Below are positions 1-64,000 of a stretch of DNA of 64,000 nucleotides, piece by piece (within the stretch, counting starts at the first letter, position 1; every line of letters starts with the position of its first letter). The stretch is taken from the NCBI RefSeq assembly GCF_003569045.1, contig NZ_BFCB01000003.1, positions 558,001-622,000 on the forward strand, read 5' to 3'. The notes beneath the pieces are model-generated. The model made no database searches. It was not told the origin of the DNA and saw only the letters and a program-made list of their open reading frames with translations. The position numbers and the translations under genes are program-made. The stretch comes from Aggregatilinea lenta. Lineage in GTDB: Bacteria; Chloroflexota; Anaerolineae; Aggregatilineales; Aggregatilineaceae.

Positions 1-1
1 G

Positions 2-1390
2 GGCGCGGGCAAAGACGTGCTGATGGCGCACCTCGCCGGGGCGGCGTCGATCACGGCGGTCGAGATCAACCCGCAGATGATCGACCTCACGCGCGACTAC
101 GGCAGCTACAACGGCGACATCTACGATCTGCCCGGCGTGCGGACCGTGGCGATGGATGGCCGCAACTTCGTGGATCGCACCGATGAACAGTTCGATCTGA
201 TCTACGCCAATCTCGTGTACAGCCAGGCCGCCACGCCCGGCACGTCCGCGCTGGCCGAAAACTACGTCTACACGCAGGAAGCCATGCACAGCTACTGGGA
301 GCGCCTCAGCGACGATGGGCGCATCGCGTTCGTGGCGCACCACGGCATCGAAGGCATGCGGCTGGTGGTCGGCGCGCTGCAAATGCTGCAAGACGAGGGC
401 TACTCGCTTCAGGAGGCATTGGAGCACGTCGCGCTGGCCTCGCTGACCTACGGCGATGCGCAGGCCAAAACCAGCGTCGTGATCGTCATGCGCCAGCCGT
501 GGTCCGGCGATCTCGTCAACCAGTTCGTGACCGCCGCGCACAACCGCCAGACGGGCGTGCTGTATATCCCGATCTACCAGGAAACGGGCTTCGACGCGCT
601 GGAACTGGGCGCAATGACACTCGATGAGTTCATTCAAGACAATCAGGAAGAAGGCTACGACTACACCCCGACGACCGACAACTGGCCGTTTTTCTACCAA
701 TATCAGGAGGGCCTGCCCGCGCAGGTCAGCGATCTGCTGTTCATCAGCCTGATCCTGGCGGGCGCGTACCTGTCGTGGGCGATTTTCTTCTTTGTCCGGC
801 GCGACGGCGGCCAGTGGAAGCGCGCCGCGATCACGCCCTATTTCGCGCTGCTCGGTGCGGCGTTCCTGCTGGTCGAGACGCCGCTGATCCAGCGCTTCAA
901 CCTGCTGCTGGGCCAGCCGTCGTCGTCGCTGATCGTCGTGATCGGCGCGCTGCTGGCGGGTGGCGGTCTGGGCAGTTTCCTCAGCAGCCGTCTGGGGCTG
1001 ATGCGCCTGCCGCGTTTCGCGCCGCTGGCGGCGTTGGGCGTGGCGGTGCTGGTCGCGCTGTCGCTGGTGGTCTATCCCGCCCTGATCGACGCGGCGCTGC
1101 CGTGGTCGTTCGGTGCACGGGTTGCCGTCACGGTGATCGCGCTGCTGCCGCTCGGCCTGTTGATGGGCGTGCCGTTCCCCAGCGGGCTGCGCGTGGCGAG
1201 CGCCGCCGATCCGCGTGGCGTGTCCGCGTTCTGGGGCGCGAACGCGATCCTGTCCGTGGTGGGCACGGCTCTGGCGATGGCGCTGGCGGTCAAGTTCGGC
1301 TTCGCCGTGACGCTGCTGACCGGCGCGGTGCTCTACGCGCTGGCGGCGCTGCTGGCCTACGTCACGTGGCCGCGCGTGCTGGCGCGGTGA
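2..1390 (+). CDS. Aminopropyltransferase-like/membrane fusion protein (5' partial)
   Basis: The reading frame is open from the first bases, so the start lies outside the window; the GTG at 17 falls inside a conserved glycine-rich SAM-binding motif (GAGKDVL) and is not the true start. The N-terminal half (about residues 1-230) looks like a spermidine-synthase-type Rossmann methyltransferase: VEINPQMIDL follows the glycine loop and MDGRNFVD with DLIYANLVYS matches the next strands. The C-terminal half has about six hydrophobic segments with FALLGAAFLLVETPLIQRF, as in bacterial proteins that fuse a spermidine-synthase domain to a membrane domain. A role in polyamine synthesis is uncertain because many such fusions are uncharacterised. 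The family assignment is firm, the substrate unknown. Confidence 0.75.
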   Translation, partial: GAGKDVLMAHLAGAASITAVEINPQMIDLTRDYGSYNGDIYDLPGVRTVAMDGRNFVDRTDEQFDLIYANLVYSQAATPGTSALAENYVYTQEAMHSYWERLSDDGRIAFVAHHGIEGMRLVVGALQMLQDEGYSLQEALEHVALASLTYGDAQAKTSVVIVMRQPWSGDLVNQFVTAAHNRQTGVLYIPIYQETGFDALELGAMTLDEFIQDNQEEGYDYTPTTDNWPFFYQYQEGLPAQVSDLLFISLILAGAYLSWAIFFFVRRDGGQWKRAAITPYFALLGAAFLLVETPLIQRFNLLLGQPSSSLIVVIGALLAGGGLGSFLSSRLGLMRLPRFAPLAALGVAVLVALSLVVYPALIDAALPWSFGARVAVTVIALLPLGLLMGVPFPSGLRVASAADPRGVSAFWGANAILSVVGTALAMALAVKFGFAVTLLTGAVLYALAALLAYVTWPRVLAR

Positions 1391-1404
1391 GGCGGCCTGA
1401 ATAG

Positions 1405-1446
1405 ACCTCACCCCCGGCCCCTCTCCAATCAAGTTGGAGAGGGGAG
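1405..1446. repeat. R1 palindromic intergenic repeat
   Basis: Reverse orientation of a family whose core is CCCCTCTCCAA, a 5-base loop, then TTGGAGAGGGG, with a GGGGGTGAGGT tail. The 11-bp stem is perfect. Other copies are at 24262, 33640, 45710, 49776 and 53671. Confidence 0.9.
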
Positions 1447-1465
1447 CAACCCATCGCGCGTTATT

Positions 1466-1490
1466 CGTAGAGGCGGGGCTTGCTCCGCCC
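1466..1490. repeat. R2 modular palindrome
   Basis: CGTAGAGGCGGGGCTTGCTC followed by CGCCC. This belongs to the GTAGGGGC-type palindrome family found in most long intergenic gaps here. The gap between 1391 and 1601 is otherwise featureless apart from a degenerate GC-rich stretch near 1505-1540. Confidence 0.7.
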
Positions 1491-1601
1491 GTTTCCCCTT
1501 GCCTCCGTTTGCGTGGGGGAAGGGGCCGGGGATGGGGGCAGTCCAAACGCCGGTGCACAAATTCGTTTCTATTCCCTTTTTATCCCTGACCTGAATCCAA
1601 A

Positions 1602-4277
1602 GTGAGCCAGAATACGATGCGCCAATGGCAGAATGAGCTTGCAGAGGTGCTCGCCCTGGATGGCGAGTGGACGTTCCGCCTGGAAGACGAAGCCGGGCCG
1701 ATCACCGTGCCCGGCGCGTGGGAGGCGCAGGGCTACGCGCGGCGCACCGAGGGGCCCGCGTTTTACGAGCGTACGGTGACCGTCCCGGCGGCATGGGCCG
1801 GGCATCGCGTGCAGCTTCAGTTCGACGCGGTGAGCTACCACGCCGAGGTCGCAGTGAACGGGGTCGTCGTCGGCACGCATACCGGCTCGTGGACGGCGTT
1901 CGCGTTTGATGTGACCGGCGTGATTCATCCCGGCGAGACGAACACCATTGCCGTGACCGTGATCAAGCCCGGCGGCTCGTTCGGCCTGCGTGAGTCGCTG
2001 GCCGGGTTCCTGCCCGATGTCGCGCTGATGTTCGGCGGGCTGTGGCAGTCCGTGCGGCTGGTCGCGTTCCCTGGCCCCGCGTTGAGCAGCGTCACGGTGC
2101 AGGCCAGCGTCGCCGCAAAGACGATCGCCGTGGAAGCGGACGCGCACGACGCCGCCGGGCTGGATGCCGCGATCGATGTGATCGGGCCAGACGGCGCGCG
2201 CGTCGCGCATTGGGAGGGCGCGCTCGACGGCGACCGCGTGCAGGCGGCGATCCCGCTGGACGTAATTCGCCCCTGGTCGCCGGACGATCCCGCACGGTAT
2301 ACGGTCGAGATCGCATTGGTCGGGCCAGATGGGATGCCGCAGGCCCGCGCCCGTCGCGTGACGGGCTTCCGCGCCCTGGATCACCAGGAGCAGCTGCTGC
2401 GCCTGAACGGCACGCCGGTTTGTCTGCGCGGCGCGCTGAGCTGGGGCTGGTATCCCGATCTGCTGTGTCCCGCGCCGGACGACGCCACCATCCGCGACGA
2501 GTTTCGTCGCGTGCGCTCGCTCGGCTACAACATGGTCAAGCTGTGCCTGTTCGTGCCGTCGCCGCGCTATTTCGAGATCGCGGACGAAGAAGGCGTGCTG
2601 CTCTGGCTCGAACTCCCGCTGTGGCTGCCGGAAATGACGCCGCACCTGCGCGCCCAGGGGCCTATCGAGTACGCGGACATCGCCGCGCAAGTTCACCATC
2701 ACCCGTCCATCGTGATCTACAGCCTCGGCTGCGAGTTGGAACGCCACGTGGACGCGGAGTGGATCGCGAAGCTGAACGCGGTTGTGCGCGGGCAGGTGAG
2801 TGACGTGCTCGTGTGCGATAACAGCGGCTCCGGCGAAGCGTACGGCCTGGAAGGCGACCTCGCGGACTTCTACGACTACCACTTTTACGCCGATCTCCAG
2901 TTCTTCCGCCCGCTGGTGCAGCACTTCCACCGCGATTGGCGGCCCTCGCGCCCGTGGATCTTCGGGGAGTTTTGCGACATGGACGAGTACCGCCGCCCGG
3001 ACGTGCTCGCCGCGCAGTTCGGCGGGGCGCTGCCGTGGTGGGCGACGGAGCAGAACCCGATCCATCCGATCAGCAAGCTCGCCTACAGCCAGCAGGTCGA
3101 GCGTATGGCCGCGCTCGATCTGGACGTGGACGGCGCGGCGCTCGAAAAACTCTCGCGCCAGCAGGCGCTTGCGGTGCGTAAGTTCGTGCTGGAAGCCGTG
3201 CGCGCCACGGACGGCATGGGCGGCTACGTGGTGACCGGGCTGCGCAATACGCCGCTGTCGACGTCGGCCATGTTCGACGACGCGGGCCAGCCGAAAGTCG
3301 ATCCGGCGGCGTTCCGGCGCTTCAACGCCGATACCGTGCTCGCGTTGGGACGCGGGCGGGCGCGCCAGTGGACGCGCGGCGGTGATCGCCCCGCTCCGGC
3401 AGAGCCGTACAACTTCGCCGCCGGGAGCCGCGTCGCGCTACATGTCATCCTGTCGCACGCGGGCGATCCGCGGCGGCTGGGCGATGTGCGCTGGCACGTG
3501 GCCGGGCCGGACGGCGGCACGGTCGCTGAAGGCGTACAGACGCTCGGCGGAACGTTCGAGGCCGGACGTCCGCGTGGTGTGGCGCAGATCGCGTTTGCTG
3601 CGCCGGAGACCGCCGATCCGTTCGCGCTGCGGCTGCACGTCGCGCTCGACACGGATCGCGGCACGGTCGAGAACACGTGGCCGCTGTGGATCTTCCCGGC
3701 GGTGACGGATTGGCCGGATGGCCTCGCGCTCTACGATCCCGCCGGAAAGCTGGCCATGTTGGACGATCTCGCGGCGTCGGCGGCGCGCATCGACGCGCCC
3801 GCGCCGGACTACCGCGCCATCGTGTCGAGCGCCCTAGACGGCGATCTGCGCGCTTATCTGCGTGAGGGCGGGCGCGTGCTGCTGGTGCAGCAGGGCGACC
3901 GTCCGCTGCCCGCCGTGGCGGTCCCGTTCTGGCGCGAATCGCTCAAGCTGCTCGCGGATCACCCGGTGATGGATGCGTTCCCGCATGACGGCTACGCGGA
4001 CGTGCAGTTTTACGGGCTGGCGACGGATTGGGCCTTCGAGACAGACGCGCTGCGCGCCGCCCTGCCGGAGGCCACCGCGATCCGCCCGCTGATGCGCCGC
4101 CTCGACGCGCGCCTGTTTACGCTGGGCGAGTACCTGTTCGAGGCGGAAGTTGGGCGCGGGCGGCTGATCGCGTCCACGCTGCGCTTCCACGGCGGCCTGG
4201 GCGACCAGCCCGTCAGCCTAGGCAGTAATCTCGCCGGGCGCTGGCTACTGGCGCGTTTGATCGCATCGCTGCTGTGA
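1602..4277 (+). CDS. Glycoside hydrolase family 2 protein
   Basis: An 891-residue retaining beta-glycosidase of the GH2 type (beta-galactosidase, glucuronidase or mannosidase class). Residues 1-170 form the sugar-binding jelly roll (LDGEWTFRL, VPGAWEAQG, YERTVTVP, VAVNGVVVGTHTGSW). An Ig-like segment follows, then the TIM barrel from about 265 (NMVKLCLFVPSPRYFEIADE). The candidate acid/base is E378 in YSLGCELE and the candidate nucleophile is E456 in WIFGEF. The residue before the acid/base is Cys377, where GH2 and clan GH-A normally have Asn. There is no signal peptide, so it should be cytoplasmic. The start is GTG 1602 or ATG 1617; neither has a clear ribosome binding site. First gene of a four-gene run of carbohydrate enzymes; its stop overlaps the next open frame. 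Confidence 0.85.
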   Translation: MSQNTMRQWQNELAEVLALDGEWTFRLEDEAGPITVPGAWEAQGYARRTEGPAFYERTVTVPAAWAGHRVQLQFDAVSYHAEVAVNGVVVGTHTGSWTAFAFDVTGVIHPGETNTIAVTVIKPGGSFGLRESLAGFLPDVALMFGGLWQSVRLVAFPGPALSSVTVQASVAAKTIAVEADAHDAAGLDAAIDVIGPDGARVAHWEGALDGDRVQAAIPLDVIRPWSPDDPARYTVEIALVGPDGMPQARARRVTGFRALDHQEQLLRLNGTPVCLRGALSWGWYPDLLCPAPDDATIRDEFRRVRSLGYNMVKLCLFVPSPRYFEIADEEGVLLWLELPLWLPEMTPHLRAQGPIEYADIAAQVHHHPSIVIYSLGCELERHVDAEWIAKLNAVVRGQVSDVLVCDNSGSGEAYGLEGDLADFYDYHFYADLQFFRPLVQHFHRDWRPSRPWIFGEFCDMDEYRRPDVLAAQFGGALPWWATEQNPIHPISKLAYSQQVERMAALDLDVDGAALEKLSRQQALAVRKFVLEAVRATDGMGGYVVTGLRNTPLSTSAMFDDAGQPKVDPAAFRRFNADTVLALGRGRARQWTRGGDRPAPAEPYNFAAGSRVALHVILSHAGDPRRLGDVRWHVAGPDGGTVAEGVQTLGGTFEAGRPRGVAQIAFAAPETADPFALRLHVALDTDRGTVENTWPLWIFPAVTDWPDGLALYDPAGKLAMLDDLAASAARIDAPAPDYRAIVSSALDGDLRAYLREGGRVLLVQQGDRPLPAVAVPFWRESLKLLADHPVMDAFPHDGYADVQFYGLATDWAFETDALRAALPEATAIRPLMRRLDARLFTLGEYLFEAEVGRGRLIASTLRFHGGLGDQPVSLGSNLAGRWLLARLIASLL

Positions 4278-4291
4278 CTAAAGGAATGATG

Positions 4292-5488
4292 ATGGACCTC
4301 AAATTTGGCGTGATTTCGCCCCAGGACTGGGGCCTGCCCGTGACCGCCGATCCGTCGGCGGACGTGATCGCGGCGCTCGGCGCGTCCGAGGCGGATCTGG
4401 CCGCACGTGCCCGCCACGCGACCGAAACGTGGCTGCCGCAGATGTTCGACGCGCAGACCGGCGCGTTTTACGGCTACCTCTCCGTGCGCGACGGCTACCG
4501 CGAGCCGCCGCAGACCTCCAACCTGATCGCGCCGTGGCAGCTTATGGCGGCCTACGATCGCACCGGGAACGCGGATCTGCTCGACATGGCGCGGCAGTCG
4601 GCAGAGTGGTTCTACACGCACCACGTCACCGATCACCCGATGGCGGTGGTGGCGGGCGGCGTGCGCGACGGCGTGGCGACCGATCACCTGTGGACCAAGT
4701 TCGCCGGGGAGGAAATCGTTACCTGCCTGGGACTGCATGCGCGCACCGGGGAACCGCGCTGGCTGGATCGGGCCGTGCGGGGCGGGCGCTATCTGATCCA
4801 GGCGCGGCGGCACGGTTTCGCCCCGCGTTACGAGCTGTCGAGCGGGCGCTGGCTGGCGCTCGGCTGGGATTCGTGGGGCCGTGCGGCGGAGGCGGCATTG
4901 CTGCTGTGGCAGGCCCTCGACGATCCGCGTTGGATGGACGAGGCGCTTGCCTGGGGCGAGCACGGGTTGGCGATCCAGGCCGCGAACGGCACGTTTTACC
5001 TGATTGACGGCGAGTACTACAACACCGATCTCGCCGCCGACGAGCTGCGCGCGCTGACGTTTCTGTACGAGGCGACCGGGCGCGAGCCGTTCCTGATGGC
5101 CGCGCGGCGCTTCGCGGATTGGCACCTCTCGCAGCAAACGGATGCGGGCGCGTGGCCGCTGACCATCGACGCCGACGGTAACGTGGTCATGCCCACGGTC
5201 GGCCCCGGCGACGTGCCGAACATCGCCGTGGCGCTGCTGCGGCTGCACGCCGTCACGCACGACGCGGCCTATCTCGACGCGGCCCAGCGTGCCATGCGCT
5301 ATTCCCTCTCGCAGCAGGTCACGCCGGACGGCGAGCACCCCTACCACGACGATCCGCGCGCGCAGTGGGGCTTCTGGTCGTGGGACCCCTACTACGACTA
5401 CACGCTTTCGCCCGATCAGGCCACGCACCACGCACGCGGCATGTGGTTCCTGCTCGACTACCTGCGCGCTGAGGCCGCCCGTTCATGA
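4292..5488 (+). CDS. Alpha/alpha-toroid glycosidase-like protein
   Basis: About 398 residues made of repeated helical pairs such as PWQLMAAYDRTGNADLLDMA, with further WLDRAVRGGRYL and DAAYLDAAQRAMRY repeats, typical of six-hairpin (alpha/alpha)6 enzymes such as GH88/GH105 unsaturated uronyl hydrolases and sugar epimerases. I cannot place it in one family. Aromatic and acidic residues (WDSWGRAAEA, DGEYYNTD, WSWDPYYDY) look like a sugar-binding cleft. There is no signal peptide. The start at 4292 is preferred because AAAGGA lies at 4280-4285, six bases upstream; in-frame ATGs at 4286 and 4289 and a GTG at 4274 overlapping the GH2 stop are alternatives. Its stop overlaps the next start (ATGA), so it is surely cotranscribed with the GH2 and GH35 genes. 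Confidence 0.7.
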   Translation: MDLKFGVISPQDWGLPVTADPSADVIAALGASEADLAARARHATETWLPQMFDAQTGAFYGYLSVRDGYREPPQTSNLIAPWQLMAAYDRTGNADLLDMARQSAEWFYTHHVTDHPMAVVAGGVRDGVATDHLWTKFAGEEIVTCLGLHARTGEPRWLDRAVRGGRYLIQARRHGFAPRYELSSGRWLALGWDSWGRAAEAALLLWQALDDPRWMDEALAWGEHGLAIQAANGTFYLIDGEYYNTDLAADELRALTFLYEATGREPFLMAARRFADWHLSQQTDAGAWPLTIDADGNVVMPTVGPGDVPNIAVALLRLHAVTHDAAYLDAAQRAMRYSLSQQVTPDGEHPYHDDPRAQWGFWSWDPYYDYTLSPDQATHHARGMWFLLDYLRAEAARS

Positions 5489-7545
5489 CTGCCGTCACCC
5501 TCCGCAACCGGCGCATCTGGCTGGGCGACGAACCGCACGCGCTGCTCAGCGGTGAGGTGCATTTCTGGCGGCTCGATCCGCAACGTTGGCGCGACGTGCT
5601 GCGTCAGGTGCGCGCGCTGGGCCTGGACCAGATCGCATCCTACGTCTGCTGGGACTATCACCAGACCGGCCCGGGGACGTTCGACTTCACGGGACAGACC
5701 GCGCCGCAGCGCAATCTCACCGGCTTTCTGGACGAGGTCGCCGCGCAGGGTCTGCACCTGCTGATCCGCCCCGGCCCGTACATTTACAGCGAATGGGCCA
5801 ACGGCGGCCTCCCGGCGGACGCGGCGCGTCTGCACCGGCTCCATCCCGATTACCGCGCGATGGCGTCGGAGTACATCGCCGCCGTGTGCGAGGTCCTCGC
5901 GCCCTACCTTGCCACGCGCGGCGGCCCGATCTGGCTGGTGCAGGCCGAAAACGAGCCGGACCCCTGGCCGCACATCTACGAGGCGCAGTTGGGCTTAGGC
6001 AGCACGCCGGGTCCCTTCCACGACTTCCTGCGCGTGCGCTACGCGGGCGATCTGGACGCGCTCAACGCGGCATGGGAAACGGCCTACACCGCGTTTGAAC
6101 AGGCGCGCGCCGTCACCGCCCCCGGCCTGGACGCGCGCGGCTACACGAATCGTTATCTCGACTTCGTGCGCTTCCGGCACTGGTATACGGCGGAGGTGAT
6201 GCGTTGGACCGCGGCGCAGTTCCGCGCGGGCGGGATCGACGTGCCCCTGCTGGCGAACGTCTACACCACGAACGGTATCCAGAACTGGCGCGAACTCGAA
6301 TCGATCTGCGACGTCGCCGGGCCGGACGCCTATCCCACCGCCGGGTTCCGCGCGCCGGACGAGCACCGGACCTTCCTGCACACGCTGGCCTATACCCGCG
6401 CGTATTCGGCCCTGCCGTGCATCCCGGAGCTTCAGGCGGGCATCTGGGACGGCGGGCAGTATGCGGCGGGCGCGATCACGCCCAACCACTACACGCTGAC
6501 GGCCCTCTCCGCGTTGATGGCGGGCATCGTCGGCTGGAACTGGTACATGCTGGTCAGCCGCGACAACTGGCTGATGAGCCCCATCAGCGAGCTGGGCCAC
6601 ACACGCCCCAACCTCTACGCGGCCTTCGCGGAGATCGTGCGGCTGTTCCGCGCCATCGATCCCCCCGCGTTGGAACGGCTCGCCTCGGCGGCGGTGACGG
6701 TCGATCCGCTGCACCAGACGGCGCGCCTGCCCGACCGGGGCGGCGACGTTTTGCGCGCGCTCTACAACGCGGATATCACGCTGGACGCCTTCGATGTCGG
6801 GGCGGGCGAACAGACCGCGCCGCTGCTGTTTTACGCGGGCGGATCGTGGCTCAGCGCCGCCGGGCAGGATCGCCTGTTGGAGTTCGTGCGCGGCGGTGGG
6901 ACGCTGGTGCTGTTCCAGGAGCAGCCGCGCCAGGATGACGCTCTGCGGCCCCTTTCGCGCTTCGATCTGCCGCTGCCCGCGGCGATCCTCGGCGCGGCGG
7001 CCCCGCAGCGGCTGGCGATCCGCCTGGGCGACCAAGCCGTGAACCTGAGCAGCCCCGCCTTTTTCGTGTACGACGATGTGCCGGGCGATCCCATCACCGC
7101 TGAGCGCATCCCCGACGAGATCCCGACCGGGGACGAGCTGGCGGTGCACGTGAGTCTGCCCGTTGGCCTGACGTATACCGTCGGCTGGCGGCAGGGGATC
7201 GGCGCGGGGCAGATCGTGGTCCTCGGCGTGCAGCCTTCCCCCGAACTGGTCGCGGCGCTGCATGCGTGGCTGGGCGCCGCGATCCCCTGCCGTGCGCGGA
7301 CCGAACACGTGCACACGGCGCTGTTCCGCCGGGGCGAGTCGTTCGTGCTGGTCGCCGCCAACCTGGGCGACGAGGCGCGTCACGCGGTCGTGGATCTGGA
7401 CCGCGCGCGGTTCGCGCCGGGACCGTGGGCGGTACGCGACCTGCGTACGGATGAGGTCAGCGTGACACATATCCGCCTGTCCGGCGCAGTGACGCTGCAC
7501 CTGCCGCCCCGCGACGGCACGATTCTAACCCTTGAGCCTGCCTGA
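5485..7545 (+). CDS. Glycoside hydrolase family 35-type beta-galactosidase
   Basis: A 686-residue clan GH-A enzyme. The N-terminal barrel carries GEVHFWR, VCWDYHQTGPGTFDF and RPGPYIYSEWANGGLP, which are GH35 hallmarks. The acid/base is probably E157 in QAENEPD and the nucleophile E315 in PELQAG. The C-terminal part (from about 430, LLFYAGGSWLSAAG and GGGTLVLFQEQP) resembles a glutamine-amidotransferase-like domain and is followed by a small beta domain. It probably removes terminal beta-linked galactose from oligosaccharides. No signal peptide is visible, so the substrate should be imported first. The ATG overlaps the upstream stop by ATGA, indicating translational coupling. Confidence 0.8.
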   Translation: MTAVTLRNRRIWLGDEPHALLSGEVHFWRLDPQRWRDVLRQVRALGLDQIASYVCWDYHQTGPGTFDFTGQTAPQRNLTGFLDEVAAQGLHLLIRPGPYIYSEWANGGLPADAARLHRLHPDYRAMASEYIAAVCEVLAPYLATRGGPIWLVQAENEPDPWPHIYEAQLGLGSTPGPFHDFLRVRYAGDLDALNAAWETAYTAFEQARAVTAPGLDARGYTNRYLDFVRFRHWYTAEVMRWTAAQFRAGGIDVPLLANVYTTNGIQNWRELESICDVAGPDAYPTAGFRAPDEHRTFLHTLAYTRAYSALPCIPELQAGIWDGGQYAAGAITPNHYTLTALSALMAGIVGWNWYMLVSRDNWLMSPISELGHTRPNLYAAFAEIVRLFRAIDPPALERLASAAVTVDPLHQTARLPDRGGDVLRALYNADITLDAFDVGAGEQTAPLLFYAGGSWLSAAGQDRLLEFVRGGGTLVLFQEQPRQDDALRPLSRFDLPLPAAILGAAAPQRLAIRLGDQAVNLSSPAFFVYDDVPGDPITAERIPDEIPTGDELAVHVSLPVGLTYTVGWRQGIGAGQIVVLGVQPSPELVAALHAWLGAAIPCRARTEHVHTALFRRGESFVLVAANLGDEARHAVVDLDRARFAPGPWAVRDLRTDEVSVTHIRLSGAVTLHLPPRDGTILTLEPA

Positions 7546-7570
7546 TACGCTGCGAACAGGAGCAGATACA

Positions 7571-8923
7571 ATGAGTCAAGAGCTTGTAACGCCCACCGAC
7601 GGCATGGTCATCACGCAGGATACGCGCTTTGCGCCGGGCGTGTACCCGCTGCCCAACGGCATCACCATCGGCGTGGACGGCGTCACGGTCGAAGGCGAGG
7701 GCGCGATGATCGTCAGCGGGACGCGCACGGGCGTCGGCGTAACGCTGGACGGTCGCCGCGACGTGACGCTGCGCGGCCTGTCGATCTCCGGCTACTACAA
7801 CGGCGTCCGCGCCGATCACTGCCGGAACGTCACGGTCGAAAACGTGCGCGTGCGCGAAACGGCGGAGGTAGACGGCATCACCACGTTTTTGTACCTGTGG
7901 ACGCCGGTCGAAGACGCCTACGGCGGCGCGGTCCTGCTCCACGACGTGCAGGGTGGGGCCGTGCGCGGCTGCGACCTGCAGCACCAGATGAACGGGATCA
8001 TGCTCTACGACTGTGGCGGCCTCACGGTCGAGCGCAACAACGCCTCGTTTAACAGCGGCTGGGGCGTGTATCTCTCCGGCTCCAGCGAGAACGTGATCCA
8101 GGACAACCAGCTCGACTTCTGCAACCGCGTCTTCCGCCGTCCCGATGGCTCCGTGCGTGTCGAGGCGGATTCCGCCGGGATCGTGCTGGTCTACAGCTCG
8201 TCGCGCAACCAGTTCCTGCGCAATAGCTGCCTGTGCGGCGGCGACGGGATCTTCGTGGCGGGCTACGATCACAAGGGCCACCAGGGGCCGTGCAACGACA
8301 ACCTGTTCGAGGACAACGACTGCCGCCTTAGCCCGAACAATGCGATCGAAGCGACGTTTTCGCGCGGGAACATCTTCCGCCGCAACGACTGCAGCCGTTC
8401 TAATTTCGGGCTGTGGATGGGCTACTCGTGGGACAACGTGGTCGAGGACAACACCATCGAGTTCAGCCGTTGGGCGGGCATCGCCATCGAGCACGGCTTT
8501 AACTTCACCATTCGTAACAACCGCATCCGGCTCAACAACGAGGGTATCCGTCTGTGGACGCGCGGCGGCGGCGTGCTGCCCTACTGGCCGGGCCACGAGG
8601 TGTGTTACGACTTCGCCATCGAGGACAACCTGTTCGAGTCCAACCGCACGGCGTTCCACGGTTACACGGGTGAGGAGGCGGAGGGCGTGCAGTGCCACGA
8701 CTTCACGCTGCGCGGCAACACGATCCGCGACAACCGGATCGGCGTGCGCTTCGCGGAGGTGTACGGCTGTGCGGTGGAGGGCAATACGTTCGACGCGAAC
8801 GTCGACGTCGCCGTGCTGCTGGAAGATGATCCGGGCGTGACGGTGGACGCGAACACCTACGCGGGCAACGGCGAGGACGTGCGCCGCGCGCCGCGCAGGA
8901 TGGACTTCGCGCAGAATTTATAA
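7571..8923 (+). CDS. Right-handed beta-helix protein
   Basis: A 450-residue protein built of parallel beta-helix (PbH1-type) coils: VTLRGLSISG, VTVENVRVRE, LTVERNNASFNSG, NVIQDNQLDF, FTIRNNRIRL and FTLRGNTIRDN recur about every 22-25 residues with Asn ladders. This fold is shared by pectate lyases, polygalacturonases and NosD-like carbohydrate-binding proteins. I do not see a decisive catalytic motif, so it may be a lyase, glycosidase or epimerase. Start 7571 is chosen because ACAGGAG lies eight bases upstream; an in-frame upstream start at 7532 would overlap the GH35 gene and has no such site. It has no signal peptide and is the last gene of the 1602-8923 unit, so a cytoplasmic role on oligosaccharides is likely. 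Confidence 0.75.
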   Translation: MSQELVTPTDGMVITQDTRFAPGVYPLPNGITIGVDGVTVEGEGAMIVSGTRTGVGVTLDGRRDVTLRGLSISGYYNGVRADHCRNVTVENVRVRETAEVDGITTFLYLWTPVEDAYGGAVLLHDVQGGAVRGCDLQHQMNGIMLYDCGGLTVERNNASFNSGWGVYLSGSSENVIQDNQLDFCNRVFRRPDGSVRVEADSAGIVLVYSSSRNQFLRNSCLCGGDGIFVAGYDHKGHQGPCNDNLFEDNDCRLSPNNAIEATFSRGNIFRRNDCSRSNFGLWMGYSWDNVVEDNTIEFSRWAGIAIEHGFNFTIRNNRIRLNNEGIRLWTRGGGVLPYWPGHEVCYDFAIEDNLFESNRTAFHGYTGEEAEGVQCHDFTLRGNTIRDNRIGVRFAEVYGCAVEGNTFDANVDVAVLLEDDPGVTVDANTYAGNGEDVRRAPRRMDFAQNL

Positions 8924-8969
8924 AAAGCAGTTTTTAGTCGTTGGTTTTCAGTTGTTAGCAAAGGCAAAG
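8924..8969 (+). repeat. R3 dispersed repeat (GCAGTTTTTAGTCGTTGG type)
   Basis: Sequence of the form AAAGCAGTTTTTAGTCGTTG then GTTTTCAGTTGTTAGC. A close relative lies in reverse orientation at 33741-33798 and a weaker one at 24065-24114. Confidence 0.65.
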
Positions 8970-9063
8970 TCAGAGACCGCACGAGAAAAGCTGGTCACAG
9001 TCCCGCCCTTTTGCCTGTCTACGGAATGCGCCCCTACGCAGTCCTTCGAATGAACACACAACG

Positions 9064-9093
9064 CGAGGGCGGTGAATACATTCACCGCCCTCG
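9064..9093 (-). terminator. Hairpin between convergent genes
   Basis: A perfect 13-bp stem (CGAGGGCGGTGAA with its complement) around a TACA loop. It lies between the beta-helix gene (+) and amt (minus). Sequence after the hairpin on the minus strand is moderately T-rich (CGTTGTGTGTTCATT), so it most likely ends amt transcription. Confidence 0.6.
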
Positions 9094-9153
9094 ATGCTGT
9101 CAGAATAGAAGGTGGAGAGTCCCGGTGCGACCGGCAGCTTCACCGTATGGGGA

Positions 9154-10497
9154 CTAGTCGCCGCTCACGAACTCAGGATAGGCCGACATGCCGTGTTCGT
9201 GGAGGTCCAGGCCCATGAGTTCGCCTTCGCGGCTGACCCGCAGCCAGTGAATCACCTTGAGCGCGTTGAACAGGATCACGCCGCAAACGACGACGAACGC
9301 CGCCACGGCCACGATGCCGATGATCTGCGTGACAAGCTGATCTGCGCCGCCGCCGTGGAACAGGCCGGAAACCGATTCGGTGTTGGCGAACAGACCCACC
9401 GCAAGCGTGCCCCAGACGCCGCCGCCCGCGTGCACGCCGACCGCTCCCACCGGGTCGTCGATGCCGATCTGCTCAAGCCCGACCACGACCGCGTACATGA
9501 CGACCGCCGCCACCGCGCCAATGATGATCGACTCGAAAGGAGTTACGACCGCGCAGGGCGCCGTGATACCAACCAAACCCGCCAGCGCGCCGTTCAGGCC
9601 CCAGCCCAGCTGCGCTTTGCCCTTCAGCGCCCAACCGATGAGCATCGCGACCAGCGCACCCGCTGCGGCTGCCGTGTTGGTGTTGACCGTCACCAGCGAG
9701 ATGCTGGCCGCGTCCGCGTTGAGCTGGCTGCCGGGGTTGAACCCGAACCAACCCAACCACAGGATAAACGTACCGAGCGCGGCGATGGTCATGCTGTGGC
9801 CGGGCATCGGGGTGGCGTCTTTACCGAAGCGCCCGAGGCGCGGGCCGAGCGTAATCGCGCCCATCAGCGCCAGCCAGCCTCCCGTCGAGTGCACGACGGT
9901 CGAGCCTGCGAAGTCGTGGAAGGCCGTGTCGCGCGTGGCCAGCCAGCCGCCGCCCCAGATCCAGTGACCGACGATCGGGTAGATGACCAGTGAGATCACC
10001 GCGCTGTAGACCAGATAGCCCTTGAACTCGGTACGCTCGGCCATCGCCCCGGACACGATCGTCGCGGCGGTGGCGGCAAACACGAGCTGGAAGAAGAAGA
10101 ACGCGTAGAACGGCACCGTCAGGCCCGGATAAATGTCGGGGATGTCGCTCAGGAACCACCACTCACTGCCGCCGACGAAGCTGCCCGTTCCGCCAAACAT
10201 CAGGGAGAAACCGACGGCCCAGAAGGCCAGGGTCCCGATGACAAAGTCGAACAGATTCTTCATCAGGATGTTGGTGATATTCTTGCTCCGGGTAAAGCCG
10301 GCTTCGACGAGTGCGAATCCTGCCTGCATCCAGAACACCAGGAACGCTGTGATGAGCAGCCAGACGGTATCAAGATTGCGCGTTAGCTCTTCGAGACCCT
10401 CATCTCCCTGAGCAAAGGTGACTTTCACGAAGGCATTCGCGGCTGTCATGGCGATCACGAATACGAGCAACGTTCTCAGGATTCGGCGGTATTTCAT
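9154..10497 (-). CDS. amt: Ammonium transporter (Amt family)
   Basis: A 447-residue Amt/MEP/Rh channel that moves ammonia or ammonium across the cytoplasmic membrane. A cleavable signal-like segment precedes about 11 membrane helices, as in many bacterial Amt proteins. Conserved family stretches are WLLITAFLVFWMQAGFALVE, RSKNITNILMKN, ERTEFKGYLVYS and WFGFNPGSQL. The pore twin histidines are in GSTVVHSTGG and GVHAGGGVWGT. The ATG is preceded by AAGGAG eight bases upstream. No PII (glnK) gene is adjacent. A possible promoter with a TTGACA box is at 10633-10659. Glutamate synthase at the right end of the window is its metabolic partner. Confidence 0.95.
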   Translation of the reverse strand: MKYRRILRTLLVFVIAMTAANAFVKVTFAQGDEGLEELTRNLDTVWLLITAFLVFWMQAGFALVEAGFTRSKNITNILMKNLFDFVIGTLAFWAVGFSLMFGGTGSFVGGSEWWFLSDIPDIYPGLTVPFYAFFFFQLVFAATAATIVSGAMAERTEFKGYLVYSAVISLVIYPIVGHWIWGGGWLATRDTAFHDFAGSTVVHSTGGWLALMGAITLGPRLGRFGKDATPMPGHSMTIAALGTFILWLGWFGFNPGSQLNADAASISLVTVNTNTAAAAGALVAMLIGWALKGKAQLGWGLNGALAGLVGITAPCAVVTPFESIIIGAVAAVVMYAVVVGLEQIGIDDPVGAVGVHAGGGVWGTLAVGLFANTESVSGLFHGGGADQLVTQIIGIVAVAAFVVVCGVILFNALKVIHWLRVSREGELMGLDLHEHGMSAYPEFVSGD

Positions 10498-10632
10498 GGT
10501 ACTCTCCTTAGATTGGCTTGTCAGCTTGCTCTAACACAGCCCAGCGGCCCCCCTGGCGTAACACAGAGCCTTGCGCCGCCTCTGGCTGGCGCAGGTCCCG
10601 CCCTACAGTCCCCCGAGTTAGTTCGCCAATCT

Positions 10633-10659
10633 GTGCTAGGGTATCACCTCAAATGTCAA
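10633..10659 (-). promoter_or_regulatory. Possible amt promoter
   Basis: On the minus strand a perfect TTGACA (10654-10659) is followed after 15 bases by TAGCAC (10633-10638), about 135 bases before the amt start. The -10 match and short spacer are weak. Confidence 0.3.
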
Positions 10660-10963
10660 TCAGCCCTCGATACAGCGGGGCCAACGGTCAGGGTTCCCGG
10701 CTTTCAAGCATGCGGGCAGGTGGGCTGTCATTGGGATGGGTGAGCAGCTCGCCTACGCGGGAACGCCGTTCAGAAGCAGGTTAACACCCTGGGTTTCAAC
10801 TGCCGCCGGAAAATGCAGCAGTTCCGCAGTTCAAGCAGTAGGATTTCAGGCTCAGCGTTGTTGAAGGTGAATTTGAGTCGTTCGCAGCGTGGCCATGTCT
10901 TTTCCCCTCCTTATGGGCGAAGTGCACTGTGCCCTAGAATAAGAGATATTCGACTTACCCAAA

Positions 10964-11080
10964 ATGGTTGGCTTGGACGAAGTTGCCGTAGTGAATTTAA
11001 GACAATATGCACAAAAATTATCTGAAAGTGAATCGCCAATGCTGAATTACTACTGCAACGGCCCGATTCAGATTTGTTAA
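10964..11080 (+). CDS. Possible 38-residue small ORF in AT-rich DNA
   Basis: ATG to TAA encoding MVGLDEVAVVNLRQYAQ and ending PIQIC. The amino-acid composition is protein-like and the frame is open upstream to 10943. There is no ribosome binding site and the codon use is AT-rich, unlike the neighbours. It could be a gene remnant or chance. Confidence 0.2.
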   Translation: MVGLDEVAVVNLRQYAQKLSESESPMLNYYCNGPIQIC

Positions 11081-11424
11081 GACAATTTAGTTATTGGGCA
11101 ATCTACCTAAAAATAAACCTCATATTTCTAGAAAAAAACAATGATGTAGACCGTGAACGACCTCTCTACAATGGAGCGTCTAACAGCGCGTAACACAATG
11201 ATCGGTTTTTTTGGGTCCTTTGGCCCGGCGTGGAAGACCGATCACCACAGCCGCCATCATCCTGCGTTGGACCGGCAGCCTCGATGGCACTCCAACAGGT
11301 CACAGCACATGAAGCGGTTTGAGTGATCTCTTCTATGCGTAGCGCGGGTGGGCAGTGCGCAGCCACTCGGCAGCCGGGGCCCCGGCGCTGCGGCGCTGCA
11401 AGGTAAGAAGGAGTTAGCCAAACC

Positions 11425-13778
<2,354 letters not shown>

Positions 13779-13779
<1 letters not shown>

Positions 13780-14198
13780 TGCGATCACTCATTTTACAGA
13801 CGGCGATTCGCTATCTGGTGCCGCTGCAACTCATGTTCTCGATCTACCTGCTGCTGGGCGGGCACCAGCAGCCCGGCGGCGGCTTTGTCGGCGGGTTGAT
13901 CGCGGCGTCGGCGTTCTCGATTTACGCGATCGCCAACGGTGTCGAGTCCGCGCGGCGCACGCTGCGTGTCGATCCCCGCCTGCTGATCGGCGTCGGCCTG
14001 TCGATGGCGCTCAGCAGCGGCCTGCTGGGGCTGATCCTGGACGGCGGCTTTCTGGTGTCGCAGTGGGGCGAGCGGGAATACCCCGGCGTCGGCACGCTGA
14101 GCACGCCGCTGCTGTTTGACACGGGTGTATATACCGTCGTCATAGGCGTGGTGCTGCTCGTCATCTTCTCTTTGATGGAAGAGGAACAGGAGGCCTAG
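13779..14198 (+). CDS. mrpB: Mrp antiporter subunit B
   Basis: A 139-residue MnhB/MrpB membrane protein with four hydrophobic segments. [20 protein letters not shown] is the family signature near the N-terminus and [19 protein letters not shown] is the conserved C-terminal segment. Translation is coupled to mrpA through TGATG. It is a structural subunit of the antiporter and has no activity alone. Confidence 0.95.
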
Positions 14199-14200
14199 CG

Positions 14201-14548
14201 TTGGAAATCGTACTGGCAATCGTTATCGGCGTCCTGTATGGGGCCGGAGTCTACATGATTTTACGGCGCAGCCTGTTCAAGCTGATCCTGGGCCTGTCGC
14301 TGTTGGGGCACGCCTCGAACCTCGTGATCTTCACCGTAGGCCGTCTGACGCGCAACGCACCGCCGCTGATCCCGGAAGGCGCGTACACGCTGGCCGCGCC
14401 CTACAGCGACCCGCTGCCGCAGGCGCTGATCCTGACCGCGATCGTGATTGGCTTCGGCGTGCAGGCGTTCGCCATCGTGCTGATCAAGCGCGCGCACCGC
14501 ATCACCCGCGTGGACGATTTCGACGTGCTCAGCACGCAGCAGGTGTAA
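14201..14548 (+). CDS. mrpC: Mrp antiporter subunit C
   Basis: A 115-residue NuoK-like subunit with three membrane helices ([40 protein letters not shown]). The start is TTG at 14201, supported by AGGAGG at 14188-14193 seven bases upstream; no ATG fits. The gene begins three bases after the mrpB stop. Confidence 0.93.
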
Positions 14549-14557
14549 GCGACCTCT

Positions 14558-16060
14558 ATGGACCTTCTACTCGTACTCCCAATCGTCATCCCGTTCGGCA
14601 CCGCGATCGTGTGCCTGCTGCTGTGGGACCGCGTCGTGTGGCAGCAGGTCATCACCCTGGCAGGCATGGCCGGGCTGCTGGTGACGGGCATGGTGCTGCT
14701 GGCGACCATCTCCGAGGACGGCGTGCAGGCGACGCAGATGGGCGGCTGGCCCGCGCCATTCGGCATCACGCTGGTGGCGGACCTGTTCAGCGCGATCATG
14801 GTGCTGATCACCGGCGGCATGGGCTTTTTGGTGATCCTCTACTCGCTCAGCAGCATGGATCGCCCGCGCGAGCGCTTTGGCTATTACCCGCTGTTCAGCA
14901 TCATGCTGATGGGCGTCTGCGGCGCGTTCCTCACCGGGGACATCTTCAACCTGTACGTGTGGTTCGAGGTGCTGCTGATCAGCTCGTTCGTGCTGCTGGC
15001 GCTCGGCGGCGAAAGCGCTCAGCTCGCCAGCTCGATCCAGTACGTCACCATCAACCTGCTCTCGTCGACCATTTTCCTGCTGGCGGCGGGTATGCTCTAC
15101 GCCATCACCGGCACGCTGAACATGGCTGACCTGCACCAACAGATCCCGGCGGTCGAGCAGCAGGGCATCGTGCTGGCGCTGGCGATGATGCTGCTGGTCG
15201 CGTTCGGCATCAAAGCCGCCATCTTCCCGCTGTTCTTCTGGCTGCCCGTCTCGTACCACACCCCACCGATCTCCGTCTCGGCCATCTTCGCCGCGCTGCT
15301 GACGAAGGTCGGGGTCTACGCGCTGATTCGCATCTTCACGCTGATCTTCGTGCAGGGCATGGACGGCGTGCACCAGTTGATCCTGGTCATCGCCGCGCTG
15401 ACGATGATCACGGGCGTGTTTGGCGCGGTGGCGCAGTACGACCTGCGCAGCCTGCTGGCCTTCCATATCGTCAGCCAGATCGGCTACATGCTGATGGGCC
15501 TGGGTCTGTTCTCGTCGCTGGCGCTGGCCGGAGCCATTTACTTCATGGTGCACAACATCGTCGCCAAAGCCAACCTGTTCCTGATCAGCGGCGTGGTCAA
15601 TCGCCTCAGGCACACGTACGACCTGAAAAAGCTCGGCGGCCTGTACCGCACGCAGCCTGCGCTGGGCATGTTGTTCCTGGTCCCGGCGCTGTCGCTGGCG
15701 GGGCTGCCGCCGCTGTCCGGCTTCTGGGGCAAACTTATGCTGATCCGCGCCGGGCTGGAGGCGAAGGATTACCTTATCGTCGCGGCGGCGCTGTTCGTCA
15801 GCCTGTGGACGCTGTATTCGATGATCAAGATCTGGAACGAGGCGTTCCTCAAGGAACAGCCGGAAGGCGCGGCGTCGCTGGCTCCCGACCCGGACGTGGA
15901 GCAGCGCTCGATCTGGTTCATGCTCGTGCCGGTCATCGCGCTGACCGCGATCACCATCGTGCTGGGGCTGGCTGCCGAGCCGGTTTTCCACCTGATGCAG
16001 CGCGCCGCCGAGCAACTGCTCGATCCGTCCGAATATCTCGGCGCGGTACTGGGGAGCTGA
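14558..16060 (+). CDS. mrpD: Mrp antiporter subunit D
   Basis: A 500-residue NuoM/NuoN-like subunit thought to carry part of the proton path. E137 in YVWFEVLL and K219 in [15 protein letters not shown] fall at the same numbers as the functionally important residues described for Bacillus MrpD. The conserved core continues with [20 protein letters not shown] and [14 protein letters not shown]. About 14 membrane helices are visible. It lies nine bases after mrpC in the same operon. Confidence 0.95.
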
Positions 16061-16064
16061 TGCC

Positions 16065-16538
16065 ATGAAATATCTGCTGCTCAATCTCGCCCTGGCGCTC
16101 GCCTGGACCTTTCTGACGGGAACGTTCAGCGAGACCAATTTCTTCTTTGGCCTGGGGCTGGGCTTCTTTTTGCTGTTTCTGCTGCGCGACGCAGTGGGCA
16201 GCGGGTCCTACGCCAAAAAGATGTGGCAGGGCGTGTCGTTCGTGGCGTATTTCGCGTGGGAGCTGCTGGTCGCCAACCTGCACGTGGCGTACGAAGTCAT
16301 CACGCCCAAGCTGTACATGCGCCCGGCTATCGTCGCCGTGCCGCTCGACTTAAAGCGCGATCTGGCGATCACCGTCCTGGCGAACCTGATCACGCTGACG
16401 CCGGGCACACTCTCGCTGGAAATTTCGGAAGACAAGAAGACGCTCTATGTGCACGGCATGTACGTGGACGACATCGAGGAATTCCGGCGGTCGATCAAGC
16501 AGGGCTTTGAGAAGCGCGTACAGGAGCTGTTCGAATGA
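16065..16538 (+). CDS. mrpE: Mrp antiporter subunit E
   Basis: A 157-residue MnhE/MrpE protein. Two or three N-terminal membrane segments are followed by the conserved cytoplasmic portion AYFAWELLVANLHVAYEVIT and LANLITLTPGTLSLEI, which define the family. Its stop overlaps the mrpF start (ATGA). Confidence 0.94.
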   Translation: MKYLLLNLALALAWTFLTGTFSETNFFFGLGLGFFLLFLLRDAVGSGSYAKKMWQGVSFVAYFAWELLVANLHVAYEVITPKLYMRPAIVAVPLDLKRDLAITVLANLITLTPGTLSLEISEDKKTLYVHGMYVDDIEEFRRSIKQGFEKRVQELFE

Positions 16539-16804
16539 CACTCGACAATCTGCTGCTGATGGTGCCGTTTACGGCGCTGGTTGGCGGCCTCATCATGGCG
16601 TTCTATCGCCTGCTGATCGGCCCCAGCCTGGCCGACCGCGTGGTGGCGATGGACCTGATGGCGGCAATGGCGATCAGCATCATCGCGTTTTTCGCCATCG
16701 TCACCGACGAAGCCGTGCTGCTGGATGTGGTCGCGGTCGTGGCGCTGACGTCGTTCCTGGGCACGATTGCCTTTGCGTATTACATCGAAGTGAGGAAGAC
16801 CTGA
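16535..16804 (+). CDS. mrpF: Mrp antiporter subunit F
   Basis: An 89-residue protein with three membrane helices. Typical MrpF stretches are YRLLIGPSLADRVVAMDLMA and VALTSFLGTIAFAYYIE. It overlaps mrpE by four bases and mrpG starts two bases after it. Confidence 0.94.
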   Translation: MTLDNLLLMVPFTALVGGLIMAFYRLLIGPSLADRVVAMDLMAAMAISIIAFFAIVTDEAVLLDVVAVVALTSFLGTIAFAYYIEVRKT

Positions 16805-16805
16805 C

Positions 16806-17207
16806 GTGGACTGGACGCTGCTTCGAGACGTGCTCACCTATGTCTTTATGCTCATCGGCACGGCGTTTTGCCTGATCGCGGGCATGGGTATTCTGCGCAT
16901 GCCGGACCTGTTCCTGCGCATGTCAATGACCACCAAAGCGGGCACAATCGGCATCGGCTCGCTGATGATCGCCTGCATGATCAACTTCAGCGACAGCGCG
17001 GCGCTCGCCAAGGCGTTTGCAATCATCATTTTCATGCTGATCACCTCGCCCGTGTCGGCGCATATGATCGGGCGGGCGGGCTACCTCGACCGCGACGTGA
17101 TTCTATGGTCCAAGACGCACACCGACCAGTTCAAGAGCTATGCGTTCGGTCACCGGCCCGGTCGCTTTTCGACGGAGGAAGCCCCGGAGGTCACGCCGTC
17201 CGAGTGA
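16806..17207 (+). CDS. mrpG: Mrp antiporter subunit G
   Basis: A 133-residue MnhG/MrpG protein with three membrane segments. GTAFCLIAGMGILRMPDLFL and LRMSMTTKAGTIGIG are diagnostic, and SPVSAHMIGRAGY closes the domain. The start is GTG. It completes an A-B-C-D-E-F-G order, so the antiporter should be functional in Na+ extrusion and pH homeostasis, or in coupling sodium and proton gradients for sugar uptake. Confidence 0.94.
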   Translation: MDWTLLRDVLTYVFMLIGTAFCLIAGMGILRMPDLFLRMSMTTKAGTIGIGSLMIACMINFSDSAALAKAFAIIIFMLITSPVSAHMIGRAGYLDRDVILWSKTHTDQFKSYAFGHRPGRFSTEEAPEVTPSE

Positions 17208-17238
17208 TGCCGAACCCAGTATCCCAAGTGTCAATCCG

Positions 17239-17275
17239 CTCGTAGGGGGCAGGTTACAAACCTGCCCCCTACGAG
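17239..17275. terminator. 16-bp hairpin between convergent mrpG and GH31 genes
   Basis: CTCGTAGGGGGCAGGT and its exact complement around a 5-base loop. It is both an R2-type palindrome and the only candidate terminator for the converging genes. It has no T-tract. Confidence 0.6.
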
Positions 17276-17294
17276 TTACGCGAGATTTTGCTTG

Positions 17295-17337
17295 TCTCCC
17301 TCTCCAGCTCAGACCGGAGAATGGCCGGGGGTGAGGG
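17295..17337. repeat. Degenerate R1 repeat
   Basis: CTCCCTCTCCAGCTCAGACC then GGAGAATGGCCGGGGGTGAG: the R1 frame is kept but the stem is imperfect. Confidence 0.45.
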
Positions 17338-17356
17338 CGATCCACAGTTCGCCAGC

Positions 17357-19387
17357 TTATTTCGCGTTCAAACACGCCCAGGCGCTGCCGCGTTCGGTAT
17401 GCACCCACAGCGGCAGGCCGAGGTAGTTGTACCTCTCGGTGCGCCATGCGGATCCCTGCACGATCTTCCCCGTGAGCAGGTGACGCCATTCGCCCGCAGG
17501 CAGGTAATACGTCACCTCGCCGCTGGCACCGAAGATCGGCGCGACCAGCAGCGCCGGGCCAAGCATGTACTGCGTGTCCAGCGGGCGGCAGGTGGGGTCG
17601 TCGGGGAATTCAAGCACCATCGCGCGCATCATCGGCCAGCCGTGGTCGTGCGCTTCCTGCGCCACGTCGAGCAGGTAGGGCATGATGTCGTTCTTGCGGT
17701 GGTTGAAGTAGCGCAGCACGTCGATGGAGTCGTCCCCGAACAGCCACGGCATACGCGCGCTGTCGCTGCCGTGCAGACGGCTGTGCGACGAAAACAGCCC
17801 AAACGCGACCCAGCGGTTATACAGGTCCGGTGTGGCGGTGTTGGTGAAGCCGCTGATGTCGTGGCTCCAGTAGCCGAAGCCGGACATGCCCAGCGACAGC
17901 CCGCCGCGCAGCGTCTCCGCCATCGAGGGATACGTCGCCAGATTGTCGCCGCCCCAGTGCACCGGGAACTTCTGGTTGCCGCACGTCGCGGAGCGCGCGA
18001 AGACCACGGATTGATCATCACCCTTTACCCGCTGCAGCAGGTCGAAGACGGTCTGGTTGTACAGGTACGCGTAGTAGTTGTGCATGCGGACCGGATCGGA
18101 CCCGTCATGGTAGACCACATCGGTCGGGATGCGCTCGCCGAAGTCGGTCTTGAACGCGTCCACACCCATGTCGAGCAGCGCTTCGAGCTTGGCCGCATAC
18201 CACGCGCATGCGTCGGGATTGGTGAAGTCCACGAAGCCCATGCCGGGCTGCCACTCGTCCACCTGGCAGACGCTGCCATCCGGCGCTTGCAGTAGATAAC
18301 CCGCGGCCATGCCCTCGTCGAACAGCGGCGAGGCTTCCGCGATGTACGGGTTGATCCACAGGCAGATCTTGATGCCCTTTGCTTTGAGGCGGTGGAGCAT
18401 CCCGGCAGGATCGGGAAAGTTGCGCTCGTCCCACAGGAAGCTGCACCATGTCAGCTCGCGCATCCAGAAGCAGTCGAAGTGGAAGACGCGGATCGGGATG
18501 TCCAGCTCTTCCATGCGCTCGATGTTGGTCAGGATGTCCTGCTCGTTGTAGTTGGTGGTGAACGAGGTGGACAGCCACAGCCCGAACGACCACTCCGGCA
18601 GCACCGCCGGGCGTCCGCTGAGGGCGGTGTACTGCTCCAGCGCGTCCTTGATCGTCGGGCCGCCGAACAGGTAATAGTCCAGGCTGTGCCCCTCGACGCT
18701 GAACTGCGCGCGCTCGACGTGGTGCGATGCGATCTCGTACGACACGCGTCCGGGATTGTTCACCAGCACGCCGTAGCCCTGGCTGGTGACGTAAAACGGC
18801 ACGTTCTTGTACGCATATTCCGAGGTCGTGCCGCCGTCTTCGTTCCACATGTCGATTGACTGGCCGTTCTTGACGAACGGGCCGAAGTGCTCGCCCAGGC
18901 CGTAGACCGTCTCCCCGACCTGCAGCGTGAGCTGCTCGCGCATATAGGTCTTGCCGTCCTGCGCGAACAGCCCGGCGGCCTTCGGCTCGCTAGCGGTCAG
19001 GGGCTGGTCGCCGCGCAGCACGTCCATTTGCCACTCGCCGGAGGTCGGCACCACGACCGACACGTCACCGGAGCGCAGCCACGCGTGTGTCTCGTCGCGG
19101 CCAATCTCGACGTCGGGGTTGGACAGCGAATAGTCGAGGTCGAACACGGGCAGTTTTTGGCGCTGGCCCTTAAAGTGCGTGAGCTGCACGCGGATCACAT
19201 TGGGCAGCGGCGACGTGAAACGCGCGGTGATGATCGTCCCGTTCAGGTAGTCGCTGCGGGCCTCGACGGTGCGGTAATACGTGGTAACGGTGAGCGCGTC
19301 GGGGTCCGTGCGCACGTCCTCGACGCTCACCGGATAAATGGCCTTCGTACCGGGCAGTAACCGCCAGTACCCCTCGTCAAACTTCAT
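17357..19387 (-). CDS. yicI: GH31 alpha-xylosidase
   Basis: A 676-residue retaining alpha-glycosidase that probably removes alpha-xylose from xyloglucan oligosaccharides or isoprimeverose. The nucleophile is D415 in FKTDFGERIPTDV and the acid/base is D481 in FPVHWGGDN, practically the positions known for E. coli YicI (416 and 482). GLSMSGFGYWSHDISGF and LFSSHSRLHG follow, also YicI-like. An N-terminal beta domain (residues 1-250) precedes the barrel. There is no signal peptide, so it acts in the cytoplasm on imported sugar. AAAGGAG lies nine bases before the ATG. It is the last gene of a unit with two sugar permeases, a binding protein and a LacI regulator. Confidence 0.9.
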   Translation of the reverse strand: MKFDEGYWRLLPGTKAIYPVSVEDVRTDPDALTVTTYYRTVEARSDYLNGTIITARFTSPLPNVIRVQLTHFKGQRQKLPVFDLDYSLSNPDVEIGRDETHAWLRSGDVSVVVPTSGEWQMDVLRGDQPLTASEPKAAGLFAQDGKTYMREQLTLQVGETVYGLGEHFGPFVKNGQSIDMWNEDGGTTSEYAYKNVPFYVTSQGYGVLVNNPGRVSYEIASHHVERAQFSVEGHSLDYYLFGGPTIKDALEQYTALSGRPAVLPEWSFGLWLSTSFTTNYNEQDILTNIERMEELDIPIRVFHFDCFWMRELTWCSFLWDERNFPDPAGMLHRLKAKGIKICLWINPYIAEASPLFDEGMAAGYLLQAPDGSVCQVDEWQPGMGFVDFTNPDACAWYAAKLEALLDMGVDAFKTDFGERIPTDVVYHDGSDPVRMHNYYAYLYNQTVFDLLQRVKGDDQSVVFARSATCGNQKFPVHWGGDNLATYPSMAETLRGGLSLGMSGFGYWSHDISGFTNTATPDLYNRWVAFGLFSSHSRLHGSDSARMPWLFGDDSIDVLRYFNHRKNDIMPYLLDVAQEAHDHGWPMMRAMVLEFPDDPTCRPLDTQYMLGPALLVAPIFGASGEVTYYLPAGEWRHLLTGKIVQGSAWRTERYNYLGLPLWVHTERGSAWACLNAK

Positions 19388-19487
19388 TCACGGATCTCCT
19401 TTTACGACACAAGTCAGAAGCGGCCAGCGTACCATCCTGCGGACCGCCGGAACATTGTAGCAGGTTCTCGCCGTTTTACGTGGCGTT

Positions 19488-20360
19488 TTACTTGATGCTG
19501 CCCGCCGTGACGCCGCGCGTCAGCGTGCGCTGGAACAGCAGGAAGAACACGATGCACGGCAGCAGGCCCAGCAGCGCGGAGGCGCTCGACGTGGTGGCGT
19601 CCATGTTGAACTGGCCCTGCAGCACCGCAATCGCCAGCGGCACCGTCTGGTTCGACGTCGACACCAACAGGATCATCGGCAGGAAGAACTCATTCCAGGT
19701 CCAGATGAAGAAGAACACGAACAGCACCTGGAGCGTCGGACGGCTGATCGGCGCGACGATGTGGAACAGCAGCTGCACCTTGTTGCAGCCGTCGATCAGC
19801 GCCGCCTCCAGAATTTCGCGCGGGAAGGTAGACAACACCGAGGTCAGCAGGTAGGTGCCGAATGCGCTCTGGATGACCGTCATGACCAGGATCACGGAGA
19901 TCCGGTTGTTATAGATGCCAAAGTACTTGGCGAAGTAATACAGCGGGTAGGCCAGCGCTTCCTGCGGCAGGGTGTTCGCCATCAGGAAGAAAATGAGGAA
20001 CGCGACCCGCCCCCGCACGCGGCCAATGCCCAGCGCGAACGCGTTCAGCAGCGATAGTGCGATGCCCAGCACCGCCACAGTCACGGCGATGATCGTGCTG
20101 TTGTAGAGCTTGTTGGTGAAGTCCACGCGGTTCCAGAAATCGACCAGGCCCTGCGTGTAGAAGCCGCCGGGCAGGCTCAGCGGGCCGCTGTTGGCGTACT
20201 CGACCGGCGTCTTGAAGGCGTTGATGATCACGATGGCGAACGGAAAGAGCATGATCACCATCAGGGCCAGCAGGAAGACCAGCGCCAGGATCTTGCCCAC
20301 CGGGAACTGGAAGGATCGCCGGGGCGGGGCCGCCGTGAGGTCACTACTGATCGTCGTCAC
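19488..20360 (-). CDS. Sugar ABC transporter permease (MalG type)
   Basis: A 290-residue inner-membrane permease of the carbohydrate uptake CUT1 family. Six membrane segments are visible and the EAA loop reads EAALIDGCNKVQLLFHIVAP, the contact site for the ATPase. It starts with GTG one base after the preceding permease gene ends. No ATPase gene is present in this operon, so it presumably uses a shared MsmX-like ATPase encoded elsewhere. Confidence 0.92.
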   Translation of the reverse strand: MTTISSDLTAAPPRRSFQFPVGKILALVFLLALMVIMLFPFAIVIINAFKTPVEYANSGPLSLPGGFYTQGLVDFWNRVDFTNKLYNSTIIAVTVAVLGIALSLLNAFALGIGRVRGRVAFLIFFLMANTLPQEALAYPLYYFAKYFGIYNNRISVILVMTVIQSAFGTYLLTSVLSTFPREILEAALIDGCNKVQLLFHIVAPISRPTLQVLFVFFFIWTWNEFFLPMILLVSTSNQTVPLAIAVLQGQFNMDATTSSASALLGLLPCIVFFLLFQRTLTRGVTAGSIK

Positions 20361-20361
20361 G

Positions 20362-21264
20362 TTAGACCCCCTCTCGCAGTTCCTGCCGGGACTGCGCGTT
20401 GATGAACAAGATCGTCAGCAGGATGATGATGACGGTCATGATGGTCGAGATGGTCGCGCCATAGCCCACGTTGGCTTTCTCGAAGAAGTTCTGGTAGGCG
20501 AAGTAGGATGGCACGATTGTTGCCCGGCCCGGCCCGCCGCGCGTCAGCACGAAAATCTGCGCGAAGATCTTCAGCGAGTGGATGAGCGTCATCAGCACGA
20601 CGACGAAAATTTCGGGCCGGATCTGGTGGATGGTGATCTTGGTGAACTTCTGCATCCAGTTCGCGCCGTCCACCGAGGCTGCCTCGTAGATGTCGGGATC
20701 GACGCGCTGCAGGGCGGCCATGAAGATCACCAGCGGGTAGCCGAGCTGGAACCAGACCATGATGCCCATCACGGAGTACATCGCTGTATCGGCGCTGCCG
20801 AGCCAGTTGCGCCCCTCCAGCCCGATGCCGGTCAGAATCCAGTTCAGCACGCCCCACTTGGGCTGGAGAATCCAGCGCCACACGACGCCCGCGATCGCTA
20901 CGGGCAGAATCTGAGGCAGGTAATAGCTGGCGCGGAAGAAGCTAGCGACGCCCTTGCCCATTTTGTTGGCGACGTAGTCGTACAGAAAGGCCGACAGCAG
21001 CAGCCCGGCGATGGTCGGGACGATGGTCATGGCGACGATGACGTACAGGTTATTTTTGAACGAGGCCCAAAACGTCTCGTCGTGCATCGCCTTTTCGTAG
21101 TTCGCCAGCCCGATCCAGGTGGGCGAGGTGATGCCGTTCCACTTGGTGAAGCTGATGCCGACGTTCATCAGAAAGGGAATGATGATGACAAGCAGCAGCG
21201 CCAACACGCCCGGCACCAGGAACGGCCAGTAGCCCTTGTTGAGCGGTGATCTCGTGGATGTCAT
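20362..21264 (-). CDS. Sugar ABC transporter permease (MalF type)
   Basis: A 300-residue CUT1 permease with six membrane helices. The EAA motif is YEAASVDGANWMQKFTKITI. It lies between the binding-protein gene and the MalG-type gene. The 215-base gap separating it from the binding-protein gene holds two strong hairpins (21280-21315 and the 124-nt repeat at 21360-21483) that could lower permease expression relative to the binding protein. Confidence 0.92.
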   Translation of the reverse strand: MTSTRSPLNKGYWPFLVPGVLALLLVIIIPFLMNVGISFTKWNGITSPTWIGLANYEKAMHDETFWASFKNNLYVIVAMTIVPTIAGLLLSAFLYDYVANKMGKGVASFFRASYYLPQILPVAIAGVVWRWILQPKWGVLNWILTGIGLEGRNWLGSADTAMYSVMGIMVWFQLGYPLVIFMAALQRVDPDIYEAASVDGANWMQKFTKITIHQIRPEIFVVVLMTLIHSLKIFAQIFVLTRGGPGRATIVPSYFAYQNFFEKANVGYGATISTIMTVIIILLTILFINAQSRQELREGV

Positions 21265-21279
21265 GACCGTGGTCCTTCT

Positions 21280-21315
21280 AAAGGCAGTGCTCCCAGTGCC
21301 GGAAGCACTGCCTTT
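21280..21315. repeat. GGCAGTGC hairpin between binding-protein and permease genes
   Basis: A 12-bp perfect stem, AAAGGCAGTGCT with its complement, around a 12-base loop. A shorter hairpin with the same GGCAGTGC arm is at 37773-37797. Confidence 0.65.
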
Positions 21316-21359
21316 GAAAACGTCAGTTTATGCGTCTGCAGAAGGTGCGCTGACTTACG

Positions 21360-21483
21360 GTGTGTCCGGAAACCCTCATCCCCCGGCCCCTTCTCCCTCA
21401 GGGAGAAGGGGAGCAAGACAGTGGGAGAGGGTTTCCGTGGCGACACGAAAGGCGGTATGGTCGCCTTCCATACACGCTCTTAG
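21360..21483. repeat. 124-nt dispersed repeat, copy A
   Basis: Aligns without gaps to 35691-35814 with about 15 mismatches by hand count. It contains GGAAACCCTC and GAGGGTTTCC as outer arms and CCCCTTCTCCCT with its complement as an inner 12-bp stem. It runs into the stop codon of the sugar-binding-protein gene. Confidence 0.85.
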
Positions 21484-22775
21484 CCGAGGTCGAGCGAATC
21501 GCGGTATTCGAAGTACGGATCGGCGATGAAGTCGAGCATTTCGTCCGGAGACATCGTGCCCGCGATCAGCTCCTGCACGCCAGACACCAGCACGTCATAG
21601 TAACCGGGGGCGGGCCAGTCCGGGTAGAAGGCGATGCCGTCGGTCTCGATGATCGTGTTGAAGTTGCTGATCAGGTCCTGGACCATCGGATCTGCGATCT
21701 GATCCAGGTCAGCATTGACCGGGATGCCGCCCTCGTTGCCCAGGATGGACTGGATTTCGGGCGAGAGGGTGATGTCGATGAAGTCGTAGGCCAGGTCTTT
21801 GTTCTGAGCGTTGGTCGGGACGATCCACAGGTTGCCACCGGACCCGGCGTTGAGCGCGGTGCCGGGGAACAGGAACGTGCCCCACTCGAAGCCGGTGATT
21901 TCTTCCATAAAGCGGCCATACCACCAGCTGCCGGAAACCATCATCGGGAACTCGCCGTTTTCGAACGAGACGCCCATGTCTTCCGCGGGGATGCCGGTCG
22001 CGTCTTCGCCGATGAAGCCCTTGCTCACCCAGTCGGCCATCTTTTCCGCACCGAAGGTGAAGGCCGCGTCGTGGAAGTCCACGTCGCCCTGGTAGAGCTG
22101 GTAGGCGTTGACCCAGTCACGGTCGGCCTGGCTGAGCACCAGCTCGTAGAAGATCTGCTGCGCGGGGTACTCGGTTGCGCCGACGGCCAGCGGGGTGATC
22201 CCGGCATCGACGAACGTCTGCATCACGGCTTCGAACTCGTCCAGAGTGGTCGGCACTTCGACGCCGTTGGCCTCGAACATATCCTTGTTGTAGTAGACCA
22301 TCACGTATTCACCGTAATTGGTCACACCGTACCACGCGCCGGAGCCCATGATGCCGTTTTCGTAGCGGCTGGTGGTCTGAAGGCTGGGGCTGAGGATCTG
22401 GTCCCAACCGCGCTCGATGGCCACGTCGGTCAGGTCGGTCAGCAGGCCCTGCTGCGACAGGAAGCCAGCGGTGGCGTTGCCCTTGTTGTATTCCATGATG
22501 TCCGGGGCTTCGTCAGAGTTGAGGATCATCGGGGCCGTCTGGCGGATTTCTTCGAAGCCACGGCTCTCGAATTCAACCGTCACGTCCGGGTGGGTTTCTT
22601 CGAACTTCGCAATCGCGGCGTCCCAGGCTTTGCCCATCGCGCCGGTGGGGGATTCGTAGTGCCACAGTTTGAGGACGCGCTCGTCCTGGGCCTGGGCGGT
22701 GCTGCCAACCTGCGGGGCCACGACCATGAGAACCGCTGCCGCCACGAGGATTAAGCTCAGCATTGTCTTGCGCAT
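21480..22775 (-). CDS. Sugar ABC transporter substrate-binding protein (family 1)
   Basis: A 431-residue extracellular solute-binding protein. A Sec signal (LSLILVAAAVLMVVAPQVGS) is cleaved after AQA; no lipobox cysteine is visible. The mature part starts with LKLWHYESPTGAMGKAWDAA and has EESFRR-like variants of the family-1 fold (FEETHPDVTVEFES, GRFMEEITGF). AAGGAG sits seven bases before the ATG. The neighbouring alpha-xylosidase suggests xyloglucan-derived oligosaccharides as ligand, but that is inference from context. Confidence 0.92.
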   Translation of the reverse strand: MRKTMLSLILVAAAVLMVVAPQVGSTAQAQDERVLKLWHYESPTGAMGKAWDAAIAKFEETHPDVTVEFESRGFEEIRQTAPMILNSDEAPDIMEYNKGNATAGFLSQQGLLTDLTDVAIERGWDQILSPSLQTTSRYENGIMGSGAWYGVTNYGEYVMVYYNKDMFEANGVEVPTTLDEFEAVMQTFVDAGITPLAVGATEYPAQQIFYELVLSQADRDWVNAYQLYQGDVDFHDAAFTFGAEKMADWVSKGFIGEDATGIPAEDMGVSFENGEFPMMVSGSWWYGRFMEEITGFEWGTFLFPGTALNAGSGGNLWIVPTNAQNKDLAYDFIDITLSPEIQSILGNEGGIPVNADLDQIADPMVQDLISNFNTIIETDGIAFYPDWPAPGYYDVLVSGVQELIAGTMSPDEMLDFIADPYFEYRDSLDLG

Positions 22776-22896
22776 GTCAAGTCTCCTTGATTTTAGAGAG
22801 GATCACTAATTTCTAAAGGAAGATTACGCGAAACGTGGTGCTCGATAGTCCTCCTTTCGCTGAGGATATGATCAGCGCGTGTTTGCCAGACGTTCC

Positions 22897-23946
22897 TTAA
22901 CGAGACACAGTCACTCTTTGGCGGGCAGGGATCAGCGGGCTTGGCCCGGTGCTGCTCCGCACGACGAGACGGCACGGGATCAGGGCCTGTGGATCGGCCT
23001 CTGCCCGTCCTTCGAGTTGGTGAATGAGAAGCTCCACGCCGCGTCGCCCCATGTCGTTGGTCAGCGGCTCCAGCGCGGTCAGGGGGGGGATGATCATTTC
23101 GGCCATACCTGCTGCCGAAACGACCACGACCAGGGAGAAATCATCCGGCACGGACCATCCCCGTTCCGCGACGGCCTGCAAAATGCCCGGCACAGCGCGT
23201 TCGTTCAGGCTGATGATCGCCGTCAAATCCGGGTGCGCTTCAATCAGGGCATTAAAGGCGTTGTAACCCGCGTTTGGGGCGGTGCGGCAGAACTGCGTGA
23301 TGCCATCCAGCCCGCGTTCCTGCGTGATCCGCTCGAAGGCGACCTGCGAGCGCACGACCGGCCCATAACCCGCGCTGAACGCCGATTCGGACTGATTCAC
23401 GAAAGCGATTGTGTGATGCCCCAGCCCGGCCAGGTGATCGATGGCGTCCTGCATGGTCTGGTGGAAGTCGATATCCACGTAGCCCATGCCGTCGGCGTCG
23501 TCGCTGCGCCCGATCATGCTGAACGGGAAGCCCATCTCGCGCAGCATGGCGATGCGCTTATCGTGCTGGTGCACTTCCATCACGACCACGCCATCGACCA
23601 GCCCCTGCTGCGTGAGTTGCAGCAGTTCCGGCAGGTCGTGCATGTCGTAGGACCACAGCACGAGGCTGTACTGGTTCTCTTTGGCGGCGTTGGCGGCGCT
23701 GGTGACGAATTCGAACTCGGTGAAGCCCAGGCCGCGCTCTGAGTTGGGGAACAGGAGGGCGATGATGCGGCTGCGCTTGCTGGCCAATCCGCGAGCCAGG
23801 GCGTGCGGCTTGTAGCCCAGCTCTTCGATGGCGTCGAAGATCCGCTGCCGGGTTTCGTCGGAGATGGGGCGGGTGCCGTTGAGCGCATAGGACACGGTGC
23901 TCAGTGCCACGCCTGCGCGTTTGGCGACGTCGGTCATGGTGGGCAT
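22897..23946 (-). CDS. LacI-family transcriptional regulator
   Basis: A 349-residue repressor. The N-terminal helix-turn-helix MTDVAKRAGVALSTVSYALN is followed by the hinge HALARGLASKRS and a periplasmic-binding-protein-like effector domain. The frame is open 29 codons further upstream, but 23946 is chosen because MPTMTDVAKR is the normal start of the family and GAGG lies six bases before it. Operator-like inverted repeats stand just upstream (23979-24020), which suggests autoregulation. The sugar importer and alpha-xylosidase genes follow 121 bases downstream on the same strand and are the likely targets; a half-site-like CGAAACGT is at 22829-22836 in that gap. Confidence 0.92.
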   Translation of the reverse strand: MPTMTDVAKRAGVALSTVSYALNGTRPISDETRQRIFDAIEELGYKPHALARGLASKRSRIIALLFPNSERGLGFTEFEFVTSAANAAKENQYSLVLWSYDMHDLPELLQLTQQGLVDGVVVMEVHQHDKRIAMLREMGFPFSMIGRSDDADGMGYVDIDFHQTMQDAIDHLAGLGHHTIAFVNQSESAFSAGYGPVVRSQVAFERITQERGLDGITQFCRTAPNAGYNAFNALIEAHPDLTAIISLNERAVPGILQAVAERGWSVPDDFSLVVVVSAAGMAEMIIPPLTALEPLTNDMGRRGVELLIHQLEGRAEADPQALIPCRLVVRSSTGPSPLIPARQRVTVSR

Positions 23947-23978
23947 GAGAAGCCTCAAAGAATGAAGACTAGTTGTAA

Positions 23979-24020
23979 ATCGAAACGTATAGTCGAAGCG
24001 CATAGTCGAAGCGTTTCGAT
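23979..24020. promoter_or_regulatory. Operator region of the LacI-type regulator
   Basis: ATCGAAACG (23979-23987) and CGTTTCGAT (24012-24020) form inverted outer arms. Between them the 13-mer [T/C]ATAGTCGAAGCG is repeated in tandem (23988-24013). TCGAAGCGTTTCGA (24006-24019) is an inner palindrome-like box of LacI type. It ends at a TATTAT that could be the -10 element on the minus strand. Confidence 0.7.
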
Positions 24021-24064
24021 AATATCGTGCCACAGGTTGATAGGCGTTGTCAAGAGGGTGCGAC

Positions 24065-24114
24065 CAAGCAGTTTTGAGCGGTCAGGTTTCAGTGGTCAGC
24101 AAACGAGAAAAGCA
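24065..24114 (+). repeat. Degenerate R3 repeat
   Basis: AAGCAGTTTTGAGCGGTCAG then GTTTCAGTGGTCAGC resembles the R3 copies at 8924 and 33741. Confidence 0.4.
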
Positions 24115-24146
24115 AAAGCCGGGGGTCCTGAGCGATTTTGCCTTTT

Positions 24147-24170
24147 GTAGGGGCGGGGCTTGCTCCGCCC
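24147..24170. repeat. R2 modular palindrome
   Basis: GTAGGGGCGGGGCTTGCTCC then GCCC; the same inner word as at 1466. Confidence 0.8.
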
Positions 24171-24211
24171 GTTTTTCATTTCCCGCGCACTCGAAGGGAA
24201 AAATAAAAGCC

Positions 24212-24236
24212 AGGGCGGGTTTCAAACCCGCCCCTA
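24212..24236. repeat. R2 modular palindrome
   Basis: GGGCGGGTTTCAAACCCGCC followed by CCTAC; the inner arms GGGTTT/AAACCC differ from the previous copy. Confidence 0.8.
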
Positions 24237-24261
24237 CAAAACCCCGTTGGGCGCTGCCTGT

Positions 24262-24303
24262 CTCCCCTCTCCAACTTGATTGGAGAGGGGCTGGGGGTGA
24301 GGT
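24262..24303. repeat. R1 palindromic intergenic repeat
   Basis: Forward R1 copy with a perfect 11-bp CCCCTCTCCAA stem and a CTGGGGGTGAGGT tail. Confidence 0.9.
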
Positions 24304-24313
24304 GTTTCCCCCA

Positions 24314-24352
24314 CAAAAAAACGCCCGCAGCCGTTCACCCGGCGCGGGCGTT
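24314..24352 (-). terminator. Rho-independent terminator of kduD
   Basis: On the minus strand ACGCCCGCGCCGGGTGAACG and GCTGCGGGCGT form a stem of about 8 bp (ACGCCCGC/GCGGGCGT) followed directly by seven Ts. It ends the uxaE-kduI-kduD unit. Confidence 0.85.
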
Positions 24353-24377
24353 CCATGCTCAAAAACAACGCGTGCTG

Positions 24378-25145
24378 TCAGCGCGCCAGCCAGCCGCCGT
24401 CCACCGGCACGATCGCGCCGTTCATGTATGCGCCCGCATCGGAAGCCAGCAGGATCACGATGCCCTTCAGGTCGGCGGGCGTGCCCCACCGCCCCGCTGG
24501 GATGCGCCCCAGGATCGACTCGCTGCGCGCGGCGTCGGCCCGCAGCGGCGCGGTGTTATCGGTCGCCATGTAGCCCGGCGCGATGGCGTTCACGTTGATG
24601 TTGTATCCGGCCCACTCATTCGCCAGCGCGCGGGTCAGGCCCGCGATCCCACTCTTGGACGCCGTGTAGGACGGCACCAGGATGCCGCCCTGGAATGACA
24701 GCATCGAGGCGACGTTGATCACCTTGCCGCCGCCCTGCTCGCGCATGACGCGCGCCGCCGCTTGCGTCAGGAAGAAGGCCGCGCGCAGGTTGATGTCCAT
24801 CACCGCGTCCCAGTCTTCTTCGCTGTAGTCCATCGCCGGGGCGCGCCGGATTATACCCGCGTTGTTGACCAGGATATCCAGCCGCCCCAGTTCGTTCACG
24901 ACCTGCTGTACGCTCGCGCGCAGATCATCGACGGAGGCGGCCAACAGGTCCACCGACAGATTCAAGAAGCGGCAGCCCAGCGCCTCGACCAGTGCACAAG
25001 TCTCGTCACAGTCCGGTGTGCGGTCCAGCCCGGCGATATCGGCCCCGGCTTCGGCCAGCGCGACGGCCATGCCCTGACCCAGTCCGCGACTCGCGCCCGT
25101 CACGAGCGCGACTTTTCCGTGTAGATCGAACAGTTCCAGCCCCAT
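24378..25145 (-). CDS. kduD: 2-deoxy-D-gluconate 3-dehydrogenase
   Basis: A 255-residue classical short-chain dehydrogenase. It has the nucleotide loop TGASRGLGQG, the NNAG motif in ILVNNAGIIRR, Ser in NVASMLSFQGG and the catalytic YTASK. Sequence and context match KduD, which reduces 2,5-diketo-3-deoxygluconate to KDG in breakdown of pectin-derived unsaturated uronates. kduI lies 19 bases upstream on the same strand. A generic SDR role cannot be excluded from sequence alone, but the pairing with KduI makes KduD likely. Confidence 0.88.
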   Translation of the reverse strand: MGLELFDLHGKVALVTGASRGLGQGMAVALAEAGADIAGLDRTPDCDETCALVEALGCRFLNLSVDLLAASVDDLRASVQQVVNELGRLDILVNNAGIIRRAPAMDYSEEDWDAVMDINLRAAFFLTQAAARVMREQGGGKVINVASMLSFQGGILVPSYTASKSGIAGLTRALANEWAGYNINVNAIAPGYMATDNTAPLRADAARSESILGRIPAGRWGTPADLKGIVILLASDAGAYMNGAIVPVDGGWLAR

Positions 25146-25164
25146 GAGATTCGTCTCTCGCTCT

Positions 25165-25998
25165 CTACAGCAGGCTGTCCATCGCCACGGGGTCCATGTC
25201 GGAGAAGGTCTGGTTTTCGCCCGCCATCGCCCAGATGAACGCGTAATTGCCCGTGCCCACGCCCGCGTGGATCGACCAGCTTGGCGAGATCACGGCCTGC
25301 CGGTTGCGCACGACGAGGTGGCGCGTCTCCGACGGCTCGCCCATCAGGTGGAAGACCACATTGTTGTCGGTGATGTCAAAGTAGAAATAGACCTCCATGC
25401 GCCGGACGTGCGTATGGGCGGGCATGGTGTTCCACATGTTGTTCGGCTCCAGCAGCGTGACGCCCATGACGAGTTGGCAGCTTTTTGCGCCGTCGGGATG
25501 GATGTACTTGTAGATCGTGCGCTCGTTGGAATGGCTGATGTCGCCCAGGTGCTGCGGCGTCGCGTCGCTGATCGGGATGTGCGTGGTGGGGTAGCTCGCG
25601 TGCGCGGGCATGCTGCTCAGGTAAAAGTACGCGGGCTGCGCGTCGTCGTCGCTGGCAAAGCTGACTTCTTGCGAACCTTTGCCCACGTACAGCCCGTCCA
25701 GGCGCTGCATGGTGTAGCGCTGGCCGTCCACCGTCACCGACCCGGGGCCGCCCACATTCACCACGCCCAATTCGCGCCGCTCCAGGAAGTAGGCCGCGCC
25801 CAGTTCCTTCGGATCGCCCGCCAGCGTCAGCGCGCCGTTCGTGGGGCACGCGCCGCCCGTGATCACGCGGTCGATGTGGCTGTAGACCAGATTGATCGCG
25901 CCTTCGCTGAACAGGTTGTCAATCAGAAACTCGCTGCGGAGCTGGTCGGTCGTAAAGGTCCGCACGTGCTCCGGGTGGAAGGGATACCGAATTTCCAT
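25165..25998 (-). CDS. kduI: 5-keto-4-deoxyuronate isomerase
   Basis: A 277-residue cupin-type isomerase that converts 4-deoxy-L-threo-5-hexosulose uronate to 2,5-diketo-3-deoxygluconate. Family stretches include LRSEFLIDNLF, SHIDRVITGGACP, YFLERRELGVVNVGGPG and MPAHTHVRRMEVYFYFD with the zinc-binding histidines, and WSIHAGVGTGNYAFIWAM near the C-terminus. The length is typical. AAGGAG lies nine bases before the ATG. It sits between uxaE and kduD in one operon. Confidence 0.95.
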   Translation of the reverse strand: MEIRYPFHPEHVRTFTTDQLRSEFLIDNLFSEGAINLVYSHIDRVITGGACPTNGALTLAGDPKELGAAYFLERRELGVVNVGGPGSVTVDGQRYTMQRLDGLYVGKGSQEVSFASDDDAQPAYFYLSSMPAHASYPTTHIPISDATPQHLGDISHSNERTIYKYIHPDGAKSCQLVMGVTLLEPNNMWNTMPAHTHVRRMEVYFYFDITDNNVVFHLMGEPSETRHLVVRNRQAVISPSWSIHAGVGTGNYAFIWAMAGENQTFSDMDPVAMDSLL

Positions 25999-26023
25999 AA
26001 CGTAAAGCTCCTTTTATGTGCGC

Positions 26024-27481
26024 TCAGTCTGCCGTGACAGACGTGGAAAACAGATCTAAGTGGCGGTCGAAGTGGCGCTTGAGCACCGCGTCATAGCGAT
26101 CCTCGTGGGCGCGCAGCAGGGCGCGCAGCGCGTCGCCGTACTGGTCGAGCACGGACCCAAACGTGACGTGCAGCACCTGCCGCGCGTCGAACTGGTCCAA
26201 CAGGCCGGGCAGCGCCCCGTCGCTCAGATCGGCGGTCGGGGGGACGCGCTCCAACTGCGCGGAGACGTGATAGGTGGCGCGGTCCGTCTCGTAGCGCGCG
26301 CGGGAAAAGTCGAGCACCTCGCGGAAGGCCGCCGGATCGATCTCCGCCCAGACGCGCAGCGCTTCCAGATAGCTCGTGCCCGCCGTTTTCAGGTGCACCG
26401 ATCCGTGCGCGTGCCGCACCGCCAGCGGGTACACGCTGAACTTATCCGAGCCGGAATGCAGGCTGAGCTTATAGCCGCCGAAGACGTGCATCACGGCGGC
26501 GTGTCCGGCCAGATTGGCGTCCAGCGCGGCCAGATCGCCAATATAGTCTACACCCTTCTCGAACCGTCCGACGAAGCGCGGCGCGAGGCTGACCCACACG
26601 ATCCCCAGGCGGCGCATCTCAGCGGCGATGTAGTAGTGCTCGTGGATGGTGCTGGGCGTATCCGTCTCGTCGATCGACACTTCGAAGTCGAACGGCTTGC
26701 TGCCCATCTGCGCGTTCAGATGCCCGGCCATACGCTTGACGTGCGCCACCGCCCCGCCGTACTTCGCCGCCGCGCGCAGCAGCGTTTCCTCGTCGAAGGC
26801 CAGCGACTGCGTACCAAGATCGAACGGGCGAACAAGGAAACGTGCGCGCAGATCCGCCTCGGACGTGTCCAGTTCCGCCCAGGGCAGCGCCGCGACCTTC
26901 TCGCGCAGCACGGCGACCGGATCGGCGTTGGCCGCGTTGTCTACGTAGTCGCTCGGATCGACCGTGAAGAACGAGTAGCCTGCCTGCACGAACGGCGCGA
27001 TGTCTTCCGGGCGCTTCAGGTGATCGGCGTCCGCGCCCCAATCCTCGCGCCAGCCCGCCTGGAATGCGCCCCACATGGCGTCGTCGATCACTTCCTGCGG
27101 CGTGCGGCCCGTGCGGGCGTTTTCGCGCACGGACTGCTGCGCGAAGATCGGCGCGATGCCCGTGCCTGCGACGGCCTGGACGTGGCCCGGCGTGGCGAGG
27201 CCCAGACGATCCCCGAAGCCCGCCGAAGTGCGCAGCTCCAGCGGAACCGGATTCAGCCACGGCAGCCGGGCACGTAGCGCGGCGGCGTTGGGCGGCGTCA
27301 GCGGGAAGAGCGTTGCGCCTTCGCCCGCTGCCTGTCCGCCCTCGAAGCCGTTCGCGTCGCCTTGCACGGCGAGCCACTTCTGGCCGCTGGCCGGATCGCG
27401 CACGAGGCTGTACGTAGTGCCGGACTGTTCGGTGACGGAAGCGGCATAGGGTTCGAGTCCGCGAAGGTGATCGATTGACAC
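26024..27481 (-). CDS. uxaE: Tagaturonate/fructuronate epimerase
   Basis: A 485-residue protein that I recognise as the UxaE family, which interconverts D-tagaturonate and D-fructuronate in the hexuronate pathway of Thermotoga and several other phyla, replacing the UxaB/UxuB oxidoreductase route. Visible features: GFGDRLGLATPGHVQA near the N-terminus, FDFEVSIDETDTPST and SLHSGSDKFSVYPLA, with acidic and His residues suited to metal binding. The start is GTG 27481 with GGGGAG eight bases upstream. It heads the operon with kduI and kduD, and the promoter at 27799-27826 leaves a leader of about 310 bases. Confidence 0.85.
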   Translation of the reverse strand: MSIDHLRGLEPYAASVTEQSGTTYSLVRDPASGQKWLAVQGDANGFEGGQAAGEGATLFPLTPPNAAALRARLPWLNPVPLELRTSAGFGDRLGLATPGHVQAVAGTGIAPIFAQQSVRENARTGRTPQEVIDDAMWGAFQAGWREDWGADADHLKRPEDIAPFVQAGYSFFTVDPSDYVDNAANADPVAVLREKVAALPWAELDTSEADLRARFLVRPFDLGTQSLAFDEETLLRAAAKYGGAVAHVKRMAGHLNAQMGSKPFDFEVSIDETDTPSTIHEHYYIAAEMRRLGIVWVSLAPRFVGRFEKGVDYIGDLAALDANLAGHAAVMHVFGGYKLSLHSGSDKFSVYPLAVRHAHGSVHLKTAGTSYLEALRVWAEIDPAAFREVLDFSRARYETDRATYHVSAQLERVPPTADLSDGALPGLLDQFDARQVLHVTFGSVLDQYGDALRALLRAHEDRYDAVLKRHFDRHLDLFSTSVTAD

Positions 27482-27777
27482 GGTGTTTTACTCCCCTGGA
27501 TGGTGGCTGGCTGGTGTGGAAGATGCGGATAGCGAAAGGCGGCGCAGGACAAGCGGAGGCAGGGTAAAAAGGCCCAACGGGTCGGTCGGAATGGCATGGA
27601 TCGGCAGCATCATAGGTGTCTTTCGGGCACGCTGCGCACCGGCGTTGCGGCCCGCGGCAGTCGTGGTGCTGGTTCCCCGGCGCAACCCGGTACCGGCTCG
27701 AGTTTGAACGCCACAGGAGAATGAAGTATATTGATCGGGCACTCATCCACCGTTGTGCGCAAAAATAGTTGGGTGAT

Positions 27778-27789
27778 GTTAGCGCTAAC
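27778..27789. promoter_or_regulatory. LacI-type operator GTTAGCGCTAAC
   Basis: A perfect 12-bp palindrome with the central CG typical of LacI-family operators. It lies nine bases downstream of the minus-strand -10 box, so bound repressor would block the uxaE promoter, and 52 bases before the divergent LacI gene. Confidence 0.8.
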
Positions 27790-27798
27790 TCATTTATC

Positions 27799-27826
27799 AG
27801 TGTAGTCTGTTTTTGCCTGCTGTCAA
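27799..27826 (-). promoter_or_regulatory. Promoter for uxaE-kduI-kduD
   Basis: On the minus strand TTGACA (27821-27826), a 16-base spacer and TACACT (27799-27804). Good sigma-70-like match, directly followed by the operator. Confidence 0.6.
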
Positions 27827-27841
27827 CCGGGGGGACGCCAT

Positions 27842-28843
27842 ATGCGGCGTCGTACGCGCATTACCTTAGACGACGTGGCCCGTGAGGCTGGGGTCTCGAC
27901 CATGACCGTGTCGCGGGTGATCAATAATTCGGGCCGGATCAGCGCCGCCACCCGCGAGCGCGTGCGCGAAGTGATCACCCGGCTCGACTACCGCCCCAGC
28001 CGGGCGGCGCGGGCACTGGTTACCAACCAGACGCTGATGATTGCCGCCGTCGTGCCGGACATCACCAATCCCTATTTTGCCGAGATCGTGCAGGGTATTG
28101 AGAATGTCGCATGGGAGCAGGGCTACAGTGTGCTGCTCGTGAACACCGACGAGACGTTTTCTCGCGAGCGGACCGCGCTCAACCAGATCGAAGACTCGAC
28201 TGTGGATGGTCTCATCTTATGCAGCCCGCGTCTGCCCGATGACGAGCTGATCCCTCTCATTGAGCGGCACCGCTTTGTCGTCGTGGTCAACCGGAAGGTT
28301 CCGGAGCATCTCGCCAGCGTCGTGAAGGGCCACGACGACCTGATCCTGCGCGCGACGCATGCGGTCGAGCATCTGGCGGCGTCCGGGCGGCGGCGCATCG
28401 GCTACCTGCCGTTGCTGCGCACGAAAGGCGTTGAGCCGGGGGAATATCTGGCCGTGCTCGAGGCACGAGGCCTGGAGTCGAACCCGGGGTGGTGCACGAT
28501 CTGCCTGCCTACCTGGGAGGCCGGGTACGCCGCCGGTAAGGATTTGCTCACCGCGCACCCGGAGCTGGACGCGGTGATTGGCGGCAATGACCTCGTCGCG
28601 CTGGGTGTAATGCGGGCCGCGCTGGAGCTGGGGCGGCACATTCCCGGCGATCTGGCGGTGATCGGCGGTGACGACATCCTGCTCGCCAGCCAGGTGACGC
28701 CCTCGCTGACCACGTTCCGCGTGCCGAAGGTCGAAACCGGCGCGATGGCGGCGCACCTGCTGTTCAAGCGCATGGCGGGCGACACGCGCTACCGCGAGCA
28801 CATCTACACCGAGGAACTCATCCGGCGTGACAGCGCGCCGTAG
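27842..28843 (+). CDS. LacI-family transcriptional regulator of hexuronate genes
   Basis: A 333-residue repressor. The helix-turn-helix is ITLDDVAREAGVSTMTVSRV followed by INNSGRISAATRERV; the hinge is SRAARALVTNQT. The effector domain begins MIAAVVPDITNPYFAEIVQG. It is divergent from uxaE-kduI-kduD with a shared operator between them, so a uronate-type effector and autoregulation are the simplest reading. A GGGGGG run lies seven bases before the ATG. Confidence 0.92.
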   Translation: MRRRTRITLDDVAREAGVSTMTVSRVINNSGRISAATRERVREVITRLDYRPSRAARALVTNQTLMIAAVVPDITNPYFAEIVQGIENVAWEQGYSVLLVNTDETFSRERTALNQIEDSTVDGLILCSPRLPDDELIPLIERHRFVVVVNRKVPEHLASVVKGHDDLILRATHAVEHLAASGRRRIGYLPLLRTKGVEPGEYLAVLEARGLESNPGWCTICLPTWEAGYAAGKDLLTAHPELDAVIGGNDLVALGVMRAALELGRHIPGDLAVIGGDDILLASQVTPSLTTFRVPKVETGAMAAHLLFKRMAGDTRYREHIYTEELIRRDSAP

Positions 28844-28921
28844 CGGAAACGCAGTGATTAGGGAATAGGGACTGGGAATTGGTGAACGGCACTCTCCCTA
28901 CCACGTGAACGATCATCCCTA

Positions 28922-28958
28922 GGGGCGGGACTTGCCCCGCCCTGGTTTTTGCTTTTCC
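28922..28958 (+). terminator. Terminator after the LacI gene
   Basis: GGGCGGG and CCCGCCC arms (28923-28929 and 28936-28942) followed by GGTTTTTGCTTTTCCTTT. The hairpin is an R2-family palindrome used as a terminator. Confidence 0.65.
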
Positions 28959-29060
28959 TTTCCCCCCCAAAAACGCCCCTTTGGGTAAACTGACCGTTGT
29001 TTGGCTCCTGCAGAAATGGTAATCATTGTCTCAGTGACGGCGATAACCGGACAAGGATGT

Positions 29061-30209
29061 ATGGATACGTTCAACAGCGCACGGCTCGCTCTGGAAGATG
29101 GGAGCGTCTGGCCTGGGACCGCCTTCGGCGCGACCGGGACGCAGCCCGGCGAGGTGGTGTTCAACACCAGCCTCACCGGCTATCAAGAGATCCTCACCGA
29201 CCCGAGTTATGCGGGGCAGATCGTCGTGATGACAGCCCCGCAAATCGGCAACACCGGCATCAATGTGGACGATCACGAAGCCCGCCAAGCCTTTTTGAGC
29301 GGGCTTGTTGTTCGTGATCTCAGTCCGCGCGTCTCCAACTGGCGATCCAGCGCGACCGTGCCGGACTGGTTGGCCGCGCAGGGGCGCATCGGCATCAGCG
29401 GCGTCGACACGCGCGCGCTCACCCGCCGCCTGCGGTCGGGCGGCACGCTCAAGGGCGTGATCAGCACCGACGCGGCGCTGTCGGACGCGGATCTCGTCGA
29501 GCAGGCGCGCCGCTGGCCGGGCCTGGACGGCGTCGATCTGGTGCAGGCCGTGTCCTGCGTGGAGCCGTACAACTGGACCGAGCCTGCCGATCCGCAGTGG
29601 GAGACGGCGCGCGCGGAATCAGCTCCGGCGCGGTTCCACGTCGTCGCCTACGACTTCGGCATCAAGCAGAACATCCTGCGGCGGCTGGCGGCGGCAGGCT
29701 GCCGCGTGACGGTCGTGCCCGCGCTGACGCCCGCCCGCGACGTGCTGGCGCTGCACCCGGACGGCGTGCTGCTCAGCAACGGTCCCGGCGATCCGTCCGC
29801 GCTGCCCTATGCGGTCGAAGCGACGCAGGGCTTGCTGGGGCAGGTCCCGGTTTTCGGAATCTGCCTGGGCCACCAGTTGCTCGGCCAAGCGTTGGGAGGG
29901 CGGACGTATCGCCTCAAGTTCGGGCATCACGGCGGCAACCAGCCCGTCAAGCACCTGCCCACGGGCCGCGTGGAGATCAGCGCGCACAACCATAACTTCG
30001 CCGTCGATCCGGCCAGCCTGCCGCCGGACGTCGAGGTGACGCACGTCAACCTGAACGACGACTGCTGCGAGGGCCTGCGCCACCGCACCATTCCCGCGCT
30101 GAGCATCCAGTATCACCCCGAAGCCGCGCCGGGGCCGCACGACGCGCTGCCGCTGTTCGATGAGTTCGTCGCTCTGATGGCGGCGCGGTCCGGCGGGGAG
30201 GCGGAGTAA
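29061..30209 (+). CDS. carA: Carbamoyl-phosphate synthase small subunit
   Basis: A 382-residue glutaminase subunit that delivers ammonia from glutamine to CarB. The N-terminal CarA domain reads [13 protein letters not shown] and [20 protein letters not shown]; the class I amidotransferase domain has the nucleophile C268 in [11 protein letters not shown] and [12 protein letters not shown] with the catalytic His and Glu. The frame is open to 29001, but 29061 gives the family's normal N-terminus; AAGGA is only three bases upstream, so initiation may be weak. carB begins five bases after the stop. Confidence 0.95.
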
Positions 30210-30214
30210 CCCAG

Positions 30215-33442
<3,228 letters not shown>

Positions 33443-33459
33443 CGAGCGCGTCGCACTTC

Positions 33460-33615
33460 GTAGGGGCGTATCGCATACGCCCCGGTTAACGAGCGTTCGT
33501 AGGGTAGAGTAAGCTCTACCCGTTTTTCCCCTTAACGGGCGATGCAAGCATCGCCCCTACGAAGAGCAGGATGTGCTTAGCTGGGTGCACATGGGGCGTA
33601 TCGCACTACGCCCCT
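33460..33615. repeat. Array of four R2 palindromes with different inner arms
   Basis: Units at 33460-33483 (GGGGCGTAT/ATACGCCCC), 33498-33521 (GGGTAGAG/CTCTACCC, then GTTTTT), 33536-33561 (GGGCGATGC/GCATCGCCC) and 33593-33615 (GGGGCGTA with a near-complement). Each has its own complementary inner word. They fill the gap after carB and could terminate it. Confidence 0.8.
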
Positions 33616-33639
33616 ACAAACCCTTGTTTATGCTGCTTG

Positions 33640-33680
33640 CTCCCTCTCCAACTTGATTGGAGAGGGGCCGGGGGTGAGGT
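33640..33680. repeat. R1 palindromic intergenic repeat
   Basis: Forward copy, CTCTCCAACTTGATTGGAGA core and GGGGTGAGGT tail. Confidence 0.9.
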
Positions 33681-33693
33681 GCTCTGCACAGCC

Positions 33694-33718
33694 GGGCGGA
33701 GCAAGCCCCGCCCCTACG
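33694..33718. repeat. R2 modular palindrome
   Basis: GGGCGGAGCAAGCCCCGCCC followed by CTACG; reverse orientation of the 1466/24147 type. Confidence 0.75.
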
Positions 33719-33740
33719 ATCCCCGGTTGTTGTGATCCCG

Positions 33741-33798
33741 CCTTTGCCTTTGGCTATTGAACTAACAACCAAAAACTGACGACTAAAAACTGCCTTTA
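33741..33798 (-). repeat. R3 dispersed repeat
   Basis: Reverse-oriented copy: ACTAACAACCAAAAACTGAC then GACTAAAAACTGCCTTTAC, matching 8924-8969. It abuts the stop of the permease gene. Confidence 0.65.
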
Positions 33799-34653
33799 CT
33801 ATCCAACGGCTTTGCGCGTGCGTGGATCGGACAGGTCGCGCAGGCCGTCGCCGATGAAGTTGAGCGCCATCACGGCGGTGAAAATGGCGATGCCGGGGAA
33901 CGCGCTCAGCCACCACTGGTCGTAATGGTCGATGCCGTCTGACACCATGCGGCCCCATTCCGCCGCCGACGGTTCCGGCCCGACGCCGAGGAAGCTCAGT
34001 CCCGCGAAAATCAGGATCGCGTTGCCGATGTCCAGCGTCGCCATAACCAGCGCGGGCGCGAGGCAGTTGGGCAGGATCGTGCGGAACAGGATGCGCGCCG
34101 GGGATGCGCCGATGGCCTGCGCCGATTCGACGTACTGGTTCGACTTCACCTGAATCACCAAACTGCGCACGATACGCGCGTAGTTCGGCCACCACACCAC
34201 GATCATGGCGATCACGGCATTGCGCACGCTGGGTCCCAGCGCGGCGGCAATCGCCATCGCCAGGATGATGATCGGGAACGCCATGAAGATTTCGGTGAAG
34301 CGCATCAGCAGTTCGTCGGCCAGTCCGCCGACGTACCCGGCGATCGCGCCGAAGACCGTGCCGATGATCATCGCGCTGGTGACGACCAGCAGCCCGGCAG
34401 GCAGCGAGATGCGCCCGCCGTAAAGCACGCGCGAGAGCACGTCACGGCCAAGCTGATCCGTGCCGAACAGGTGCGCGCTGCTGGGACCTGCCAGCCGCTC
34501 CATGATGCTTTGTTCCAGCGGGTCGTAGGGCACGATGTACCTGGCGAAGATCGAGATGACGATCCAGGCGAGGCAGATAATGAGTCCGGCGACCATCAGC
34601 GGATTCTGGCGCGCGCGGCGGCGAATGATGTTGAGTCTGGGTGTCATGAGCAT
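33799..34653 (-). CDS. Peptide/oligosaccharide ABC transporter permease (DppC type), set 1
   Basis: A 284-residue permease of the Dpp/Opp family. Six membrane segments; the N-terminal region has YDPLEQSIMERLAGPSSAHL and FGTDQLGRDVLSRVLYGGR, and the C-terminal end LSFLGVGPEPSAAEWGRMVS is diagnostic for DppC. Start 34653 overlaps the DppB stop (TGATG). The operon has no ATPase genes, so the ATPases must be encoded elsewhere. Confidence 0.92.
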   Translation of the reverse strand: MLMTPRLNIIRRRARQNPLMVAGLIICLAWIVISIFARYIVPYDPLEQSIMERLAGPSSAHLFGTDQLGRDVLSRVLYGGRISLPAGLLVVTSAMIIGTVFGAIAGYVGGLADELLMRFTEIFMAFPIIILAMAIAAALGPSVRNAVIAMIVVWWPNYARIVRSLVIQVKSNQYVESAQAIGASPARILFRTILPNCLAPALVMATLDIGNAILIFAGLSFLGVGPEPSAAEWGRMVSDGIDHYDQWWLSAFPGIAIFTAVMALNFIGDGLRDLSDPRTRKAVG

Positions 34654-35675
34654 CAGCCTTGATAGCGCAGACGCGGATCAAGGAAATAGTAGAGCATATC
34701 GACGATGAGATTCGTCACGACGAAAACGACCGCGATCAGCATCGTCACGCCCATAATGGCCGGGAAGTCGAGCGTGCGCGCGGCGTTGTAGGCGTAGCGC
34801 CCGATGCCCTCCCAGGCGAAGATCGTCTCGGTCAGCACCGCGCCGGACAGCAAGTTGCCGTAGGACAGGCCGATGATGGTGACCACCGGCATCAGGGCGT
34901 TGCGCAGCCCGTGCCGCAGGATGACATGCCGTTCGCGCAGGCCCTTGCTGCGCGCCGTATTCATATATTCCTGCGAGAGTACTTCCAGCATCGACGAGCG
35001 CGTGATGCGCGTGATCAGCCCCACAGAATAGGCGGCCAGCACCACCGACGGCAGCATCAGGTGCGCCAGCGCGTTGCGGAACACGTCCCACTGCCCGGCG
35101 ATCAGGCTGTCCACGGTGTACATGCCGGTGACGTTGGGCGGCGCGATGACGCGCGCATCGAGCCGTCCGGGGCCGGGCACGATGCCCCAGCGCAAATAGA
35201 GCACGATCAGCCCCAGCAGCGCCAGCCAGAAGACCGGCGCGCTGACCCCGATCAGCGAGATGATGCGCACGATAAAGTCGATCGGGCGGTTGCGCCACAC
35301 GGCGGAGATCACGCCGAACACGATCCCGGCCAGGATGCTGATCACGATGCCGAACGTTGCCAGCTCGATGGTGGCGGGCAGGTACTTGCTCAGTTCATCC
35401 ACGATGGGCCGGTGGCTGCGGATCGACGTGCCCATATCCCCGCGCAGCAGGTTGCGCATGTAGGACAGGTACTGCACGTACAGCGGGTCGTCCAGCCCCC
35501 ACTTGTCGCGGAAGGCCTGCACGATCTCCGGGTCAGCGGCAGCACGCTCGCCCAGGTTGGCCGCGGTGGGATCGGCGGGCAGCGCGTTTGAAATCAGGAA
35601 CGAGACGAGGGAGATCCCGATCAACAGCGGGATCAGCAGCAGCAGACGCCGCGCGAGGTAGCGGTAAAGCGACAT
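34653..35675 (-). CDS. Peptide/oligosaccharide ABC transporter permease (DppB type), set 1
   Basis: A 340-residue DppB-like permease: MSLYRYLARRLLLLIPLLIG at the N-terminus, then FRDKWGLDDPLYVQYLSY, ARSKGLRERHVILRHGLRNA and TETIFAWEGIGRYAYNAART. A 213-base gap with the 124-nt repeat copy B separates it from its binding-protein gene; the downstream DppC gene is coupled. Confidence 0.92.
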   Translation of the reverse strand: MSLYRYLARRLLLLIPLLIGISLVSFLISNALPADPTAANLGERAAADPEIVQAFRDKWGLDDPLYVQYLSYMRNLLRGDMGTSIRSHRPIVDELSKYLPATIELATFGIVISILAGIVFGVISAVWRNRPIDFIVRIISLIGVSAPVFWLALLGLIVLYLRWGIVPGPGRLDARVIAPPNVTGMYTVDSLIAGQWDVFRNALAHLMLPSVVLAAYSVGLITRITRSSMLEVLSQEYMNTARSKGLRERHVILRHGLRNALMPVVTIIGLSYGNLLSGAVLTETIFAWEGIGRYAYNAARTLDFPAIMGVTMLIAVVFVVTNLIVDMLYYFLDPRLRYQG

Positions 35676-35690
35676 AGCAGCTCTCTAACA

Positions 35691-35814
35691 GTGTGTCCGG
35701 AAACCCTCATCCCCCGGCCCCTTCTCCCCCAGGGAGAAGGGGAGCAGGACTGTGGGAGACGTTTATCGTGGCGACAAGAAAGGCGGTGAAGTCGCTTTCC
35801 ATAGACGCCCTAAG
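35691..35814. repeat. 124-nt dispersed repeat, copy B
   Basis: Gapless partner of 21360-21483. The inner stem CCCCTTCTCCCcCAGGGAGA... is kept with one change, while the outer GGAAACCCTC arm has lost its partner. As in copy A it lies between a binding-protein stop and the first permease start, in the same orientation. Confidence 0.85.
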
Positions 35815-35888
35815 TGAAACGGTGCGGTAAACATGCGGCGAGATCAGGCCGATCTCGCCGCACGATAAACGGTCAACGATACAGCGGC

Positions 35889-37460
35889 TTAGTAGCTGAG
35901 TTGAGTCAGGTCTACGCGCCACTGGCCGTTGTAGGCGAAGCCTTGCAGGTCGCTGCGATAGGCGAAGTGCACGCCCGGCTGGAACAGGGGCGCAAACGGT
36001 GCGCTTTCCTGCTCGTAGTGCTGGATCTGCGTGAACAGATCGATGCGGGCTGCGTCGTCCGTCTCGACCTTGACCTGATCGCGCAGGTCCAGGATTTCCT
36101 GGTCCGCGTTCTCGTCGGTCCAGTTCGCGCGGAGACCCACGACGCCACCCGGCAGGAATTCGACGTAGTCGAGCGTATCCTGGTAGTCCGGGTTCCACAG
36201 CCAGAGGCTGAAGCCCTGCGCGCCGGTGCGGTACAGGTCGAGCGAAGTCTGGAATTCCTGCGGGACGAGCGTCACGTTGATGCCCACCGCCGCGAGATCC
36301 GCCTGGACCTTCTGCGCCACGACGTTGAAGTCCGTGCCGATGTAGTTGAAGTCCGGGTATTCCAGGTCGACGTCGAAGCCGTCCGCATAACCGGCGTCCG
36401 TGAGGATCTGCTTGGCCATGTCCACGTCCTGCGCGACGCCCTCGGACGGGTCGAGCGCGCCGGCGAAGCCGATCGGAACCATCGCGGCGGGCGTGTTGGC
36501 GCCTTCACCGCTCAGGAACGCCAGTTCTTCGTAGTTCAGCGCGTAGCGGACGGCCTGCTGCACCTGCGGATCGCTCATCGGGCCGCCGATTTCGGGGTCC
36601 TGGTTGAACAGCAGGAAGATCAGGGTGTCGCTCTGGGTCGAGAAGACGGTGATATCGGGGTTGCTCTCGAACGACGGCAGCTGGTCCGCGATCACGTCCA
36701 TAGCGATGTCGATGTCGCCCGCTTCGAGCGAAAGCTTCTGCGTGGCGGTTTCGGGCAGGTTCTGGATGATGATGCGGTCGAAGTACGGCGCATCGCCCCA
36801 GTAGTTTTCGTTGCGCACCAGCACGGTTTGCACGGTCGGCTCGTAGCTTTCGATCACGTACGCGCCGGTCCCGGCGGAATTGCTGTTGAACCATGCTTCG
36901 GCGGTGTCCGTCTCGGCGGCGTCTTCGGCATCCGTGCCGCCCTGGGCCTGGACCTCTTCGGCGTTCACGATCGAGAACGCGTCAAAGACTAGCTTGGCGA
37001 GGATCGCGGGATCGGGCGCGGTCAGCGTGATCGCCACGGTCAGGTCATCCACGGCTTCGACGCTGGCGATGGTATCGGCCAGGAAGGAGGGGTTATCCTT
37101 CAGGTTCTTCATGCGGTTGATGCTGAACACCACGTCTTCGGCGCTCAGCGGATCGCCGTTGGAGAACGTCACGTCGTCGCGCAGCGTGAAGGTGTAGACC
37201 AGGCCGTCGTCGGAGATGGTCCACTCGGACGCGAGGCTCGGCAGGATCTCACTGGTCGAGTCGGCGGGGAAGGTCACCAGGGTGTCGTACACCGAGTGAT
37301 ACACCAGCGAGCCGCCCGGCTCATAGGCGCGGCCCGGATCGAGGCGGCTATAGTCTTCGGATAGGCCGACGACCAGCACCGCTTCGTCTTGCGCGGCGAT
37401 GCCGCCGAGCGGGATCGCCACAAAGCTGAGCACGAGCAGTAGAACTAAAAATCGGCGCAT
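35889..37460 (-). CDS. ABC transporter substrate-binding protein (family 5), set 1
   Basis: A 523-residue extracellular binding protein of the DppA/OppA type for peptides, nickel chelates or oligosaccharides. It starts with the signal MRRFLVLLLVLSFVAIPLGG ending in AAQ; no lipobox Cys. Family motifs: YSRLDPGRAYEPGGSLVYHS, SLASEWTISDDGLVYTFTLR and DVTFSNGDPLSAEDVVFSIN. The frame extends 20 codons upstream, but 37460 follows AAGGAG at 37467-37472 with six-base spacing and gives a proper signal peptide. First gene of set 1. Confidence 0.93.
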   Translation of the reverse strand: MRRFLVLLLVLSFVAIPLGGIAAQDEAVLVVGLSEDYSRLDPGRAYEPGGSLVYHSVYDTLVTFPADSTSEILPSLASEWTISDDGLVYTFTLRDDVTFSNGDPLSAEDVVFSINRMKNLKDNPSFLADTIASVEAVDDLTVAITLTAPDPAILAKLVFDAFSIVNAEEVQAQGGTDAEDAAETDTAEAWFNSNSAGTGAYVIESYEPTVQTVLVRNENYWGDAPYFDRIIIQNLPETATQKLSLEAGDIDIAMDVIADQLPSFESNPDITVFSTQSDTLIFLLFNQDPEIGGPMSDPQVQQAVRYALNYEELAFLSGEGANTPAAMVPIGFAGALDPSEGVAQDVDMAKQILTDAGYADGFDVDLEYPDFNYIGTDFNVVAQKVQADLAAVGINVTLVPQEFQTSLDLYRTGAQGFSLWLWNPDYQDTLDYVEFLPGGVVGLRANWTDENADQEILDLRDQVKVETDDAARIDLFTQIQHYEQESAPFAPLFQPGVHFAYRSDLQGFAYNGQWRVDLTQLSY

Positions 37461-37772
37461 CTTCTTCTCCTTGTGTATAAGAATCGACTGCCACTTACCA
37501 CGCCGGTAAATGTGCCTCAAAGTGGATATTGTGAGTGGGCTTCGGATCAGACTGCTCCGAGTCTGGTTGTGGCGGCATTGGTGTTCAGTAAAAATCGCGG
37601 ACGATTGATCGTTGGAAATAGTTATGATGCCGGAGCGCGTGTGCGTGAATAGTCCGCAGCAACAAAATGTCTAAGCCATTTTAAACGGTTGCGCGGCGTT
37701 TGAATTAGTAACTTTGCACAAATATTAACCGAGGAACGAAGAATTGTCATGCCGTGAAGGGTGGATCACCCC

Positions 37773-37797
37773 GGCAGTGCACAGCGAAGGCACTGCC
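37773..37797. repeat. GGCAGTGC hairpin
   Basis: GGCAGTGC and GCACTGCC around a 9-base loop; the same arm sequence as the hairpin at 21280-21315. Confidence 0.5.
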
Positions 37798-37878
37798 AGG
37801 GAAGATGACATCAGTGCGGCCAAAATTGACCTGACCGTGCTGCCTAGTACAGCGACGCACGAGTAAGCCGGTGGTTTT

Positions 37879-37963
37879 CGTAGGGGCGATGCTTGCATCG
37901 CCCGTTTGTGTAGGGACAATTCATGAATTGCCCCTACCGGGTAGAGCAAGCTCTACCCCTACG
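37879..37963. repeat. Array of three R2 palindromes with different inner arms
   Basis: 37879-37903 (GGCGATGC/GCATCGCC), 37910-37937 (GGGACAATTCATGAATTGCC with a CCCTAC end) and 37938-37963 (GGGTAGAGC/GCTCTACCC). The inner words recur at 33536, 51109 and 33498. Confidence 0.8.
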
Positions 37964-37993
37964 TAACCAGAGACATATTTATACCCTGATGTA

Positions 37994-39613
37994 CTAGTCT
38001 TCGAAGTACACGCGACCCGAATACTTCAGGCCCGTCAGGAACGTGCCGTTCAGCTCCGCCGCGTCGATGTTCAGATCCGAGCGGTAGACCCACGCGCCCA
38101 CCGACTGGTACAGCGGGATCATGGGCAGATCTTCCCACAGCAGGCTGTCGATCTGGGCGTAGAGGTCGTACCGCGCCTGTTCGTCGGTGACGGTGCGGCC
38201 TTCTGCGAACAGCGCCGTGATTTCGGGGTTGTCGTACGCCAGATAGCTCGTCGCGTCGGCGTAGAAGCTGCGGTAGTGATCCGGCTCCGGCCCGAACAGG
38301 CCCCAACCGCCGAGCATGGCGTCGTAGGGCTTTTCCGTGCTGACGTTGTCGTAGATCTCTTCGTAGACCTGGGCATCGTCCAGCGGCGCGAGTTCCACGT
38401 CCACGCCCAGCGCGCGCCAGTTGTCGTACACGATGGGCGCAATCGCCTGCATCAGCGACCACGTGCCCGAATAGGCCAGGCGCAGGGTCAGCGGTTGGCC
38501 GTCCTTGTCCAGGATGCCATCGCCATCGGTATCGGTCCATCCGGCGTCGGCCAGCATTTGCTGCGCCGCCTCAGGATCGTACGCGTACTGCGGGTTGCGT
38601 CCCGGCTCATACATGAACACGGCCTGGTTGAACACCGAATCGGCCAGCAGACCGAAGCCGCTGGCGGAAATGTCGATGATCGCCTGGCGGTCCAGGCCAT
38701 GAGCCAGCGCCCGGCGCACGGCGGGATCGCCGTAGACGGGACTGAGGTTGTTGAAGCCGACGTAGCGCATCAGGTCACGCGGGGCGGTCTGGAGCACGTA
38801 GTCCGGGTTATTCTCGAACGGCGTGAGGTCCGCGCCGTCGATGCGGGCGAAGTCCAGCTCACCGGCCAGCAGCGCGTTGGCCTGGTTGGCCGCGCCTTCG
38901 ATGAAGCGGATCACGATGCGGTCGAGGCAGGGCGCGCCGCGCCAGTAGTCGGGGTTGGCTTCCAGCGTGACGCTTTCGCCCGTGTTCCACTCGACGAACT
39001 TGAACGGGCCAGTGGTGATCGGATTGGTGTTGTAGGGCGCTTCGAGCATGCTGGTCGATTCGAAGGCGTGCGCGGGCACGATCGGGATCGACAGCGCGGT
39101 CAGCACGGCGGCGTTCGGCTCGCTCAGGATCACCTTGAACGTATGATCGTCCACCACCTCAAACTGCATGGGTTCGTCACCCTGCATGAGGTTGGAGCGC
39201 CAGCTAATGGCGTTTTCTTCGAGCAGGACGGCTTCGTACGTGAACAACACGTCTTCGGCGGTGAAGGGTTCGCCATCGTGCCAGGTGACGTCCTGGCGCA
39301 GGTGGAAGGTGTATTCCAGGCCATCGTCGGAGATGTCCCACGATTCAGCGAGGGCCGGTTCGATCTGGTCGCCCCAGTTCTCGCCGCCGAGGATCAGCGG
39401 TTCGGCCATGAACGTCACGATGAACAGGCTGTTGCCGTCATTGGCATACAGGCCGCTCAGCGTACGCGGGTCGGCCCCATAGGCCGTGATCATCGTGCCG
39501 CCCTGGGTCGGGCATTCAAAGCCGGAGCCATCATCGTCGCCCTGAGCCATGACTCCGGCCATCGGAACGGCGAGCAGCACCAGTACCAGTAAAATAGCAA
39601 GCGTCTTCCTCAT
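37994..39613 (-). CDS. ABC transporter substrate-binding protein (family 5), set 2
   Basis: A 539-residue DppA/OppA-type binding protein. The signal MRKTLAILLVLVLLAVPMAG ends in MAQ. Typical stretches: ALAESWDISDDGLEYTFHLR, QDVTWHDGEPFTAEDVLFTY and VRRALAHGLDRQAIIDI. The start is set at 39613, where GGAGGA lies four bases upstream; the frame is open ten more codons. It is the third gene of set 2, behind both permeases, unlike set 1. DTDGDGILDKDG (residues about 365-376) is a calcium-binding-like loop common in this family. Confidence 0.93.
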   Translation of the reverse strand: MRKTLAILLVLVLLAVPMAGVMAQGDDDGSGFECPTQGGTMITAYGADPRTLSGLYANDGNSLFIVTFMAEPLILGGENWGDQIEPALAESWDISDDGLEYTFHLRQDVTWHDGEPFTAEDVLFTYEAVLLEENAISWRSNLMQGDEPMQFEVVDDHTFKVILSEPNAAVLTALSIPIVPAHAFESTSMLEAPYNTNPITTGPFKFVEWNTGESVTLEANPDYWRGAPCLDRIVIRFIEGAANQANALLAGELDFARIDGADLTPFENNPDYVLQTAPRDLMRYVGFNNLSPVYGDPAVRRALAHGLDRQAIIDISASGFGLLADSVFNQAVFMYEPGRNPQYAYDPEAAQQMLADAGWTDTDGDGILDKDGQPLTLRLAYSGTWSLMQAIAPIVYDNWRALGVDVELAPLDDAQVYEEIYDNVSTEKPYDAMLGGWGLFGPEPDHYRSFYADATSYLAYDNPEITALFAEGRTVTDEQARYDLYAQIDSLLWEDLPMIPLYQSVGAWVYRSDLNIDAAELNGTFLTGLKYSGRVYFED

Positions 39614-39686
39614 GTAGTCCTCCCTGCATAAGAACGAATACAAGCACCCCTGGGGATTCGAGATGCGTAAAGCCTAAAAAATGGCG

Positions 39687-40580
39687 CTAGCGGCGCAGAC
39701 GCGGATCGAATGCGTCGCGCAGCCCGTCGCCCACGAAATTGAACGTCAGCACGATCATCGAAATGATCGATCCTGGCACGACCCACATCCACCACGCGGT
39801 GCGCAGCCACTGCTGCGCGTCTTCCATCATCTTGCCCAGGCTGGCGTGGGGCGGGGGGACGCCGCGTCCCAGAAAGCTCAACGAGGATTCGGTCAGGATC
39901 GCGTATGGCACGGCCAGCGTCGCAGAGACGATGATCGGGGCCAGTGCGTTCGGCAGCAGGTGATGCAGTACCAACCGGCGGCCCGAAACACCGATGCATT
40001 GCGCCGCCAGCACGAAGTCGCGCTCCTTGAGCGACAGGATCTCCGCGCGCAGCAGCCGTGCCACCGTCATCCAGCTTAACAGGCCGATCAGCATGATCAG
40101 CGTGAAGATCGTGCCGCCGAAGATCCCGGAGACGATCAGCAGCAAAAAGAAGGATGGGATCGATAAGAAGATATCGGTGAATCGCATTAACGCATTGTCG
40201 ATCCACCCGCCGAAATAGCCCGCTACCGCGCCGATCACGACGCCCACCGCGATCTGAAACACCACGGCGGAGACGGCCACGAACAGCGAAATGCGCAGCC
40301 CGATCACCGCCCGCGAGAAATAATCGCGCCCATAGTTGTCCGTGCCGAAGATGTGATCGGCGGTTGGGGGCTGGGGCCGCCCGCGCGCGTACGCCGCATC
40401 AATCGCGTTGGGGTCGTAGGGGATAATCTGGTCGGCGAAGATGGCGACGAGCGCCAGCAGGATCAACAGTACCGCGCTGATGACGGCCAGCTTGTGCCGC
40501 CGGAACTGCCGCCAGATCAGCCGCCACTCGGGGCGTGCTTTTTGCGGTCCCTGGGAGAGTGTAACGGCAGTGCTACTCAT
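39687..40580 (-). CDS. Peptide/oligosaccharide ABC transporter permease (DppC type), set 2
   Basis: A 297-residue permease. After a cytoplasmic N-terminus (MSSTAVTLSQGPQKARPEWR) come six membrane helices; PPTADHIFGTDNYGRDYFSR and LNFVGDGLRDAFDPRLRR are family hallmarks. The long open frame upstream overlaps the DppB gene; start 40580 gives an eight-base overlap with the DppB stop and a normal N-terminus. Confidence 0.92.
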   Translation of the reverse strand: MSSTAVTLSQGPQKARPEWRLIWRQFRRHKLAVISAVLLILLALVAIFADQIIPYDPNAIDAAYARGRPQPPTADHIFGTDNYGRDYFSRAVIGLRISLFVAVSAVVFQIAVGVVIGAVAGYFGGWIDNALMRFTDIFLSIPSFFLLLIVSGIFGGTIFTLIMLIGLLSWMTVARLLRAEILSLKERDFVLAAQCIGVSGRRLVLHHLLPNALAPIIVSATLAVPYAILTESSLSFLGRGVPPPHASLGKMMEDAQQWLRTAWWMWVVPGSIISMIVLTFNFVGDGLRDAFDPRLRR

Positions 40581-41541
40581 AGCGAATCCTGGGATCGACC
40601 CACACGTACGCGATATCGGCCAGCAAATTGCCGAAGATGATAACCAGACTTGACAACATGGTGACGGCCATGATGATGGGATAATCGCGCCCATCAATGG
40701 CCTCGACGCCCAACCGGCCCATGCCCGGCCAGCCGAAGATCGTCTCGGTGATGAACGCGCCGGTGACAATCGATGGCACCGACAGCCCGATCAGCGTCAC
40801 GATGGGGATCAGCGCGTTGCGGAGCGCGTGGCGGGTGATGACGCGGCGCTCGCGCAACCCTTTGGCGCGCGCGGTGCGGATATAGTCCTGGTCGAGCACT
40901 TCGAGCAGCGCCGAGCGCTGGTAGCGCGACCAGCTCGCCGTTTGCGCCAGGCTCAATACGGTGGCGGGCAAGATCATGTGCCGGAGCACATCGACCACGT
41001 TGGCCCAGCCCTCATATTCCTCGCGCATGTCGTGCATGCCGACGGCGGGCAGCCAGCCCAGTTGAATCGAGAAGACCTGCAACAAGAGCAGCGCGACCCA
41101 AAACACAGGCACGGAGATGCCGACGAGCGCCAGCGTGCTTAAGAAGTAGTCGAGCAGGGTATACCGTTTGAGCGCCGAGATAATGCCGATGGGCAGCGCA
41201 ATGACGATCGAGATCAACAGCGAGACGCCGCCCAGCAGGAGCGTATTCGGCAGACGCTCGCCGATCTCAAAGGTGACCGCGCGGCGGGTGCGAAACGAAA
41301 AGCCCATATCGCCCTGGAGCGTTTTGGAAAGCCACGCGCCATAGCGCACGTAGACGGGTTCGTTCAGCCCCAGACTTTCGCGCACTTGCGCGAGATAGGC
41401 GGGATCGGTGCCCTTGTCCGGGTCCATGTACATTTGCGTCGGATCGCCTGGGGCGAGTTCGAGGATCGCAAAGACAAGGATGGACGTAGCAACGAGCAGC
41501 GGTATTGCCTGGATGATGCGGCGGATGACATACCGGGACAT
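40573..41541 (-). CDS. Peptide/oligosaccharide ABC transporter permease (DppB type), set 2
   Basis: A 322-residue permease: MSRYVIRRIIQAIPLLVATS, RESLGLNEPVYVRYGAWLSK, ARAKGLRERRVITRHALRNA and TETIFGWPGMGRLGVEAI. First gene of set 2; the OsmC-family gene ends 33 bases upstream and may be cotranscribed. Confidence 0.92.
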   Translation of the reverse strand: MSRYVIRRIIQAIPLLVATSILVFAILELAPGDPTQMYMDPDKGTDPAYLAQVRESLGLNEPVYVRYGAWLSKTLQGDMGFSFRTRRAVTFEIGERLPNTLLLGGVSLLISIVIALPIGIISALKRYTLLDYFLSTLALVGISVPVFWVALLLLQVFSIQLGWLPAVGMHDMREEYEGWANVVDVLRHMILPATVLSLAQTASWSRYQRSALLEVLDQDYIRTARAKGLRERRVITRHALRNALIPIVTLIGLSVPSIVTGAFITETIFGWPGMGRLGVEAIDGRDYPIIMAVTMLSSLVIIFGNLLADIAYVWVDPRIRYE

Positions 41542-41574
41542 GGATTGGCTTTCACCGTGTAGTTTGCGCGTCGA

Positions 41575-41955
41575 TCAAGATACGTGTACGTCGAATTCCG
41601 GTGGGTTTAACAGGTGGCGCTTGACTCCACAGGTGTTGGCGGCCCGGACGACGGCATCATGATATTCATCGGGAAAGTCGGGCGGCAGGTGAATGTCGAT
41701 TTCGATCTTTTCGAACATCCGGCTGTCGGGGTTATAAAACATGCGCTGCTTCAGGCTCAATCCCTCGGTGCTGATGCTGCGCTCCTGGCAGAAATAGAGC
41801 ACTTTGATGCCCGCGCAGGTGGCAATGCTGGCCAGGAACAGGTCGAACGGTGAAGGCTCGCCATCTGCGCCGGTCGGGATATGCACGCCCTCAAAATTGG
41901 CATCGACGCGGTGGTCGCCGGGGAAAGAGACGTCCATCTCAAGCGTTTCGATCAA
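41575..41955 (-). CDS. OsmC-family protein
   Basis: A 126-residue OsmC/Ohr-fold protein. The two redox cysteines are C47 in LASIATCAGIKVL and C109 in RAANTCGVKRHL, the arrangement used for thiol-dependent peroxide or organic hydroperoxide reduction in this family. GEPSPFDLFLASIATC is typical. The start appears to be TTG 41955 with AGGAGG four bases upstream; an in-frame ATG at 41937 is the alternative. Whether it is an Ohr-like peroxidase or a less-known subfamily member is unclear. Confidence 0.8.
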   Translation of the reverse strand: MIETLEMDVSFPGDHRVDANFEGVHIPTGADGEPSPFDLFLASIATCAGIKVLYFCQERSISTEGLSLKQRMFYNPDSRMFEKIEIDIHLPPDFPDEYHDAVVRAANTCGVKRHLLNPPEFDVHVS

Positions 41956-42221
41956 GGGGCCTCCTGGGGTGGCGTGCTGCCCGGGTGCGGTACGTACAAC
42001 GAGTATGGAAGTATTGGTGAGTTATTATATCGGGAACATTGAAAAATTAAATGTGACAAATTCGAAATTGTGCAATCTAACAAATGGATTTGACCGCCGG
42101 GACAAGGCCCGTCACAAGCGTAGGGACAAAATTGGCGTTCCGTACGAATAGCGCTTAAACACTGGCCGCTCTCCGAATTCGGGAGCGGCCAGTCATGCGC
42201 CGAGAGTGGATGCGGCAGGCG
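41956..42221. other. Gap with AT-rich segment and a strong palindrome
   Basis: 42010-42150 is AT-rich and may hold the OsmC promoter on the minus strand. 42162-42192 is a hairpin with CTGGCCGCTC arms and an inner CCGAATTCGG palindrome, the probable terminator of the DUF305 gene, although no T-tract follows. No gene is seen. Confidence 0.5.
42162..42192 (-). terminator. Hairpin downstream of the DUF305 gene
   Basis: CTGGCCGCTC pairs with GAGCGGCCAG and encloses CCGAATTCGG, itself a palindrome. On the minus strand it is followed by TGTTTAAGCGC. Confidence 0.45.
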
Positions 42222-42297
42222 CTATGCGTCGCGGTCGAGGAACGTCTGTGCGAACTGCACGAAGCGGCACGCGTCCGCGAAGGTGGACGCGACCCCA
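42222..42297 (-). pseudogene. Duplicated 3' end of the class V aminotransferase gene
   Basis: Read on the minus strand it encodes GVASTFADACRFVQFAQTFL then DRDA and a stop. The genuine gene at 42960 ends GVASTFADVYRFVQFVQTFL, DRQA, stop: 20 of 24 residues are the same and the DNA is clearly homologous. No upstream part of the gene is present, so this is a fragment left by duplication or recombination around the DUF305 gene. Confidence 0.85.
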
Positions 42298-42359
42298 CCC
42301 GACATACACGCTCAAACAGATTCAGCAGCGTTCACAGGTGGATTTTCAGGGGCGTTCAC

Positions 42360-42887
42360 CTACGGTTCGGCCTCGAACTCAGGAACCGGACGGTCTTCCG
42401 CCTCAGCCGGAGTTGAGGCGATCCCGTTTGCGTCGATGTCGTCCAGCAGCCATTCCATTTCCTTGATCTCGCGGCGCTGCGCTTCGATGATGTCGTCGGC
42501 CAGCTGCCGGACGCGTACATCCTCAATATCGGCACGTTCGCTGGTCAAGATCGCGATCGAGTGATGCGGAATCATGGCGCTCATGTACGCTGAATCTCCC
42601 ACGGTGCTCTGACTGCGGACGAGAAACAGCGCAGCCAAAAAGACCACGAGGCTGCCGAGGTAGATTGCGATATTGAGCCGGGTATTGGTGTACATTCCCC
42701 GCATGAAGCTCAGCATAATCACTGCCATCGCCGCGCCCATGATCAACGTCATGAAGATGCGCGTCTCGCTCCAGCGAACGTGCGACAATTGATAGGTGTT
42801 CAGATACATCAGCCCGAACATCACAATCGTTGAAGTCACGATCATCGCAGCGAACCGACGATAACTTGATCCCTGTTCTTGATTCAT
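42360..42887 (-). CDS. DUF305 membrane protein
   Basis: A 175-residue protein. Three hydrophobic segments (RFAAMIVTSTIVMFGLMYL; FMTLIMGAAMAVIMLSFMRG; AIYLGSLVVFLAALFLV) precede a C-terminal DUF305 segment with MSAMIPHHSIAILTSERADI and EAQRREIKEMEWLL. The HH pair and surrounding Met and acidic residues fit the metal (often copper) binding proposed for this ferritin-like domain. Start 42887 is chosen for the normal N-terminus MNQEQGSSYR; the longer frame lacks a binding site. It is inserted between the aminotransferase gene and a copy of that gene's 3' end. Confidence 0.8.
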   Translation of the reverse strand: MNQEQGSSYRRFAAMIVTSTIVMFGLMYLNTYQLSHVRWSETRIFMTLIMGAAMAVIMLSFMRGMYTNTRLNIAIYLGSLVVFLAALFLVRSQSTVGDSAYMSAMIPHHSIAILTSERADIEDVRVRQLADDIIEAQRREIKEMEWLLDDIDANGIASTPAEAEDRPVPEFEAEP

Positions 42888-42959
42888 GTTGTACCTTCCA
42901 GTGCTCGTTATCCCTTTTGGGGATCGTAGCACTGGTGTTCTCGAAGTGCCTCGCGGGCG

Positions 42960-44417
42960 CTACGCCTGGCGATCCAGGAACGTCTGCACGAACTGCACGA
43001 AGCGGTAAACATCCGCGAAGGTGGACGCGACCCCGGTCGAGACGCGCACCGCGCCGACGGCGTCCTTTTCGCGCGTGCTCATCACGCGGATGAACTCCTC
43101 GAACGTCATGCGCTCGTGTCCCTGGCCGAAACAGTCCGCCAGGTCGTCGCGCGTGATGCCGTGCGCCTGCTCGCCCGCGCCGGGATTGCAGAAACAGCCG
43201 GTGCGCAGCGAGATGTTGAGCACGTTGGCTTCCGCTTCTACCTCATGGTAATCGAACAGTTTCCCGGCGGGATCGAACAGGTTGAACGTCACCGTGCCGC
43301 CGCGACGGTCAGTGTTGGTCGGGCCGTAGAAGTGGACCAGCGGCGCGCCGTTGGCGTGACGCAGGTCCAGCAGCGCCTTGATCAGCCAGTCCGTCAGCGC
43401 CAGCACGCGCGTATGGATCGTGTCGATGCCCACCGACTCGATGTGCTTCAGCCCGATTTCCACGGCAGGGATGTTCAGGTAATCGATCGTGCCGTCTTCG
43501 AACCCGGCCTCGCCCTCTTGCAGGTAATGGCCGTCGCCCTGCACCGACGCGATGGTGATCGTGCCGCCCGCGAACCAGGGCCGGTGCAGCTTGCCCAATA
43601 CCGCGCGCCGCACGATCAGCGCGCCGACGCCGGTGGGATAGCCGAAGATCTTGTAGAACGACAGTGAGACGAAGTCGGGATGCCAACGGCTGAGGTCGAG
43701 CCGGTTGGTCGGCGCGAAGGCTGCCGCGTCGAGCAGCACGTCCCAGCCTTTGGCCTGCGCGCGTGCGATCCATCCCAGGTCGTGCTGCGCGCCGGAGAAG
43801 TTCGACTGTGCGGGGAAGGCGAACAGGTTGTTCGTGCCGGGCGTCGCCGCGTCGAGCAGGCTTTCCAGGCGGGTTTCGTCCATGCGCAGGTCGGGCGGCA
43901 GCACGGGCACGTAGGTGATGCTTGCGCCCTTAGACCGCGCAAATTCACGGATGCCGTTGACCGAGTTGTGGTTGTCGAAGGTCAGCAGGTAGGCGCTGCC
44001 CGGCCCGAACGGGTACGATTCTCCGACCAGTTTCAGCGCGCCGCTGGCGTTTTGTGTGAAGATCACCGCGTAGTCGTCCGGCGAGGCGTTGAACGTCCGC
44101 AGGACGGCGGCGCGCGCCTGCTCGGCGAGCTGTGTCATCACTTTTGAGGTGGGATTGCTGGAATGGGGGTTCCCGTACACGCCGCCGTGCAGCATCTGCA
44201 TATGCGCGTTGATCTGGCTTTGCGCGTACAGCCCGCCGCCCGTGTAGTCGAGGTAGGTGTGGCCCAGATCGTCCAGGCGGCTGTAGTCGCGGGCGCGCAG
44301 CTCGGCCACCGCGTCCGCATCGAATTCGGGGTGCGCCTGCCGGAAGGCTGCGAAAGCGTGCTGATAGATGTCGTCGTGTTCCAATGAAGCGGATTGTTGC
44401 GATGTGATTGCATGCAT
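42960..44417 (-). CDS. Class V aminotransferase (cysteine desulfurase/Moco sulfurase-like)
   Basis: A 485-residue PLP enzyme. YLDYTGGGLYAQSQINAHM near the start, the PLP lysine K256 in SLSFYKIFGYPTGVGALI, the upstream DAAAF aspartate region and the cysteine-rich loop SLRTGCFCNPGAGE resemble the N-terminal sulfurase domain of molybdenum-cofactor sulfurases and SufS-like desulfurases. It may mobilise cysteine sulfur for a cofactor, but no Moco genes are adjacent. Start 44417 is taken as the first Met giving a normal N-terminus; the frame is open to 44489. The gene diverges from the phosphoribosyltransferase-like gene. Confidence 0.8.
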   Translation of the reverse strand: MHAITSQQSASLEHDDIYQHAFAAFRQAHPEFDADAVAELRARDYSRLDDLGHTYLDYTGGGLYAQSQINAHMQMLHGGVYGNPHSSNPTSKVMTQLAEQARAAVLRTFNASPDDYAVIFTQNASGALKLVGESYPFGPGSAYLLTFDNHNSVNGIREFARSKGASITYVPVLPPDLRMDETRLESLLDAATPGTNNLFAFPAQSNFSGAQHDLGWIARAQAKGWDVLLDAAAFAPTNRLDLSRWHPDFVSLSFYKIFGYPTGVGALIVRRAVLGKLHRPWFAGGTITIASVQGDGHYLQEGEAGFEDGTIDYLNIPAVEIGLKHIESVGIDTIHTRVLALTDWLIKALLDLRHANGAPLVHFYGPTNTDRRGGTVTFNLFDPAGKLFDYHEVEAEANVLNISLRTGCFCNPGAGEQAHGITRDDLADCFGQGHERMTFEEFIRVMSTREKDAVGAVRVSTGVASTFADVYRFVQFVQTFLDRQA

Positions 44418-44549
44418 TAGTCTTTGGCCTTGTGCTTGGATGGGTCCAACTTGCCCAAATAATACTCGCCCTGCGCGCGCCTCCGCCACTCTGCGCTGAA
44501 GTCCTTCGTCAATTTTTACGAAGATTCACGCTTGGCGGGGTGGTTGATC

Positions 44550-44577
44550 TTGGCGACGGCTGGTTTTCCGGTAAAAT
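44550..44577 (+). promoter_or_regulatory. Possible promoter of the phosphoribosyltransferase-like gene
   Basis: TTGGCG (44550-44555), 16 bases, TAAAAT (44572-44577), about 130 bases before the start codon. Confidence 0.35.
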
Positions 44578-44707
44578 ACTGAAGTCACCCCACGGTTCAC
44601 GCTGCACTGGCGCAGCCGGACCGCAGGACGACACGGCGCGCCGCTCTTTTTGCGGCTGCCGAACCCCATCGTCCCATTCGAGTTGGTTCCCAAGGCGGCT
44701 CACGTCC

Positions 44708-45520
44708 ATGATAGTTGAAGTTGAAGAAAGCGTCTTTGCTGCGACGATGAACGCAAACTTATCCCTTTTGGATCGTTCGCCTCGCCAGATTTTGACCAAG
44801 AGTGACGTTCGCGCGGTTGATGGGCAGCCGGTGCTGCCGCTTTCAGCCAATGGGTTGACAGCGTATTTGCCGCTGAAGAACGTTAACCAGGGCAAGCAGG
44901 ACGCGCCGCCGGTGTGGATCGCGTGGTTCGATCCGCTGGTAGATGAGGCCGGACAGGTGGGCGTCGATCTTCTCGCTCCCTATCTCACGCAGCTTGCGCC
45001 GGACCTCGCCATTCAGCCTGCGTCGTCCAAGTCCGAGGGCATGATCGCGATGGCGGTGCAGCGCGCGGGTGCGGCGCTGGAGCGCACCATTCCGCTGGTA
45101 ACGCTGATCGGCGGCACGGACCTGGACGCGGTGCAGGCGGATCTCGTGGCGAATGGCGTGCGCGAAAGCGATCTGCCGGGCTGGACCGTATCGTACCAGC
45201 CGATCACCGGCAAGATCAAACACATGGCCGTGCTGCCAGGTGTGGTCGAGCGCATGGTCGAGATTTTCGAGCGCGGCGGTCAGGTGACGTTGGTGGACGA
45301 TATTTACAGCTCCGGCGCGACTGTTCGCGCCGCGCGTGACGTGATGCGCCGCGCCCTGGCGCGTCGCGGTTACGACGTGCCCGCGACCCTGTTCCCGGTG
45401 GTGGCCGTTGCGCAGGAAGTCGAAGGCGACTACGACGACGCGCAGCGCCGCGAGATCAACCTGGTCTGCGATGCGGTGATCCCGGTCATCGTCGGCCCGC
45501 TGGACGACCCGCTTCAATAG
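44708..45520 (+). CDS. Phosphoribosyltransferase-like protein
   Basis: A 270-residue protein. VTLVDDIYSSGATVRAA (D197-D198 to T205) is a type I phosphoribosyltransferase PRPP loop. The preceding half contains SSKSEGMIAMAVQRAGAALE and TLIGGTDLDAVQADL, unlike the well-known purine or pyrimidine enzymes. It may be a regulatory or orphan phosphoribosyltransferase; the substrate cannot be told. The open frame reaches far upstream, but 44708 is the first Met giving a compact protein (44747 is an alternative). A good terminator follows. Confidence 0.65.
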   Translation: MIVEVEESVFAATMNANLSLLDRSPRQILTKSDVRAVDGQPVLPLSANGLTAYLPLKNVNQGKQDAPPVWIAWFDPLVDEAGQVGVDLLAPYLTQLAPDLAIQPASSKSEGMIAMAVQRAGAALERTIPLVTLIGGTDLDAVQADLVANGVRESDLPGWTVSYQPITGKIKHMAVLPGVVERMVEIFERGGQVTLVDDIYSSGATVRAARDVMRRALARRGYDVPATLFPVVAVAQEVEGDYDDAQRREINLVCDAVIPVIVGPLDDPLQ

Positions 45521-45541
45521 GCATTGCCGCCTGAAAATCCA

Positions 45542-45577
45542 ACGGCCACCCGGTTTATGTGCGGGTGGCCGTTTTTG
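45542..45577 (+). terminator. Rho-independent terminator
   Basis: ACGGCCACCCG and CGGGTGGCCGT stem of about 11 bp followed by TTTTTGTTG, 20 bases after the phosphoribosyltransferase-like gene. Confidence 0.85.
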
Positions 45578-45603
45578 TTGAGGACATAGCCAAGTATTGT
45601 TTG

Positions 45604-45686
45604 CGTAGGGGTGTATTGCGATACGCCCCTGCGGCGTCTATGCCATTTGCCACAAAAAAACGGGCGAGTCATATACCCGCCCCTAC
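45604..45686. repeat. Two R2 palindromes
   Basis: 45604-45631 (GGGGTGTAT/ATACGCCCC with one wobble) and 45661-45686 (CGGGCGAGTCATATACCCGC then CCCTAC, inner arms partly decayed). Confidence 0.65.
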
Positions 45687-45709
45687 AAAACCTTTTTAAC
45701 ACTGCTTGT

Positions 45710-45746
45710 CTCCCCTCTCCAACTTGATTGGAGAGGGGCCGGGGGT
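45710..45746. repeat. R1 repeat, left part (interrupted)
   Basis: CTCCCCTCTCCAACTTGATT then GGAGAGGGGCCGGGGGT. The remainder of the repeat, with GTGAGGT, resumes at 45978-45994 after a 231-bp insertion. Confidence 0.85.
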
Positions 45747-45977
45747 TCTCAAGGGTAGGTTTTTAATTCTTGGGAATCACGCGTCAATGCTTAAGCGAGT
45801 GATTCACCTGCCAGCGGCTGAAACTCAAGGGGTCCGTGGTCTAGACTTGCCAGTGCTTGAGACGGAAAAGACCTCAGATCGTCGACGATTTCACCGTACT
45901 GAAATAGACGCAGGCCCTTGAAAACTCGTGAAAGCTTAAGTCTTCCAGGGCTTCCACAAAAAACCTACCCCTGAAAG
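45747..45977. mobile_element. Non-coding MITE-like insertion with target duplication
   Basis: Termini are T[C/T]TCA[A/G]GGGTAGGTTTTT in inverted orientation (left from about 45747, right ending about 45977), 16 of 18 bases matching. The element is flanked on both sides by GGGGCCGGGGGT (45735-45746 and 45978-45989). Removing the element and one duplicate restores an intact R1 consensus. The interior (231 bp) has no transposase and no sizeable frame, so it must have been moved by an enzyme encoded elsewhere. Confidence 0.8.
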
Positions 45978-46018
45978 GGGGCCGGGGGTGAGGTTGCTAC
46001 GGCGCCCCGCGCCCGTTC

Positions 46019-47020
46019 TTACACCTCGGAGTTCGCCTTCACGAACGCGATCATCTCGTCCACCTGGGCGAAGGCCAGCCCGGTGACCGTGTCCGCCGCG
46101 CCGTAATAGATCGCCAGCCGCCCGGTTGCCGCGTCGGTGAGCGCCGCGCACGGGAACACGACGTTAGGCACGTCGCCCACGCACTCGTACAGCTTCTGCG
46201 GCGACATCAAATAGGGCGCGGTGCGGTACAGCACCTTCCACGGCTGGTCGATATCCAGCAGGGCCGCGCCCATGCTGTACACGAAGCCGTTGCACGACGT
46301 CAGCACGCCGTGATAGATCAGCAGCCAGCCCTCGGTCGTCTCGATCGGCGTGGGGCCGGGGCCGATCTTGGTGCTCTGCCACGTCCAGGGCTTGGGGGCC
46401 ATCACGAAGCGGTGTCTGCCCCAGTGCTCCATATCCAGGCTCTCGCTGTAGAACATGTCCCCGAACGGCGTATGGCCCGTGTCGCTGGGACGGCTCAGCA
46501 TGGCGTATTTCCCGTTAATCTTGCGCGGGAACAGCACGCCGTTGCGGTTATAGGGCAAAAAGGCATTTTCGATCTGCGTGAAGGTCTTGAAATCGTACGT
46601 ATAACCCACGCCGATAGTTGGCCCGTGGTAGCCATTGCACCATGTCACGTAATAACGATCTTCCAGCCAGCACACGCGCGGATCGTAGCGGTAGGCGAAC
46701 GCGCCGATCTCCGGATCATCGCAGACGAACTCGATCGGGTCCGGCTCGATGTTCCACGTCAGGCCGTCCGCGCTGCGGCCACTGTGGATGTTCATGATAC
46801 GGCGCGTATCGTCCGCGCGGAACACGCCCGCGAAGCCGCCTTCGAACGGCACGACCGCGCTGTTGAAGATGCTGTTGGAACGCGGCAGCAGGTCGCGCGG
46901 GATGACCGGGTTGCCGCTGTAGCGCCAGATCACTGCGTCCGATCCGGCGGGGCGGTCCTCCCACGGGATGTTCGGCAGCGGCGCGCCAAGAATGGTGCTG
47001 GAAGAGAGTGCGCTCGTCAT
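46019..47020 (-). CDS. GH130 beta-mannoside phosphorylase/hydrolase
   Basis: A 333-residue five-bladed beta-propeller enzyme of family GH130, which phosphorolyses or hydrolyses beta-1,4- or beta-1,2-mannosidic bonds. Characteristic stretches: [57 protein letters not shown] with the candidate catalytic Asp, and [18 protein letters not shown]. No signal peptide, so it is intracellular. AGGAG precedes the ATG. It is the last gene behind an NMT1-type ABC system and an amidase, an unexpected combination. Confidence 0.88.
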
Positions 47021-47081
47021 GAGTTGCTCCTGGTGAATGAGGCGAGAAGCCCCTGGGCATGCCGCGCGCCGGGGCGGAAAA

Positions 47082-47873
47082 TCAACTCATGCCCACGGCC
47101 ATCGACTTCAGCGTTTCCTCGCGGATCGCCTCGATGATCGTGTGCTTGATGTCGATAAACTCGGTCGTAGTCATCACCTCATAGGTACGTGGGTGCGGCA
47201 GCGTGACCCTGACCTCGCGCTTGATTTTACCCGGTCGCGCAGTCATGACCACCACCCGGTCGGACATGAAGATCGCCTCGTCCACGTCGTGCGTGATGAA
47301 CAGCACCGTGATGCGGTGCTCTTCCCACACCCGCAGCAGCAGCTCCTGCATCATGCCGCGCGTCTGCGCGTCCAGCGCGCCGAACGGCTCGTCCATCAGC
47401 AGCACCTTCGGGCTGTAGACCAGCGCCCGCGCCAGCGCGACGCGCTGCCGCATCCCGCCCGAAAGCTGGTTCGGGTAGGAATCCTCGAACCCCTTCAGCC
47501 CGACCGTGCCCATGTAGTGCTCGACGAGCGACTGCCGCTCGGTTTTAGGCAGCTTGCTCTTGCGCAGCGCGAAATCGACGTTTTTGCGCACCGTCAGCCA
47601 CGGGAACAGGGTATACGTCTGGAACACCACGCCCCGGTCGCGGCCCGGCCCATCAATCGATTTGCCGTCCACCAGGATGTCGCCCGCCTGCGGCTCGATC
47701 AGCCCGGCGATGATGTTGAGCAGCGTCGATTTGCCGCAGCCGGACGTGCCCACGATGGAAACGAATTCGTTGTCGGCCAAGGCGATGCTGACGTCGTCCA
47801 GCACCAGCAGGCCCGACGTCGCGCTGCCGAAGCGGTGCGAGACGTTCTGAACGGTGACTTTGGGCTGGCTCAC
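47082..47873 (-). CDS. ABC transporter ATP-binding protein (SsuB/TauB/NrtD type)
   Basis: A 263-residue ATPase: Walker [11 protein letters not shown]-loop region [16 protein letters not shown], signature [15 protein letters not shown], Walker [12 protein letters not shown] and the H-loop in FITHDVDEA. It belongs to the nitrate/sulfonate/taurine uptake class. Start GTG 47873 is preferred because AAGGAG lies eight bases upstream; the open frame begins at 47894. It overlaps the permease gene end closely. Confidence 0.92.
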
Positions 47874-47875
47874 GG

Positions 47876-48727
47876 CTAGCGCTCCTTCGTCCACTTAAAC
47901 AGGGATGCGCCGCTGATCTTGAAGAAGTAGTCCGTGACGATGCCCAACAACCCGATGAACAGGATGCCGAAGATGATCTGCTCCGTCGCCAGATAGCGCT
48001 GCGCCTCCATGATGCGGCGGCCCAGGCCGTTGCGCGCGGCGACCAGCTCGGCCACGACGAGATAGGTCCACGTCCAGCCGAGCGTGATGCGGAACGTGTC
48101 CCAGATGCCCGGCAGCGCCGCAGGCAAAATGATCCCGCGCAGAATCTCCAGGCGGCTCATGCCCAGCGTATAGCCCACGCGGATCAGGTCTTGCGGCACG
48201 GTTTTCACGTTGTCCATGATCAGCAGCACTTCCTGGAAGAACGTGCCGATGAACAGGATCACGAATTTCTGTTGGTCCCCGATCCCGGCCCACAGAATCG
48301 TCAGCGGCACGAGCGCCACGACCGGCATGTAGCGCACGATGTCGATGAACGGCTCTAGCAGCCCCTCGATGAACTTGAAGTTGCCCATCAGCAGGCCGAT
48401 CGGCACGGCGAACAGTGTGGCGATACCCCAGCCGACCACGATGCGGTAGATGCTGACTTTGGCGTCTCCGACCAGGATACCGTCGCGGTACTGCTCGATC
48501 CCCTCGTTGATCACAGCGCCGGGCGTGGGCAGGAACAGGTCGGAGATGTAGCCGCCGTAGGTGGCGATGCTCCACGCGATCAGCACCAGGGCGATGAAAC
48601 CGATCCCGGCGAAAATGTACACCGGTCGTGGGATGTCTTCTCGCAGGGCGAACAGGCGCACGCGGCGCTTGCGCGGCGGCGGCACCACCGGCAGGGCGGT
48701 CGTTTCAGAAACAGATTGGGAGTTCAC
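47876..48727 (-). CDS. ABC transporter permease (SsuC/TauC type)
   Basis: A 283-residue permease with about six membrane segments and the EAA-like loop ILRGIILPAALPGIWDTFRI. PTPGAVINEGIEQYRDG and FIDIVRYMPVVALVPLTILW are typical of the SsuC/TauC/NrtB family. The start is GTG 48727, six bases after the amidase stop. Confidence 0.92.
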   Translation of the reverse strand: MNSQSVSETTALPVVPPPRKRRVRLFALREDIPRPVYIFAGIGFIALVLIAWSIATYGGYISDLFLPTPGAVINEGIEQYRDGILVGDAKVSIYRIVVGWGIATLFAVPIGLLMGNFKFIEGLLEPFIDIVRYMPVVALVPLTILWAGIGDQQKFVILFIGTFFQEVLLIMDNVKTVPQDLIRVGYTLGMSRLEILRGIILPAALPGIWDTFRITLGWTWTYLVVAELVAARNGLGRRIMEAQRYLATEQIIFGILFIGLLGIVTDYFFKISGASLFKWTKER

Positions 48728-48733
48728 GGGCGT

Positions 48734-49633
48734 TTATTTCCAGTTCCGGTAGAAGCGGTACGGGTTGCTGCGGCGGCCTTCCGGCGGTTCGGCGGAGTGG
48801 CCGCGATGCGTCAGATTGTAGAGGTGATTCTGTTCGCCATACTGCGCGCGGGCTTCGTCCACCAGTGCGGGATAGAGGTCGGCTTTGGTCATGCCTTCCG
48901 CGTCCCGCGACAGGTCGGCCAGGATGCGCCCGTCGAAGTTGACGATCATGCTGCGCCCGGTGTAGGTGTACATCGGGTCCGTGCCGCACTGGTTGGCGGC
49001 CACCACGTACATCGTGTTTTCCCAGGCCCGCGCCTGGTTGGTGAACACCCACGGATCGCCGTAGGGTTCCATGTAGGCCGCGCCGCGAATGAGCACGTTC
49101 GCGCCCATCATGGCGACGTCGCGCGCGGACTCCGGCAGATCGCCGTCGTAGCACGTGATCACGCCCAGGCGCGATCCCTTCGGGCCGTCCACCACGCAGA
49201 ACTCGTCGCCGGGCGTCGTTTCTTCGAGCGGCACCCACGGGTTGACCTTCACGTAGCGCAGCGCGATCTGGCCCTCGCTGTTGATCAGCAGCGACGTGTT
49301 GAACGGCTTGCCGCCGTGCGGGTTGCGCTCCAACAGCGAAAAATGCGCCCACAGGCCGGTGGCCTTGCAGTGCGCCGCCAGCGCCGTCACTTCTGGCCCG
49401 TCGAGATCGACGACCGTGTCCAGCCACGCCGTGACGTGATAGCCTTGCAGCGAGCCTTCGGGGAAGACGATCAGGTCCGCGCCGGGGAATCCCGCTTTCG
49501 CACGGTCCATCCACGCGCAGAGCGTCTCGACGTTTTGCGCCACCTCGTCCGGGGTCGCCGCGCTGATGGGCAGCATCTGGACGACGACGACCGAGAGCGC
49601 GCTGCTCACTCCATGTGCACTTCCAAGCGTCAT
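48734..49633 (-). CDS. Nitrilase-superfamily amidase
   Basis: A 299-residue carbon-nitrogen hydrolase. The catalytic triad is E59 (VFPEGSLQGYH), K129 (LRYVKVNPW) and C161 (GVITCYDGDLPESAR). GANVLIRGAAYMEPYGDPW and WENTMYVVAANQCG resemble aliphatic amidases and formamidases (AmiE/AmiF), which hydrolyse short amides to ammonia and acid. Start 49633 gives a normal N-terminus; the longer frame does not. Being placed inside an ABC operon, it probably acts on the imported compound, perhaps an amide or other nitrogen source. Confidence 0.82.
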   Translation of the reverse strand: MTLGSAHGVSSALSVVVVQMLPISAATPDEVAQNVETLCAWMDRAKAGFPGADLIVFPEGSLQGYHVTAWLDTVVDLDGPEVTALAAHCKATGLWAHFSLLERNPHGGKPFNTSLLINSEGQIALRYVKVNPWVPLEETTPGDEFCVVDGPKGSRLGVITCYDGDLPESARDVAMMGANVLIRGAAYMEPYGDPWVFTNQARAWENTMYVVAANQCGTDPMYTYTGRSMIVNFDGRILADLSRDAEGMTKADLYPALVDEARAQYGEQNHLYNLTHRGHSAEPPEGRRSNPYRFYRNWK

Positions 49634-49734
49634 AATGCTGAGACGGCGCGAGGATCGATCCCCGCGCCGCGTTCCTCCGTTCCTCATGGTCGTTTGATAC
49701 AGTTCCCTACCTTCCCTCGCGGGAAAGATAGGAT

Positions 49735-49759
49735 GGGCGGGTCACAGACCCGCCCCTAC
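49735..49759. repeat. R2 modular palindrome
   Basis: GGGCGGGTCACAGACCCGCC followed by CCTAC. Confidence 0.8.
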
Positions 49760-49775
49760 AGGTTAACCTGCTTGT

Positions 49776-49817
49776 CTCCCCTCTCCAACTTGATTGGAGA
49801 GGGGCTGGGGGTGAGGT
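49776..49817. repeat. R1 palindromic intergenic repeat
   Basis: Forward copy with perfect stem, again between a binding-protein gene and the next gene of its operon. Confidence 0.9.
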
Positions 49818-49849
49818 CTGTTTCGCCCCCTACCACATGCCTCTCGGCC

Positions 49850-50878
49850 TTAACTCGCCGCCTCGGTCGCGTCGGGTGTCGGCATCTCGGCGGGCAGATA
49901 CGCGTCGAGGTAATCCACCGCGAAGGCATCTTCCGGAGTCGGCGCGACGGTGATTTCATCCGGATTCAGGCCCATCATGATCTCGCCCACCGTGGCGAAC
50001 GTCTCCTGGAAATCGCCGGAGAATTCCACCGCGTTTTCTTCCAGGCTGAACACCTGCACGCCCTCGAACGCGACGGTGAATTCTTCCATGTCGCTGCCGA
50101 CCGCGTCCGCGATGATCTGGCCGCCCTCGTCGGGATTCTCGCGCAGGTAGGCGATCGCGTCATCCCAGGCCAGCGCCAGGGCTTCGATCACGTCGGGATT
50201 CTCACTGATGAAAGAGCGCTGCGCGATCATCACGTCGCTGATCAGGCCGGGGCGTTCCGCGGCGGAGTAGAGCACGCCGTAGTCGTCGCGCCCACTCAGC
50301 GCCGCCGAGATGTACGGCTCGTAGGTCACGGCCACGTCCACTTGCCCGGCGATGACGGCTGCGCCCGCGTCCGACGCGGCGATGGGTATGGGCGTCACGT
50401 CGTCGATGGTCATTCCGGCTTCGCTCAGGGCGTAGTTCAGCAGCAGGTCGCTGGTGCTGCCCGGCTCGTAGGCGACTTCGCGGCCTGCGAGCTCTTCAAT
50501 CGAGGTGATGTCTTTGTTGGCGATGATCGCGTCCGCTTCGAACGACGCATCCAGCAGCAGGAACGCCTGCGCGTCCACGCCCTGGTTGATCAGCGCGATC
50601 AGCGTATTGGTCGCGGCAGCCTCGACGTCGATGCGCCCGCTGGCGAGCGCCGCGTTCATGTCCTGGTCCCAGGTGAAGTCGATCACCTCGACGTCCAGGC
50701 CGCGATCCTCAAAGAAGCCTTTTTCGGCGGCGATCCACCACGGGCCATAGCCCAGCCAGGGCTGTACGCCGAGCTTGATGCTGGGCATGTCCTGCCCGCG
50801 TGCGACACCGGGCAGTGCGCCGAGCGCGACCGCACCGATCATGAGGGCTACTAGCACATGTTTCAGTTGACGCTGCAT
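49850..50878 (-). CDS. ABC transporter substrate-binding protein (NMT1/SsuA-like)
   Basis: A 342-residue binding protein. After the signal LVALMIGAVALGALPGVARG the mature part begins IKLGVQPWLGYGPWWIAAEK with GFFEDRGLDVEVIDF, typical of NMT1/THI5-like and SsuA/TauA proteins for sulfonates, nitrate-type anions, pyrimidines or thiamin precursors. ATG 50878 follows GGAGG by seven bases, so the upstream TTG at 50890 is excluded because it would lie before that site. Head of the operon with amidase, permease, ATPase and GH130. Confidence 0.9.
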   Translation of the reverse strand: MQRQLKHVLVALMIGAVALGALPGVARGQDMPSIKLGVQPWLGYGPWWIAAEKGFFEDRGLDVEVIDFTWDQDMNAALASGRIDVEAAATNTLIALINQGVDAQAFLLLDASFEADAIIANKDITSIEELAGREVAYEPGSTSDLLLNYALSEAGMTIDDVTPIPIAASDAGAAVIAGQVDVAVTYEPYISAALSGRDDYGVLYSAAERPGLISDVMIAQRSFISENPDVIEALALAWDDAIAYLRENPDEGGQIIADAVGSDMEEFTVAFEGVQVFSLEENAVEFSGDFQETFATVGEIMMGLNPDEITVAPTPEDAFAVDYLDAYLPAEMPTPDATEAAS

Positions 50879-51108
50879 TTCGTCCTCCAACGGGTGTTAA
50901 AAGCCTGGTAGAGCGCTGCCGAAAAGGATTGTCGGCAGACAGTTTAAACAGCATGGCATAAAAGCGAGGCGGGTTCAACTGTCAAAGACGTCAAATAGCC
51001 CTTCGTTGTAAGCCGTTCGCGCTCAGTTTGAAAGACAGATCTTACGTGGTAGTCGATAGGCGTTGGTTCCGGCTGCGAGATGATTGGCAGGGAAACACGA
51101 TGCAGGTC

Positions 51109-51137
51109 CGTAGGGGCAATTCATGAATTGCTCCTAC
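51109..51137. repeat. R2 palindrome with AATTCATGAATT core
   Basis: CGTAGGGGCAATTCATGAAT then TGCTCCTAC; the inner word equals that of the 37910-37937 unit. Confidence 0.75.
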
Positions 51138-51180
51138 CCGCGCTCCTCGGATTGCCGCGCGTTCGGAGACATAGGTAACA

Positions 51181-51208
51181 AAAAACGGGGGCGTATACCC
51201 CCGTTTTT
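51181..51208. terminator. Bidirectional terminator of the iron-uptake operon
   Basis: AAAAACGGGGG (51181-51191) and CCCCCGTTTTT (51198-51208) around a 6-base loop, nine bases after the FTR1 stop on the minus strand. Confidence 0.85.
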
Positions 51209-51216
51209 GCCCTGTC

Positions 51217-53625
<2,409 letters not shown>

Positions 53626-53670
53626 ACCATCACCATGTGGTCTAGAAACGGTCATGCGAGCAAAAAAGAA

Positions 53671-53712
53671 ACCTCACCCCCGGCCCCTCTCCAATCAAGT
53701 TGGAGAGGGGAG
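53671..53712. repeat. R1 palindromic intergenic repeat
   Basis: Reverse copy with perfect stem, in the gap between efeO and efeU. Confidence 0.9.
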
Positions 53713-53735
53713 AAAACCTTGCCCAATAGGGTTTT

Positions 53736-53760
53736 GTAGGGGCGGGTTTCTAACCCGCCC
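53736..53760. repeat. R2 modular palindrome
   Basis: GTAGGGGCGGGTTTCTAACC then CGCCC. Confidence 0.8.
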
Positions 53761-53880
53761 TGGTTTTCCGGATTTATAAAGTTAAAGAGCATAAACCCGC
53801 TCTGCTTTTGACCTTGCTGCCCTTCTTCCCTCGCCATTTCCGAATGGGGAGGGAAGGTCAATTCCGCCGGGAACGGTAAC

Positions 53881-53904
53881 GAGGGCGTACCCATCTACGC
53901 CCTC
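53881..53904 (-). terminator. Hairpin after efeO
   Basis: GAGGGCGTA and TACGCCCTC around a 6-base loop, 33 bases after the efeO stop on the minus strand. There is no T-tract, so it may only attenuate or stabilise the transcript. Confidence 0.4.
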
Positions 53905-53937
53905 GCCGGAACCGTCTCCCAACGGTAACCCCCATCG

Positions 53938-55002
53938 TTAGTCGAGCACGATCGTCAGCCCGACCAGATCCGCGCCCTGCGCGACCTGCGCGGCGAGCGT
54001 CTCGGCCTTGTCCTGCGCTTCCGTGCCAAAGAAGTCCACTTCCTCGGCGGCAAAGGCGGTGCCGTCCTGCTCCTGCGCGAACAGGTCGTCCACGAACGCG
54101 ATCAGGTCATCGAAGCCCGCGTTGATCTGCGCATCCAGCTCGGCGTCCTGCGCCGCGACGACCGGCGACACGCTGTCGTAGACCAGATCCAGCCCGGTGA
54201 GGATGCTCAAGATGTCCGACAGGCGGCTGACGGCGACGAACGACTCTTCTTCCGCCGCGTTACCCTCGATGAAGGCCGAGTCGCGCCATTGTCCGAAGTA
54301 CTCGTTCATGGTCGGGATCATCACCAGCAGCGCGGTGAAGGCGTCTTCGAGCGTCGGCTCCCACGCCTCGACCGCCGCGATCATGTTGCCCGTCTCGTCG
54401 TCCAGGCGCTGTGCGATGCCCAGCAGCAGGTTCGCGTCCGGCAGCGCTTCCGTGTAACCGATCTCGCCGTCCCCGTTCAGGTCTGCGTCGAGCGCCACGA
54501 ACTCAGGGTTCGTGCCGTACAGCGCCGGTTCGGACAGGTGATGGAACAGGTTGCCGGGGCTGGCAAGCTCCGTGCCGTCCGGCAGGACGAGCGACCAGTC
54601 CAGCGCTTCGTCGGGCGCTTCCTCAGCGGAGGGACCCGCGTCCAGCAGCGTGTCGTAATAGGCCAGCGACGGCACGCCCGCGATGATGCCTTCGTTTTGC
54701 TCGTAGTTGACGCTGGCGTTCAGCCAGTCGGTGCGCATCTGCTCGATCAGCGCGCTCACGCCGTCGGGATCGTCGGCCCAGACCGCCGCGTATGGCTCGT
54801 CTCCGGCGGCGTCGATCAGGTCGTGATAGTCCTGCGCGCCAGCCAGAAACGCTTCGGTTCCGGCTTTCATTGCGGTGGCCTTTTCCAGCGCGTACGCTTT
54901 GATCGCGCTCAGATCGGCGTCTTCCTGCGCCGAGGCGACTGGCACGGCGAACGAGCCAACCAGCGCGATGACGGCCACCCAGAGTGCCAGACGTTTGAAC
55001 AT
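53938..55002 (-). CDS. efeO: EfeO-type imelysin-family iron-uptake protein with EF-hand loop
   Basis: A 354-residue secreted protein. The signal WVAVIALVGSFAVPVASAQ leads into the EfeO/imelysin (M75) helical domain. The metal-site motif HxxE is H155-E158 in NLFHHLSEPALYG. A canonical 12-residue EF-hand loop, DLNGDGEIGYTE, occupies 174-185 directly after it, suggesting calcium binding close to the iron site. GGAGGG lies six bases before ATG 55002; the upstream open frame overlaps the FTR1 gene and is rejected. It sits between two FTR1 genes and likely hands iron to one or both permeases. Confidence 0.85.
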   Translation of the reverse strand: MFKRLALWVAVIALVGSFAVPVASAQEDADLSAIKAYALEKATAMKAGTEAFLAGAQDYHDLIDAAGDEPYAAVWADDPDGVSALIEQMRTDWLNASVNYEQNEGIIAGVPSLAYYDTLLDAGPSAEEAPDEALDWSLVLPDGTELASPGNLFHHLSEPALYGTNPEFVALDADLNGDGEIGYTEALPDANLLLGIAQRLDDETGNMIAAVEAWEPTLEDAFTALLVMIPTMNEYFGQWRDSAFIEGNAAEEESFVAVSRLSDILSILTGLDLVYDSVSPVVAAQDAELDAQINAGFDDLIAFVDDLFAQEQDGTAFAAEEVDFFGTEAQDKAETLAAQVAQGADLVGLTIVLD

Positions 55003-55013
55003 GAACAACCCTC

Positions 55014-57386
55014 CTAGTGGGATGGTGAGGGGGCAGGCTGCGACGACGCCTTGCGTGTGCCCTGCCACCGGCTGTAACTGAACGTGACCACGATCGCAGC
55101 CACGAAGATCACTTGCGCCAGGATCGTCTCCAGCGTGGGATACAGCCCCAGCGTCTCGGAGAGGATCAGGTTTTCAGGGATGATCGGCAGCAGCGTGGCC
55201 CCGATCACGCCCGCTTCTTGCAGCTCGCGGATGCCCGCCCCGGTGAAGTTGAACGCCAGCAGCAGCATGATCGCGGTCGTCCCGGTGAAGAACGGCTTCA
55301 GCGGCAGGCGCTTGCTCATGCGCAGGATCAGTACCGCGATGACGATGATGATCGCCGCGCCGAGCAGGAACCCGATCAGCGTCGGCAGCGGGGCGGCGTC
55401 GAACAGCATCGCCTGGTAGAACAGCACCGTTTCGAAGCCCTCGCGGTACACCACGGTGAAGCCCAGCCCGGCCATCGTCAGCGCGGAGCCGTTGGTCAGC
55501 GCCGTGCCGACCTTCTCGCGCACGAAGCTGACCCAATCGACCACGTACGTTTTGTGGAACAGCCAGTTGGTGACGAAGAACAGCACGCCCACGGCGATCA
55601 GGCTGGCGACGCCTTCGATCAGCTCGCGGTTGGCCGTGGTGATGGTGATGATCCGGTTGGCGGCCCACCACGTGATCAGGCTCAGCCCGATCGCGGCGGC
55701 GACGCCCGCATACACCCACGCGCTGAACTTACGCGGGCTTTTTGTGGCGCGCATGTAGCCCAGGATCGCGCCGATGACCAGCACAGCTTCCAGCCCTTCG
55801 CGGATGATGATCGCGGCGCTGTTGAGCATCGCCAGCCACGCGCTGACGCCCTGATCCAGGAACGTTTTGGCCTCGTCCAGCTTCGCGTTGAGATGCGTTA
55901 CCGTGGCCTGCACGTCCTCTGCCGGGGCCTCGCGGTCGATCAGCGTGCCCAGCCCGTCCCGGTCGCTCGTGCCTTCCCAGAACAGGCTCTCCACGTCGTG
56001 CCCCAGGCGCGGCGCGCGATGCGCCAGCCGCAGCTCCGGCCCGCTGTCGTACATGGCGTAGGCTTCCAGGCGCAGGCGATCCGCCTCGGCGTAGTCGCCC
56101 TGCTCGACGGCCTGCACCAGTTCGGTCAGCAGCGTGTCGATCACCACGAACGCCGAGCTGTCGTCGCTGGCCGCCGACACGCTCAGCGTGCGCTCGACCA
56201 GATCTGACGTTTCCGCGACGAGCGTCTGGACCGTCTGCGGATCGTCCAGCGCGGCCATGCGCGTATCCAGTTCGGCCAGCAGCGTCTCGATGCGCTCCGC
56301 CGCGTCGGGATCGGTGCTGGCAATGGCCGGGCGCAGTTCCTGGAACGCGGCAGCGGCCTGATCGCGGAACGTCACGGCCTCGCGGTACTCGATCTCAAGC
56401 GCAATTTCGCCGTTGCGCACGCCGTCTTTGTATTCGGTGTAGATCAGGTTGACGAAGGTGTGCAGCAGCTGCGCGCGCTGCGCCAGCGCGTCCGCGTCGA
56501 GCACGACGGGCTGGTACGAAGCGATGGCGGTCTGCACGGCGTCCATTTCCGCTGCGACGGTCTCCCACTCGCTTGCGATGGCGGCGGCCTCCAGCGCGCG
56601 CAGGTGATCGTCCAGCGCGGCGGCGGCGTCCTCGCCCTGTTTGGCCGCGAAGTCGCTCCGCAGCAGCGCGAAGTAGCCGCGCAACTCGCCCGCCCATTCG
56701 GCGCTGCGCACGGTGAATTCTTTGCTGGCGGTGTCTTCCAGTTCGCTCAGCGCATCGCGCAGGCGGAAGAAATACGCGTCGCGCAGGTCGTTGCCTACGG
56801 TCTCGCGCGCCTCGTCCGGCGTGATCGTGCCCGCGTTCAGCGCGGCGATGGCCTGCGCCGCCGGGTTATCGACCACGCTGACTTTGGTCGCCTGCCGGTA
56901 TTCGCGCAGGCGCAGCCAGTCGTTTGCGGCATCCGGATCGCCCGCGTCCACTGCGGCCAGCGCCGCGTCATAGCTGGCCCACAGCAGCCCGGTCCAGATC
57001 CGCCCGCGTGCGGCGGCCAGCGCCGGGCCGTCACCCGCTTCGGCGGCAGTCCGGGCGCGCGCCAGGGCATCCTGTACCAGGGCGCTAGCTTCCGGCGCGG
57101 CGGTCTCGATCTGCGCGCTCAGGTTGTCGTCGTAAAGCGCCTGCGCGGTCTCGATCTGCGCGGCGGCGTCGGCATAAGCCTCGGCGGTATCGTCGGCGCG
57201 GGCCGCGGCATACAGCGCGGTTTGCGCGTCCTGCGCGGCGCTGCGGATCGCGTCGGCGGTTTCCCAGACGCCCGGCGTCTGGGCGGCGGTGCGCGGCACG
57301 GCTGCGCCCCAAAGCCCCAGCGCGATCAGGACGACGAGCAGGAGCGGCGCGTAAGTGAGGGGAGTGTGATGTGTTTTGTCCTTCAT
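55014..57386 (-). CDS. efeU: FTR1-family iron permease with large N-terminal domain (copy 2)
   Basis: A 790-residue paralogue of the 51217 gene with the same layout: signal or anchor (APLLLVVLIALGLWGAAVP), about 480 residues of helical ectodomain and an FTR1 permease with REGLE 529-533 and REGFE 648-652. The ectodomain keeps GLLWASYDAAL, WLRLREYRQAT, RDAYFFRLRDAL and IYTEYKDGVR, so the two genes stem from a duplication. First gene of the operon; efeO begins 11 bases downstream. The upstream region has a possible metal-responsive palindrome at 57461-57490. Confidence 0.88.
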   Translation of the reverse strand: MKDKTHHTPLTYAPLLLVVLIALGLWGAAVPRTAAQTPGVWETADAIRSAAQDAQTALYAAARADDTAEAYADAAAQIETAQALYDDNLSAQIETAAPEASALVQDALARARTAAEAGDGPALAAARGRIWTGLLWASYDAALAAVDAGDPDAANDWLRLREYRQATKVSVVDNPAAQAIAALNAGTITPDEARETVGNDLRDAYFFRLRDALSELEDTASKEFTVRSAEWAGELRGYFALLRSDFAAKQGEDAAAALDDHLRALEAAAIASEWETVAAEMDAVQTAIASYQPVVLDADALAQRAQLLHTFVNLIYTEYKDGVRNGEIALEIEYREAVTFRDQAAAAFQELRPAIASTDPDAAERIETLLAELDTRMAALDDPQTVQTLVAETSDLVERTLSVSAASDDSSAFVVIDTLLTELVQAVEQGDYAEADRLRLEAYAMYDSGPELRLAHRAPRLGHDVESLFWEGTSDRDGLGTLIDREAPAEDVQATVTHLNAKLDEAKTFLDQGVSAWLAMLNSAAIIIREGLEAVLVIGAILGYMRATKSPRKFSAWVYAGVAAAIGLSLITWWAANRIITITTANRELIEGVASLIAVGVLFFVTNWLFHKTYVVDWVSFVREKVGTALTNGSALTMAGLGFTVVYREGFETVLFYQAMLFDAAPLPTLIGFLLGAAIIIVIAVLILRMSKRLPLKPFFTGTTAIMLLLAFNFTGAGIRELQEAGVIGATLLPIIPENLILSETLGLYPTLETILAQVIFVAAIVVTFSYSRWQGTRKASSQPAPSPSH

Positions 57387-57460
57387 ATCCTGCTGTTCAC
57401 CACGATACTCGATAAAAGGAGAGGTATTTTGCCGGGAGAAATCCGGTAAGCTGAATAAGG

Positions 57461-57490
57461 TTATTTTCTCAGATAGATATGAGATAAATC
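57461..57490. promoter_or_regulatory. Imperfect palindrome upstream of the FTR1 operon
   Basis: TTATTTTCTCA (57461-57471) and TGAGATAAATC (57480-57490) are inverted with one offset base around GATAGATA. The placement, 75-105 bases before the FTR1 start in AT-rich DNA, would suit an iron-responsive operator, but it does not clearly match a known Fur or DtxR box. Confidence 0.4.
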
Positions 57491-57684
57491 TAGGCCCCGG
57501 TATGAAAGCCCGGTTCCTACGCCTGAGAACCTGATTTGCAAAGGCTGTTAAGTGCGAACTTTGAGACGCCTAAATTTGCTCGTACGGCGTTTTGTGTGCG
57601 TCAATTGACAGGGTGAGGTAGATGGGATTACCCTTTAAGCAGCCGGATCGCTCCAGTGATCGGGCCAATCGTTTATTGGGCTTG

Positions 57685-57696
57685 TGAAACGTTTCA
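57685..57696. promoter_or_regulatory. LacI-type operator TGAAACGTTTCA
   Basis: A perfect 12-bp palindrome 128 bases before the epimerase start. Its GAAACGTTTC core resembles the GAAGCGTTTC box at 24008-24017 in front of the LacI gene at 22897-23946. Confidence 0.75.
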
Positions 57697-57823
57697 TATC
57701 GGCGGATTGGGTTCACCTCAAGAGGCGAACCGGCGGTTTCGCCCGGCACGCTGCCCTCCGGGGACGTGCTTTTGGGGCCGCCCTCTGACACTTAGACACG
57801 CATTGCGAAGGAAAAAAGCCATC

Positions 57824-58768
57824 ATGAAACCTCAGAGTTTTGAAGTGAAGAACGAAAAAATCAGAACCGCTTTTCAGACGCTCAAGCAGGAGCACCCGGA
57901 GCGCTTGCAGCAGCGCCTGAACCTGTCGTGGAGCAACTGGGGCTTTGGCATCGAGTCGCTGGAGGAATCGGCGGCGCGGCTGGAGAAGGCGGGCATCCGC
58001 TACATCGAGCTGCACGGCAACCACTACGGGCCGGACCTGGGCTACAAGGTCGATGAAACGCTGAAAGTCCTGGGCGATCACGGCATCACCGTGGCGGGCG
58101 TATGCGGCATGTTCGGCAACGACAACGACCTGTCCAGCAACCGCGCCATTCAGCGTCAGGCCGCGATCGATTACCTCAAGCGCGAAGTGCCCTTTACGGC
58201 GGCGGTCGGCGGCTCGTATATCCTGGTCGTGCCGGGTGCGGTGGGCCGCCCCGACAAGTACGACGACGTGGAATTCGAACGCAGCGCCGCGACGCTGCGT
58301 TCCGTGGCGGACCTGTTCACGCAGTACAACGTCAAGGCCGCCATCGAGCCGATCCGCGCGGCGGAAGTCAGCCTGGTGCGCAGCGTGGCCGATGCGAAGG
58401 CGTACATCGAAGCGGTCGATCACCCCGGCGTGCAGCACATCAACGCCGACGTGTACCACATGCAGGTCGAGGAGTCGCACATCGGTGAGGCGCTGGTGAA
58501 CGCGGGCGAGCAGTTGATCAACCTGCATCTGGCCGACAGCAACCGCCTCGCGCTGGGCTGGGGCGCGATGGACCTGGACACGATCATCATGGCGCTGTAC
58601 GTGATCGGCTTCAACCAGGCCGGGCACTACTGCACGCCGGAACCACTGGGGCCGGGCGGCGCGCCCTATCCGGCTATGTACGGCAAGCCGGACAAAAAGA
58701 CGCTCGACGACATGGTGCTGCAAACCGCGCGTTACTTCCGCGAGCGCGAAGAGGAACTGCTGGCGTAA
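57824..58768 (+). CDS. Sugar isomerase/epimerase, TIM-barrel type
   Basis: A 314-residue protein of the AP-endonuclease-2-like superfamily that includes tagatose/psicose 3-epimerases and L-ribulose-phosphate epimerases. Metal-site residues are recognisable: Glu in AAIEPIRAAE, Asp/His in HINADVYHMQVEE, His-Asp in NLHLADSNR and Glu in CTPEPLGPGG. The start at 57824 follows AAGGA by 11 bases; an upstream frame opening at 57656 would run through the operator and is rejected. It precedes a FucU-type mutarotase gene by 117 bases and is probably controlled by a LacI repressor. Confidence 0.8.
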   Translation: MKPQSFEVKNEKIRTAFQTLKQEHPERLQQRLNLSWSNWGFGIESLEESAARLEKAGIRYIELHGNHYGPDLGYKVDETLKVLGDHGITVAGVCGMFGNDNDLSSNRAIQRQAAIDYLKREVPFTAAVGGSYILVVPGAVGRPDKYDDVEFERSAATLRSVADLFTQYNVKAAIEPIRAAEVSLVRSVADAKAYIEAVDHPGVQHINADVYHMQVEESHIGEALVNAGEQLINLHLADSNRLALGWGAMDLDTIIMALYVIGFNQAGHYCTPEPLGPGGAPYPAMYGKPDKKTLDDMVLQTARYFREREEELLA

Positions 58769-58773
58769 AATAC

Positions 58774-58800
58774 AGGGGGCGGGTCTTTGACCCGCCTCTC
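58774..58800. repeat. R2-like palindrome
   Basis: GGCGGGTCTTTGACCCGCC with a degenerate GGGGG outer stem. Confidence 0.5.
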
Positions 58801-58885
58801 CACCATCACCTGCCATTTCCCCGATGCAGACCGGGTCAGGGGGTGAGGTGCTTTGGCATTGAACGGATTCTAAGGAGACTTCACT

Positions 58886-59314
58886 ATGCTAAAAGGCGTT
58901 CCGAGCATTTTATCGCCCGAGCTGCTCAAGGTCCTGATGGAAATGGGCCACGGCGACGAGCTGGTGATCGGGGACGGGAACTTCCCCGGCGCGAGCATGG
59001 CGCAGCGCCTCGTGCGCAGCGACGGCAACAGCGTGCCCGCCCTGCTGGACGCGATCGTGCGCTTCTTCCCGCTGGACACGTTCGTCGAGCGGCCCGTGGC
59101 GCTGATGGCCGTCGTGCCCGGCCACGACTACAAACCGGTGATCTGGGACGAGTACCGCTCGATTATCCAGAAGTACGAACCCTTCACCGACTTCGAGTAC
59201 ATCGAGCGCTTCGCGTTTTACGAGCGCGCCAAGGCTGCCTACGCAATCGTGACGTCGAGCGAGACGGCGTTGTATGCGAACATCATCCTGAAGAAGGGCG
59301 TCGTGCAGGAATAA
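58886..59314 (+). CDS. fucU: L-fucose mutarotase-like protein (RbsD/FucU family)
   Basis: A 142-residue protein with the family core LEMGHGDELVIGDGNFPG type: here MEMGHGDELVIGDGNFP with H22, D24 and D30, then RSDGNSVPALLDAIVRFFPL and AYAIVTSSETALYANIILKK at the C-terminus. It interconverts alpha and beta anomers of L-fucose or a related sugar; the length favours FucU over RbsD. AAGGAG lies about nine bases before the ATG. A terminator follows. Confidence 0.9.
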   Translation: MLKGVPSILSPELLKVLMEMGHGDELVIGDGNFPGASMAQRLVRSDGNSVPALLDAIVRFFPLDTFVERPVALMAVVPGHDYKPVIWDEYRSIIQKYEPFTDFEYIERFAFYERAKAAYAIVTSSETALYANIILKKGVVQE

Positions 59315-59361
59315 TCGCGGGCGGCAGGCGCAGTCCGTCGATCCAGCAAGCCCGGCAACCG

Positions 59362-59394
59362 AGCGGACGCGGCAGCGATGCCCGTCCGCTTTTG
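59362..59394 (+). terminator. Terminator after fucU
   Basis: AGCGGACG and CGTCCGCT arms followed by TTTTGC, 48 bases after the fucU stop. Confidence 0.7.
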
Positions 59395-59398
59395 CTAT

Positions 59399-59568
59399 CT
59401 AGAGCGCGTCATGAACTTACAGCCCGCATCCCCTGACCCCTTCCCCCGCAAGGAGGGAAGGGGAATAAAGCAAAAACGGGTGGAGCAAGCCCCGCCCCTA
59501 CGGGTCATAGGGCATTAAGTGAGGGAAAACTTGCATTTTCTCCCTCAAAAAGTGCATAACAGCCTCCA
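59399..59568. mobile_element. MITE-like element, copy a
   Basis: The left end CTAGAGCGCGTCATGAACTT and the right end, read in reverse as CTGGAGGCTGTTATGCACTT, are degenerate inverted repeats. The interior is occupied by R1-like and R2-like palindromes (59427-59502) and has no gene. A relative lies at 60703-60849. Confidence 0.55.
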
Positions 59569-59681
59569 GGCACGCAAAGCGTGTCCGCACGCATGAGCAT
59601 ACGCAATGCCGGGGCAAACGTGAATAGTCAGGCGTCCCTGTTGTTGATAAGAGTTGTAAGTTTTATGCGCGTTACACGGTG

Positions 59682-60599
59682 CTACTGCGGGCACTGCTCG
59701 ATGACTTTGATCGCGTGCAGCAGCAGCTCATTGACCGGCGTGGGCACCCCGGTCTGGCGGCCCAGTGCGACCATTTTGCCCGCGAAGATGTCCACTTCCG
59801 TCTTGCGGCCCGCCTCGATGTCCTGCAGCATCGACGTGCGGCCCTGCGGGTGCAGCGAGCGCATGATCGGGTACCAGTTGTTCAGGTCGTCCGCGACGAG
59901 GTTGACGTGCGACGCCTGCGCCACGGCGATCACCTCGCGCATGGCGGCTTCCATGATCGCCTGGGCGTGCTGTGAGGTGTGGAACACGCCATAGGGCGCG
60001 CGCAGCACGGCGGATGCCTGATTGATGCCCACGTTAATCATGAACTTCCACCACAACTGGCGGATCATGTCGACCGGCGTTTCGTACGGGATCGAGGCCT
60101 GCTCGAACAGCACCTGCACGCGCCGCACACGGTCGGAGAGTACCTTGTTATTCGCCTCGCCGAAAACCACCTTCCCGATCTTGCTGAAGTTGATCACGTT
60201 GCCCTGGCGCTGGGCGTCGATGCCGACCGAGATCGCGTTCAGCACGCAGTCGCCGTAGGCGGCACGGATGATGGCCTCGCTGTCCAGGCCGTTCATGACC
60301 GAGACGATCACGGTGTTGGGGCCGACGCGGTTTTGCAGCAGGTCCAGGCTTGTGAGCAGATCGTGGTGTTTGAGGGCGACAAGGACGAGGTCGGACGGGG
60401 GCGCGGTGTCGTCGGGAGCGAGTACGGGGATGTCGTAGTGTTTCCCGTTAACCGTCAGCCCGTCACGCTGAAGCCGCTCGTAGCGCTCGCCCTGAGCCAC
60501 GACGGAGACGCTGGCCGGGTCCATCGCGTAAAACCGGCTGGCATAGGCAGCGCCCATTGCTCCGGCTCCCAGAATCGAGACGGTGCCGGGTGCTTTCAT
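59682..60599 (-). CDS. panE: 2-dehydropantoate 2-reductase family protein
   Basis: A 305-residue ApbA/PanE oxidoreductase. The NADPH loop is ILGAGAMGAAYASRF; the catalytic lysine is in LWWKFMINVGINQASAVL and the substrate region in GRTSMLQDIEAGRKTEVDIF. It reduces ketopantoate in pantothenate synthesis or a related 2-keto acid; other pantothenate genes are not adjacent, so the exact substrate is uncertain. GAGGTGA lies close before ATG 60599. The gene is flanked by two MITE-like elements. Confidence 0.88.
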   Translation of the reverse strand: MKAPGTVSILGAGAMGAAYASRFYAMDPASVSVVAQGERYERLQRDGLTVNGKHYDIPVLAPDDTAPPSDLVLVALKHHDLLTSLDLLQNRVGPNTVIVSVMNGLDSEAIIRAAYGDCVLNAISVGIDAQRQGNVINFSKIGKVVFGEANNKVLSDRVRRVQVLFEQASIPYETPVDMIRQLWWKFMINVGINQASAVLRAPYGVFHTSQHAQAIMEAAMREVIAVAQASHVNLVADDLNNWYPIMRSLHPQGRTSMLQDIEAGRKTEVDIFAGKMVALGRQTGVPTPVNELLLHAIKVIEQCPQ

Positions 60600-60702
60600 A
60601 ATTCACCTCACAGTATTGGTGCAATCGGGACCTAGGGGAAGTATAACCCGCCACGCCGCGAGAGAACACACGGATTTCCCCGCAGCGTATGGGCTTCTTG
60701 AC

Positions 60703-60849
60703 TAGAGCGTGTTATGCACTTTCACACCGTTACCCGCCAAATAGCGCTGTGTCAAGTGCACCTCACCCCCTCTCCAATCCGATTGGAGTGGGGATGAGGT
60801 TGTTCTTTCTGCACACCGGTTCGGCCAAAAAGCTCATAACAGCCTCTAA
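60703..60849. mobile_element. MITE-like element, copy b
   Basis: The left end CTAGAGCGTGTTATGCACTT and the right end, read in reverse as TTAGAGGCTGTTATGAGCTT, match at about 16 of 21 bases. The interior contains an R1-like palindrome (60761-60800) and no gene. Confidence 0.6.
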
Positions 60850-60850
60850 C

Positions 60851-60889
60851 AAAAACGGCACATCCCAGAACTTGCGGCGGATGTGCCGT
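60851..60889 (-). terminator. Rho-independent terminator of gltD
   Basis: On the minus strand ACGGCACATCC and GGATGTGCCGT form an 11-bp stem followed by TTTTTGTT, 32 bases after the gltD stop. Confidence 0.85.
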
Positions 60890-60920
60890 CAACCTCTCGC
60901 CGTGTGCGGGGGCTGCGCGC

Positions 60921-62348
60921 TTACGCCTTGTCCAGATATTTCTGGATCGCGGCGGCGGCTTCGCGCCCTTCCTGAATGGCCCACACCACCAGCGACGCCC
61001 CGCGATGCGAGTCGCCCGCCGCGAAAACGCCCTTGACGTTGGTGTGGTACTGCGCGTCGATGTCGATGTTGCCGCGTGCGTCCAGGTCCAGCCCGAACTG
61101 CTCGATCATGCCGCCCGGCTCGACGTGCACGAAGCCCAGCGCCAGCAGCACGAGGTCGGCCTTCAGCTCGAACTCAGAGCCGGGCACCTCCGTCATTTCG
61201 TAGCGCCCGTTATTGCGCGTCCACTCGACGCGCGCGCACGCCAGCCGCTTGACGCGGCGTCCGCTCTTGCCGGGGATGAATGCTTTGGTCGCCACGTTGA
61301 ACAGCCGCTCGCAGCCTTCTTCGTGCGAGCTGGTGACCTTGTACAGCCGGGGGAAGATCGGCCACGGCTCGTGCGGGGCGCGGGCGGTCGGATAGGGCGG
61401 CAGAATTTCGATCTGCGTGATGTCTTTGGCACCCTGGCGGTTGGCCGTGCCGATGCAATCCGAGCCGGTGTCGCCGCCGCCCAGCACGATCACATGCTTG
61501 CCCTTGGCGCTGATCCGGTCGTCTTCGGGCACGGGTTGGCCGCTGACGACGCGATTCTGCTGTTCCAGGAACTCCATCGCGTAGTGAATGCCGTCCAGCT
61601 CGCGTCCGGGGACCGGCAGGTCACGCGGCTGGCGTGCGCCGATGGTGATGCACACCGCGTCGAACTCGTCCAGCAGCACGTCCGCCGGAATGTCCTGCCC
61701 CACGCGCACGCCGGTCTTGATGATCAGCCCTTCTTCGCGCATGAGGTCCACGCGGCGGTCGATGATCTTTTTGTTCAGCTTGAAGTCCGGCACACCATAG
61801 CGCAGATAGCCGCCGATCTTGTCGGACGCTTCGAACAACGTCACGGTATGCCCGGCTTTGTTGAGTGTGTCCGCGCAAGCCATGCCCGCCGGACCGCTGC
61901 CGATCACGGCGACCTTTTTGCCGGTGCGCGTGCGGGGCGGGTGTGCTGTGACGTAGCCCTGCGCGAAGGCGTTTTCGATGACCGCCAGCTCGTTCTCGCG
62001 GATGGTGACCGGGTCGTCGTTGATGCCCAGCACGCAGCCGTGCTCGCACGGGGCGGGGCACAGCCGCCCGGTGAACTCCGGGAAGTTGTTGGTGTGCTGG
62101 AGGATCTCGTACGCGCCCTTCCAGTCGCCGCGCTGAATCTTGTCCTGCCATTCCGGGATCAGGCTGCCCACGGGGCACGCCGAATGGCAGAACGGCACGC
62201 CGCAGTCCATGCAGCGCTCGGCCTGGTAGCGGCGCATGTCTTGCGGCAACTGCGTCTCGACCTCTTCATAGTCCTGAACGCGCTCGCGCACGGGGCGATA
62301 GCGGTTCTCGATGCGCTCGATTTGAATAAATCCTCTTGGATTGGTCAT
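60921..62348 (-). CDS. gltD: Glutamate synthase small subunit
   Basis: A 475-residue FAD/iron-sulfur subunit that passes electrons from NADPH to GltB. The N-terminal cluster cysteines are C46, C49, C54 and C58 (ERCMDCGVPFCHSACPVG) and C97, C101, C105 (LCPAPCEHGCVLGI). The FAD loop is IGSGPAGMACADTLNKAG and the NADPH loop VLGGGDTGSDCIGTANRQGA; the C-terminus has GVFAAGDSHRGASLVVWAI. The ATG shares one base with the gltB stop (TAATG), and GGAGG lies ten bases upstream. Confidence 0.96.
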   Translation of the reverse strand: MTNPRGFIQIERIENRYRPVRERVQDYEEVETQLPQDMRRYQAERCMDCGVPFCHSACPVGSLIPEWQDKIQRGDWKGAYEILQHTNNFPEFTGRLCPAPCEHGCVLGINDDPVTIRENELAVIENAFAQGYVTAHPPRTRTGKKVAVIGSGPAGMACADTLNKAGHTVTLFEASDKIGGYLRYGVPDFKLNKKIIDRRVDLMREEGLIIKTGVRVGQDIPADVLLDEFDAVCITIGARQPRDLPVPGRELDGIHYAMEFLEQQNRVVSGQPVPEDDRISAKGKHVIVLGGGDTGSDCIGTANRQGAKDITQIEILPPYPTARAPHEPWPIFPRLYKVTSSHEEGCERLFNVATKAFIPGKSGRRVKRLACARVEWTRNNGRYEMTEVPGSEFELKADLVLLALGFVHVEPGGMIEQFGLDLDARGNIDIDAQYHTNVKGVFAAGDSHRGASLVVWAIQEGREAAAAIQKYLDKA

Positions 62349-64000
62349 TAGTAGGAGACCTCCAAGTGCTCTTCTTCGCGGATGAAGTCAAGGAGCTGGT
62401 CCATCTCACGCAGCTTCTGCTCCTGCAAGATGCGTCCATACTCGAACGGAACGACCTTGATGAACTTGGGCAGGTACTCGTGCCAGCGCTCCAGGATCAT
62501 CTGGCCGACCGGGCTGCCGGTGTACTCGACATGCTTGCCGATCCACTCGCGGATGAATTCCTGGTCGTCGTATTCCAGCGCGGGGGCCAGATCGACCATC
62601 GAGCGGTTGCAGAAGTAGGCGAAGTTGCCGTCCACGTTGAGCACGTAGGCGATGCCGCCGCTCATGCCCGCCGCGAAGTTGCGCCCGACCTTGCCCAGCA
62701 CGATGATGCGCCCGCCGGTCATGTATTCGGCGCAGTGGTCGCCCGTGCCTTCCACGACGGCGATTGCGCCGCTGTTGCGCACGGCGAAGCGCTCGCCCGC
62801 CATGCCGCGCACGAAGGTTTCGCCACCCGTCGCGCCGTAGAGTACCGTGTTGCCGATGATGATGTTTTCCTCAGCGGCGAAGGTGCTGCCCGCCGGCGGC
62901 ACGACGATCAGCCGCCCGCCGGAGAGTCCCTTGCCGAAGTAGTCGTTCGCGTCGCCGTTTAGCCGCAGGGTGATGCCGTGCGCCAGGAACGCGCCGAAGC
63001 TCTGCCCCGCGCTGCCGTTCAGCGTGATGTTGATCGTGTTGTCCGGCAGGCCGTCCTCGCCGTAGCGCCGCGACACTTCGCCGGAGAGCATCGTGCCCAG
63101 CGTGCGGTCGGAGTTGGTGATCGGCACTTCGATATTGACCTGCTCGCAGCGTTCCAGCGCGGGCTTCGCCAGCTCGATCAACTTGCGGTCCAGCACGCGG
63201 TCGATCTTGTGCACCTGGCTTTCCACGCAGCAGGTCGCGGTGCGATCGGCTTCCGCCGGGCGATACAGGATCGCCAACGGATCGACCTTGCGCGCCTTCC
63301 AGTGATCGACCTCGCGCGCCGCCAGCAGGTCGGTGCGCCCGACCAACTCGTCGAAGCGGCGGATGCCCAATTGCGCCATGATCTCGCGTACGTCCTGGGC
63401 CATGAACGTGAAGTAGTTGATCAGATCTTCCGGCTTGCCGGTGAACTTCTCGCGGAGCTGCGGGTCCTGCGTCGCCACGCCGACCGGGCAGGTGTTCAGG
63501 TGACACTTGCGCATCATCACGCAGCCGAGCGCGATGACCGAGCCGGTCCCGAAGGCGAATTCTTCCGCACCCAGCAGCGCCGCCAGCACGATGTCGCGCC
63601 CGGTCTTGAGCTGGCCGTCGGTCTGCAGCTTGACGCGCCCGCGCAGGCCGTTCATGACCAGCGTCTGGTGCGTCTCGGAGATGCCCAGCTCGAACGGCAG
63701 CCCGGCGTGCTTGATCGAGCTGACCGGGCTGGCCCCGGTCCCGCCGTCGTAGCCGCTGATCACGATGTTGTCCGCGTGGGCTTTGGCGACCCCTGCGGCG
63801 ACCGTGCCGACCCCCGCTTCGGACACCAGCTTGACGCTGATGCGCGCGTGGGGGTTGGCGTTCTTCAGGTCGAAGATCAGTTGCGCCAAGTCTTCGATCG
63901 AGTAGATGTCGTGGTGCGGCGGCGGCGAAATCAGCGTGACGCCGGGCGTCGCATGGCGCGTGCGCGCGATGACCTGATCGACTTTGTGGCCGGGGAGCTG
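62348..64000 (-). CDS. gltB: Glutamate synthase large subunit (3' part)
   Basis: The frame runs open to the window edge, so the 5' part is missing; about 550 C-terminal residues are present. It begins in the FMN-binding domain ([46 protein letters not shown]). The 3Fe-4S cluster cysteines are in [17 protein letters not shown]. The C-terminal GXGXG beta-helix domain follows ([45 protein letters not shown]). It makes glutamate from glutamine and 2-oxoglutarate. Internal TTG 63889 is not the true start. Confidence 0.96.

Follow-up and report, generated by a model that had tools for sequence, protein, structure and literature searches.

The R1 repeat at the analysed locus of Aggregatilinea lenta is split by a mobile, non-autonomous MITE. 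The genome carries four copies of this element which share their ends and their target and are each flanked by a target-site duplication; in relatives a transposase gene lies between ends of the same kind, and no matching transposase gene was found in A. lenta itself. Very probably, the element is a MITE with the ends of an IS4-family lineage that was mobilised in trans and integrated with a stagger of about 11 bp into a G/C-run target, which in this genome is the core of R1. The locus is part of a window of 64,000 nucleotides (contig NZ_BFCB01000003.1, positions 558,001 to 622,000), to which the following positions refer:

45521..46018: gap between the convergent open reading frames 44408-45520 (plus strand) and 46019-47020 (minus strand) of the mechanical ORF list, holding R1 and the MITE
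45704..45746, minus strand: left part of R1 together with the left target copy, based on the sequence and the comparison with other R1 copies
45735..45745 (12 bp, to 45746, counting the next T), no strand applicable: left target-site duplication GGGGCCGGGGG
45746..45977, plus strand: MITE with a length of 232 bp for an 11-bp duplication and of 231 bp (45747-45977) for a 12-bp one
45746..45764, plus strand: left terminal inverted repeat TTCTCAAGGGTAGGTTTTT
45959..45977, minus strand: right terminal inverted repeat, reading CTTTCAGGGGTAGGTTTTT on the minus strand
45978..45988 (12 bp, to 45989, counting the T), no strand applicable: right target-site duplication
45978..45994, minus strand: right part of R1 together with the right target copy

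Two exact 12-bp copies of GGGGCCGGGGGT in direct orientation, at 45735-45746 and 45978-45989, confirmed that R1 was split by an insertion between duplicated targets, as an earlier note on this DNA had proposed. In agreement with its further statement that the deletion of the element and of one duplicate restores the repeat, joining the flanks in a script yielded an uninterrupted R1 which resembles the other R1 copies of the genome. The inverted arms comprise 16 nt with 94% complementarity (45749-45764 and 45959-45974), and a recount over 18 nt reproduced the 16 matches previously given for the terminal inverted repeats. The element length of 231 bp stated there holds in the 12-bp register and becomes 232 bp in the 11-bp register. 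Since the best common register of the wider family combines an 11-bp duplication with four terminal bases beyond the end motif, the twelfth duplicated base at the window copy may be coincidental.

The four full-length copies in the A. lenta genome share pairwise blastn identities of 80-95%, the closest pair being L002 and L003 (95%). All of them occupy the same position in R1 and possess an 11-12-bp duplication. A search of the 6.2-Mb genome for the exact 15-nt end motif returned eight matches which represent both ends of the four elements. Only exact matches carry weight, since the motif with up to two mismatches was found 17 times compared with 15 times for the reversed control. The element is not a chance arrangement, as three more full-length copies exist and the eight exact end matches pair up. 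The earlier note had named the lack of any second copy as one of two observations that would together count against its non-autonomous mobile element; the four copies with their duplications bear the claim out. The element is short, lacks a transposase gene and combines terminal inverted repeats, a target-site duplication and several copies, as expected for a MITE. The three other copies start about 45-135 bp past the 3' end of a long open reading frame, and in L003 and L004 the element is overlapped by mechanically listed open reading frames of 128-218 aa, which are predictions in GC-rich DNA.

The identical R1 position of all four copies would also agree with a composite repeat, that is, one old insertion that was copied around the genome along with its R1, and so would the loop variants of R1 shared by two pairs of copies (L002/L003 and L001/L004). 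However, each of the two loop variants is also frequent in R1 copies without the element, and elements with the same ends in relatives reside partly in R1-like repeats whose cores differ and partly outside R1. As the element is found in both orientations in R1 (two copies one way and two the opposite way, with differing DNA beyond R1), such a descent seems very unlikely; even the closest copies, L002 and L003, are opposed. Still more improbable, to the point of being nearly negligible, is that the insert represents a conserved non-mobile element, e.g. a regulatory RNA or a boundary element. Its single-stranded DNA fold is somewhat better than those of shuffled sequences (z -2.2; five of 200 shuffles at least as good), as inverted ends would give. 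However, no Rfam match at gathering thresholds was detected in the 901 bases searched (45400-46300), and the four copies are unlinked and have duplications. Furthermore, when 101 genomes were searched with a MITE copy and at most seven candidates per genome were scored, the matches listed for other genomes were confined to the ends and the target and never included the interior.

The search for further copies by their ends, which the earlier note had suggested, also proved productive beyond A. lenta: the exact end motif CARGGGTAGGTTTTT is present in 26 of the 154 genomes of the order Aggregatilineales. A total of 96 stretches were fetched, and ends were paired in all loci then available except the 30 R1 loci L086-L115. 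Among 110 candidate end pairs 64 were kept, while overlapping pairs and weak pairs without duplications were dropped. The distance between the end motifs amounts to 76-372 bp in 58 of the kept elements and to 1.15-1.39 kb in the other six. A duplication of at least 9 bp flanks 34 of the 64 elements and is absent from 30; in the common register the 11-bp duplication is exact in 18, has at most one mismatch in 24 and is wanting in 40. Some of the elements without duplication may result from contig ends, chance pairs or decay.

In genome G016 pairs of MITEs of 76-77 bp were observed about 165 bp apart (L054:423-739, L142:1260-1577 and L117:1439-1757). At these three loci the pair forms a unit of 317-319 bp with its own 11-14-bp duplications, a miniature composite transposon of two MITEs.

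The earlier note had described the element as a MITE of a type that it could not name. The MITE nature stands, and the type can now be named, since the ends are those of an IS4-family lineage. The transposase gene with the same ends for which it had proposed to look was found in relatives and not in the own genome. Locus L034 contains an intact element of 1.21 kb with the same ends and a 376-aa transposase inside, without a matching duplication. Transposase genes between two such ends were detected there and in five more loci, and with one end in L063. Among the 30 transposase loci examined from the scan of the class, the six with at least 40% identity all carry lineage ends (five both, L063 one). 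The loci at 32-38% identity (L060, L061, L064, L085) are without lineage ends, and the other 20 gave a weak one-sided end match in two cases (L067, L073). Some of the relatives' transposase genes are broken, e.g. that of L059 with two stops. In L058, which belongs to a single-contig genome, 12 identical bases flank the 1.39-kb element on both sides.

The intact element of L034 (L034:1348-2558, G042:C159) is located between two cut open reading frames and has no matching duplication. This context would fit a chimeric contig or a rearrangement between copies.

Judged by its protein sequences the mobilising lineage is IS4-like. The transposase P0001 matches Pfam DDE_Tnp_1 (E 6.7e-16) and the NCBIfam IS4 model NF033591 (E 2.5e-29); the latter score of 102.5 bits is under the curated cut-off of 152, the model being the best family nonetheless. 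All four aligned relatives match the NCBIfam IS4 model at E 0.01 or better. The DDE triad Asp111, Asp174 and Glu276 is invariant in the four aligned proteins, as are Tyr269, Arg272 and Lys283 of the Y-2-R-3-E-6-K signature, which a 2008 review describes as a hallmark of IS4 (PMC2266710). The catalytic residues are separated by 62 and 101 residues and thus lie inside the ranges of 60-110 and 100-150 residues given there for IS4 (PMC2266710). A structure model of the transposase built from four sequences was poor (mean pLDDT 50.6) and was not used.

The DDE transposase with its signature, the single open reading frame in intact copies and the short inverted ends agree with the IS4 family as outlined in the review (PMC2266710), and the lineage further resembles the family in its duplications of 10-12 bp, close to one helix turn, and in the size of 1.2-1.9 kb of 12 of the 15 duplication-bearing elements. 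The earlier note had considered a target duplication of up to 12 bp longer than usual, which does not hold for IS4, in which 11-12 bp is normal: Table 1 of the review lists direct repeats of 7-13 bp for the subgroups (PMC2266710). In contrast to the family proper, the lineage is matched by the NCBIfam IS4 models below their cut-offs. Moreover, its ends YTNNCARGGGTAGGTTTTT together with the 11-bp duplication fit none of the seven rows of that table (IS231, ISH8, IS4Sa, IS4, IS10, IS50 and ISPepr1), as compared by eye; IS10, for instance, is listed with 5'-CT ends but a 9-bp duplication (PMC2266710).

A scan of named genomes for the transposase revealed 48 loci. These belong mostly to Chloroflexota (Anaerolineae, Ktedonobacter racemifer, Dictyobacter kobayashii, Chloroploca, Oscillochloris, Roseiflexus), the others to some Cyanobacteria (Nostoc, Moorena, Oscillatoria, Cyanosarcina), two planctomycete bins and one 'Deltaproteobacteria' bin. 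An end pair could be assigned in 28 of the 48 loci (20 gave none under the rule used), and a duplication of 10-12 bp, with one mismatch or none, was found in 15 of these 28 transposase-bearing loci and was lacking in 13. In Chloroflexota and in some Cyanobacteria, lineage ends bound elements of 1.2-2.5 kb that contain a DDE transposase of the IS4 family. The counts of 64 elements and 48 loci are not independent, since several of the scanned loci are contigs found before (e.g. L252/L034 and L289/L062). In D. kobayashii the duplications of L261 and L267 (sequence1, near 4.85 and 4.86 Mb) are swapped, which is the mark of a rearrangement between IS copies, probably an inversion. Rearrangement between copies may be one reason for the unmatched duplications elsewhere.

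In the A. lenta genome, which is 98.38% complete, no autonomous partner with the same ends was found. The partner is seen only in relatives because the own genome offered neither a transposase match nor a further element with exact ends; the same transposase query does have matches (E 1e-10 or better) in 62 of the 396 genomes searched in the class. The ten DDE_Tnp_1 matches of the own genome gave no convincing end pair within about 1.5 kb on each side at up to four mismatches, only scattered weak matches. The event had been called fairly recent in the earlier note, which is unsupported, as the copies differ by 5-20% and the genome yielded no transposase of the lineage. Due to this divergence and the missing transposase the copies look stranded, or like a family that is slowly dying, rather than like a recent burst.

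The transposase would presumably be supplied in trans by a related IS and bind the 19-bp ends of the MITE, which would then be cut out by a cut-and-paste reaction. Insertion between target strands cut about 11 bp apart would create the duplication of 11(-12) bp. The preferred target is a G/C-run site close to CCCCNNNCCCC, often inside CTCA...TCTCC. The partner transposase may since have been lost from the genome or become extinct. R1-sited copies probably do little harm, and such harmless sites could be of benefit to the element. An origin of its interior from a transposase gene by internal deletion found no support, since the interior does not match the transposases of the lineage (no tblastn match below E 0.07).

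A 19-nt R1 pattern with up to three mismatches occurs 266 times in the 6.2-Mb genome (133 per strand) compared with three matches for the reversed control; 30 of these approximately 266 copies were compared by sequence and the other 236 or so were counted. The location of the element in R1 is not incidental, since all four copies sit there, and they do so because the preferred site is the core of R1 in this genome. The insertion point lies beside the hairpin of R1 and not at its axis. On the C-rich strand the consensus of 24 good targets reads approximately CTCA-CCCCNNNCCCC-TCTCC. R1-like flanks are present on both sides in 13 of the 24, four of which are the copies of the own genome. Across the order, CTCACCCN5CCCTCTCC was detected in 104 of 154 genomes, with 146 matches and zero control matches in the own genome. 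It is carried by 25 of the 26 genomes with the ends compared with 79 of the 128 without (Fisher p 0.0004, kinship ignored).

It is conceivable, though somewhat less than probable, that no special targeting of the repeat is involved and that a taste for GC runs together with selection against insertions into genes leaves the copies in R1. The CCCCNNNCCCC entries in the window lie in R1 in eight of 17 cases (six of 15 with the split R1 counted once); as R1 thus accounts for a large share of the loose sites, a loose preference for GC runs combined with gene selection would explain a good part of the pattern. The chance of finding four of four copies in R1 is about 0.03 before gene selection, which is unlikely and yet not decisive. 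Eleven of the 24 targets do not resemble R1, most of these still being C-rich, and the three duplication-bearing Ktedonobacter copies are inserted in G-rich runs. On the other hand, CTCA upstream and TCTCC downstream lie outside the 11-bp duplication and are common to the 13 R1-like targets, and three of seven loci in Dictyobacter are situated at or beside the axis of an abundant palindrome. Between this explanation and the preferred one, a G/C-run target that coincides with the core of R1, the difference is one of degree and not of kind.

The Dictyobacter repeat is a long palindrome with a GGCGGCYRCRGCCGCC core that is very abundant in the D. kobayashii genome (L300-L308), the nine places compared all being long palindromes. 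Its core pattern gave 204 forward and 212 reverse matches compared with eight for the control, with many places counted on both strands as the pattern is palindromic.

The three D. kobayashii IS loci in this palindrome are L259, L271 and L296, which agree with it at 16, 23 and 21 of 24 positions, respectively. The palindrome axis coincides with the centre of the duplication in L259 and L271, and in L296 it is inside the duplication, 2-3 bp off centre. L260 represents another GC-rich site, at which the insertion does not coincide with a palindrome axis (11 of 24 positions, located elsewhere), and the remaining loci, L293 and L261/L267, are at other sites. A Nostoc repeat pattern gave 11 forward and 12 reverse matches; it reads the same backwards, so the reversed control is invalid for it and the count carries no weight as evidence. 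The lineage prefers GC-rich runs and, in at least two hosts, an abundant host repeat. Insertion into REP-like repeats applies to every copy of the own genome and to only part of the wider lineage.

One could speculate, as a rather doubtful extension, that the transposase recognises shape or a general G-run or palindrome feature instead of a single sequence and settles in the most abundant GC-rich palindromic repeat of each host, which would be the flank of the R1 hairpin in these Chloroflexota and the middle of an unrelated palindrome in D. kobayashii. In that case, the transposon would track the REP-like repeats of distant hosts as a safe landing site, which would help to explain the frequent co-occurrence of REP-like repeats and IS elements, and the transposase could serve as a site-preferring enzyme. 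With the same kind of ends in hosts that differ in their abundant repeats, the lineage offers a natural series for the target choice of IS4-type elements.

Nezha is reportedly a MITE of Cyanobacteria, and the present element resembles it at the level of being a MITE in a phylum in which the present IS4 lineage also occurs. Another counterpart is IS231A of the IS4 family, which inserts into a GGG(N)5CCC target with duplications of 10-12 bp and has given rise to IS231-derived MITEs. The lineage shares with it the family, the 10-12-bp duplications and the G/C-run target. It differs in that its site has C-runs on both sides of one strand and its ends are not of the CAT type; the 2008 table gives ends beginning with CAT for IS231A, for which some insertion specificity is described (PMC2266710).

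IS elements that target REP sequences are known in several families (PMC1525189). ISRm22 of Sinorhizobium meliloti is assigned to IS4, and every copy is reported to lie in REP repeats at the palindrome axis with a 6-bp duplication, mixed duplications in some copies being attributed to recombination between copies (PMC1525189). Similar to ISRm22, all copies of the own genome reside in a dispersed palindromic GC-rich repeat, Dictyobacter copies are found at the axis and mixed duplications occur. In contrast to ISRm22, the duplication comprises about 11 bp instead of 6 bp, the A. lenta copies are non-autonomous MITEs, and insertion into R1 takes place beside its hairpin. A search of the literature alone yielded no description of the present element or its ends. 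The element group is little described, and REP-type targeting itself is already known; what is gained is that the element can be named and that its placement inside R1 obeys a rule.

An association of R1 with a RAYT found no support, since no R1 match was detected in the 3.35 kb around L250, the one strong Y1-transposase match. On the plus strand of the window, at 21380 and 35711, the R1 core occurs in a variant form with different flanks (CCCTCAT-CCCCCGGCCCC-TTCTCC), which possibly represents a second repeat subfamily.
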